A stretch of DNA of 39,151 nucleotides from a virus. Within the stretch, counting starts at the first letter, position 1. The number at the start of each line of letters is the position of its first letter. Both the position numbers and the translations under genes were made by a program. Positions 1 through 39,151 of the stretch are shown one piece after another. The notes under the pieces are model-generated. The model was not told the DNA's origin. It saw only the letters and a program-made list of their open reading frames with translations, and made no database searches. The DNA lies in IMG/VR virus record IMGVR_UViG_3300030380_005798, positions 1 through 39,151 of that record; one strand, 5' to 3'.

Positions 1-115
1 GCTGCCCTCCAGCAGCCCCAGGACTTTGATTACCAAACCCAGGAAATATGCCTAACCCACAAAATTCAGAAATTTCAAATCCTAAAGGGGAAGAATTTGT
101 TGGTGGGCTTGCCAT
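1..115 (-). CDS. Partial structural protein, N-terminal 38 codons only
   Basis: The minus strand has an ATG at 115 followed by an open frame to the window edge, beginning MASPPTNSSPLGFEISEF and continuing with a Gly/Pro/Ala-rich stretch ending near GAAGGQ. It lies 13 bases downstream of the 129-2768 gene and in the same direction, so it probably continues the fibre/structural series. No domain can be named from 38 residues. There is no clear Shine-Dalgarno; the start is chosen because it is the first in-frame ATG after the preceding stop. The rest of the gene is outside the window. Confidence 0.55.
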   Translation of the reverse strand, partial: MASPPTNSSPLGFEISEFCGLGIFPGFGNQSPGAAGGQ

Positions 116-128
116 ACTAAACTGATGA

Positions 129-2768
129 TCATGCGGGGTTTAAGTCAATCACAGGTAAAGCTACAGAACCGTTGGCTGTTCCTAACAATTTTGTCCCGTC
201 AGCACCCATGGTTTTAGCATAGAAGTCATCGGAATAGGCTGTAACTTCAAAGGTTACCGAAGGATACGTGAAATGCGTAGCAGCGGCATAGTCAGTTATA
301 TTTATATCTGTCCCATCAAAGTCGCTAGAGAATATCTGCTCGCCAATAGTGAGTCCTAAAGTATTGCGTTGCCTGCCGTCTTCTTTATCAAACTGAGCTT
401 TTGGACCAAATGGTATGAACTTTTCATTACCCCCTCTAACATCAGGCTCGGGTAAACAGAAACCCACAAAGTCTTGAGCCTGATCTCTTTGTAGCCAGGG
501 GCATGCCGCCTCATTATTTGCGAAACCGTCATTATTGCCAAAGTTATGATTTAAGATAGGCCAAGCAACATTGATAATAAAATATGTTTTAGCTTTAGTT
601 ATCCAAATACCACCATGGTGAGCGGGCTCTTGAGGTGGGTTACCGGGTCTAAACACGTTGAACGATTGAGAGGCAATAGGACAGCAGTTTAAGTAGTTAA
701 CATTTACGTGATAAAAGTTATTGTTGTTATTAGCTAACTGAATTTTTTTAGAGACATAAGCTATTTGCTGATATTTTCTAGATGTTATTGACGTTATCTC
801 CTCTCCAAATTGCTTCGGTTCATACCTAGTCATGTTGTTAGGAGGTCCACCTCCTAAAATACCAGGAGTAGAATCATTAACATCATCAGGGTTCTCAGTG
901 GGCCTACCAGGACCTGTCTGGCGCTTCCAAGGAACCATGCCCGCTGCTTTGGGGTTACCGTGAGCTACGATCATAGCATGGTTTAAATTGATGCAGTCAG
1001 TCGGTCTGTTATCGTTAAGGGCTCTCTGCGTATGCCAAGTAGCTTTATCCCATGCTGGAAATGCTCCGATCGATCCTCTAGGATATCCAAACTCATCTTC
1101 TATATTTGAAATTATAGTATTATACTCTTCGTTACGGTGGTCATACTGGCGAACTAAAGCACCCTCAGCCCCGAACCTAAATCCTCCTGTGATGACTCCT
1201 GCCGCTACAACGCGAGGACCACCCCCGCCGCCACCGGGTGGTGGTGGATCCGAGGGGTCTTGTCCCTCAGAGGGTAGCCTGTTACGCAAATCGGTATAAA
1301 TTTCATTCTTAACTTTCTCTAGGTGAGCTTCAGTTACAACCGGGTTAGCAATAGAAACTTGAGGTGTCGCAGCCGCAATACCTGCTCTTTCGTTATATGC
1401 AAGTTCAGCGGTTCTAAAGAAAGGTCGAATGTCGATAATGTCGCTGTTATCAACAAGGTTTGCAAGCTCACCACTACGACGAGTAACCCTTACGTAAGCA
1501 ATAGGGAGAATACTCTGACCTATTAGAGGATAAGCCGTTGACTCCAAGTTCTCTGCTAATACAGGAGCAAGGTTCATAAGGTCATCGGGAGAAGGGAACG
1601 AACCTCTAATAACTCCGGCAGATGTAACAAACCCATTATTAGCATCAGAGTTTTGGTCACCAGGGTGAGCAAGCATCAACGGAACTCCATCTAAACTTAA
1701 TTGAACTCTATCATCGGATGAATCATCGTTGGATGCGGTCTGTCTGGAAATGCCAATACCTGCACCCTTAACAACGCCCAAAGCAGGCTCAGTTAAAACG
1801 GTGGGTTGCCCATTCTCATCAAATCTAGGAATGTGAGTTCTGGACTCATCCACAGCTTTGCTGTAGATAAACACTAAGTCTATGCGTTCATTGTTTGGTA
1901 ATGTAACTCTGGTGCCGTTTGAATCTATAAAGAAAAAATCGTCATTGTTAGGCTCAAAGTCTGGAACAGTTATTTCAAGCTCCTCAGGAACGTCAACAAT
2001 TGATGTGCGAGTAACGCCTCTCCATCTTTTAATGAACGCTGATTCCAATCTACCCATGGCGCCTGCGCTTTCATCACCAAATACATTTTTTAAAAGTTTT
2101 AAATCAACACTGGCAGAATCAGTGGTATGCTTTAAAATACTTCCTATAAAGTTGGGGTATAAAGGTCTGTCATCCGGTGAGGTAAACTCGCTGTCTAACT
2201 CTCTGTAGTCAGCGTCTGTTACGTTCATGACATCAGGCAATGGCCCAGATACATCCTCGTCTGCAATGGGAAACACGAAGGATCTCTCAGCTAAACCATT
2301 CATGTTTAGTGCATCGCCATTGATACCATCCTGAAATTGTTGAAGAACATTTTGAAGATCAGCGGTGTTTACAGTTCCGACGCTGTATTCATTGTCTGGG
2401 GAAATTACATCGTTTTCAACCGTGTTAGTAAAACCGGCAATCTGCACAATAACTTGAAGAGGTGTAATATCAAAAGCGTTGTTAATCCTGGCGCTGTATT
2501 TACCGGGCTTAACTCTAACTTGACGATCATTTCCTGTGGCAAAAGGTTTTAATTCAGAGAAGCCTGATCTGTCTATCTCTATTTCTTTCTTATTGTTTTG
2601 TTTGGTAATAATTCCGTCAACTTGATCTTTAAGAAAGTTTGAGCTTTCTTCTAGTTGCTTGATGGGAATATTATCAACTTCAAAGTAGTAGGGGTCATTA
2701 GCTTTGTAGTGCCTGACCGGACTTACAAAAGAGAAATTGGTGTCATAATATGTAACTTCGTTAGCCAT
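129..2768 (-). CDS. Large virion fibre/structural protein with N-terminal docking motif and Pro/Gly hinge
   Basis: This 879-aa protein is probably a virion appendage, but its fold is not recognised. Around residues 20-50 it has an HYKANDPYYFEVDNIPIKQLE segment that matches, in pattern, the N-terminus of the next gene upstream (2768-6328), suggesting a shared attachment module. Near residue 509 a run of prolines then glycines (PPPPGGGGGG) forms a flexible hinge separating an N-terminal half rich in Asp/Asn/Pro from a C-terminal half rich in aromatic and Asn residues, which may be the receptor-binding part (inference). The start ATG overlaps the TAA of the upstream gene in TAATG, so translation is probably coupled. 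It could instead be a baseplate-associated protein; a specific T4 equivalent cannot be assigned. Confidence 0.75.
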   Translation of the reverse strand: MANEVTYYDTNFSFVSPVRHYKANDPYYFEVDNIPIKQLEESSNFLKDQVDGIITKQNNKKEIEIDRSGFSELKPFATGNDRQVRVKPGKYSARINNAFDITPLQVIVQIAGFTNTVENDVISPDNEYSVGTVNTADLQNVLQQFQDGINGDALNMNGLAERSFVFPIADEDVSGPLPDVMNVTDADYRELDSEFTSPDDRPLYPNFIGSILKHTTDSASVDLKLLKNVFGDESAGAMGRLESAFIKRWRGVTRTSIVDVPEELEITVPDFEPNNDDFFFIDSNGTRVTLPNNERIDLVFIYSKAVDESRTHIPRFDENGQPTVLTEPALGVVKGAGIGISRQTASNDDSSDDRVQLSLDGVPLMLAHPGDQNSDANNGFVTSAGVIRGSFPSPDDLMNLAPVLAENLESTAYPLIGQSILPIAYVRVTRRSGELANLVDNSDIIDIRPFFRTAELAYNERAGIAAATPQVSIANPVVTEAHLEKVKNEIYTDLRNRLPSEGQDPSDPPPPGGGGGGPRVVAAGVITGGFRFGAEGALVRQYDHRNEEYNTIISNIEDEFGYPRGSIGAFPAWDKATWHTQRALNDNRPTDCINLNHAMIVAHGNPKAAGMVPWKRQTGPGRPTENPDDVNDSTPGILGGGPPNNMTRYEPKQFGEEITSITSRKYQQIAYVSKKIQLANNNNNFYHVNVNYLNCCPIASQSFNVFRPGNPPQEPAHHGGIWITKAKTYFIINVAWPILNHNFGNNDGFANNEAACPWLQRDQAQDFVGFCLPEPDVRGGNEKFIPFGPKAQFDKEDGRQRNTLGLTIGEQIFSSDFDGTDINITDYAAATHFTYPSVTFEVTAYSDDFYAKTMGADGTKLLGTANGSVALPVIDLNPA

Positions 2769-5700
2769 TAGTTATCCTTAGTGAGATCAAAGTTGTTAAC
2801 TGATAATAGTCCCAGTCCATATGGTAAATCTGTTCTAGGAGATTCTCCCCCAAGCCTGTCAGTTGGTAAGAATATCTCTACAACTCTTCCAAGACCTGAC
2901 TTGCCAACAGAATTGTGTTTAGCGTTGGCAAAAGCGTTTGCAGCCGATTCATCTAATGATGCCAAAATTGTATCTGGATTGGTCATCATTGCTGATGCAT
3001 AATAAAAACCGCTAGCGACGACTTTATCAGGTGTCGCATCACCCGCAGTTGTAGCTGACAAGTTCAGTATTGAGGTATGTATAGAACTGGGATGAGGGAA
3101 TCCTTCGGTAGATACATGATCTGGTATAGTAGCCCCAGAAAAATTATAACCTTGAGAAAAGATTTGATGAATGATTCCACTTAAATCTGTTCCAACATTA
3201 TTTCTCATTGACCTAGCCACAGGATTGACCGAGAAGAATAATCTAAAGGGTCCAAAATTCTCAAATTCAGATTTACCTAAAAGGTGTTGATTACTTTCAT
3301 CTCTGCCATAGTAGTCTAACAACGAGAGAGAGCTAGTGTCGGGTGTAGAGCTAGGAGCACCCGAGACATCACCCCAGGTCCCTGAAGGTCCAAAGTAACC
3401 TGAATCAAAGGGGTGAACCCCAGAGATCGACAGGTATGAAGCCTTAAGGTTAGAAGTGTCTGCAATATTCCAGATGTGTAGCCTACTACATTTTGCTCCA
3501 GGAAGAGGATCAGACCCCTGATAATCGTAAGCGTATCCCGAAGTGTTAGCCCATCCACAAGGGAAGTGAACGTTCAAGAGATTAACTCTACTATCATCAA
3601 CCGCTCTAACACTCATACCCCCTGTTGTAATGGCAGATACAGTTCCCAATATTGATTGAGCATACTTATAGTTAGTAGCCGATGGAGTGTCTGTTGAAAA
3701 CTTATATCTATTTTCGCTACCTACTGTTGGTATGCCCGCTGGATTTTCCCAGACCCCGTCAGCGCCATCGTCGAAGTTGGCATTAGGATATAGTTGCATC
3801 CAACCGTTACTAACACAAATAGCTTGAGCATCAGTTAAGTTATAATTGTAATGATCAAAATTTTGTGCAGAGCAGTGAGGGCTACCTTGCCACTTATCCT
3901 TCCAGTAGCCTAAGTCTTTTATATTTATACTAGACTTTCTATTAGCTACCAGAGAGGCTCTAGTGGAGTGCAATTCAACCATAGTGTGATTACTTCCGTC
4001 TGTAGATAAGTTGAAGGAAGACACCATTAGATCACCGTTTTGATCCCTATGAGGTCCGAAGTCAATTAATGAGTAATCTTCAGCTAGAGCATCAACACCC
4101 AACCTCATAGCTGCGGTGGGTCCTTGAAGATATATCGCAGACTGCTTACCGGCGTAAAGCCCCGCAAGCTTTAGTTGATACTCTCTAGTGGTAGGACCTA
4201 TGAAAACATTAGCACCCTTAGAAGAACCTCTACAGGTTATGCTAGAGTTACGGGTAGCTTTAATCATTGCGCCATAGGTTGTTTGAACATCCACTAGATC
4301 AGCATCCGTCCCAATATTCGTTCTATCAATGTGAGCATGCACTAAATCTAATTTAGAGTTGTTAGTGGCTTCAATAGAGGGGAGCAGTGTCGATGCCTTT
4401 ACAGCAGAATCTTTCATTAATCTAGGATTAGTGCATCCGAAAGCTCCGCTGGTATAAATCAACCCATATGTAGTGGGTACAGAACTAGTAAACAGTGGTT
4501 TAATAGTAGCAGAGTCGCACCTAATGTCTGATCCGTTTGATGTAAAAGCAAGTTGAGACATTTGGTAATCCTCAGGTGCCGTTGGAAGAACCAAAGAACC
4601 CTTGTAAAGATCTTTATTGTAAATAAGGTGAGAGTTTTTAAGATTCAAAGCTGTGGATTGATTCACAGTGCCTCTCAAGGAATCTACCTCAATATTTGAA
4701 TTTTCGGAATCTAGTCCGAAATAGTTTCCGTCAAGATTTATACGACCACTTAATCGAAGATTACTGTTAGTTAGCTTAATACCAGACTCAGTGTTAAGCT
4801 CTGCGATTAATTGCGTGGCATCTTGCCATTGACCCGCAGTCGCTCCAGTGGAGAGTCCATCTAATTCTGTTCTTCCTCCGACTATGTCAGAGTTTACACA
4901 GTGAACACCTATGTCGTTTCGGGACACACAGTAAAGAGCCTCCATGGAGGGCGCAGGAAGTCCTGATAAAGCGTAACCATCGTAAACAGCGGACACAGAT
5001 TGTCTAGACTTTTCAATATCTCGATCGTAAGTAGATTTTATATTGATAGTAGAATTTACGGCATATATACCTGCACCATAAGAAGATTGTTTTAAGTAGA
5101 AATCTCTCTTATCAGCAAATGGAACTCCCACTCTAGAGCCATCTTTGAATCCGTAGTTTCTGTATCCAACAAATCCTCTTAGAAGATTCACCTCAGAATT
5201 GTCTGCATATAGACCAGCTTGTTTACACCGGGACGCAGAGCATCTCTCAAGGTTGACTGTAGAGTTTTTTATCTCAATACCTCTCTCTGTGGTATTTTCT
5301 CCGTCTACATTGAAGTTTCTTATGAAGATCGGGCCGTTGCACTCGGTAACCTTGATGAAGTCTAATTTGTTTAGGTAAGCGAAAGCGGCAGCGGCTGTGT
5401 TACTATTATTATTGGCTTGAGTACCATCGCCCCAGTTTATTTCAGTTTTATTCAGTTGATTTAACGTGCTAACATCAAAGGAATTCATATTGTCTACACC
5501 CGTTCTATTTGCAGGTATAACATCAAAGGCACTGAATGCGAAGGATGAAGCCGCAGCATACGATGCAGCAGCCAAGTTCCAAGGAGCTATGTCGCTGCCA
5601 ATAGCGGCAGTAAGTCTGTTATTTTGCTTACCTAATACCTTACGAGAAAACACATATGATTTTACTGTGTTGCCTCCTGGATTTGTTGTACCATAGCGAG

Positions 5701-6328
5701 CATCTGTCCAACGATTTACCGCAGAAGATATGTATTGACCATTTACAAACATCTGAGCGGATTGCATATCGTATGATAAACTGGGTGCCGAAGCTCCACC
5801 CTGTAAAGCCTCCATCGCACTAACTATGGGAGTTACCGAAGATGCAATTTTGTAATCAGAATAATTGGTAAGATACTCCTGAGCAGTCATCCCATTTCCA
5901 CTAGTGTCTAAGGCTCCAGCGAACGCACTATTCCTGTTAATAATTTCTAACGAACCATCAGGACCGAAAGCCTTATTGGAAATATGTAAACCACCAAGGT
6001 CTCCGAAACTTGCCACCTCAACTAGGATTGGATAATTAATAACTTCAGGTAAAGCGTTTATACATCCGCTTAATGTAGTGAAGTAAAGAGGATTGCAGGA
6101 AGATGTTGCATCAGCAGAAACAATAAACGACATGCCTGTTAATGCAGATGTCGGATGCCCTAGTTTTTCCCAGAGAAGCTGAGTTCTTTCATCTAAATCA
6201 TGAAGAGGCAGGTTGTCTTGCTCAAAATTGTAAAAAGAACTAGCATCATACTTTGTAACATTATCAGTCCAACAGACTAATAAATCGTTAGTTCCGCCCT
6301 CTACGTATACATCACTTGGGTTTAACAT
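2768..6328 (-). CDS. Giant tailspike/fibre with predicted right-handed beta-helix
   Basis: This 1186-aa protein looks like an elongated beta-helical tailspike or fibre. Residues about 31-50 carry the YNFEQDNLPLHDLDE motif shared with the 129-2768 gene. Near residues 65-130 comes a pectin-lyase-type opening (a block with INALPEVINYPILVEV). From about 346 to 570 there are repeated turns of the form G(I/L)xxxNSxxNxxx, such as GIEIKNSTVNLERC, GIYAVNSTINIKS and GIKLTNSNLRLSG, which is how parallel beta-helix coils look in sequence. Further rungs recur later (SRVNLLNVHF). No polysaccharide-degrading active site can be identified by eye, so whether it depolymerises surface glycans or only binds is open. 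It starts one base after the stop of 6330-6947, within the tightly packed late series. Confidence 0.75.
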   Translation of the reverse strand: MLNPSDVYVEGGTNDLLVCWTDNVTKYDASSFYNFEQDNLPLHDLDERTQLLWEKLGHPTSALTGMSFIVSADATSSCNPLYFTTLSGCINALPEVINYPILVEVASFGDLGGLHISNKAFGPDGSLEIINRNSAFAGALDTSGNGMTAQEYLTNYSDYKIASSVTPIVSAMEALQGGASAPSLSYDMQSAQMFVNGQYISSAVNRWTDARYGTTNPGGNTVKSYVFSRKVLGKQNNRLTAAIGSDIAPWNLAAASYAAASSFAFSAFDVIPANRTGVDNMNSFDVSTLNQLNKTEINWGDGTQANNNSNTAAAAFAYLNKLDFIKVTECNGPIFIRNFNVDGENTTERGIEIKNSTVNLERCSASRCKQAGLYADNSEVNLLRGFVGYRNYGFKDGSRVGVPFADKRDFYLKQSSYGAGIYAVNSTINIKSTYDRDIEKSRQSVSAVYDGYALSGLPAPSMEALYCVSRNDIGVHCVNSDIVGGRTELDGLSTGATAGQWQDATQLIAELNTESGIKLTNSNLRLSGRINLDGNYFGLDSENSNIEVDSLRGTVNQSTALNLKNSHLIYNKDLYKGSLVLPTAPEDYQMSQLAFTSNGSDIRCDSATIKPLFTSSVPTTYGLIYTSGAFGCTNPRLMKDSAVKASTLLPSIEATNNSKLDLVHAHIDRTNIGTDADLVDVQTTYGAMIKATRNSSITCRGSSKGANVFIGPTTREYQLKLAGLYAGKQSAIYLQGPTAAMRLGVDALAEDYSLIDFGPHRDQNGDLMVSSFNLSTDGSNHTMVELHSTRASLVANRKSSINIKDLGYWKDKWQGSPHCSAQNFDHYNYNLTDAQAICVSNGWMQLYPNANFDDGADGVWENPAGIPTVGSENRYKFSTDTPSATNYKYAQSILGTVSAITTGGMSVRAVDDSRVNLLNVHFPCGWANTSGYAYDYQGSDPLPGAKCSRLHIWNIADTSNLKASYLSISGVHPFDSGYFGPSGTWGDVSGAPSSTPDTSSLSLLDYYGRDESNQHLLGKSEFENFGPFRLFFSVNPVARSMRNNVGTDLSGIIHQIFSQGYNFSGATIPDHVSTEGFPHPSSIHTSILNLSATTAGDATPDKVVASGFYYASAMMTNPDTILASLDESAANAFANAKHNSVGKSGLGRVVEIFLPTDRLGGESPRTDLPYGLGLLSVNNFDLTKDN

Positions 6329-6329
6329 A

Positions 6330-6947
6330 TTATCCGAATGAAATTGTCCACCTGAACACTAAACCGAAGTCTGATGTTTTTCTAATGGAACTAAAGTATC
6401 TATAAGCTGCCAGTATCGATGTTTCGGTCGCACTCGCTTTTGGATTCTTAATGAATAATCCAATTTCGTTTAAAGGAATCTCAGAATTACCTGTTCTGCT
6501 TAAATTGTTGCAGGAGTCCTCATCTATGAATATTGTGAATCTAACCGTCTTATCGTCCACCTTCGTAACTTTGGTAAACGGAATTTTAGCATAGATTTCT
6601 TCGTCAGTACCGGCTACGTTGTCCGCCCAACGGAATCCAGAAACAACGGATAGGTTGCTATCAGCCGTTCCAAGATACTCTTCAAAAGTATTTAAGGCCC
6701 CCGATAAGCTGTTAGTAGAACTAACTTGCAGCCCCTCCTGACCGCTTACACCTAGCTGAAACCTGTCTATCTGATAATCAGTTATTGATTCGGAACCTAT
6801 CCTAGCATACAGGTGTGAGAGTGCCCATCCAAATCCAGAGACGATAACATTATCCTCATCGTAGACAAGCTCTTCCTCACCGTTTGCGACTTTGTGAATG
6901 GATAAATGGCCGCGAACACCAAGTTGACTTAACAGTGATTTATTCAT
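6330..6947 (-). CDS. Virion structural protein, possible fibre/baseplate connector
   Basis: This 205-aa protein has a layout I associate with small structural proteins near phage fibre genes: an opening strand segment (LVYDEDNVIVSGFGWALSHLYA, in two halves, residues about 27-48), a middle segment with QIDRFQLG, and a closing segment with PLNEIGLF, YRYFSSIRKT and LVFRWTISFG. The closing strand resembles the ends of many phage tail-associated beta proteins. I cannot give it a T4 name. It lies one base from the stop of the upstream gene and one base from the start of the giant spike gene, so it may join that spike to the baseplate (inference from position). Confidence 0.6.
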   Translation of the reverse strand: MNKSLLSQLGVRGHLSIHKVANGEEELVYDEDNVIVSGFGWALSHLYARIGSESITDYQIDRFQLGVSGQEGLQVSSTNSLSGALNTFEEYLGTADSNLSVVSGFRWADNVAGTDEEIYAKIPFTKVTKVDDKTVRFTIFIDEDSCNNLSRTGNSEIPLNEIGLFIKNPKASATETSILAAYRYFSSIRKTSDFGLVFRWTISFG

Positions 6948-6948
6948 T

Positions 6949-8040
6949 TTATTTGAAACTAAATATTAAATTGATTGTGGGGCCACCATTAGTAAACGCA
7001 TTAACTCCAAGACCTCCGTTTTCGATCAGAATTTTGTATCCTGATAGGTCGTTGGGATCTGCACCCGGTGGAGAAGTATCGTTATCTCTGTGAAACAAAG
7101 GATTATCTATGAAAGTAACTTTGTTGACTAGTTTATATTTTCTAATATTATTTAGAGCATTCCAATCATAAGGAGGTAATAATCCAGAATTAAGCATCTG
7201 CTTCATATCCAAACAATAAACTCCAATATGCTTGATACCTCCAAACCCTGCCAACGTAGCGGCATCTCCTCCACTGACCACTACTGAAAGTTGTAGTTCA
7301 GCACTGGCAGGATGGCCCGGTTCTGCTGAAACTAAAACGGCCCCACCAGATAAAGCGTTTTTAATATCGCTTTCACTTACGATTGCACTGGGATTTATGG
7401 TTAAGTAACCATCCTTGTCCATCAATGCACTTGTGTTAAAAAAGCTTGTGAAAGATCCAGAGAAATTTTGAAAAGATCCTGACGGAGAAACGTTATAGAA
7501 GATATAATCAGAACTAGACGAGGGTGCAAACCCTCCAACCTTGTTCCAAACCGAGCTAAATAAAGGATCAATTGCAGCGTTAGGATAATGACCTAAATCG
7601 GGAAGCGCACTGAAATGCTCATGATCTGATAAGTTTAGACTTTTGGTTGATTTTCTTTCTAGTCTGGTGTCTAAGACTGAAGGATCTTCAGGCCAAGACA
7701 CGTATGTTGCAGAAAAATCTGCGTAAGTTGTCTGATTAACGTAAGAGCTAGTGGTTGAAATAAAATGAAGGGCAGAGGCATTTCTATTGAAAACTCCAAA
7801 GTACCCTTGATCATAGGAGCTTGCCCCTCCACTTCCTGTAGTAGCAAAAGAAGTTTCACTTATACTACTAATAGCGTGAGAGTGAAATCCATCAAATCCT
7901 TGAGCATCCTTACCAAAAGTTACCGCTTGGAAAGTGTAGTTTGAAGCGTCAAGTATGGCGCTAGCAGCAGGCAAATAAACTAACGCCGGATTCACGGTTA
8001 GCGCATCAGTTAATACCTCTCCAAAACCTTGAGTAAACAT
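6949..8040 (-). CDS. Virion structural protein of unknown role
   Basis: This 363-aa protein is Ser/Thr/Asn/Phe-rich with no charged helices, as expected for a beta-rich virion component. Readable segments are LPAASAILDASNYTFQAVTFGKD near the start (residues about 22-45) and a C-terminus with YKLVNKVTFIDNPLF and GGPTINLIFSFK, similar in ending style to the neighbouring 205-aa protein. Its position between the gp7-like baseplate gene and the fibre genes would suit a baseplate-to-fibre adaptor such as T4 gp8, gp9 or gp10, but I see no sequence motif proving equivalence. It starts two bases after the stop of the gp7-like gene. Confidence 0.6.
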   Translation of the reverse strand: MFTQGFGEVLTDALTVNPALVYLPAASAILDASNYTFQAVTFGKDAQGFDGFHSHAISSISETSFATTGSGGASSYDQGYFGVFNRNASALHFISTTSSYVNQTTYADFSATYVSWPEDPSVLDTRLERKSTKSLNLSDHEHFSALPDLGHYPNAAIDPLFSSVWNKVGGFAPSSSSDYIFYNVSPSGSFQNFSGSFTSFFNTSALMDKDGYLTINPSAIVSESDIKNALSGGAVLVSAEPGHPASAELQLSVVVSGGDAATLAGFGGIKHIGVYCLDMKQMLNSGLLPPYDWNALNNIRKYKLVNKVTFIDNPLFHRDNDTSPPGADPNDLSGYKILIENGGLGVNAFTNGGPTINLIFSFK

Positions 8041-8042
8041 TT

Positions 8043-11000
8043 TTATACTTGCTTTATAGTAAACTTATCTATAACCGAAGTGGGGAAAATAGAAGCACCT
8101 AAGGTTATCATGATCCCATCGTAACGGTAATCAATTCTAGAACCTCCCTTAGATTCCATTATAGTCTCAGTTTTGTTTGAATCTCTGCTTGCATATCCAA
8201 CTGCTGCATTTTTACCAGATAAGTTATTGAAATGTTTAAAGACATCGAATAGATCTTGTTTATCTAAAGTGACTCTAAACTCGTCGCATTTATCTTTAAG
8301 ATAAGTTAGATCACATAAGGGATTTTGAAGCGTACCTGCCTCAAATATTTGTGAGAGTTTATTCATGGTCATGTCTTGCACTGTCAGTTTATCTAAAAGC
8401 ATAAACTCGTCTGGTTGAGCGCCAGGGAGCATAAAAGCCTCTATGACATAATTTTGATTAAGTCTGTGTAGCTGATCAAAAGTGTTTGATGACGGGTGTG
8501 TAGCTAATGCTTGATATTCTCTTGGAACTCTAAGCTCTCTATTTCTTGTGTTAAATTCAATTTCAAAACTATCAATAGAAGAAGCACCTAGCCCTAACAC
8601 TGGAGATCTTCTATTAATGACATCATCCAAACATTCAAAAGTAGAAGAAGCGGTCTGCGTATCATTAGCTCTACTGGGCGTAAATCTAACATGAGCGTAC
8701 TCAGATAGCATATCCGCTCTGGTGATAAGTTGATCATGTTGAACCCAAGAGCCTTCGGGAGTGAAGCTCCACATTTTACCTCCCTCTGGCTTTGTATGTA
8801 TCCAAACACCTACTGATCGACCACCAACAGTTAATCCAGAATCTCTACTGACAATAGTTCTTAAATTTATCTTATAATCGTGTTCCGGTGATAAGAAATT
8901 ATTGGATATGGGGTGGTCTGCATCTGCCTCATATTTGGAGATATCAAATCTCAATCTCGTAGCAGCACCTATCCCAGACCTCATTAAAACCAATGTCTTA
9001 TCAAACAGGAAGGGATCTTCATAAGATTTTCTCTCAGTCCCAGGAACTCTAATTACAGAGAAGGAACTATCATCCTGCGTTCCTGATGTAAGAACCAACT
9101 CGACACCATCCAAAATACCAGAGGAAACACGTTCAAAAGTATCAAGATACATGTCGTCATCTGCACTAGCTAGGAAAGACCCAGTGCCTGTAAACTCAGT
9201 ATCTGTAACAGTGAACTTGAATGGATCGTCCAATCGAGTGGATATGCTACTTTCATTTATTCCGAATTTATCAAAATTGTGATTGTATAACAACGGACCA
9301 TAGGTATGAGAGAATATATTAGCCCCGTCTAAGTTCTGAACATCATTGCTTAGTCTGTGATTTTTGAAATTATCTTGATATATATGAAATAGTCTGTGTA
9401 AGTCTCTACCGAACTTAAAGTTATAGTAATCACTTACTGAGGCAGGGAAAGTATAACCATCCACATTTGCATTAGTGGCGCTGGTTACGAAGGATGTAAC
9501 GTCTCCGTTTACCAAAGCTTCAACTCTAGCTATCTCCTGAAGATGATCAATTCTTTCAGCTTCAGTGGTAGCTAAAGACAATGCTGAGAATAGATCATTT
9601 AAGTAAGAGTTGAAAAAAGCTATGTTATCTTGAATGTCTACTTGGGCTCTAACATTTTTTCTATTCTCACCAATTCTATGCATGGCTGCGTAGATCCCCG
9701 GCAGTTGACCCCTGTCAACCGTCCTATCTTTGTTTGATTTAAAAGTTCCTGAAGCTCCTCTGATGTTTAAAGTGTTGCTAACTGGATATTGAAAATATTC
9801 ATTTTGAGAGTTTAAATTCTCACATTGATGCCAAATATCGGGAAGGTTTATATGACTGCTCACTGAAGCGTAAGTCATTGAACTTGGAATTAAGCCTAAT
9901 GGTATGCCGCTTATCTGCGTAGTTCCTGAGGCCATGTCAAAGTCTACAGGCATGTTAAAGCCAGTCCTGTCATAATACCCATTGAAGGGCATAACTTTCT
10001 CATAAGATTTTCTCCTGGCAGTATTCCTAGGGAAAGGCCCTGAAACCACGAAGGACCGGGGATTAGCCAGAGACTGAGTAGCCGCCCTATCTAGTGTTTG
10101 ACCCTCAGGATTTATCCCTCTTTTGAATGTGTTGAAGTGAATGCCGGATGTTATAATATTCTGACCAGCAGCCACATCTAACTCCTCCCTATCAATGTAT
10201 AGTAATGGAAGAGCACTGCCTGACTCAAAACTAAACGTGTCAGGTGGTCCTGAAACTTCAAGACTTATTAAAGGAATAGAGTGTGCAGGAGCAACCTTAG
10301 CAACTGATTTAGATACGAAGGTTAAAGCATCCTGGCTATCAACATCATCTAAATCTTTCTTCGTGAAATCAAACTCGGAGGCGCTTAAAACTAATTTAAA
10401 GTGCGAGGATTTACCAGACCACAAAGAGGCATAATCAAATCTATTATCATTTAGATTTAATATTAGATTTTCTAAGTTAGGAGGAGAATTATACCCAGAT
10501 GTAAAAATCAACCACGATCCCAGCTTAGGCTCATCATCCTTAGCCATGGCATTATCATGGATATATCCACTAACCTGTGTGGCAAAGTTCTGACTACATC
10601 CAAAACATACTAGCCTATCAGCTATAAATGTGAGCATGTCAGGAGTAAGCTCCGTGTTCACATAGTAGGGATACTCCTCAAACGGAGGAATTTCATAATC
10701 TCTGCCCCGATAGTTGTATAGTTGAAGTTGTTGAGTAATAGCCGAAAATCTTTCTTGAAATTCAATATAAATTTCTAATAGAATTCTGTCTACAGCCAGT
10801 CTAATATTCTCATCCATACTAGCTGTAGAGTATCCCTTGACATTCATATCCTGAGCTTTATCGGATGTCCAAGTATCAAAGCTCTTAAATGTGGGAGACT
10901 CCGTGGCTAGAGCGTAGTAGATTAAGAAAGGAACATAAGATTCCCACAGTTCGGTTAAACGACCTTCAATGGGGAATTTATTTTTAGGGAAAACTGTCTC

Positions 11001-12089
11001 AACAGTTTTCTGAACTGCTTTTTTAGTACCTACTGCTTTATAGACTGGAATTGCGCTTCTGAGTTGTAATCTCCACCTGTTGGGATCACTGCCAAATAAG
11101 TCCCATCCAATCAACTGAGCCAGCAATGGAAGATATTCATCAGGGCAATCATCTAAATCGTAAAGAGTTGAGATCTCTTCAGTATCATTGTTGATATCAA
11201 AAGCTAAAAATGATAAAGCTCTAATCAATCGGGCGAAAGGACCACTCTCAGTTTTTTCGGTAGACTTTAAAGTGCTGTCTAAGAATGTTTCAAATTTATC
11301 TCTTACTTTAAAATCAGAACTATCGGCAAACAAGGGTGAATATAAAACATCAACCCATGTTTGTAATTTTTCGAGTTGCTGGATACCACTTAAATCAGAT
11401 CTTGAACCACTAGCAAAATAGGCACTGGGGTAGTACTGTTGTAGGTTATTTCTCCAAACAAACTCAGAAAGCCCTTTAATGCCATCATTAGTTTTTATAG
11501 GAACACCATTGTATAAGCTACTAGTAATTAAGCCTTTAACATATGCAGATCCATCATACGTGTCGGTGGGGAATCCCGATGTATTAAGTAAGTAAAGCCA
11601 TGATAGATTATTTATTAAGTAATCCTGCACCTCACCAGTGCCCCCAATCTCACTAAAAGCACTAGCCTCATTCGCACTTGCATTAAGACGTATGGCAGGT
11701 ATTAGAGTTGACTCTAAAAAACCTTCAAGATCTGTGGCCTCTGGGAAGTCAGTAAACTTTGTGTCGAAGTATGATAGTATGCTGTCTTCAAATTTCTTGG
11801 TTGTAATATTGGTCAGATTATTCTGTTTTACAAAAAATACAGAAGCTCCTGAAATGTTACCTAGACTACTGTAAACAGTAGAGTGTGAGTTAGCACTTAC
11901 AGGGATGATAGAACTAAAGTTGTCAGCTATATCAATATGAGAATTTATAACAACGTCATCTAAATTGAAATCTTTAGGTGTGGTAGCTAAATCATCCTCA
12001 TACAGGTAACCCGGTAGTATAAATTTCAACGCTTCAAAATAATTTCTTTTGAAGAATTCTGGGTTCCTAAGATAAGTCTTGCCTGACAT
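8043..12089 (-). CDS. Giant baseplate wedge protein, gp7 / tail protein I-like
   Basis: At 1348 aa this is the largest protein in the window. The recognisable part is residues about 285-370: a Cys-Pro-Asp-Glu segment followed by YLPLLAQLIGWDLFG, then RLQLRSAIPVYKAVGTKKAVQ. This is the hallmark of the phage tail protein I / P2 gpI / Afp12 / T4 gp7 family (linear Leu-rich helix, then Arg-rich helix, then KGT-type turn). Family members are often short; the long C-terminal part, rich in Ser, Asn and aromatic residues, is extra and probably forms the wedge periphery or fibre-holding arms as in T4 gp7 (1032 aa). It directly follows the gp6-like gene with a TAATG overlap, matching the gp25-gp6-gp7 order known in contractile baseplates. 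Confidence 0.8.
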   Translation of the reverse strand: MSGKTYLRNPEFFKRNYFEALKFILPGYLYEDDLATTPKDFNLDDVVINSHIDIADNFSSIIPVSANSHSTVYSSLGNISGASVFFVKQNNLTNITTKKFEDSILSYFDTKFTDFPEATDLEGFLESTLIPAIRLNASANEASAFSEIGGTGEVQDYLINNLSWLYLLNTSGFPTDTYDGSAYVKGLITSSLYNGVPIKTNDGIKGLSEFVWRNNLQQYYPSAYFASGSRSDLSGIQQLEKLQTWVDVLYSPLFADSSDFKVRDKFETFLDSTLKSTEKTESGPFARLIRALSFLAFDINNDTEEISTLYDLDDCPDEYLPLLAQLIGWDLFGSDPNRWRLQLRSAIPVYKAVGTKKAVQKTVETVFPKNKFPIEGRLTELWESYVPFLIYYALATESPTFKSFDTWTSDKAQDMNVKGYSTASMDENIRLAVDRILLEIYIEFQERFSAITQQLQLYNYRGRDYEIPPFEEYPYYVNTELTPDMLTFIADRLVCFGCSQNFATQVSGYIHDNAMAKDDEPKLGSWLIFTSGYNSPPNLENLILNLNDNRFDYASLWSGKSSHFKLVLSASEFDFTKKDLDDVDSQDALTFVSKSVAKVAPAHSIPLISLEVSGPPDTFSFESGSALPLLYIDREELDVAAGQNIITSGIHFNTFKRGINPEGQTLDRAATQSLANPRSFVVSGPFPRNTARRKSYEKVMPFNGYYDRTGFNMPVDFDMASGTTQISGIPLGLIPSSMTYASVSSHINLPDIWHQCENLNSQNEYFQYPVSNTLNIRGASGTFKSNKDRTVDRGQLPGIYAAMHRIGENRKNVRAQVDIQDNIAFFNSYLNDLFSALSLATTEAERIDHLQEIARVEALVNGDVTSFVTSATNANVDGYTFPASVSDYYNFKFGRDLHRLFHIYQDNFKNHRLSNDVQNLDGANIFSHTYGPLLYNHNFDKFGINESSISTRLDDPFKFTVTDTEFTGTGSFLASADDDMYLDTFERVSSGILDGVELVLTSGTQDDSSFSVIRVPGTERKSYEDPFLFDKTLVLMRSGIGAATRLRFDISKYEADADHPISNNFLSPEHDYKINLRTIVSRDSGLTVGGRSVGVWIHTKPEGGKMWSFTPEGSWVQHDQLITRADMLSEYAHVRFTPSRANDTQTASSTFECLDDVINRRSPVLGLGASSIDSFEIEFNTRNRELRVPREYQALATHPSSNTFDQLHRLNQNYVIEAFMLPGAQPDEFMLLDKLTVQDMTMNKLSQIFEAGTLQNPLCDLTYLKDKCDEFRVTLDKQDLFDVFKHFNNLSGKNAAVGYASRDSNKTETIMESKGGSRIDYRYDGIMITLGASIFPTSVIDKFTIKQV

Positions 12090-13702
12090 TAGATGTAATC
12101 CGTTCTTATGACTAAGTTATTTAATTGAATAATTTCATTAAAGCCCACGCTTATTCTGGAGTCTACGTTATCTATCGTGGCAAAGCGTATATCCGTAACG
12201 TCCTCAAGTAAATTCTTAATAACATCCTGAGGTACAAAGGGTTCAGCAAAATCAGTATTGTCTATGTTCATATAGTTTTCCAATGAAAATCTAGCTCTGC
12301 TTACAATGCTGCTTTCCTCTCTTCTAAGATTTTCATCCAAAGTTATTGTAACAAACAAGTCTAAAGTTCTTATAAGCCCGTCAACAACAACCACCTCATC
12401 CGTCAACATTTTCTTGTCTTCTAAAGATTCAAGTAGTTGACGCTTATATTCTTGTGTGCCCTTTCTAAGAGTTCTATTAGAAGCCCGCTCAAGTATAAAT
12501 AGGTCAATAATATTAGCAGATGAGAAGGCTCTCCTTACGGACGCCGTTGCCTTGCCCGTTGATCCAAAGCTAGAGGAGAACGCATTCGCATGAGCTTTGT
12601 AGTCATCAAGCGTAACTAGTCTGTTTTGGCTTCTAAATACAGAAGGTGCATATCTCTTAGCCTGTGCTACACTTTCCGCGTCCCTACCGCCTGTCGCAAC
12701 ACTTATATTTTCTACTGTTGCAGGGACTTGTGTATCGCTTGAATCATCGGTTATTTCAATAGTAGTTTGAGTGTTTAGAGCCCCATTGCTTAAATTACCT
12801 CTGGTACCGCCACCCACCCTGTAGGTGACTGTATAGTTGTCCCCCAACGCAGGTGAAATACCTAAAGTATCATCGCCAAATAGTATGGAGGCTTTAAACT
12901 GCTCATCGGTTGAAATTTCAAAAACTTTATCGGTATTACCAGAGGCAAAGTATACATTCTCCTCTTCTTTATAAACTCCTGCGGTAGGATCGCTACCTTC
13001 TACGAACACTTGAGCACTTCTCTCCACGTAGGGTGACTCTGTTAGCTGAATTGTCTTAACCGCGTCAGGGCTTGCAAAGGTACCTGTCTCCCGAACTAAC
13101 GACCCCTCTAATAAAACAGCGTCTTCAATGGCGACAGTGGCTCCAGGAGATGCGACCGTAATATCAAATTCTAGATCTTCAGATGGGGTCGTGAGGTCTA
13201 CAGTTCCGTCTGTATTTACTTTGTAGATAGTAAACGACAAAGACCCACCGTCCTCAGGAGAAGTTACCGATATGACCCTATTGCTAGCCCTGACAATAGC
13301 TTTATTTGGAGACAGAACTGGCGCTATTGGGGTGAAAGTTAATCTTGCGTTTGCGGCGGCAGATATCGGACCTTTCATCCGAATACCTATCAACTCAAGA
13401 AGTCTCTTGACACTGTCTCGACTTCTGGCAGTCCCCAAGAAGTTCTCGTTAGCTAGATAATCTGATTTATTAGATTGAATGTGACCGACTGCTGCCATCA
13501 ACTCTACCAAAAGAACTCCAAAGTCGGAGCCTTCAAAATTGTTGTAATCTAACGGGAAGTTAGCCTTTACATACTTTATAAGGTTAGCTCTGATGCTCTC
13601 AAAGTCTGATGCCGAGAAGTCGATTAACTTCTGCTTATTATCCAACTCAGATGGGATATTTTTTAAAAAATCAGACTGAACTGTCCCTGAGAAGGCTACC
13701 AT
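12089..13702 (-). CDS. Baseplate wedge protein gp6-like (baseplate J family)
   Basis: This 537-aa protein forms the baseplate inner ring together with gp25 and gp7. Residues about 38-105 show the gp6-type N-terminus: NFPLDYNNFEGSDFGVLLVE, then a helix with IQSNKSDYLANENFL and a RSRDSVKRLLELIG segment. The middle contains VTYRVGGGTRGNLSNG, the Gly-rich turn typical of baseplate J proteins, and a later segment VFRSQNRLVTLDDYKAHA, which is also characteristic. T4 gp6 is longer (660 aa). It overlaps the gp25-like gene and the gp7-like gene through TAATG junctions, so the three wedge proteins are probably made in coupled amounts. Confidence 0.9.
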   Translation of the reverse strand: MVAFSGTVQSDFLKNIPSELDNKQKLIDFSASDFESIRANLIKYVKANFPLDYNNFEGSDFGVLLVELMAAVGHIQSNKSDYLANENFLGTARSRDSVKRLLELIGIRMKGPISAAANARLTFTPIAPVLSPNKAIVRASNRVISVTSPEDGGSLSFTIYKVNTDGTVDLTTPSEDLEFDITVASPGATVAIEDAVLLEGSLVRETGTFASPDAVKTIQLTESPYVERSAQVFVEGSDPTAGVYKEEENVYFASGNTDKVFEISTDEQFKASILFGDDTLGISPALGDNYTVTYRVGGGTRGNLSNGALNTQTTIEITDDSSDTQVPATVENISVATGGRDAESVAQAKRYAPSVFRSQNRLVTLDDYKAHANAFSSSFGSTGKATASVRRAFSSANIIDLFILERASNRTLRKGTQEYKRQLLESLEDKKMLTDEVVVVDGLIRTLDLFVTITLDENLRREESSIVSRARFSLENYMNIDNTDFAEPFVPQDVIKNLLEDVTDIRFATIDNVDSRISVGFNEIIQLNNLVIRTDYI

Positions 13703-14145
13703 TAAATTCTAACTCCAATATTAAACGCTGTTGACACTGCATCTCTGACCGAGCAGAACAAGTTAACCTTAAGCTCGCTATCTCTGGTCTCAAAAACTTG
13801 GAGCTTGTTTATCGATACAGTTCTAAGATATCTACGTATGGCAATAACTATCTCCTCTTTTATCATTGAAAAAAGAGTCTCGTCCAAAGGCTCCATCAAA
13901 AATCTTCTGAGGTTACAACCATAATCTGGACGCATGAATCTTTCGCCACGTTCTGTTTTAATCAATGAACGCAAATTTGCCTTTATTAGTTTGAGGTTAC
14001 TAGACTTAGTAAAGTATCCTGCACTTGGCGAGACATCAATAGGGTATTGTAAACCCAACAGCTTAGGGGTCTCCAGGGTAGCTGTTTTTTGAATATTAGG
14101 AGTTTGACCAGTTCCAAACCTTGTAACACTTGTTGAGATGGGCAT
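13702..14145 (-). CDS. Baseplate wedge protein gp25-like
   Basis: This 147-aa protein matches the gp25 family, the inner-ring wedge protein that contacts the sheath and is conserved in all contractile tails. The diagnostic part is residues about 65-88 with ERGERFMRPDYGCNLRRFL, containing the family's conserved Glu-Arg and RPxYG elements, followed by the FSMIKEEIVIAIRRYL helix. Its length is close to that usual for the family (T4 gp25 is 132 aa). The gene starts 19 bases after the LamG protein gene on the leftward reading path and overlaps the gp6-like start at TAATG. Confidence 0.9.
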   Translation of the reverse strand: MPISTSVTRFGTGQTPNIQKTATLETPKLLGLQYPIDVSPSAGYFTKSSNLKLIKANLRSLIKTERGERFMRPDYGCNLRRFLMEPLDETLFSMIKEEIVIAIRRYLRTVSINKLQVFETRDSELKVNLFCSVRDAVSTAFNIGVRI

Positions 14146-14164
14146 ATTACTATATTTTTTTAAT

Positions 14165-16744
14165 TTAAGTCACTACAATATTCTTAAAGAAGTTCTTAGT
14201 TGCTTTATAGTTATTTACTACTTCATCATCCTCAAGAGGCTTTGAATAGAATCTAGTGCATCCTAAATAACCTTTCAAACCACTTACTTTACCACCAAAC
14301 TCACCTCCCATAAAGTTTCCAGCCGATAACCCGTCAGTATATCCACCGCCGAGAATCCAGGGAGTGAAATAAGTATCTAGAGAGGGACCTTCTGAATATT
14401 CAAAAGAATTATTTTGCTTTATAGAAGGAGCTTTGTAAGTGTCTTTTGCTCTCCTTGTCCCAAAAGTAGATTGGTAGCTGGAGGTGGCTAACTTGACACC
14501 GTCCAAATAAACTCTAATTTCATCTTGCTTAGGATCCAATGAGACTGAAAGGTGTGCGAACGACCTACCGCAGCTAGAAAGAGACATTCCGTTCTGCTCT
14601 TCAAAAACGGGAATAGTCATTCCATGAAGAGAGTTCTTTATGCAATCTGTTTTATTGGCAACAAATCCAGCACTTGAGGAATCGAAAGATTGCGTAGGGG
14701 CTAGAACTAAAACAAGATCGTCAACGCTGTTATCTGCATTGTCGTTGCTGGGCGGTAAGTTTGATGTGAACCTACGATCTCTGGTAAAGCCTAATATGGC
14801 TCCCCTGACAATACCCGTACCATGATCAGCGTCCATGTTGTTTATGTCAGATTGCTTGGCCTTTGAGTCAGAGATACCCACGTTCTCATTTGCCAAAATA
14901 AGCCTGTATAGTCCTAGAGTATCATTGTCATGCATGTTCCAACCTTGTGTAGTTCCGTCCAAGTTGGGCATGTGTATCCACGTCTCAAACGTTGCACCCT
15001 CTTTTCTGTATAGGAAATCTTGAAATTCTGGATTTTCAGGCAGACGCACGTAACTGCCCGTGGCGTCTATCTCGGATGACCCCTCTTTCGGGAAAGAAAC
15101 ACCACTGAGGAATGGGATACCCAAGCCTCTGTCAAAAATGCTTGATGCAGTTCCCACCATTTGTGAGTTATACCCAATCCCTAATCTACTAGAGTTGTAT
15201 ACGCCAAAGTCTGTGCCTGAGGCTACATCTGTCTTAACGGATAGGTAATTGTATAGAGCTATGAGATTATCTTCAGATATGCGTGTGTTTACATGCAATG
15301 TGGGCGCAGACGGATCTAAGGGATTACTAATGGTTTCACCCTTAGCAACATTTGCTAAAAGTATGTGGTCCAACACAACAGCTTCACTAGTTTTAATTCT
15401 CTCACTAAACTTAGTTTCGATGGGTAGAACCACACCCGTAACATCAGCCTGATCAAGAACTATCTTTCTTTGGTTTTCAATATCAACTAAGAAATTAGAG
15501 CCTGCTAAATAAGAGAAATCATTAACAGGTATATTGCCTGGATCAAATTGAGGTCCCTTACCTAAAAATACGGGAACCTTAACCGCTAATTCAATTTGCT
15601 TTTTACGTTTATCAATCTTATCTTGGAAATGAGATGTTTCTGAAATCATGACCTGTCGCATGTTATCAATGATTGCGATTGAAGATCCATCCTCAATAGC
15701 TTCATTAATAGTGGTAGAAACATCAAAAACTTTCCTATCTTTCTGACCTTCTAAACTTTGAAGGAGATTGTCTTGATCGTAAAACTTTTGAAGATCTCTG
15801 GAGTTGTCTAGAATGCTAGGATCTAAAATGTTATTGAAATAGTATTTAAGGTCTTTGCTTGTAGTTGGAACACCCCTACCCCCCAAACTAGGATCAAACT
15901 CCAACTTCCATAGATCTGTGTTTTCAAAACCGTCAGGGTTTATCTCAAGCTGCTCACTTCTATTTTCAAGCTCCAATAATGCTGGTATAATTCCACTGAC
16001 CTGCGAATCATAGTAAAGTCCGTCAACAGAAAGAACAAACTTACCAGTCCTAGAAAGCGGTGGTGCTGCTCCAAGTCTAAACACAGATTCTATTGCTGCA
16101 TCTGGCTCTGGGCCGGGTTCTAATGCAGGATCCAAAGTTCTAGCTGTGACGATACCTTCAATAACCTCGACCTGAGCCCGAGCTTGATTAACAAAATCTT
16201 GTGCAACTTCGGCCTCGGCGATTAATATGCCAAACTCTGAGTTCAACATCTCTCGATATTTATCAGGATCTAACTGATTAAGTTTCTCTCTTTGCTCGGC
16301 GGCGCTTCCATTTTTAAACTCTAAGAAGTTTTTAAACTCCTCAAGACATCCCTTAATTTGATTGTACTTACTTTCAACAAGTTCAGCAGCAGCTTTAAGT
16401 TCATCTAAGATAGCCAGGAAGGCTGAGATTGCAGCAGTGATGCCCGATATTAAATCTAAACCAAACCTTGAATACTCCGAAAAGAATCCGAAGAAACCAT
16501 CTCTGTTGGGAAACAATGAGATACCAAGTTTCTCTCTGATGTAGGTGTAAAGTTTTTTGATAATTGCATCAGCAAGCCTTTGACCAGCTAACATGGCCTC
16601 TCGCATAGCCAGCAGAATTGGAGTGGGCACTAAACCTAACAAATCTCCAGCTAGAGTGAGCATGCATTTTGGCACTCCAAACGAACCTGCAATGCCCGTC
16701 AGAGAACCTGGATTTTCTAAAAATGTTTTTGCGTCAAATGCCAT
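14165..16744 (-). CDS. LamG/concanavalin-like domain protein inside the baseplate cluster
   Basis: This 859-aa protein has three parts. Residues 1-150 are strongly helical and hydrophobic, including ISGITAAISAFLAIL near 100. Residues 150-550 are mixed alpha/beta of unknown fold. Residues about 555-855 look like a LamG/concanavalin-like jelly roll: GSYVRLPENPEF, then GATFETWIHMPN, later SFAHLSVSLD followed by EIRVYLDGVKLATS, and near the end GYLGCTRFYSKPLEDDEV. Those are the typical edge strands and closing strand of this glycan-binding fold. The gene sits between the spike and gp25 genes and overlaps the spike stop by one base (TAATG). It probably encodes a baseplate-tip or needle-proximal component with a possible carbohydrate-binding tail (inference). 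No T4 equivalent is known to me. Confidence 0.7.
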   Translation of the reverse strand: MAFDAKTFLENPGSLTGIAGSFGVPKCMLTLAGDLLGLVPTPILLAMREAMLAGQRLADAIIKKLYTYIREKLGISLFPNRDGFFGFFSEYSRFGLDLISGITAAISAFLAILDELKAAAELVESKYNQIKGCLEEFKNFLEFKNGSAAEQREKLNQLDPDKYREMLNSEFGILIAEAEVAQDFVNQARAQVEVIEGIVTARTLDPALEPGPEPDAAIESVFRLGAAPPLSRTGKFVLSVDGLYYDSQVSGIIPALLELENRSEQLEINPDGFENTDLWKLEFDPSLGGRGVPTTSKDLKYYFNNILDPSILDNSRDLQKFYDQDNLLQSLEGQKDRKVFDVSTTINEAIEDGSSIAIIDNMRQVMISETSHFQDKIDKRKKQIELAVKVPVFLGKGPQFDPGNIPVNDFSYLAGSNFLVDIENQRKIVLDQADVTGVVLPIETKFSERIKTSEAVVLDHILLANVAKGETISNPLDPSAPTLHVNTRISEDNLIALYNYLSVKTDVASGTDFGVYNSSRLGIGYNSQMVGTASSIFDRGLGIPFLSGVSFPKEGSSEIDATGSYVRLPENPEFQDFLYRKEGATFETWIHMPNLDGTTQGWNMHDNDTLGLYRLILANENVGISDSKAKQSDINNMDADHGTGIVRGAILGFTRDRRFTSNLPPSNDNADNSVDDLVLVLAPTQSFDSSSAGFVANKTDCIKNSLHGMTIPVFEEQNGMSLSSCGRSFAHLSVSLDPKQDEIRVYLDGVKLATSSYQSTFGTRRAKDTYKAPSIKQNNSFEYSEGPSLDTYFTPWILGGGYTDGLSAGNFMGGEFGGKVSGLKGYLGCTRFYSKPLEDDEVVNNYKATKNFFKNIVVT

Positions 16745-18189
16745 TATTCTGCTCCTATTCCTGGGAACCCATCATTGTAATCATTTGGAAGTATTGGTAA
16801 AGTTATTACCGGGATGGGAGGTTCTATGACAGGTCTAATAGGTCTCTTAGCTCCAAACGTAACAAAATCTCCTGATCGAACTGGTGAGTTTATAGATGCC
16901 CCAACTCTGCCAGACACATCGGCGGTAAGACCCTCCACGGATGCAACTCCTCCACTTTGTAACTTTGCGGACAAACCACCCTTCACGACTGCTGTTTGAG
17001 ATTCCACACTAGCTCTAGCTACAGCCTTAACATCTACGTTTGCTTGGGCATTAACTTCTACGTTTGCTGCGTTTAAGCTAATAGTACCTGCGGGAGCCTC
17101 TAAAGAGATACTGCCTGTGTAGCTTTTAAGTATTATATTACCCCTTCCTGGCGATACGGGTACGCCTCCTTTTCCTGCACCAATACCCGTATTTAAATCG
17201 GGGCCTAAAGACTCAATCTCTATATCTCCTGTGTAATTATCAACTCTTATCTTCGCAGTTTTAGTTACCAGATTAACTGCTCCAAATCTACCAGGAGACA
17301 CTAGGTCAATTTCACGGTGGTTGCTTTTCACCCTAACGTTACCAGATCTAGGTGTGAATCCTGGCTCTAAAGGATTGCCTAAGGCTGTTGGAGCTTCGGT
17401 AGCAGGTGACATGATATCTTCTGGAGTCTCTGCTTTCTTAACACTCAAGTCTCTTCCTCTCTTCCTCAAAGGAAGCATAGGCCCATCAACTGGATCTAAG
17501 AAAGCGCCCAACCCATTGACACCAATAGATTTATTTTCAATAAGGAAATCTGTACCTTCCTCCACAGTTTGTCTTATGTAGCTACCCTCGCAGTATGTTT
17601 TAACTGGGCCTGTAGAGGCAATCTCAATCTCGTTAGCGGCGTTACCCTTATCGTTGGTATTTAAATCTCCATCAGAAACAACTATCTTAGCCTTGCCGTC
17701 TTCGTTCGCTATTTGAACCCCACCAGCGCCCACATTTACTTCAGAGCCTTTATCGTGAGACATGGTAATGTCATCTTGTATTCTCCTGGGTGCAAACTTC
17801 TTTTGAATCTCAATAGCTCCATTTGCTCCCCTAAACTCAAACTTAGTAGGGTTGGATGTATTCTCGTCGTATAGTGTAGAATCCACATTTTGATCCCTAA
17901 GAACTTTAACTCTAGGATTTCTCTGAGCGGGATCGATTGCATCAGGGCCAACTATGGTGGAGTGATAGTAATAAGTTGATTTACCTCTCTCATTGTTTTC
18001 ATTTTTTATCAGTATTACCTGCTCTCCGTCGTCAGGTATGGCTAAAAAACCCCCTCCATTAGTTTTATAAATTGGAGAGGTATACGTAACAGGCACACCC
18101 TTGTCTCCCTCGCTAGGAACATCAGCGAGTAATTCACCTTGATGTAAGGGGTCCGTATTAGTAACAATTTGTCCAATAACTAATTTCAT
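16744..18189 (-). CDS. Baseplate central spike, gp5/gpV-like, lacking a visible lysozyme domain
   Basis: This 481-aa protein is the membrane-piercing spike. Residues 1-95 form an OB-fold-like opening (IGQIVTNTDPLHQGELLADV, then DDGEQVILI and a Tyr-rich end YYYHSTIVG). Residues about 105-440 are short repeating beta segments (KIVVSDGDL, NIILKSYTGSISLEA, NVEVNAQANVDVKAVARAS) as in the triple-stranded beta-helix of gp5 and gpV. The last 35 residues are Pro/Ile-rich and may cap or anchor the tip. T4 gp5 (575 aa) has a lysozyme inserted between the OB fold and the helix; I see no such domain here. It overlaps the hub gene by an ATGA junction, in keeping with a hub-spike pair. Confidence 0.85.
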   Translation of the reverse strand: MKLVIGQIVTNTDPLHQGELLADVPSEGDKGVPVTYTSPIYKTNGGGFLAIPDDGEQVILIKNENNERGKSTYYYHSTIVGPDAIDPAQRNPRVKVLRDQNVDSTLYDENTSNPTKFEFRGANGAIEIQKKFAPRRIQDDITMSHDKGSEVNVGAGGVQIANEDGKAKIVVSDGDLNTNDKGNAANEIEIASTGPVKTYCEGSYIRQTVEEGTDFLIENKSIGVNGLGAFLDPVDGPMLPLRKRGRDLSVKKAETPEDIMSPATEAPTALGNPLEPGFTPRSGNVRVKSNHREIDLVSPGRFGAVNLVTKTAKIRVDNYTGDIEIESLGPDLNTGIGAGKGGVPVSPGRGNIILKSYTGSISLEAPAGTISLNAANVEVNAQANVDVKAVARASVESQTAVVKGGLSAKLQSGGVASVEGLTADVSGRVGASINSPVRSGDFVTFGAKRPIRPVIEPPIPVITLPILPNDYNDGFPGIGAE

Positions 18190-21100
18190 GATGTAAGAGA
18201 CTTGAAGACTTCGCCTAATGCAAGTGTAGTTTTCCCTCCAAGGAATCCCTTCTTAACCAAGGAAAACTCGGAGTATGCGTCTGCATTATTATTTATAACA
18301 TGTTTAGCTCCAACAATCTTATATTCACCATTTAGGTACGAAGGGACTAAAATACCATCAAACGCTCCACCTTTAATGTCGTTCTGAATTCCAAAGAATT
18401 TACAGGGTTTATCGATGTAGATAACTTGATTAAAAAATGGTAGAGTTTTAAGCTCTAAACCAACCACTCTCTGATAAAGACGTTTCAGAACATGCGAGTA
18501 TTTCTCTGCTAGACTGTCATCATCAGAAATAGTCATAAAGGTGGGTTTTCCCCCTCCTCTAATAAAAGCAAGGTAAGACACTGTCTGTATGAATGTTATA
18601 AAGTCTTTCTTAGATTCTAAAGTAAATCCAGGAACCTTAGACAACTCTTTCACAGTAGCTTCTACCAGTTTTTTATCCTTACTTAAAAGTCTACCAATTA
18701 ATAAATTCTGAACAGAGTCAATCGAGGTTGCAGCAGATTTAAAGCCAGGTAAATTTTCTATGACCCTACTAATAGCATTAATGCTTGCATCATCGTCTTT
18801 AGCTATCAGATCCGCCTGAGCTTGAAGTGAAGAAAATTGAATAGCATTCTCCATGGGCAAAGAATACATGTCAGCTACATAACCTTTAAATGAGTAACTT
18901 ACGTCCTGGACATTTGCATTTGCCACGTTGTATTGAAAGAATATAGATTCATTATCAGCCTCAGTTTTAACTCCTAGATTAGTTTTGTTTACTTTACCAA
19001 TCAAAGCATGATCAATTTGCTCGTTAAAACTTGAGGTGAGTCCACGCTGAAATTGTAATTCTTTAATATCTTTACGGTAACTATCCCAGTCAATAGTTTG
19101 ATTTAAGTAATCAAACATTCCCTCAGGTTTAAAGGTGCCTTCATTATCATGTCCATATAAAAAATATAAAATAGCTTGAACGTCACCATATACTAATAGT
19201 GGCTGATTAATATCAGACACTATGCCATATTGTTGCATTACCTTTAAGATTCTTTTATCGCTCTCATAAACAAGCCTAAAGTCATCGACCGGTTGACCAT
19301 TTGATCCAGTCTTAAGAGCCTCATAAAACGTAAATAAAGGGTCTAAGAGAGTTTTATCTTCATCTTTGTCATAATTAACTTTTCCTTTCATCCTAATTAG
19401 AGCTACCTTAGGAACGGTTCTAACGCCAAACTGTAAATCTCTCTGAAGTTTCTTCCTAGCCTCAACCCTGTTAATTCTTTGCTGTATGATTTCCGCAATC
19501 GGACCCCGCGTTCGCCTGCCGTTGAAATACTCTTTCACCTGCTCGGCGTCATAATACCCTTGTTTTAAAAGGGAATCTAAATCATTTATAGTGTTATCAT
19601 ATTCTTCCCTTGTCCCAAAAAAGAACTTATATGCAGGATCTTGGATAGTTGCAAAGGCCGTGTATTTTGACTGTGCGCGGCGACGCTGCAATCCGGCATA
19701 GGGGCCTGGACCCACGAACGGACCGTCGTTATCACTGAAAGTAAATCCTTCACCTCGATTAAATCCCTGATCATCTCTCTCAAGACTACTAGCTCTTACA
19801 ACTACACCACTAGCTCCAGCTTTAGCACTTTGTTTATCTACAAGCTTTTTTTGTATTCCTCTTGTAACAGACTCCTTAGCTTTATCCATTTGAGTTTTAG
19901 CTTGGAAGCAAGCTGTCTCAAGAATAAGTAGTTGCTGACTAGTGGGATTTCCAAAAAGAGAGTTACCAAGGGCGAGAGCAGTTCCTCCGGGATTGATCGT
20001 ATTCCCTACTCCAGGCATGTTGGTTGTAGTCCCTATCTGAATTGGGTAAACTATTGAATTTAGAATGTTATTTATTTCTGATTGGGATCTACCTCCGCCA
20101 GCAGCAATTTGAGTTATTGCTGTTTCAAATTCTCTCTTTATCTCGCTAGTAATCTCTTTTTCTAAAGCGTTTCCGGTCGCCGCGATCTGTTCTTGAGTGT
20201 CTTTAGCAGAATTAATTATTTGTGCGGCGCGACCGGATTGCGGCACTGAGGTGTCCTCACCGGTTAGGGCATCTTTTCCTTGTATATCTACTGAAGCGCC
20301 AAAAGGATTTATAATTCCTGGTATAAAAGGGTCATTAGGTTCAACAAATTGAATTTGCATGCCAAACTTATTAAACAAGGCTGCGATTTGACATTTAGTT
20401 TGAGATCTTCCTAGATAGAAATCTGAGGGCTTTGTAAGGTCTCCTGGAGGACCTACTTTTCCAAAAGTATAAAACTCATCAAAGGATACATCGCCGCCTG
20501 TCGCCTTGGACCCTGCAAAGGTCTGTCGGACTCGGTTTAGATTATTTCCAGGAAGTCGATCACGGGTATCTTTAACCGTGGTTGAATATTTATATCCAAC
20601 TTTACTTAGATCCTGAGGGATGCAAGTTATAACATTAGGGGAAACTCCACCGTCCGTAGTTAAATTCTGAACGTAAGTATGAATTGTGTATCTAAGGTAA
20701 TCGTTGACATCTTTATCAAGATCTTCAAGAGGAATTGGTAACGGGTTACTAGTATTGGTCGGGGTGCTTTTTTTAGACTCAGAGGCTTTAAGTTTGTTTT
20801 TAAACTGTCTGTAATCTCTAACTGTTGCAATTTTGGAGTTTATTTGAGTAAATCCTTTTGTGTCAGGAACAAAGAAAAGTTCTAGCTGACGAACTCCATC
20901 AGAATTTAAAATAATATCAGCATCTTGTAAAGTTAATCTAAAAGGACCAGCCCATTGATTTAAGTTTTCACCAACACCGAAACTCAAAAAGTATTGATTA
21001 AAACTTTGATTTAAACTTTCTAAAGTTACACCAAATGCTTGAGACACAAACTTCTTGTCTTGTGTCGATCCTTGAAATCTAGATCTTATAATATTGGATA

Positions 21101-21389
21101 GAGGACCCTGATTTAGTGCAAAGTATTCAATAATTTCATTGGACTCTACAAATGTCATAGACACTGTAGGGTGAACATCCCCTCCGTCAGATCTTGGAAA
21201 ATTATATTCCATGGACAGAAAGGAAGTGTTCTCCAAGGGAGAAACTATAAAAGACTTGATAAGTTCATTATCTAATCTTTTAACGGATTCTGAAAATCTA
21301 TTACGATAAGTATTAGCCGCGAAAAACAATTCATCGATTGCTTCAGCGGATTTAGTAAGAATCACATTTGGAGTAAAGGACCTTGTCAT
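18186..21389 (-). CDS. Enlarged baseplate hub protein, gp27-like (by position and C-terminus)
   Basis: This 1067-aa protein lies directly before the spike gene and after a LysM/gp53-like gene, where gp27/Afp8-type hub proteins are encoded. The C-terminus has VPSYLNGEYKIVGAKHVINN and AYSEFSLVKKGF, the pattern closing hub domains of this kind. The N-terminal 200 residues are beta-rich with RLTLQDADIILNSDGVRQLE. Between roughly 370 and 560 there is an Ala/Gln/Gly/Glu-rich helical part (EKEITSEIKREFETAITQI), and around 560-680 a basic region with an RR-rich segment. T4 gp27 is only 391 aa, so this protein has large added domains. I cannot recognise a peptidoglycan hydrolase in them. The gene is one base from the upstream stop and shares ATGA with the spike gene. 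Confidence 0.65.
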   Translation of the reverse strand: MTRSFTPNVILTKSAEAIDELFFAANTYRNRFSESVKRLDNELIKSFIVSPLENTSFLSMEYNFPRSDGGDVHPTVSMTFVESNEIIEYFALNQGPLSNIIRSRFQGSTQDKKFVSQAFGVTLESLNQSFNQYFLSFGVGENLNQWAGPFRLTLQDADIILNSDGVRQLELFFVPDTKGFTQINSKIATVRDYRQFKNKLKASESKKSTPTNTSNPLPIPLEDLDKDVNDYLRYTIHTYVQNLTTDGGVSPNVITCIPQDLSKVGYKYSTTVKDTRDRLPGNNLNRVRQTFAGSKATGGDVSFDEFYTFGKVGPPGDLTKPSDFYLGRSQTKCQIAALFNKFGMQIQFVEPNDPFIPGIINPFGASVDIQGKDALTGEDTSVPQSGRAAQIINSAKDTQEQIAATGNALEKEITSEIKREFETAITQIAAGGGRSQSEINNILNSIVYPIQIGTTTNMPGVGNTINPGGTALALGNSLFGNPTSQQLLILETACFQAKTQMDKAKESVTRGIQKKLVDKQSAKAGASGVVVRASSLERDDQGFNRGEGFTFSDNDGPFVGPGPYAGLQRRRAQSKYTAFATIQDPAYKFFFGTREEYDNTINDLDSLLKQGYYDAEQVKEYFNGRRTRGPIAEIIQQRINRVEARKKLQRDLQFGVRTVPKVALIRMKGKVNYDKDEDKTLLDPLFTFYEALKTGSNGQPVDDFRLVYESDKRILKVMQQYGIVSDINQPLLVYGDVQAILYFLYGHDNEGTFKPEGMFDYLNQTIDWDSYRKDIKELQFQRGLTSSFNEQIDHALIGKVNKTNLGVKTEADNESIFFQYNVANANVQDVSYSFKGYVADMYSLPMENAIQFSSLQAQADLIAKDDDASINAISRVIENLPGFKSAATSIDSVQNLLIGRLLSKDKKLVEATVKELSKVPGFTLESKKDFITFIQTVSYLAFIRGGGKPTFMTISDDDSLAEKYSHVLKRLYQRVVGLELKTLPFFNQVIYIDKPCKFFGIQNDIKGGAFDGILVPSYLNGEYKIVGAKHVINNNADAYSEFSLVKKGFLGGKTTLALGEVFKSLTS

Positions 21390-21390
21390 T

Positions 21391-21681
21391 TTAGAAATCT
21401 ACAATTGTAATTCTATCGCCTACCCTAAGCTGCTGGAAAGGATCGGAGACATTGTTTGTCCAACAGACTAACCAGTCCAGAGTGGGTGAGCCGTAAAACA
21501 AATTAGCTATTCTGTCAGCGCGGTGCTCATAGCCAGGAGGTATAACACCAACTCTAGACGGCACACTGTCTATGTATTGTATGAACTGTTTAAAGTCAGC
21601 AGAGTTGAGAGAGCATACAGCTTTTTTATTTTTATGGACAACTTCAACATAGCCCATCTTTAAGTGATTGGAGTATCTCAT
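21391..21681 (-). CDS. gp53-like / LysM-type baseplate protein
   Basis: This 96-aa protein carries, from residue 50 onward, YEHRADRIANLFYGSPTLDW followed by LVCWTNNVSDPF and LRVGDRITI. This is the signature of the T4 gp53 / LysM-like tail proteins (Arg-Ala-Asp segment, YGxPxxDW, N-x-x-DPF, VGDxI). Such proteins link the tail tube or wedge to the hub; in other contractile systems the LysM gene lies just before the hub gene, as here. It is shorter than T4 gp53 (196 aa). It is joined to the preceding gene by TAATG and is one base from the hub start. Confidence 0.75.
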   Translation of the reverse strand: MRYSNHLKMGYVEVVHKNKKAVCSLNSADFKQFIQYIDSVPSRVGVIPPGYEHRADRIANLFYGSPTLDWLVCWTNNVSDPFQQLRVGDRITIVDF

Positions 21682-22778
21682 TAAATCTGCACCTCATGAT
21701 CACCATTGTGAGGATCCATCGTGTTATTAGAGATTACCGATTCCCACCCAGTCACATTATCTCCAGTTAACCACCTACCGGGTTCATATCTGCCAAAGTT
21801 TCCTGTCCTAGCCTCAATCAATTTCATTTTTACCTCAAGACGTTTTGGAGTTAAGGTGTGAACTTCATAGCCAGCCTCTTCAACCATACTTATATCATAG
21901 TCTTTAACGAGACACGGAACATTGTTGTACATCGTACCATGGTTAAGCCTCACAATAGGCGGTCCAAAAGTGGTATTATCAGATCTATTCATGATGGAAG
22001 ATCTTACTAAGTTTATGTAAAATATTATCATGTCGATACTCTGATCAAGTCTTTCTAAAGCTTGATTAGTAGTCTCTAGCTCCAAAGACTCCAAAATGCC
22101 TGCTCCCGTAAAATCTCCTCCAAAAAAATTCAATACATCAGCCGCTGCTTCGGCAGCTACCAAGGCATCAGGCTGTCCAATCGCTGCGCCTAAAGCTTGA
22201 GCATAATGATTTCTTTCGTTTTTAGCATGAGCAAATCCTTTGCCTTTTCTTATATCAGGATCTCCAACTATATCCTCCTCTTCTAGCATGCTATCGAACT
22301 GATCAGCAAGTAGTTCTTCCCTCTCAGCAGCAAGATCTAAATTTGTAGAATCAAATTCCAACTCTTTTGTTATTTCGTCTATTCTATTTTTATTTTTTCT
22401 CAAAGTTCTTCTAAGTTTAAATAACTTTTCTTGAGATTCCTGATCATTCACAAACAAAAGAAAATTTCTTTTAAACTTATCAGATATTCCATCTTTTTGA
22501 TCCATTTCAATATAATGCATCAAAGAGATATGAAAGCTGATGTCAAAAACTCTAGACTTAGCCCCAGTATGAGAAAACAATTGTCCATTCCTGCCAATGA
22601 TGTCGTAATCACTTAAATTAGCAACGCCCTTTTCTCTTATCTGAGGGTTCTCTAAGAATGGTAAACAAGTTCTAAATACTCTCCCATTCGACTGAGGATA
22701 CTCGAAACAAAGATTAGTTCGTTCTTGAAGCTTTCTTCTCTTTATATCAAACTTTAAATTGTTTTGAAAAAATACCAT
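21681..22778 (-). CDS. Probable tail-tube/baseplate initiator, gp48/gp54-like
   Basis: This 365-aa protein has two end domains separated by a helical insert. The N-terminus (residues 1-110) is beta-rich, the middle (about 120-255) contains a charged coiled-coil-like helix (KNKNRIDEITKELEF) and an Ala-rich helix, and residues about 270-318 read PPIVRLNHGTMYNNVPCLVK followed by HTLTPKRLEVKMKLIEAR. That last pattern (PP-hydrophobic-Arg, NVPxxxKxxD, then P-x-x-LEVxMxLxE) is typical of tube-like baseplate initiator proteins such as gp48/gp54. Its place between the tape measure and the LysM-like gene supports this. The exact T4 counterpart is uncertain. Confidence 0.6.
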   Translation of the reverse strand: MVFFQNNLKFDIKRRKLQERTNLCFEYPQSNGRVFRTCLPFLENPQIREKGVANLSDYDIIGRNGQLFSHTGAKSRVFDISFHISLMHYIEMDQKDGISDKFKRNFLLFVNDQESQEKLFKLRRTLRKNKNRIDEITKELEFDSTNLDLAAEREELLADQFDSMLEEEDIVGDPDIRKGKGFAHAKNERNHYAQALGAAIGQPDALVAAEAAADVLNFFGGDFTGAGILESLELETTNQALERLDQSIDMIIFYINLVRSSIMNRSDNTTFGPPIVRLNHGTMYNNVPCLVKDYDISMVEEAGYEVHTLTPKRLEVKMKLIEARTGNFGRYEPGRWLTGDNVTGWESVISNNTMDPHNGDHEVQI

Positions 22779-22784
22779 TATCAG

Positions 22785-24446
22785 TTATCCATTCCTCTGC
22801 TTAGCTTGTTTTGCATCAGTTATAAGCTGGGTCATTTTTTGATTTAAAATTTCAAGCCTTGCATCCATAGCACGACCATCGGCAGACATTCTGTCTTGAG
22901 CTTGAGAAGCTAAAGCAGCAACGATTCTAAAATTACTATCAATCGTGGCGGCCTCAGCCGCTCGCTTTTCACGATCTTTACGCTCTTGATCTTCTCTCTG
23001 CTTTTTGAGTTCTTCCTGAGTGGCCTTGGTGTTCTTCTGAATGGCTTGGAATATTCCAATACCTGCACCAATGCCAGCGCCAGCTAAAGCTCCCAGCGGA
23101 CCAAACATCGCGCCCATAGCAGCACCCTGGCCCGCTCCTCCCAGTATATCGGTAGCGGAATCTAAGCCTCCTCCAGGTGTTGCATCAAACACATCATCGA
23201 TTGCATTCGCAGCAAAAGAGGCTGCAATACCTAATCCACCAGCATGACCTCCAATTTTGGTTGCCATTCCCCCTATACCACCTTTCTTTAAAAGTCCCGC
23301 ATGAAGGGATTTAGATTTTGCTGCAAACCCAGGAGATATTTTATCCAATATCTGAGTGCCCATTGCAGCGCCGCCCTGGAGTTGCATAGCCATTATAATT
23401 GCCGGAGTGATGCTAGCAACAGAGGTCTGAATCGCTGGAGCCACTTCATCAAAGAACTTGTTGGCTTTCTGACGAGCGTTGGTCATGTTCTTAAACTCTT
23501 CTTCCTGAGCTTTTTTGAACTCGTCTTGAACTTTATTGCCACTCTCCATAATTCTAGCTAATTGAAGAGAGGCTTGAAACTGTTGCTTAGACAGACCTAA
23601 CTGAGCAGCAGCAACCTCAGTTCTTGCGAATGCTGGTCCTCCTGTTTGCTCAAACGTAGTAATAACTCTTTCAAAGAACGGTTTAAGACCGTCTAAGCCA
23701 ACTGTGGCTCCCTCGGCAAGCTGATCTCTTACAGTGTCCAGAGACCCTAGAAACTGCTTACCTACATTACCAATGGACGGCTCAAGTAGTCTTAAGACAG
23801 TGTTTACCTGTCTTTGAGCGCCTGCTCCAGCAGCGCCTTGAAGCTCTGTGGCTAACTCACCAAAGGCTCCTACTCCACCCTCGAAAACAGAAAATGCGTC
23901 AAAGCTTTCTTGTAGATTGGCAAGTGATTCTATTAACTTCTCGTTGCTGATTAAGAACTTATCACTTACTTCCTCATTAATCTCAGCCAATCTTTGAACG
24001 CTATCAGTGTCACGACCTGTTATCGAAATTAGATTTGCGTTAAGACTGTTGAGCTTTGCAGTGCTCTGACCTGTTGCAACCATCTTTTCGGTCAGGTCAA
24101 ACACGGCACCGTTATTGATATTCACACCCTTTGTGAAACCATCAACTAGTGCGGCTGCTGTTTCTGCGAATCCTGCTCTTGTTAGTTTTAGCTGAGTTGA
24201 GTTTTCGCTTACGAATTTGCCATACGAGATACCAGCAGCGGTTGCTTTTCTCTGAGACTCATCTGCCTTACTGAGAGCCTTGCTAAGATTGTTTATATTA
24301 TTTGAGTTTGAGTATATAGAAGTTTTAAGTGAATTAATAGACTCTGTTTGAGTCCTGTATACCGTCGCAGTCATCTCTACAGAAGACCTTAGTTTATTAA
24401 GATCGTCTGACAACTGACGCATGGATTCCTGTATTTGATCAACCAT
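22785..24446 (-). CDS. Tape-measure-like protein
   Basis: This 553-aa protein is Ala/Gly/Gln-rich and almost all helical. Residues 1-70 are a Ser/Asn/Leu-rich coiled coil starting MVDQIQESMRQLSDDL. Residues about 70-420 are amphipathic helices. Residues about 425-470 are a glycine-zipper-like hydrophobic stretch (GAAMGAMFGPLGALAGAGIG) able to insert in a membrane, and the last 80 residues are a charged coil (EELKKQREDQERKDREK) followed by a short tail. This is the usual anatomy of a tail-length ruler that is ejected into the host envelope. T4 gp29 is of similar length (590 aa). It overlaps the start of the 145-aa upstream gene's stop by TAATG and lies before the tube/baseplate genes as expected. 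Confidence 0.7.
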   Translation of the reverse strand: MVDQIQESMRQLSDDLNKLRSSVEMTATVYRTQTESINSLKTSIYSNSNNINNLSKALSKADESQRKATAAGISYGKFVSENSTQLKLTRAGFAETAAALVDGFTKGVNINNGAVFDLTEKMVATGQSTAKLNSLNANLISITGRDTDSVQRLAEINEEVSDKFLISNEKLIESLANLQESFDAFSVFEGGVGAFGELATELQGAAGAGAQRQVNTVLRLLEPSIGNVGKQFLGSLDTVRDQLAEGATVGLDGLKPFFERVITTFEQTGGPAFARTEVAAAQLGLSKQQFQASLQLARIMESGNKVQDEFKKAQEEEFKNMTNARQKANKFFDEVAPAIQTSVASITPAIIMAMQLQGGAAMGTQILDKISPGFAAKSKSLHAGLLKKGGIGGMATKIGGHAGGLGIAASFAANAIDDVFDATPGGGLDSATDILGGAGQGAAMGAMFGPLGALAGAGIGAGIGIFQAIQKNTKATQEELKKQREDQERKDREKRAAEAATIDSNFRIVAALASQAQDRMSADGRAMDARLEILNQKMTQLITDAKQAKQRNG

Positions 24447-24883
24447 TATTCAATTTTGTATATTGGAATTACGAAAATATTTGTCCCTGACAATTGCTGG
24501 ACATTTAGTGTTCTAAACTTATCCTTTCCGGTATAACGAGATGTGAGACTTGATCCAAAACCTTTTAGATATTTGAAGTTGCTAACTACGGCTTCTACCT
24601 CATTGTCATATAATTTATTTACTATCTCCATAAAATCTTGAACACTTATCGACTCTGCTCCTACGAAATTTAAAAGAGTGTTTCTAGTGGTCCTTGAGGA
24701 CCAGAGACCGTCAACTCCAGTTCTGCCTGACTGCATAATAAACCCAAATCTGTCTTGATTGTTGTAAGACAGAGACACGATATCTCCAGCCTTTACACCT
24801 AAATATGAGGTGCTGATGGGTTTAGGAGGCAAGAACCTACCATCAAGAGAGATCGCATTTAGTGCTTCAATTGTGGTAACCAT
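24446..24883 (-). CDS. Unknown 145-aa protein heading the tail/baseplate run
   Basis: I do not recognise this protein. It is beta-rich with SYLGVKAGDIVSLSYNNQDR near residues 25-45, RFGFIMQSGRTG after that, and a closing TNIFVIPIYKIE strand. The central part (AESISVQDFMEIVNKLYDNE) is helical. It is the first gene of the leftward run that contains tape measure, hub, spike and wedge proteins, and it has a candidate T4-type late promoter about 60 bases upstream. There is no Shine-Dalgarno; the leader is A/T-rich. A tail-completion, tube-terminator or chaperone role would fit the position, but nothing in the sequence decides it. Confidence 0.6.
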   Translation of the reverse strand: MVTTIEALNAISLDGRFLPPKPISTSYLGVKAGDIVSLSYNNQDRFGFIMQSGRTGVDGLWSSRTTRNTLLNFVGAESISVQDFMEIVNKLYDNEVEAVVSNFKYLKGFGSSLTSRYTGKDKFRTLNVQQLSGTNIFVIPIYKIE

Positions 24884-24934
24884 GTAATATTTTTAATTTT
24901 TCAAAAAAAGATCTTTCGTTTTTGGGGTTCTGGG

Positions 24935-24958
24935 ACTATTACTATTTATATAAATGAG
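24935..24958 (+). promoter_or_regulatory. Start-codon-linked leader element, copy 1
   Basis: These 24 bases run from ACTATTACTATTTATA through the ATGAG of the gene at 24954. The copy at 26139-26162 is identical in 21 of 24 positions, with the ATG at the same place. No Shine-Dalgarno is present. A -10-like TATTTA lies 11 bases before the ATG, so a leaderless transcript is possible; an mRNA operator at the start codon is the alternative. Confidence 0.5.
24943..24950 (-). promoter_or_regulatory. Candidate T4-type late promoter (TATAAATA)
   Basis: The minus strand reads TATAAATA exactly, in the intergenic space, 59 bases before the ATG of the 24446-24883 gene. T4-family late promoters consist of essentially this octamer. 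It lies within a 12-base palindrome, ATTTATATAAAT (24944-24955), and overlaps the leader of the plus-strand gene starting at 24954, so the same bases may instead serve that gene. In AT-rich DNA this octamer also occurs by chance inside coding regions here. Confidence 0.35.
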
Positions 24959-25250
24959 CAACTTAGAACAGGACTTAGTCGAAACAATAGATTTACTTAA
25001 CTTTACTTTTTCTAGTGATTTTGTAGATAAGTGGTCATTTAAATACGGAAAAAGATTACCCAGTCTATTACAGATCAGACTACTTAAGTCCTTGGACACA
25101 AGAAAACCTTTAAAGATTCAAACAATTTATAAGTTTTTAGTTATTGACTCTGGGTTTAATGAGGAAGTCATTAAATCTTTCTTAGAAGATATTGACTACG
25201 AGATCTATCGCCCTATAATTAAAGGATCGCTGAGAGACCTAAACACATGA
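24954..25250 (+). CDS. Unknown 98-aa soluble protein
   Basis: This protein is not recognised. It begins MSNLEQDLVETIDLLNFTF, is Leu/Lys/Asp-rich with predicted helices (RLPSLLQIRLLKSL, then VIKSFLEDIDYEIYRPIIK) and has no cysteine or membrane segment. It is the first gene of a plus-strand pair facing against the virion genes, and its start shares a 24-base leader element with the primase gene, so it may be expressed with replication genes (inference). The stop overlaps the next ATG (ATGA), suggesting coupled translation. A small DNA-replication or recombination accessory protein would fit, without sequence proof. Confidence 0.65.
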   Translation: MSNLEQDLVETIDLLNFTFSSDFVDKWSFKYGKRLPSLLQIRLLKSLDTRKPLKIQTIYKFLVIDSGFNEEVIKSFLEDIDYEIYRPIIKGSLRDLNT

Positions 25251-25396
25251 GTGAATACGACAACAAAGAGAGCACGTTCCAGGGACTTCAAAAGCACCGC
25301 TACACAGTTCAGTGTGCAGGGGAAATGAGCCAAGGAGATGCTTGGTGCATGCTGATTTTCCTTGCTTACGTGTTTATTTACTGGCTTTTTTCTTAG
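25247..25396 (+). CDS. Small 49-aa protein with C-terminal membrane segment
   Basis: An ATG at 25247 overlaps the preceding stop as ATGA and opens a 49-codon frame ending at TAG 25394-25396. The product starts MSEYDNKESTFQGLQKHRYT, and residues 33-48 (WCMLIFLAYVFIYWLF) form a single hydrophobic segment ending one residue before the stop, like a tail-anchored or small inner-membrane protein. It fills the space between the 98-aa gene and the nuclease gene and overlaps the nuclease stop by 23 bases on the other strand. Support is the coupling and the hydrophobic anchor; no family is recognised. An inner start at 25325, preceded at a distance by an A/G-rich run, is a weaker option. Confidence 0.45.
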   Translation: MSEYDNKESTFQGLQKHRYTVQCAGEMSQGDAWCMLIFLAYVFIYWLFS

Positions 25397-26159
25397 CCTC
25401 TTTCTGCTCGTCAATTCGCTGGCAGACAACACTGTCAGAGTGAAATCTAGGACAAGCTTCCTGATACTCACACCAGTCGCAGAAGACATTTTCCTGAGCC
25501 CAGAACTCGTCTTTCTTCTTCTTGCGAATACGCCAAACTTTCTCTGTTTGTTGCTTCTTCCATCTGTCAATTTGGAATTTGCTAAACTTTACAGTAACAA
25601 AGTTTCCTGTGACAGGGTAGTAGTGGGCACAGAATATTTGATTGTAGGGAACGTCATATAGCTTGTGGATGGCCCATGCGTAGCCTTTTAATTGATTATC
25701 ATCCATGAGAGTTTTCTTTTTCTTCTCTCTCTTAGATGTTTTGTAGTCAATGACAAGATACCCTCCGTCTCTACCTTTGATAACCCTATCTATTACTCCT
25801 ATGAAGCTGATGTCGTGCTTCTCGTCTAGAGGAACGTTAACAACCTGCTCAGTGGACATGGTCTCACCCAGGTTTTGATTCCAAACTATAAAGTTCTCTA
25901 GACAAGACTTCATCCTGTCATTCTCATGGAAAGGAACTTTGTAGGTAGATCTCTCCTGTTCTGCAATCTTAAGTAGAGATTTTAGGTCTTTCTCCTTGTA
26001 TCCCAGTTCAAATATCTTATGAATGAATGACCCGAAGTTCAAGGCATCCTCATTCTTCGCTCCGAATCCCGGTAACTTTAAGATATATTTCAGTCTGTAT
26101 TTCCACAGGCACTGGTCTATAATATCGCTTTTAGAAGCACTAATACTATTTATAAACAT
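25374..26159 (-). CDS. Cas4/RecB-like PD-(D/E)XK exonuclease with predicted Fe-S cluster
   Basis: This 261-aa protein is a PD-(D/E)XK nuclease of the RecB/Cas4/AddB type. Visible motifs are His47 in FGSFIHKIFELG, Asp124 in GVIDRVIKG, Asp138 and Lys140 in LVIDYKTSK, and Gln156 and Tyr160 in DDNQLKGYAW. Cys17 together with Cys227, Cys230 and Cys236 (CDWCEYQEAC) reproduces the one-plus-three cysteine pattern that binds a 4Fe-4S cluster in this family. It probably acts on single-stranded or broken DNA in recombination or replication. I chose the ATG at 26159 rather than 26177 because SISASKSDIIDQC then lies at the usual distance from the start and because it overlaps the primase start in CATG. 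A Lys-rich tail ends the protein. Confidence 0.85.
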   Translation of the reverse strand: MFINSISASKSDIIDQCLWKYRLKYILKLPGFGAKNEDALNFGSFIHKIFELGYKEKDLKSLLKIAEQERSTYKVPFHENDRMKSCLENFIVWNQNLGETMSTEQVVNVPLDEKHDISFIGVIDRVIKGRDGGYLVIDYKTSKREKKKKTLMDDNQLKGYAWAIHKLYDVPYNQIFCAHYYPVTGNFVTVKFSKFQIDRWKKQQTEKVWRIRKKKKDEFWAQENVFCDWCEYQEACPRFHSDSVVCQRIDEQKEAKKKASK

Positions 26160-26162
26160 GAG
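26139..26162 (+). promoter_or_regulatory. Start-codon-linked leader element, copy 2
   Basis: These 24 bases run from ACTAATACTATTTATA through the ATGAG of the primase gene at 26158 and match 24935-24958 in 21 of 24 positions. No Shine-Dalgarno is present. The minus strand of this stretch encodes codons 1-7 of the nuclease, so the sequence serves two genes at once. It also contains TATAAATA on the minus strand (26147-26154), but as that lies inside the nuclease frame a promoter for the nuclease is unlikely. Confidence 0.5.
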
Positions 26163-27108
26163 ATCTGATTCCTTCATTAGAACATACTGTTTGAATAAGT
26201 TCCAGTCTAATTATAGACTTCAGAGCGATGATACTGAAATAGTAGTTCCTTCAATATTCATAGACAACGACTACAAGCGTCACATGTCCATCAACACCGA
26301 AACAGGTCTTTGGAGATGCTTTAAGACTGGCGAGGTCGGTAACTTTTTGAAGCTATACGCTATCCTAGAGAAATGCAGCTATCGTGAAGCTTATGAAAAG
26401 TTTGTATTTGAGGACTTCATGGCAGGATACAAGGGGCGTCGTCCCCTTGAAGAGTTTGATCCAAATGAGATTGAGTCTGACCTGGATGAGGTTGAGAACT
26501 TTAAAGCTGCGGAAGATCATTCATTTCCAAAGTCTAGAGGGGTTGATCAGTTCAAGTTCTACGTAGCTACGGGCGGTAAATACAAAGGTAGACTTATTAT
26601 CCCGTTTGTAAATCGAAACGGTAAGCTTTTCTATTTTCAAGCAAGGGCATTAGGGGATGAGCAGCCTAAATATTTGAACTGTAAGAACCTCAAGAGTTCA
26701 CAGGTTCTATACCCATTTGATTATGGCTCTCAGGAGCCTCTGTATATCACTGAGGGCGTTTTCGACTGCCTTAGCCTACAAGCAGTGGGTCTGAATGCAA
26801 CGACCACTCTAAGCTGCTTTACGAGCCGTGAGCAGATGCTTCAACTTAGTCAGTATGTTGGACCTCTGGTGTGCGCCTTCGACAGTGATGGCCCAGGTAT
26901 TACTGGCAGGAAGAAGTTCATGGACTTAGCGCATTGGCTTCGTAGAGATGATCTCTTTACCGTTGTGCCGCCCGAGCCCTTCAAAGATTGGAATGAGATC
27001 TTGATTAAGAAGGGTGTGAACTTTCTAAAAGCAGAGGCAGAGAAGATTAGTAAGCTAGATAAGCTTAACCTAACCTACCTAGCGTATGATAAAGGCCAAG
27101 TAATTTGA
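26158..27108 (+). CDS. DnaG/T4 gp61-type primase with TOPRIM domain
   Basis: This 316-aa protein makes RNA primers for lagging-strand synthesis. The N-terminal part (residues about 30-65) contains MSINTETGLWRCFKTGEVGNF, which aligns with the end of the primase zinc-ribbon (the YHCFGCGAGG-type segment in DnaG), but the paired cysteines are missing. Residues about 140-175 hold GRLIIPFVNRNGKLFYFQAR, the segment before TOPRIM. The TOPRIM core follows: Glu199 in LYITEGVFDC, Asp242 and Asp244 in AFDSDGPG, and DWNE at 277-280. The start at 26158 is chosen because the upstream in-frame sequence is antisense to the nuclease. It is head-to-head with the nuclease and its last 30 bases overlap the convergent 27079-28017 gene. 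Confidence 0.85.
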   Translation: MRSDSFIRTYCLNKFQSNYRLQSDDTEIVVPSIFIDNDYKRHMSINTETGLWRCFKTGEVGNFLKLYAILEKCSYREAYEKFVFEDFMAGYKGRRPLEEFDPNEIESDLDEVENFKAAEDHSFPKSRGVDQFKFYVATGGKYKGRLIIPFVNRNGKLFYFQARALGDEQPKYLNCKNLKSSQVLYPFDYGSQEPLYITEGVFDCLSLQAVGLNATTTLSCFTSREQMLQLSQYVGPLVCAFDSDGPGITGRKKFMDLAHWLRRDDLFTVVPPEPFKDWNEILIKKGVNFLKAEAEKISKLDKLNLTYLAYDKGQVI

Positions 27109-28017
27109 TACTATTGTTTGATTCAGAGCATCAAACTTCAGCCTAGCAACGTAGGAGCCCGTAAGCGATCCAAGAGTGCCATCAAGCACCGATGGATGAG
27201 TCTTTAAGGCTTCTGTATCAAGTGTGAAGATAACGGTGTTTTCTGAAGTGGTGTCTACAAGGCTCGATGTCTCAGCGTAACCGGAAACAGTAACTCTCGA
27301 AGCTAAGTTCCTATCATCATTTTGTTTGTAAATCTCAATCTGAGGATCGGTCACCAATGACTGTTTGAATAGATTGGTAATGCTACGATCTATATTTGCA
27401 TTCTCTAGAGTGAACTCATTTGTAAACTTGAGATCAACCTTGGAACCTAAAACAACGTGATTATTCTCAAGTCTGGTTGCAACTCTAAAGAGAAGGGGTT
27501 CCGTGACTGAGAAGAACCTATCATCTGTGAGAGTGAACTCGTTTATTACAGTGTCTAAATCAGATAATGATGTTCTCTTAACAGTCCAAACATCAATGTA
27601 ATCTCCAGTGGAATCTACTCTATTGGTGATTGTAGTGTCGCCTGAAAGGTTGAAAACACCACTCGCAGTGTCAGAGTTCAACACAACCGCATACTTACCA
27701 ACGTCTAACTTGTAGATACCCGAAGCATCGGTTACGTTATAATTTGAAGGGTTAAAGTCGATACTAGTTGTGTTAGCGTCGGCGCTAGGAGAGAAGTGCA
27801 TTAAAACTTCTCCAGTAACAGCGGTATCAATTTCCCCGTCTGACGTTATAACAGAGCTAGGGGATTCATTGTTTGATGCAGCAAAAATAGACACACCGCT
27901 GATTGAATGAGGGTCAGTGTATTGACCATCGTTGATAAAGTATAGTATCAAGGCTGTAGGTCCGAGAACGGTGGGCCTCTCATGCCTAGTAGTTACTGGA
28001 TTATCGTTGATTTTCAT
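27079..28017 (-). CDS. Unknown beta-rich virion protein
   Basis: This 312-aa protein is not recognised. Its composition (Thr, Asn, Asp, Ser, Val; few Cys or Trp) and repeated strand-like segments (SGIYKLDVGKYAVVLNSD, ENTVIFTLDTEAL, GSYVARLKFDALN) suggest stacked beta or Ig-like domains as in neck, tail or fibre proteins. The N-terminus has PTVLGPTALILYFINDGQYT. It starts one base after the stop of the frameshift extension (TAA then ATG), so it is in the same transcript as the gp26-like protein. Its last 30 bases overlap the end of the primase on the other strand; LAFIIR is the natural C-terminus. Confidence 0.6.
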   Translation of the reverse strand: MKINDNPVTTRHERPTVLGPTALILYFINDGQYTDPHSISGVSIFAASNNESPSSVITSDGEIDTAVTGEVLMHFSPSADANTTSIDFNPSNYNVTDASGIYKLDVGKYAVVLNSDTASGVFNLSGDTTITNRVDSTGDYIDVWTVKRTSLSDLDTVINEFTLTDDRFFSVTEPLLFRVATRLENNHVVLGSKVDLKFTNEFTLENANIDRSITNLFKQSLVTDPQIEIYKQNDDRNLASRVTVSGYAETSSLVDTTSENTVIFTLDTEALKTHPSVLDGTLGSLTGSYVARLKFDALNQTIVSNYLAFIIR

Positions 28018-28242
28018 TTAGCCTTGCATCCTTTGAATTTCATCTGTGTAAAATTTTAAGAAAGCTAACCGCTCCCTCTTAGTCATCCCCTTAACATCAT
28101 TGTAAGAAAATCCGACTTTACTTACTAATATGTAGGCTTGTTGAAGGAGATCCTCTGAGGATAAAACTTCGGTTAGCTCACCGAAAAAAAATTGACATCT
28201 AAAGGAATAGCCATTGTTTCGGTGTGTGAACACTCTGGGCAT
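28018..28242 (-). CDS. -1 frame extension of the gp26-like protein (tail-assembly chaperone, GT-like)
   Basis: This frame overlaps the end of the gp26-like gene by 70 bases and then runs 55 codons beyond the slippery site: FGELTEVLSSEDLLQQAYIL, a short middle, then GMTKRERLAFLKFY and EIQRMQG. The formal ATG at 28242 lies in the gp26-like coding region with no Shine-Dalgarno, and the 55 codons past the slip contain only one late Met, so independent translation is poorly supported. A -1 slip on T8 (28184-28191) gives a fusion of about 300 residues: gp26-like residues 1-245 plus 55 from here. The lambda G/GT pair and similar tail chaperones work this way. The small helical tail resembles such T-domains only in size and charge. 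Confidence 0.65.
   Translation of the reverse strand: MPRVFTHRNNGYSFRCQFFFGELTEVLSSEDLLQQAYILVSKVGFSYNDVKGMTKRERLAFLKFYTDEIQRMQG
28168..28191 (-). promoter_or_regulatory. Predicted -1 ribosomal frameshift site
   Basis: On the coding (minus) strand the frame reads AAT TTT TTT TCG, a run of eight T that includes a perfect T_TTT_TTT heptamer (A-run at 28184-28191 on plus). Next to it TTCGGT (28185-28180) pairs with ACCGAA (28173-28168) around a six-base loop GAGCTA, and the zero-frame TAA stop (28175-28173) lies at the loop/stem edge. The hairpin begins within the slippery run, closer than is usual for stimulatory structures, so its role is uncertain. Confidence 0.6.
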
Positions 28243-28919
28243 TCAAACACGAATCTAGGATCGATTCCGTATTCAGGCTTTCCAATTTCTGATATTAACT
28301 TCTTAGTGTCCAGAATATGCATTCTCTTTATTGCTTTGGATACGAATACAGGATCAGAGTTTCCGTTTATCGAGATAACGAAGCGATAAAGATTATTGTA
28401 GGAAGTGTCTACATCCTTTAAAAACACATCTTCCTTGCTCCTAGGAAACCTCACCACTGCCTTTACCTTTAGTTTGGGAAGATCAATCTCTCTAGGGTCT
28501 TGCAGATCATCAGGCACCTGATTCATATTCAAATGCTCGGACAAGACTAGCTCAGAACGAATATCGCTTTGACAGTTGGGACAAGTAATGTTGAAGTTGT
28601 AATTTTCTCCGTAGGATGCCTCTCTTACTTTCATCAGAAGAAAAATCTTATCCATGGATAAAAGCTCAGACACCTCAACTCCCTCTAGAGATTTTTCTAA
28701 GAGACTGCCTACAACGTCTTCGGTGGATCTGCTAGCTAATATTTTCTGCTCATCAAGATACGTCAAGGGTTTTACTTGAATACCTTGAAAGCCTTGATAA
28801 AATTTACCTTTTGAGGGTATGTCCAAAATTGTCATGGAATCCTCAGAATAAGATGAGAACAAATCATCTAGCTGAGAATCCCTGCTATTTTTCTCTATTA
28901 TTGGTTTATTTTCTGACAT
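28173..28919 (-). CDS. gp26-like baseplate/tail assembly protein with four-Cys zinc site
   Basis: This 248-aa protein resembles the T4 baseplate protein family that includes gp26. Residues about 30-60 read MTILDIPSKGKFYQGFQGIQ with VKPLTYLDEQKIL, a segment conserved in that family. Cys113 and Cys116 (CPNC) and Cys227 and Cys230 (CPEC) form a split zinc knuckle, as expected for the family. The role in T4 is assembly of the baseplate hub. The zero-frame protein ends six codons after the slippery run (NFFSVS). A -1 shift at that run would extend it into the 28018-28242 frame. The start is preceded by AATAGGTTACAT, a weak ribosome-binding site, and is divergent from the helicase gene at 28956. 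Confidence 0.75.
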   Translation of the reverse strand: MSENKPIIEKNSRDSQLDDLFSSYSEDSMTILDIPSKGKFYQGFQGIQVKPLTYLDEQKILASRSTEDVVGSLLEKSLEGVEVSELLSMDKIFLLMKVREASYGENYNFNITCPNCQSDIRSELVLSEHLNMNQVPDDLQDPREIDLPKLKVKAVVRFPRSKEDVFLKDVDTSYNNLYRFVISINGNSDPVFVSKAIKRMHILDTKKLISEIGKPEYGIDPRFVFECPECSHTETMAIPLDVNFFSVS

Positions 28920-28943
28920 ATGTAACCTATTATGTGGTATAGT

Positions 28944-28958
28944 CTATTATAGTATATG
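28944..28958 (+). promoter_or_regulatory. Leader element, third copy (shorter)
   Basis: CTATTATA begins at 28944, exactly 12 bases before the ATG of the helicase gene, the same distance as CTATTTATA in the two 24-base elements. No Shine-Dalgarno lies between. TATTAT, one mismatch from the -10 consensus, sits 11 bases before the ATG. The reverse strand contains an exact TATAAT (28946-28951) that could serve the gp26-like gene. The similarity outside CTATT-ATA is weak. Confidence 0.35.
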
Positions 28959-30350
28959 AAAATCATACTAGGTAACTTAACATCCACTCTAGAAACCGAT
29001 AATCCCGATCTTATCTTAAATTTAAGGGATAAGTATTCTTTTCCGGTTCCAGGTCACGAATACTCTCAAGCTTACAAAAATAGAAGATGGGACGGAAAGA
29101 AAAGGTATTTCTCCGGTAAAGGTAAATTCAGGACTGGCCTTTTAAATAGGATTGTTAAAGATCTTGAGCAAGTCGGTGCTAACAACATTCAATGGGAAAA
29201 CAAGCCTGAACCTGAAGAGTTTTTCTTACCTGAAGTAGGTAACTTTGAATACCGGGAATACCAAGAAAGAGCCATATATCAATGTCTAAAAAGAAGACGA
29301 GCGATTGTGGACAGCCCGACAGGGTCTGGGAAAACTCTAATTATGGCGGGTTGTTTAGCTGCTTTGCAGTGGGGCGATAATCCTAAGGCTGTTGTGCTTT
29401 TTAGAGAAAAAGGTATCCTTAATCAAACTTATGAATTTTTCAAGAAATGTGGTATTAAAAACTTGGGTTACAATTCTGGGGAGGGTTACCTGCATGGACA
29501 GGTGATGTTGTCAACCGTTCAAAGTATTGAAAAGATAATTGATACACATCTTCAAGATACAGAAATTTTAATGGTTGATGAGGCTCATCAATTCTGTAAA
29601 GGGGATACAACAATAGCCGCCATAGAAAGTTTTCCTAATGCATCATATAGGCTGGCTTTTACGGCAACACCCCCTAGAGAAAGAGCAAAGGATATTAATG
29701 CTCGGATGGTTCTGGAGGGAGCGTTTGGCCCTGTTTACACTACTAGAACTGCGGAAGACCTAATCAAGGATGGATCCCTTGCAAAGCCCATTATTCAGAT
29801 GGTGGACAATACTAGTATATCAGTTAGTGAAGCAGTAGAACATGATTTATCTTACATCGATATCTACGATAAATACGTAGTAAATTGCGACACTCGCAAC
29901 GATAAAATTAAAACAATTGTGTCAAAGGTGTATCAATCCAACCCTAAGGCTAAGATTCTGATTCTTGTGAAGAACTTGCAGCACATTGAAAACTTACGAG
30001 ATAGAATTGATAACTGCTACACTATCGAGGGTAAAGACGATATTGATAGTAGATACGATATAATCAATCAGTTTGTAAAAGATGAAAAGCCTGCTACAAT
30101 CATTGGAACAAACGTCATGCAGACTGGTATCAGCATCGATGAGATCACTCATATGATTAATGCTAGAGGTCTGTCGGGTGAAGTTCCAACAGTACAAGGT
30201 TTAGGCAGAGGCATCCGTAAAGCAGAGGGTAAAGACACCATGTATTTCTATGACTTCTACGATCATGCCCCTTATCTAGAGAACCACTCTAAGCAAAGGT
30301 TACAACACTATAGAAGGTTAAATTTTGAGGTAAACAATGTCCGATTCTAA
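28956..30350 (+). CDS. uvsW: UvsW-like superfamily 2 helicase
   Basis: This 464-aa protein is an SF2 DNA helicase. An N-terminal domain of about 95 residues (with NRRWDGKKRYF and FRTGLLNRIV) matches the DNA-binding N-domain of T4 UvsW. Then come the helicase motifs: FEYREYQERA (Q-like), PTGSGKT at 121-127, DEAH at 208-211, FTATPP at 235-240, a TGISIDE segment and VQGLGRGIRK near 412-421. UvsW (503 aa in T4) unwinds R-loops and branched intermediates and promotes the switch to recombination-dependent replication. It is in the opposite direction to all neighbouring virion genes, and its last 14 bases overlap the start of the next plus-strand gene. Confidence is high for SF2 and good for UvsW. 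Confidence 0.88.
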   Translation: MKIILGNLTSTLETDNPDLILNLRDKYSFPVPGHEYSQAYKNRRWDGKKRYFSGKGKFRTGLLNRIVKDLEQVGANNIQWENKPEPEEFFLPEVGNFEYREYQERAIYQCLKRRRAIVDSPTGSGKTLIMAGCLAALQWGDNPKAVVLFREKGILNQTYEFFKKCGIKNLGYNSGEGYLHGQVMLSTVQSIEKIIDTHLQDTEILMVDEAHQFCKGDTTIAAIESFPNASYRLAFTATPPRERAKDINARMVLEGAFGPVYTTRTAEDLIKDGSLAKPIIQMVDNTSISVSEAVEHDLSYIDIYDKYVVNCDTRNDKIKTIVSKVYQSNPKAKILILVKNLQHIENLRDRIDNCYTIEGKDDIDSRYDIINQFVKDEKPATIIGTNVMQTGISIDEITHMINARGLSGEVPTVQGLGRGIRKAEGKDTMYFYDFYDHAPYLENHSKQRLQHYRRLNFEVNNVRF

Positions 30351-30582
30351 TATTATTACAAAAGAAGTTCAAGTTGATACAATCAACAAAGTTACGAAAG
30401 ATCAACAGAACATGATCGACGGTTGCATTGATATCCTTAAAAGTATTAAGGATGATAAAACAATCAATGAATCAACCTTAAAAAACTTAACTAGCCTAAT
30501 CAGAGAACTGGACTCTTTAAGAGAACTATTCTACACACGCTTATTCAATTCGCTTAAGCGTGGTGATATGCTTTTAGGTTAG
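30337..30582 (+). CDS. Small 81-aa helical protein downstream of the helicase
   Basis: Unlike the operon heads it has a readable ribosome-binding site (GAGGT, nine bases before ATG). The product is helical and charged (MSDSNIITKEVQVDTINKVT, later NLTSLIRELDSLRELFYTRL) with no cysteine. It overlaps the helicase end by 14 bases and its own stop overlaps the stop of the convergent fibre gene by four bases (TTAG). T4 encodes a small helical protein, UvsW.1, directly after UvsW; the position and size fit, but I see no diagnostic sequence, so this is only a suggestion. Confidence 0.6.
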   Translation: MSDSNIITKEVQVDTINKVTKDQQNMIDGCIDILKSIKDDKTINESTLKNLTSLIRELDSLRELFYTRLFNSLKRGDMLLG

Positions 30583-32750
30583 GCCGGATCAGGTATCAGT
30601 GTAACTCTAAACTGATCCACGGTAACTGTTTGCGCCGAATTAGCTTGTTGAGCCTCAAGAGATAAAGCTAATGCAGTGCTCTCATCAGCAGCAACGACAT
30701 CATTTGTGATTTGACCGACGCGGTGTGTACCTGCCCAACTACCTCTACCAGCCGCCGAGCTTGAGCCTGTCGATTGTGTGAAATTAGCGGTTACTAACTG
30801 CTTATCAGTTGCCGTTTTTGATATCTGAATATGCATGGTATACACAGTCATGTCGGAAAACGTGCCCTGAGATATATTGGAATTTAGTATGTTGGTGCCG
30901 CCTATTTTAAAGTTCCATCTAAGATTTGAACCCTGTGCAAGCTGGCGACCTCTAATCCTAATATCGATGTCACCTATTGCGAGAGAGTTAGCAGGTAGAG
31001 TAAAAGATACAAGCTCTGCAAGGCTGGTAGAGTTAGACGATGCTACCGGGGCTCCAACTTCTCTATGAAGAACCATGGGGACTCCTGCACCCGTCAGGCT
31101 TGTGTAATCAGGAATATTTAGATCACCCGATAGGTTTATTTCATTTGCAGTAACACTTAAAGTGGTTGCCGATTCACCTACAAATGGAGCTAATGTATTT
31201 GCTACAATATTGGTTCCGGTTACATTTGTTGCTCCAACATTCGTAAAGCTACCAAGCGTGCCTAGAACCGAAGTCCCTCCTCTCACTGTAGGGGCTGACA
31301 CTTGAGTTGTCGCAGTTACATTTGTGCCTGTTATCGAAGTACCTAATATGTTTACGCCTGTTATACTGGCCGAAGAAACGCTCGTTGTTGCTGATATGTT
31401 TACCGCACGAATGTTTAGACCATCCTCAGAATTTGGCACGATGTTTTTAGCTATGATACCAGAGGTTGAGATGTTGTTGTTAACTGTCAACTCTGTCATA
31501 GCTCTGGTACCGGCAGACAACACATACTGAGGGTGATCATCGTCACCTAGACCTGAAAGAGCTAATCCGTGGTCAATTGCTGCCGCAAGTCCAAGCGAAT
31601 CGCCTTCAAAGTCATTGCCCCCTTCTCCTTTAACATTGAAAAACTGAGGAGGCGACAAAGCCTTCCACTGACCTCCCGCTCTTACTAGGGTCATACCATT
31701 TTCAACAGAGGTGTAACCTACGTCTCCAATCGTATTTAAATTATTTGCAGCAAGACCCTCATCGAAGAGTGTGGCTGAGGTAACTTTATCAGCGAACTTA
31801 CCACTACCATTTGCAGTGATGATATCACCTGCGCCTGCACTACCTATATCAACTACTATATTCTTAGCGGCAATGCCATTATCAAAGAAAGTGCTTGATG
31901 TGGTTTTATTAGAAAAATTGTTAGAACCGTCAGCAGTGATAATGTCGCCCGCGTTTGGTGTAGTGCTGTTAACTACAATACCTTTTGCTGCGATTCCATT
32001 ATCGAAGAGTGTGCCAGAACTTACTTTACTAGAGAAATTTGAACCACCCCCTGGGATAACTAAAATGTCTCCGGGGCTCCCTGTTTGATTAGGTATAGCA
32101 GCATTAGCAGTAGTATTAGCTGCCACACCTAAAGCAATATCGCTGTTGACTCCGGCTGCTAATTGATCTTCTCCAATAGCGTCATCAGCTATCTCAGAAG
32201 CTGTTAATTTGTTACTTTGTAAGCGAGTTTTTATTTCACCGGCTGTTTGATCTGCTGTAGCACCATTCTCTACATTCAATATTGATCTAGCTTGTGTTGG
32301 GGACAATGCCTCTACACTTCCGGTGCTTGCGGTATCTCTGCCAAGTATCGTGTCAGTTGATATGTTTTGAAATTTGTCAAAGGTAACAGCGTCGTTATCA
32401 ATTTCACTCGTTCCAACTGAAGTAGTTAAGATACTTTTTGCTGCGATTCCATTATCGAAGAAAGTGCTTGATGTGGTTTTATTAGAAAAATTGTTAGAAC
32501 CGTCAGCAGTGATAATGTCACCGGCAGTAGGGCTTACTGGAGGAGTATAGCCGCCACCACCGCCACCACCAGGATTAGGTAGTGTCGAAGGGCAAAACTG
32601 AGTTCCATCCCAAATTAGAGCTTGATTCCCAGTGGGAGTTGTATCACAAACATCTCCAAGATCAGCAGAACTTAGAGTGAATTGTCCCAACCCTGAAGCG
32701 ACGCCATTATTGTCAGTAATGAGTCCTAATGGTATTCTTTCAAGAGCCAT
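30579..32750 (-). CDS. Repeat-containing tail fibre / virion protein with jelly-roll-like tip
   Basis: This 723-aa protein has a short N-terminus, a (Gly)7 hinge near residue 65, four copies of a 30-odd residue repeat and a globular end. The repeat core is AGDIITADGSNNFSNKTTSS followed by FFDNGIAAK; copies start near residues 75, 227, 263 and 307. Between them lies a segment with LSPTQARSILNVENGATADQ and KLTASEIADDAIGEDQLAAG, a style common in marine T4-like phage fibres. Residues about 440-545 repeat (V/I)xGTxITGTNVTATT-like units typical of a triple beta-helix shaft. From 558 (VLHREVGAPV) to the end there is a beta-sandwich-like tip. It starts after TAGGAAAATAA, a usable ribosome-binding site. 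It could be a head or neck fibre rather than a tail fibre. Confidence 0.7.
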   Translation of the reverse strand: MALERIPLGLITDNNGVASGLGQFTLSSADLGDVCDTTPTGNQALIWDGTQFCPSTLPNPGGGGGGGYTPPVSPTAGDIITADGSNNFSNKTTSSTFFDNGIAAKSILTTSVGTSEIDNDAVTFDKFQNISTDTILGRDTASTGSVEALSPTQARSILNVENGATADQTAGEIKTRLQSNKLTASEIADDAIGEDQLAAGVNSDIALGVAANTTANAAIPNQTGSPGDILVIPGGGSNFSSKVSSGTLFDNGIAAKGIVVNSTTPNAGDIITADGSNNFSNKTTSSTFFDNGIAAKNIVVDIGSAGAGDIITANGSGKFADKVTSATLFDEGLAANNLNTIGDVGYTSVENGMTLVRAGGQWKALSPPQFFNVKGEGGNDFEGDSLGLAAAIDHGLALSGLGDDDHPQYVLSAGTRAMTELTVNNNISTSGIIAKNIVPNSEDGLNIRAVNISATTSVSSASITGVNILGTSITGTNVTATTQVSAPTVRGGTSVLGTLGSFTNVGATNVTGTNIVANTLAPFVGESATTLSVTANEINLSGDLNIPDYTSLTGAGVPMVLHREVGAPVASSNSTSLAELVSFTLPANSLAIGDIDIRIRGRQLAQGSNLRWNFKIGGTNILNSNISQGTFSDMTVYTMHIQISKTATDKQLVTANFTQSTGSSSAAGRGSWAGTHRVGQITNDVVAADESTALALSLEAQQANSAQTVTVDQFRVTLIPDPA
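31885..31946 (-). repeat. 62-bp direct repeat in the fibre gene, copy A
   Basis: This 62-base stretch is identical to 32458-32519, about 573 bases apart in the same orientation and the same frame. It encodes the SNNFSNKTTSSTFFD part of the fibre repeat. Base identity rather than only residue identity indicates recent duplication or conversion. Confidence 0.9.
32458..32519 (-). repeat. 62-bp direct repeat in the fibre gene, copy B
   Basis: Identical to 31885-31946. Its left neighbour, TTTTGCTGCGATTCCATTAT, is instead shared with a third repeat unit at 31983-32002, so copy B is a mosaic of two other units. Confidence 0.9.
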
Positions 32751-32758
32751 TTATTTTC

Positions 32759-34426
32759 CTATGTTTTGTATTGCTCAGGATCTTTATCTTCTTTATCTTC
32801 ATCCTCGTCATCATCATCAGACTTGATGTCAGAAAGCATGTCTTCAAGCTTGGAAAGTAAGGATGTTAGATCATCTTGACTCATCTCCTCCTCTTTCTCT
32901 TCCTCCTCCTGCGGAGGCTCTGCTGGCATGTCGGAACCCATTTCATTATCGCCTTCGGGCTCTTCACTCTTCACTTCTTCAGCGGCATCCTCAGCATCCA
33001 TGTTAGGCTCTTCCATTGGAACCTCAGCATCGCTATCTAACTGATCAGGGCTACCCATTGTATCTGGAGTGTCTTCCCCACCCATGTCTTCACCTTGATC
33101 CTCAATCTCATCTGCGGCTTTCTCTACAGCAGGAACGAGCATTTGTAAAACCTCTCCGATTTTACCGAGATCGTCAGCTACTTTGGAGAAGTCCATGTAA
33201 TCCATGAGGCTAGCTTCATTCAGAGTATCTGCGTGTCCCGCATCTCCGAATACTCCTTCAAGGAAGGAAGCCAAGTCAATGGTTTCAGCACCATTTTTAG
33301 CTTGAAGAGAGTTTACAAACTCTGTCAATGTTTTTTCGATAAGAGAATCAGCAGGTGCATGCTTTGCAATTTGCGATATAATCTCACCTTCAGTCAGAGC
33401 CAGGGTTCTAAATGTGGGCACTTCGTCCAGCTTGCGAACGTCAATTCCGTATTTCTCGTTGAGAACGTCAAGCACATAACCCTTGATGGGCTTCTTCATT
33501 TCATAAATCTTACTAGCAAACTTACTAAGATCTTTTTTGGTTATCTTAAGCTCGTTGATCGACAAGCAGTTACCAATGAGGGATGTGATCTGCTTCTTGG
33601 TCGCTAATGCAAGGTAAGGAGCATCAGAAATGGTTTGAGCTACTTGATGTCTAATAGCATCGGTGTCATTCTCAAATATCATGGAGGCTAAATCTTGAAC
33701 ACTGTTGTTATCAATCCAAATGTTTTCAAAGTTTTGTTTAGCCTCTAACATTTCTTTTTGAATAAGCTCTTTTCTGCAAAGGTGCTCGTAAAGGTTTGTC
33801 TTACCAACAAATTTAACTTCAATGTCGCCCTGCTCTTGTAGTTCTTCAACCGTTCTCTTTGGAAGATCAAAACTGGTAGATACAAGGTTTACAAGCTTCA
33901 TACCCGTCTTCATGCCAACAGAGTTGAGAAGTTCTTCGTTCTCTTTGAGGAATGTTACTAACTGATCTCTAATCTCTTCTACACGCTGAAACTCCTTAGA
34001 AGAGACAATTTTTGTAGATTCACCGAATCTTTCTTTCTTCTCTTGAAGTCTGTGCTTAATTCTTTCGTAAGTGAGCTTAGTCTCATACATTGAAAGAATT
34101 TTATCAAAGGACCCTTCAGCAGTCTGATAATCGTCTTCTAAGAGGTTAGATAAGACAGTCATCACTCGCTTATCAGTTGCTTCCTCGAAAGCTTTCTTAT
34201 TCTCTAAGATTTCAGCATCGTCAACAGTAACCTTAGAAAGCTTTAGTGTCGGCTTGAAAGAATACTTACCGCCAATCACTGAGCCATTTTCGGTTAAATA
34301 GGTTGCTACACCATCCTCAACAGAGAACAGTTCAACATTCTCCCTAAGAGTACGAGCTAAGTAGTCTCCGATCTTCAGAAGATTACTGAACTCTTTTCCA
34401 CGATTTTCAATCAGATTCGTTAACAT
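32759..34426 (-). CDS. Acidic-tailed head protein, scaffold/prohead-core candidate
   Basis: This 555-aa protein follows the portal gene by 21 bases. Residues 1-400 are mostly charged helices (YERIKHRLQEKKERFGES, EEIRDQLVTFLKENEELL). Residues about 440-555 are extremely acidic, with runs of Glu and Asp (QEEEEKEEEMSQDD, SDDDDEDEDKEDKD). Helical proteins with acidic ends next to a portal gene are typical of prohead core or scaffold proteins, and in T4 the portal is followed by core/protease genes gp67, gp68, gp21 and gp22. No serine-protease motif is visible, so gp21 is unlikely. It could also be a portal-associated accessory protein. The function is inferred from position and composition. Confidence 0.5.
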   Translation of the reverse strand: MLTNLIENRGKEFSNLLKIGDYLARTLRENVELFSVEDGVATYLTENGSVIGGKYSFKPTLKLSKVTVDDAEILENKKAFEEATDKRVMTVLSNLLEDDYQTAEGSFDKILSMYETKLTYERIKHRLQEKKERFGESTKIVSSKEFQRVEEIRDQLVTFLKENEELLNSVGMKTGMKLVNLVSTSFDLPKRTVEELQEQGDIEVKFVGKTNLYEHLCRKELIQKEMLEAKQNFENIWIDNNSVQDLASMIFENDTDAIRHQVAQTISDAPYLALATKKQITSLIGNCLSINELKITKKDLSKFASKIYEMKKPIKGYVLDVLNEKYGIDVRKLDEVPTFRTLALTEGEIISQIAKHAPADSLIEKTLTEFVNSLQAKNGAETIDLASFLEGVFGDAGHADTLNEASLMDYMDFSKVADDLGKIGEVLQMLVPAVEKAADEIEDQGEDMGGEDTPDTMGSPDQLDSDAEVPMEEPNMDAEDAAEEVKSEEPEGDNEMGSDMPAEPPQEEEEKEEEMSQDDLTSLLSKLEDMLSDIKSDDDDEDEDKEDKDPEQYKT

Positions 34427-34447
34427 AATAAATATACTTATTCAAAA

Positions 34448-36241
34448 TTATTTAGAGCCGTCTTTCGGCGTTATTTTATTAAAATGATCTTTGGATTGCA
34501 TATCTTCCAATATTTTAATGAGTTCATCGTCGCACCCTGATTCAATAGCCAAGGATTTCATGGATTCATAATTAAGAGATTCCTGAGCTAAAGGAGGATT
34601 CTGAGTTGGGGGTATGTTCTCTGCTCCGTCCACAGGGGCTTCACCTGGAGGTGGTGCTCCACCAGGAGGCATACCCATCATCATCTGTCCAAATACAGGA
34701 TCTTTCTGATCCTGCTCAAGTCCCTTTTTGATCTCGGTAATCTCTTCCTCAGACATTTGGTAGTAGTCTCTGTAGATTTTCTCCATGGGAAAGATCCCTA
34801 AACCTTTAACAGCTTGAACAACTCTAGCCTTCTGCTCATCTGTGTCCAACATTCGCTTGAGAGCCATGTCCGAGGGAGCAGGTAACTTTATCGATAAAGA
34901 GTTTACAAGCATAGTCGGGAAACCTTTAAGCATAAGGTGCCTCTTAGCAATGGTTTCTAAACCTAGCTCAATTGCTTTTTGAATTCTGGTAATAACTCTG
35001 GCAAACTTAACATCTAACTGTGCGAGATTAGCTTTTCTGTCGGGAGCCTGATCCTTCTCAACAATGTAATCCTTTGGAATTTTCAGGGCGGCAAGCAATT
35101 TATCTCTGAAGTATTTGACATCGTCTACCTCACCAAGGTTCTCTGCACCCGGCAACGTATCAATTCGAGTTCCTGAGCCTTTACCGTTAACGGCAATGTA
35201 GAAATCCTCGTCAGCGGCAAGAGCGTTATAGTTTTCCTCTATGTTTCCTGTAGATCGGTTATAACTTTTATTCTTCTTGAACTTATCCATCTGCTTACGG
35301 ATATGCATCTCAGCTTTGGAAGCAGGCAAAGAACCAGTGTCAATATAGAATATACGACGCTCAGGTGCTCTGACAAGACGATAGATGAGCATCGCATCTT
35401 CCATCATCTTAAGGCTCTTGTAAGTCACTCTCGCAGCCGCAGCTACACTCTTACCATACGGATAGTGAGTCGGATCAGAAGTATGAAGTCTAAAGTGAAT
35501 TATTTGTCCTGGATCGAGATTAATCATTTGAGCTTCATCAAGATTAGCTCCCATTGAACCGTATGATCCCCAATCTCCTTTTTTAGGAACTTCTTGAAGA
35601 AATTGCTTCAAGTAACCAAACTCATCCTCAACTCTGTAAATGTAGTTGGGGTTAAGTATTTTTATCCGTTGAATTCCCCTCTTAACATTGTTAAGATCTA
35701 CAATTGTTTCCAAGAAAATGTCCCCGTACTTAACTACATTTCTTGAAATATCCCAAAGATATCTGGTCATATTGACCTGATCAAACATGGCTCCTATTTC
35801 TTTTTTAACTAGCTGATCATCGGTAACCACATCCCACGGAGTGCCATCAATATTCTCCTGAGTGCAATCGTCACTGTAGATATCGAAGGCAGATGATATT
35901 TCAGGATACCCATCCATATCCTCATACTCTTTATATCTTTTCTTTCTGTCATACTCAATCTGAGGCAGAACAGGATAGTAAGATTTTTTGTGACCAAACT
36001 CTGAAGGTACTTTTATAACCTCCTTAGATTGGACTGTGTCACCCTGAAGAGGCTTTGGTAAGTCAACTCTCTTACCAGTCTCTGGATTTACATTTTTACT
36101 ATCCTCATACTCTTCAACTTCTCTAGAGAAGAACTTTTTAAAGAATCTTCCTATTAAACCGTAGGGTTTGTTATACGGTTGCTGGGGATCAGCGAATTGA
36201 GTATAACCTTCGCCGCCTTCTCTTATTTTCCTATCAGCCAT
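34448..36241 (-). CDS. Portal vertex protein, T4 gp20-like
   Basis: This 597-aa protein forms the DNA entry ring of the head. Residues about 280-400 carry the gp20 signature: RAPERRIFYIDTGSLPASKA, then a basic linker with NRSTGNI, then IDTLPGAENLGEVDDVKYF and DKLLAALKIPKDYI. T4 gp20 has near-identical wording (RRVFYIDTG, DTLPGADNTG). The N-terminus (KPYGLIGRFFKKFFSREVEE) and a Met/Pro/Gly-rich region near residues 520-560 precede a helical end. T4 gp20 is 524 aa. The start overlaps the terminase end by 19 bases, fitting the usual terminase-portal order. Confidence 0.92.
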   Translation of the reverse strand: MADRKIREGGEGYTQFADPQQPYNKPYGLIGRFFKKFFSREVEEYEDSKNVNPETGKRVDLPKPLQGDTVQSKEVIKVPSEFGHKKSYYPVLPQIEYDRKKRYKEYEDMDGYPEISSAFDIYSDDCTQENIDGTPWDVVTDDQLVKKEIGAMFDQVNMTRYLWDISRNVVKYGDIFLETIVDLNNVKRGIQRIKILNPNYIYRVEDEFGYLKQFLQEVPKKGDWGSYGSMGANLDEAQMINLDPGQIIHFRLHTSDPTHYPYGKSVAAAARVTYKSLKMMEDAMLIYRLVRAPERRIFYIDTGSLPASKAEMHIRKQMDKFKKNKSYNRSTGNIEENYNALAADEDFYIAVNGKGSGTRIDTLPGAENLGEVDDVKYFRDKLLAALKIPKDYIVEKDQAPDRKANLAQLDVKFARVITRIQKAIELGLETIAKRHLMLKGFPTMLVNSLSIKLPAPSDMALKRMLDTDEQKARVVQAVKGLGIFPMEKIYRDYYQMSEEEITEIKKGLEQDQKDPVFGQMMMGMPPGGAPPPGEAPVDGAENIPPTQNPPLAQESLNYESMKSLAIESGCDDELIKILEDMQSKDHFNKITPKDGSK

Positions 36242-37791
36242 TTGATATTTTCTTCGGTGAGTTGACCTTTAGAGTCCTTTACTTTATATTTATAGGCGTT
36301 CTGAATAGCCAGTGGGATATAAGTGTCATCTTCTGCCTTTTGAATGAAAGCGTTGCCTCTTAAACTATTAAAAACTTTTACAGAAGCTGCGAAAGACATT
36401 ATTAAGTCGTCATGACAGTTAGTGTCTGGCTTAATTCTACCTGTTTCGGGGTCAATAATAAAAGTAAGTAGCTCATTGATAAGTCTCTCAGAGTTAATTA
36501 AAACTTTACCAGATCTTATGTTATGCTCTAAATCAGCGAGTAGATTCTCCTTATTCTTCTGAGTTATCATAATGCCGATCTCTCTTTTCTCATCCATCAC
36601 TAGATTTTCATACTCCAACTCTTGTTGCAGGAAATAAATTAAGTTGTTTCCAATGCCATTTCTTTCTGGGCATACAAAAGCGGTATTGTAAAGTCTTGCC
36701 TCATCTGCTATTATCTTAGCGAATTCATTGATGGGTGTTCTATTCGAGTAGAATTCGGCCACCTGTTTACCATTATAGATGTCAACAATGTGAAAAGCAG
36801 AATAATCTCGTTCTCTACCAATCGAAGGATCAGCGGCTAAAACATACTCATGATTGGGCTTAGGATCCTCCCAAACACGCATCTTATTGTTATACTTCAC
36901 CCAGTAATCATTATTACAATTTTCTTTCAAATTACGAAGTATTTCACCTTCAATATATGTTTCACCTGTACCTAAAAAGCTTGCTTCATATTCTTGTAGC
37001 CATTCTTTATAGCTGTGCTTTCTTCGAGTTTGCTCTTCCCATCTGTCCACATTTATTGGTGGACTGCAAGATTCCATTTGCTCGTATAACCAATCAAAGC
37101 CTTTTTGACGCTTGTACTCAGGATGTTCTTGCCATTTAATATCGATTGGATGAAACCCGTTGTCACCCTCCAAAGCTTGAGTATACATCTTGTGAAACCA
37201 GTTACCGATACCATTAACGGTGGATAGACACACCACACGCCCGCCTGTGGACGTTGTAGGGCCTACAGCAGCCCAAATAGTATCAATGTGCTCAATGAAT
37301 GCTGCCTCATCTAATATGAGCAGAGAAGCCGATATAGAGCGTCCTGACTGTTTCCCTGAAGCCTTAGATTGAATAGATGACCCGTTTTCAAAAGAGAGTG
37401 TGTGGTCGTTGTCCCTGGTAGTTTTTGGTCTCATCCAAAACGGAAGTTCTTCATACATGATTTTAATGCGGGAGATGACCTCTTTAGCCTCCGCATCGCC
37501 TTTAGACAAAATAGCAACTCTTTTGTTTTTACTGAAAATACAAAAGTGCAAAGCGTATGCGGCCATTAAAGTTGTGCAGCCAGCCTGTCTAAATTTTCTT
37601 AGTATCGTTAATCGATAATCTTGAAACTCATCAAGAATTCTAGTCTGAAAAGGATACAGTTTAAAATTTACCAAACCCCTCATAGGGTGAACAACTTTAA
37701 TGTATTGATTTGTAAAATATTCACAGCTTTTAGAACATTTTTTAAATTCCTCTGTTATTTTCTCTAGGTCTTCGCTATTATGATTAGTCAT
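36223..37791 (-). CDS. Terminase large subunit, T4 gp17-like
   Basis: This 522-aa protein is the packaging motor ATPase and nuclease. The ATPase has a deviant Walker A, RKFRQAGCTT (residues 65-74), Walker B LLILDEAAF (157-165) and coupling motif LSTVNG (189-194). The RNase H-like nuclease has Asp321 in LAADPSIGRERDYSAF, Glu376 in CPERNG and Asp461-Asp462 in CHDDLIMSFA. In the Walker A the usual Lys before TT is Cys. I prefer the ATG at 37791 to the longer frame from 37845: the first 18 residues of the long form are antisense to the start of the glycosyltransferase gene and look random, whereas MTNHNSEDLEKITEEFKK is a normal terminase lead-in. T4 gp17 is 610 aa. Confidence 0.93.
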   Translation of the reverse strand: MTNHNSEDLEKITEEFKKCSKSCEYFTNQYIKVVHPMRGLVNFKLYPFQTRILDEFQDYRLTILRKFRQAGCTTLMAAYALHFCIFSKNKRVAILSKGDAEAKEVISRIKIMYEELPFWMRPKTTRDNDHTLSFENGSSIQSKASGKQSGRSISASLLILDEAAFIEHIDTIWAAVGPTTSTGGRVVCLSTVNGIGNWFHKMYTQALEGDNGFHPIDIKWQEHPEYKRQKGFDWLYEQMESCSPPINVDRWEEQTRRKHSYKEWLQEYEASFLGTGETYIEGEILRNLKENCNNDYWVKYNNKMRVWEDPKPNHEYVLAADPSIGRERDYSAFHIVDIYNGKQVAEFYSNRTPINEFAKIIADEARLYNTAFVCPERNGIGNNLIYFLQQELEYENLVMDEKREIGIMITQKNKENLLADLEHNIRSGKVLINSERLINELLTFIIDPETGRIKPDTNCHDDLIMSFAASVKVFNSLRGNAFIQKAEDDTYIPLAIQNAYKYKVKDSKGQLTEENIKWLIGK

Positions 37792-38503
37792 GATATATTT
37801 TTCTATCTGTAGTATACAAGGTAAGCAACCTAAGTCACTAAGCAAACTTATCGATTACTGTAAATCAACAGATTATACAGACATTAAGGTTACTTACGAT
37901 GCTAAGTCTATTTATGATGGGCATCAACAAAACATTGATTTCTTCAAGAGAATGAATCTTGTGGATGATGATATTATAGTTTTGTGTCACGATGACTTAG
38001 AAATTATATCTAAGCCAGATGACTTAAGACAACATTTAAATGTGGCAAGAAAGCCAAATGTAGGGTTTGTGGGACTTGCAGGTAGCTGCCACTTACCCTT
38101 AGATGGTGCATGGTGGAATGCAAGAAGAACCGGAGATGCTAGAGGTTTTGTTTTTCAAGGTGACAGTCATGAGACCATGACTCCTAATTATTTTGGAAAA
38201 AGTGGTCAAGTAGTATTCCTAGATGGCTGTTTCTTGGCTGCAACCTACAAAACTATTAAAGCTGTAGGCTTGTCCGAACCAAAGTATTTAGAAACAGGGT
38301 GGGACTTTTACGATATACATCTCACTCATAAAGCACATTTAGATGGATTTTGTAACTATGTGGTACCCATTATTGCAATGCATGAATCCCCCGGCATGAT
38401 GAGAGAGGGCTGGTTCAATGCAAAGGAAAAGTTTATGAGAAAGCATGCATCAATCCTAAACTACTCTAAACTCCCAACAGAAAAAACTCACGGATTACCT
38501 TAA
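37790..38503 (+). CDS. GT-A glycosyltransferase-like protein
   Basis: This 237-aa protein looks like a compact family-2-type glycosyltransferase. It opens with a first strand (MIYFSICSIQ), has DDDIIVLCHDDLEI at residues 59-72 (the HDD is in the place of the metal-binding DxD), LDGCFLAAT at 144-152 (acceptor-side motif with Asp145), GWDFYDIHLTH at 170-180 and PIIAMHES with His198. This order matches GT-A enzymes seen in marine phages. The acceptor is unknown: phage DNA, virion or host surface glycan are all possible. The ATG shares the CATG with the terminase start, and the end overlaps the next gene by TAATG. There is no Shine-Dalgarno. Confidence 0.7.
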   Translation: MIYFSICSIQGKQPKSLSKLIDYCKSTDYTDIKVTYDAKSIYDGHQQNIDFFKRMNLVDDDIIVLCHDDLEIISKPDDLRQHLNVARKPNVGFVGLAGSCHLPLDGAWWNARRTGDARGFVFQGDSHETMTPNYFGKSGQVVFLDGCFLAATYKTIKAVGLSEPKYLETGWDFYDIHLTHKAHLDGFCNYVVPIIAMHESPGMMREGWFNAKEKFMRKHASILNYSKLPTEKTHGLP

Positions 38504-38811
38504 TGGAATATTTAGTAAGCGTATTGATTTGGATCTTAGCTTGTTACGGAATGACAACAATCATCGTAACTTCTAAGCTCATGCTACCCCTTAGAGACTC
38601 TCTTAAAAGATTCTCATTTCTGCATAAACTCGTAAACTGCATGTTATGCATGGGCTTCTGGGTTGGCGTATTTTGGGGAGCACTTATGTGGGATCCCTTC
38701 TCAAGGGCAGACGCGATCTATCCGTTGAGACTCCTATTCGATGGGTGCTTTGGAGCCGCAACGACTTGGATACTATACTTGAAGATGTACCCCCTCACCT
38801 ATGGCAAGTGA
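38503..38811 (+). CDS. Small membrane protein with CxxCxGFWxG motif
   Basis: This 102-aa protein has three hydrophobic segments (residues about 3-24, 43-62 and 75-95). Between and within them lies LHKLVNCMLCMGFWVGVFWG, with Cys46 and Cys49 before GFWxG. That motif is typical of a family of small phage and bacterial membrane proteins similar to DUF1360. The function of that family is not established to my knowledge. It is translationally coupled to the glycosyltransferase (TAATG), so the two may act together at the membrane (inference). The stop lies in the right arm of a 7-bp hairpin. Confidence 0.65.
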   Translation: MEYLVSVLIWILACYGMTTIIVTSKLMLPLRDSLKRFSFLHKLVNCMLCMGFWVGVFWGALMWDPFSRADAIYPLRLLFDGCFGAATTWILYLKMYPLTYGK

Positions 38812-38814
38812 GGG
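38792..38814 (+). terminator. Hairpin at the end of the plus-strand pair, possible terminator
   Basis: CCCTCAC (38792-38798) pairs perfectly with GTGAGGG (38808-38814) around a nine-base loop, and the TGA stop of the membrane protein is in the right arm. The next bases (CAGTCAAC) have no T-run, so this is not a classic intrinsic terminator. It lies between convergent genes and could mark or protect the 3' end of the transcript. Confidence 0.35.
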
Positions 38815-38876
38815 CAGTCAACAACCAGACGCACAGTTAGTGACGGGTCTAATACCGAATTTTAATTTAAGTAACA

Positions 38877-39151
38877 TTAGAATAGGTTAACAGGAGTAAC
38901 TTTATTTTTAAGCCTAGGCCTTTCAAATGCACCACAATCAGCAGTGCCCAGTCTGGTTGAATTTGAAAGATCTTCCGAGCTTGATGTGAAGCCTAGTGCA
39001 GGACCACTAACCACATAATCTAATGCAAGATTATTAGGGTGATCAACGAGTGCGAAATTTTGTGAAGATCCGGTGTAATCTCCTAGGAAGGAAACTTCAC
39101 CTACTGCTGGATCTGACCCATCTGTGTTAAAAGTGACTTCAGGACTGTGGT
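38877..39151 (-). CDS. Partial structural protein, C-terminal 90 residues, beta-helix-type ending
   Basis: A minus-strand frame enters from the right edge and ends at TAA 38879-38877. Its end reads NFALVDHPNNLALDYVVSGP, a linker, then RLGTADCGAFERPRLKN and a short tail VTPVNLF. The GxxDxGAFE element is the usual closing rung of right-handed beta-helix proteins (commonly DIGAYE), preceded by a short proline/asparagine segment as in such proteins. It is probably the C-terminus of another beta-helical virion or fibre protein. The N-terminal part is outside the window. It converges with the plus-strand membrane-protein gene, leaving 65 bases without a gene apart from the hairpin. Confidence 0.6.
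   Translation of the reverse strand, partial: HSPEVTFNTDGSDPAVGEVSFLGDYTGSSQNFALVDHPNNLALDYVVSGPALGFTSSSEDLSNSTRLGTADCGAFERPRLKNKVTPVNLF

Follow-up and report, generated by a model that had tools for sequence, protein, structure and literature searches.

The window (the whole stretch of viral DNA analysed here, 39,151 nt) comes from a virus record of 39.6 kb with T4-type genes, namely those for the large terminase, the portal, gp25-like and gp53-like baseplate proteins and a UvsW-type helicase. On its minus strand lies a gp26-like gene whose reading frame (frame 0) ends AAT TTT TTT TCG GTG AGC TAA, with a run of eight T (T8) that is the sole A/T homopolymer of at least eight residues in the window. 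A −1 shift at the T_TTT_TTT within this run would join 245 residues of frame 0 to 55 codons of the −1 frame (product FGELTEVLSS...RMQG) into a fusion of 300 residues. The junction peptide of this fusion would read ...DVNFFFGELTEV..., with trypsin sites poorly placed. The features of the locus are as follows.

28173..28919, minus strand: gp26-like gene; the 248-residue frame 0 product is the short chaperone (TAC-N/gpG equivalent), assigned by PF12322, PHROG 150 and an AF2 model
28184..28191, minus strand: T8 run, invariant in 14/14 distinct sequences
28191..28185, minus strand: in-frame slippery heptamer T_TTT_TTT, within T8
28173..28175, minus strand: TAA stop of the short form, 9 nt 3′ of the heptamer; TAA in 18/18 loci
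28018..28185, minus strand: −1 frame extension, 55 codons plus TAA (28020–28018), the C-terminal domain of the predicted long form (TAC-C/T equivalent)
28240..28242, minus strand: ATG of the −1 frame within the gp26-like gene, opening an ORF of 74 residues; not a credible start
28168..28185, minus strand: inverted repeat TTCGGT GAGCTA ACCGAA, overlapping the end of the slip site; not conserved

The 248-residue protein falls into PF12322 (T4_baseplate, the gp26/gp51 family), with residues 34–239 aligned to profile positions 9–212 at E 2.5e-13 and 50.7 bits, which exceeds the gathering cut-off of 24.5 bits. It also matches PHROG 150, “baseplate hub”, at E 9.9e-14. T4 gp26 and T4 gp51 are found in PF12322 at E 8.8e-64 and E 3.9e-52, respectively, and gp51 is composed of the PF12322 domain followed by ~48 extra C-terminal residues. 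An AF2 model of the short form (pLDDT 84) has the baseplate hub protein of phage SP-15 as its closest BFVD match (E 1e-15, TM 0.77). A PDB sequence search with either the gp26-like protein or T4 gp51 gave no relative, plain Foldseek of the model against the PDB gave no match at E 0.001, and chaperones surfaced with a second aligner only. The best of these alignments were to YqbN (3klu; Z 6.7, 92 residues superposed on model residues 8–105) and to the HK97 tail assembly chaperone (2ob9; Z 6.3, 2.8 Å over 66 residues, superposed on model residues 28–105), in a range of Z 6–7 that the aligner rates as middling; the next match was at Z 3.6. Both structures cover the N-terminal part only, at 8–9% identity. 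In its N-terminal half, the modelled short form matches the tail-assembly chaperone fold, with moderate Z scores. The rest of the short form, in which two CxxC pairs are conserved (C113/C116 and C227/C230), matches zinc ribbons weakly, and the C-terminal extension is predicted by AF2 as four helices with modest confidence (pLDDT 70).

A scan of IMG/VR identified 18 relatives. The 17 of these metagenomic sequences with a complete 3′ end are 48–87% identical, and T8, stop and open −1 frame recur in every one. Our comparison set comprised 18 loci including the window, which correspond to 14 distinct 380-bp stretches. All 18 loci carry NNT TTT TTT TCR GTG ASC TAA, and in all of them the −1 frame stays open for 51–60 codons past the stop. 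Over 48 codons of the extension in the 14 distinct sequences there is no stop in the −1 frame, against 5–8 per sequence in frame 0 and 2–8 in frame +1. The median pairwise pN/pS over the 48 codons after the stop is 0.34 in the −1 frame, compared with 1.06 and 1.31 in frames 0 and +1. Downstream of the stop, only the −1 frame is under coding selection. In DNA of this composition an open stretch of 51 codons is by itself no great rarity, and T-runs are prone to errors; both points would suit a chance open frame or a sequencing or assembly error at the homopolymer. That explanation is refuted by conservation: the same arrangement recurs in 18 contigs, under selection in that one frame and free of stops throughout.

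The slip site itself is conserved at the nucleotide level. Both of its Phe codons are TTT in 14/14 distinct sequences, while all 20 of the other amino-acid-invariant codons among the last 80 upstream vary synonymously. The codon before TTT TTT specifies a variable residue (N, S, G, T or D; six codons for five amino acids), and its third base is always T. This pattern of a fixed TTT TTT after NNT marks the slippery heptamer as a target of selection in its own right. The slip product is conserved from its FFF onwards, with 20 invariant residues. The original prediction had described the gene end, the T8 with its T_TTT_TTT and a 55-codon −1 frame beginning FGELTEVLSS, and sequence, coordinates and frame are indeed as described. 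It had further proposed a −1 frameshift giving a short form and one of roughly 300 residues, which the conserved T8, the open −1 frame and selection in the −1 frame only now bear out as a prediction from sequence. In the alignment of homologous loci that it suggested as a check, T-run, stop and −1 frame are conserved and the T-run is never disrupted.

The C-terminal domain could alternatively be a separate small protein, with translational coupling giving it a start within or behind the gp26-like gene. The in-frame ATG at 28242, the many genes in the window that overlap at start and stop, and the annotation of the cyanophage counterpart as a separate CDS (“baseplate hub assembly catalyst”) would fit such an arrangement. 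In 9/14 distinct sequences, however, the −1 frame contains no ATG, GTG or TTG upstream of the slip, and the next starts fall within the domain. In two relatives (L008 and L013) the −1 frame opens just 22 nt before the stop. Because of the missing upstream starts and this late opening, independent initiation is not the conserved mode. Protein conservation beginning at the FFF of the slip site and the fixation of TTT TTT also argue against a separate protein, which we regard as highly improbable. The earlier claim that the downstream frame lacks a credible start was right in so far as the ATG at 28242 lacks both a Shine-Dalgarno sequence and conservation; an ATG-started ORF of 74 residues does, however, exist in the −1 frame. 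A conserved start with a Shine-Dalgarno sequence, named in the original prediction as evidence that would speak against the frameshift, was not found for the downstream frame.

No conserved RNA stimulator was found downstream of the slip site by RNAalifold, single-sequence folds or comparison of the inverted repeat. RNAalifold returned no consensus pairs over 203 columns, and single-sequence folds of nine sequences gave z-scores from −3.5 to +1.8 and differing structures. The TTCGGT/ACCGAA repeat, which had been noted as adjoining the T-run, can pair completely in the window only; the other 13 distinct sequences have 1–3 mismatches and retain 3–5 of the 6 pairs. The repeat overlaps the slip site, and a role for it as slip stimulator is unsupported. 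Separately, a stretch of the −1 frame that codes for QAYILVSK (window 28109–28140, CAAGCSTAYATATTAGTAAGTAAR) displays unusually high nucleotide conservation across the 14 sequences, and no structure explaining this conservation was found.

In T4, genes 26 and 51 are separate and divergently transcribed, and their products belong to the same Pfam family; T4 gp26 itself is not frameshifted, in line with the earlier remark that it is not described as such. Cyanophages provide the link between this layout and that of the window. Among 80 cyanophage-type loci (56 distinct), the gp26 gene ends NNT TTT TTC Nxx stop in 56/56 distinct loci, and 53 of the 56 encode a gp51-like domain in the −1 frame. 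The motif used did not recognise this domain in the other three; in two of these (L064 and L083) the locus sequence ends less than 100 nt past the match. The cyanophage gp26 and “gp51 baseplate hub assembly catalyst” form the same −1-linked pair as in the window, with NNT TTT TTY before the stop and the same domain order. The pair differs from that of the window in having T_TTT_TTC in place of T_TTT_TTT and an ATG shortly after the slip, which is why the C-terminal domain is annotated there as its own gene. Most likely, this “baseplate hub assembly catalyst” (gp51; about 1300–1520 in loci L048–L127) is the end of the frameshifted chaperone and not a separate gene. The same −1 layout was found in phages XacN1 and RAS14 (T_TTT_TTT) and in Atu_ph07, phiAS5, IC12 and Deifobo (T_TTT_TTC). 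Cyanophage S-SCSM1 (L027, 3165–3368) keeps T_TTT_TTC; unlike in the 53 related loci, a stop closes its −1 frame immediately and the domain is encoded in the +1 frame, owing either to an error in the sequence or to the use of a separate start in this lineage.

These loci also bear on a transcriptional origin of the two forms. RNA-polymerase slippage on the eight Ts would produce mixed mRNAs and the same two proteins, and the uninterrupted T8, invariant in the lineage of the window and the only such run in it, would be compatible with this. Transcriptional slippage is less likely because relatives of the same layout have seven T followed by C, as in all distinct cyanophage-type loci. What the relatives have in common is the tandem-slip heptamer and not a long homopolymer, and the eighth T is accounted for by coding (TCR for Ser in frame 0, TTC for Phe in frame −1). 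We consider slippage by the polymerase improbable.

Comparison of the fused proteins supports the same correspondence. The cyanophage fusion can be aligned with T4 gp51 from one end to the other (residues 8 to 246; hhalign E 8.7e-13). The fusion of the window family can in turn be aligned with its cyanophage counterpart, starting at residue 28 and continuing to the C-terminus, and the FF junctions of the two coincide (hhalign probability 89%, E 2.5e-6). Compared directly with T4 gp51, the fused form of the window gives an hhalign alignment of 13 columns only, and the isolated 55-residue C-terminal domain has no significant match to T4 gp51 or to the cyanophage domain (hhalign probability under 1%). 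The link to gp51 therefore rests on the full fusion and the cyanophage intermediates, through which the fused form appears to correspond to T4 gp51.

The locus is a chaperone gene of the TAC-N/TAC-NC type (lambda G/GT-like), on the basis of its PF12322 membership, the N-terminal fold and the similarity of the cyanophage fusion to T4 gp51. The tie between the gp26 family and the G/GT chaperones that had been drawn from the DNA of the window is upheld on these grounds, PF12322 holding both gp26 and gp51. Very probably, a −1 frameshift at T_TTT_TTT allows this one gene to produce both a 248-residue short form and a 300-residue long form. We infer that slippage occurs, that it is ribosomal and infrequent, and that its products act in tail assembly. 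Most ribosomes would stop at the TAA and release the short form, while in a minority two Phe-tRNAs would re-pair one base back on U_UUU_UUU in a tandem slip. The slipped ribosomes would then read on in the −1 frame and complete a long form whose additional C-terminal domain is predicted to be helical. If the two forms work as gpG and gpGT do in lambda, many copies of the shared domain would bind the tape-measure protein, tail-tube subunits would be brought in by the C-terminal domain that only the scarcer long form carries, and neither form would stay in the finished tail. The likeness to lambda is one of analogy, and the protein of the window differs in possessing an additional zinc-ribbon-like half, where the two CxxC motifs are located. 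The slippery heptamer of lambda is G_GGA_AAG, unlike the T_TTT_TTT of the window. In lambda, too, the long form carries a C-terminal extension; the part common to gpG and gpGT has the tape-measure protein as its binding partner, and the T part the tube protein (PMC5009743).

A point against this reading is that, unlike in the canonical order, a weak tape-measure candidate of the window (22785–24446; PHROG 167, E 3.7e-5) is not adjacent to the chaperone gene. Between the two (window 22785–28919) lie genes for a 312-residue protein of unknown family, an opposite-strand Toprim primase-like protein and a PD-(D/E)XK nuclease, and a 145-residue ORF. The listed ORFs of the nuclease (minus strand) and the Toprim primase-like protein (plus strand) share 155 nt at their 5′ ends (window 25374–27108), and the true start of the latter is probably a later ATG. 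In Listeria phage LIS04 and Bacillus phage SP-15, the gp26-like gene sits between the tube and tape-measure genes.

In these two phages the downstream domain is encoded in the +1 frame, immediately behind gp26 and ahead of the tape measure (LIS04, L019 6632–6937; SP-15, L020 6590–6910), a layout that also occurs in Streptococcus phage GXN1 (L021 6635–7000). Over 38 codons of the +1 frame, SP-15 and LIS04 differ with pN 0.16 and pS 0.99, while pN is greater than pS in the two other frames, which shows coding selection in the +1 frame only. All three phages have the junction xCC CGA TT in common, which in SP-15 stands within the gene end TTT TTT CAC GCC CGA TTC. An open +1 frame across the end of the gp26-like gene was also seen in Microcystis phage Mel-JY01 (L034, about 3140–3431), Streptomyces phage BRock (L030, about 3143–3386) and Alishewanella phage Slickus01 (L033, about 3029–3347); these look to be of the +1 type as well, with less support than SP-15, LIS04 and GXN1. 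We tentatively suggest, at somewhat less than even odds, that the route to the long form has switched repeatedly within PF12322: a −1 slip on T_TTT_TTT or T_TTT_TTC in most lineages including that of the window, an apparent +1 slip in SP-15, LIS04, GXN1 and possibly others, and separate genes in the T4 group. If so, what is conserved would be the need for two forms and not any one decoding mechanism, and the +1 branch would be a previously undescribed one.

The abstract of the 2022 study by Vladimirov, Gautam and Davidson reportedly names genes 26 and 51, and frameshifting is said to be retained in several T4-like groups. PMC12846349 credits poly-T −1 signals in the TAC-N genes of T4-like phages to Vladimirov, Gautam & Davidson 2022, and PMC10274946 (PRFect) relates from the same work that some T4-like phages have a short gene plus a separate long fusion gene and no frameshifting. 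Going by these citing papers, both the chaperone role of gp26/gp51 and the occurrence of poly-T −1 signals among T4-like phages have been described before (Vladimirov, Gautam & Davidson 2022). Judged from titles and abstracts, no further literature joining gp26, gp51 and frameshifting was recognised as relevant. Like T4 gp26/gp51, the window has PF12322 proteins in a predicted short and long form with a common N-terminal part; T4 obtains the two from separate, divergent genes, whereas the window has one gene with T_TTT_TTT. A further relative in layout is the TAC locus of phage Adele and the Vandenendeviridae/Andersonviridae, where a −1 frameshift at GTTTTT at the end of TAC-N has likewise been argued from a conserved open −1 frame (PMC12846349). 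That locus differs in belonging to other phage families and in lying directly upstream of the tape-measure gene.

The locus adds a diverse, uncultivated T4-like lineage, with clean comparative evidence, to the phages in which frameshifting is predicted to yield the tail-assembly chaperone. It also lends support to the idea that the separate genes 26 and 51 of T4 do the job of one frameshifted gene in other phages.
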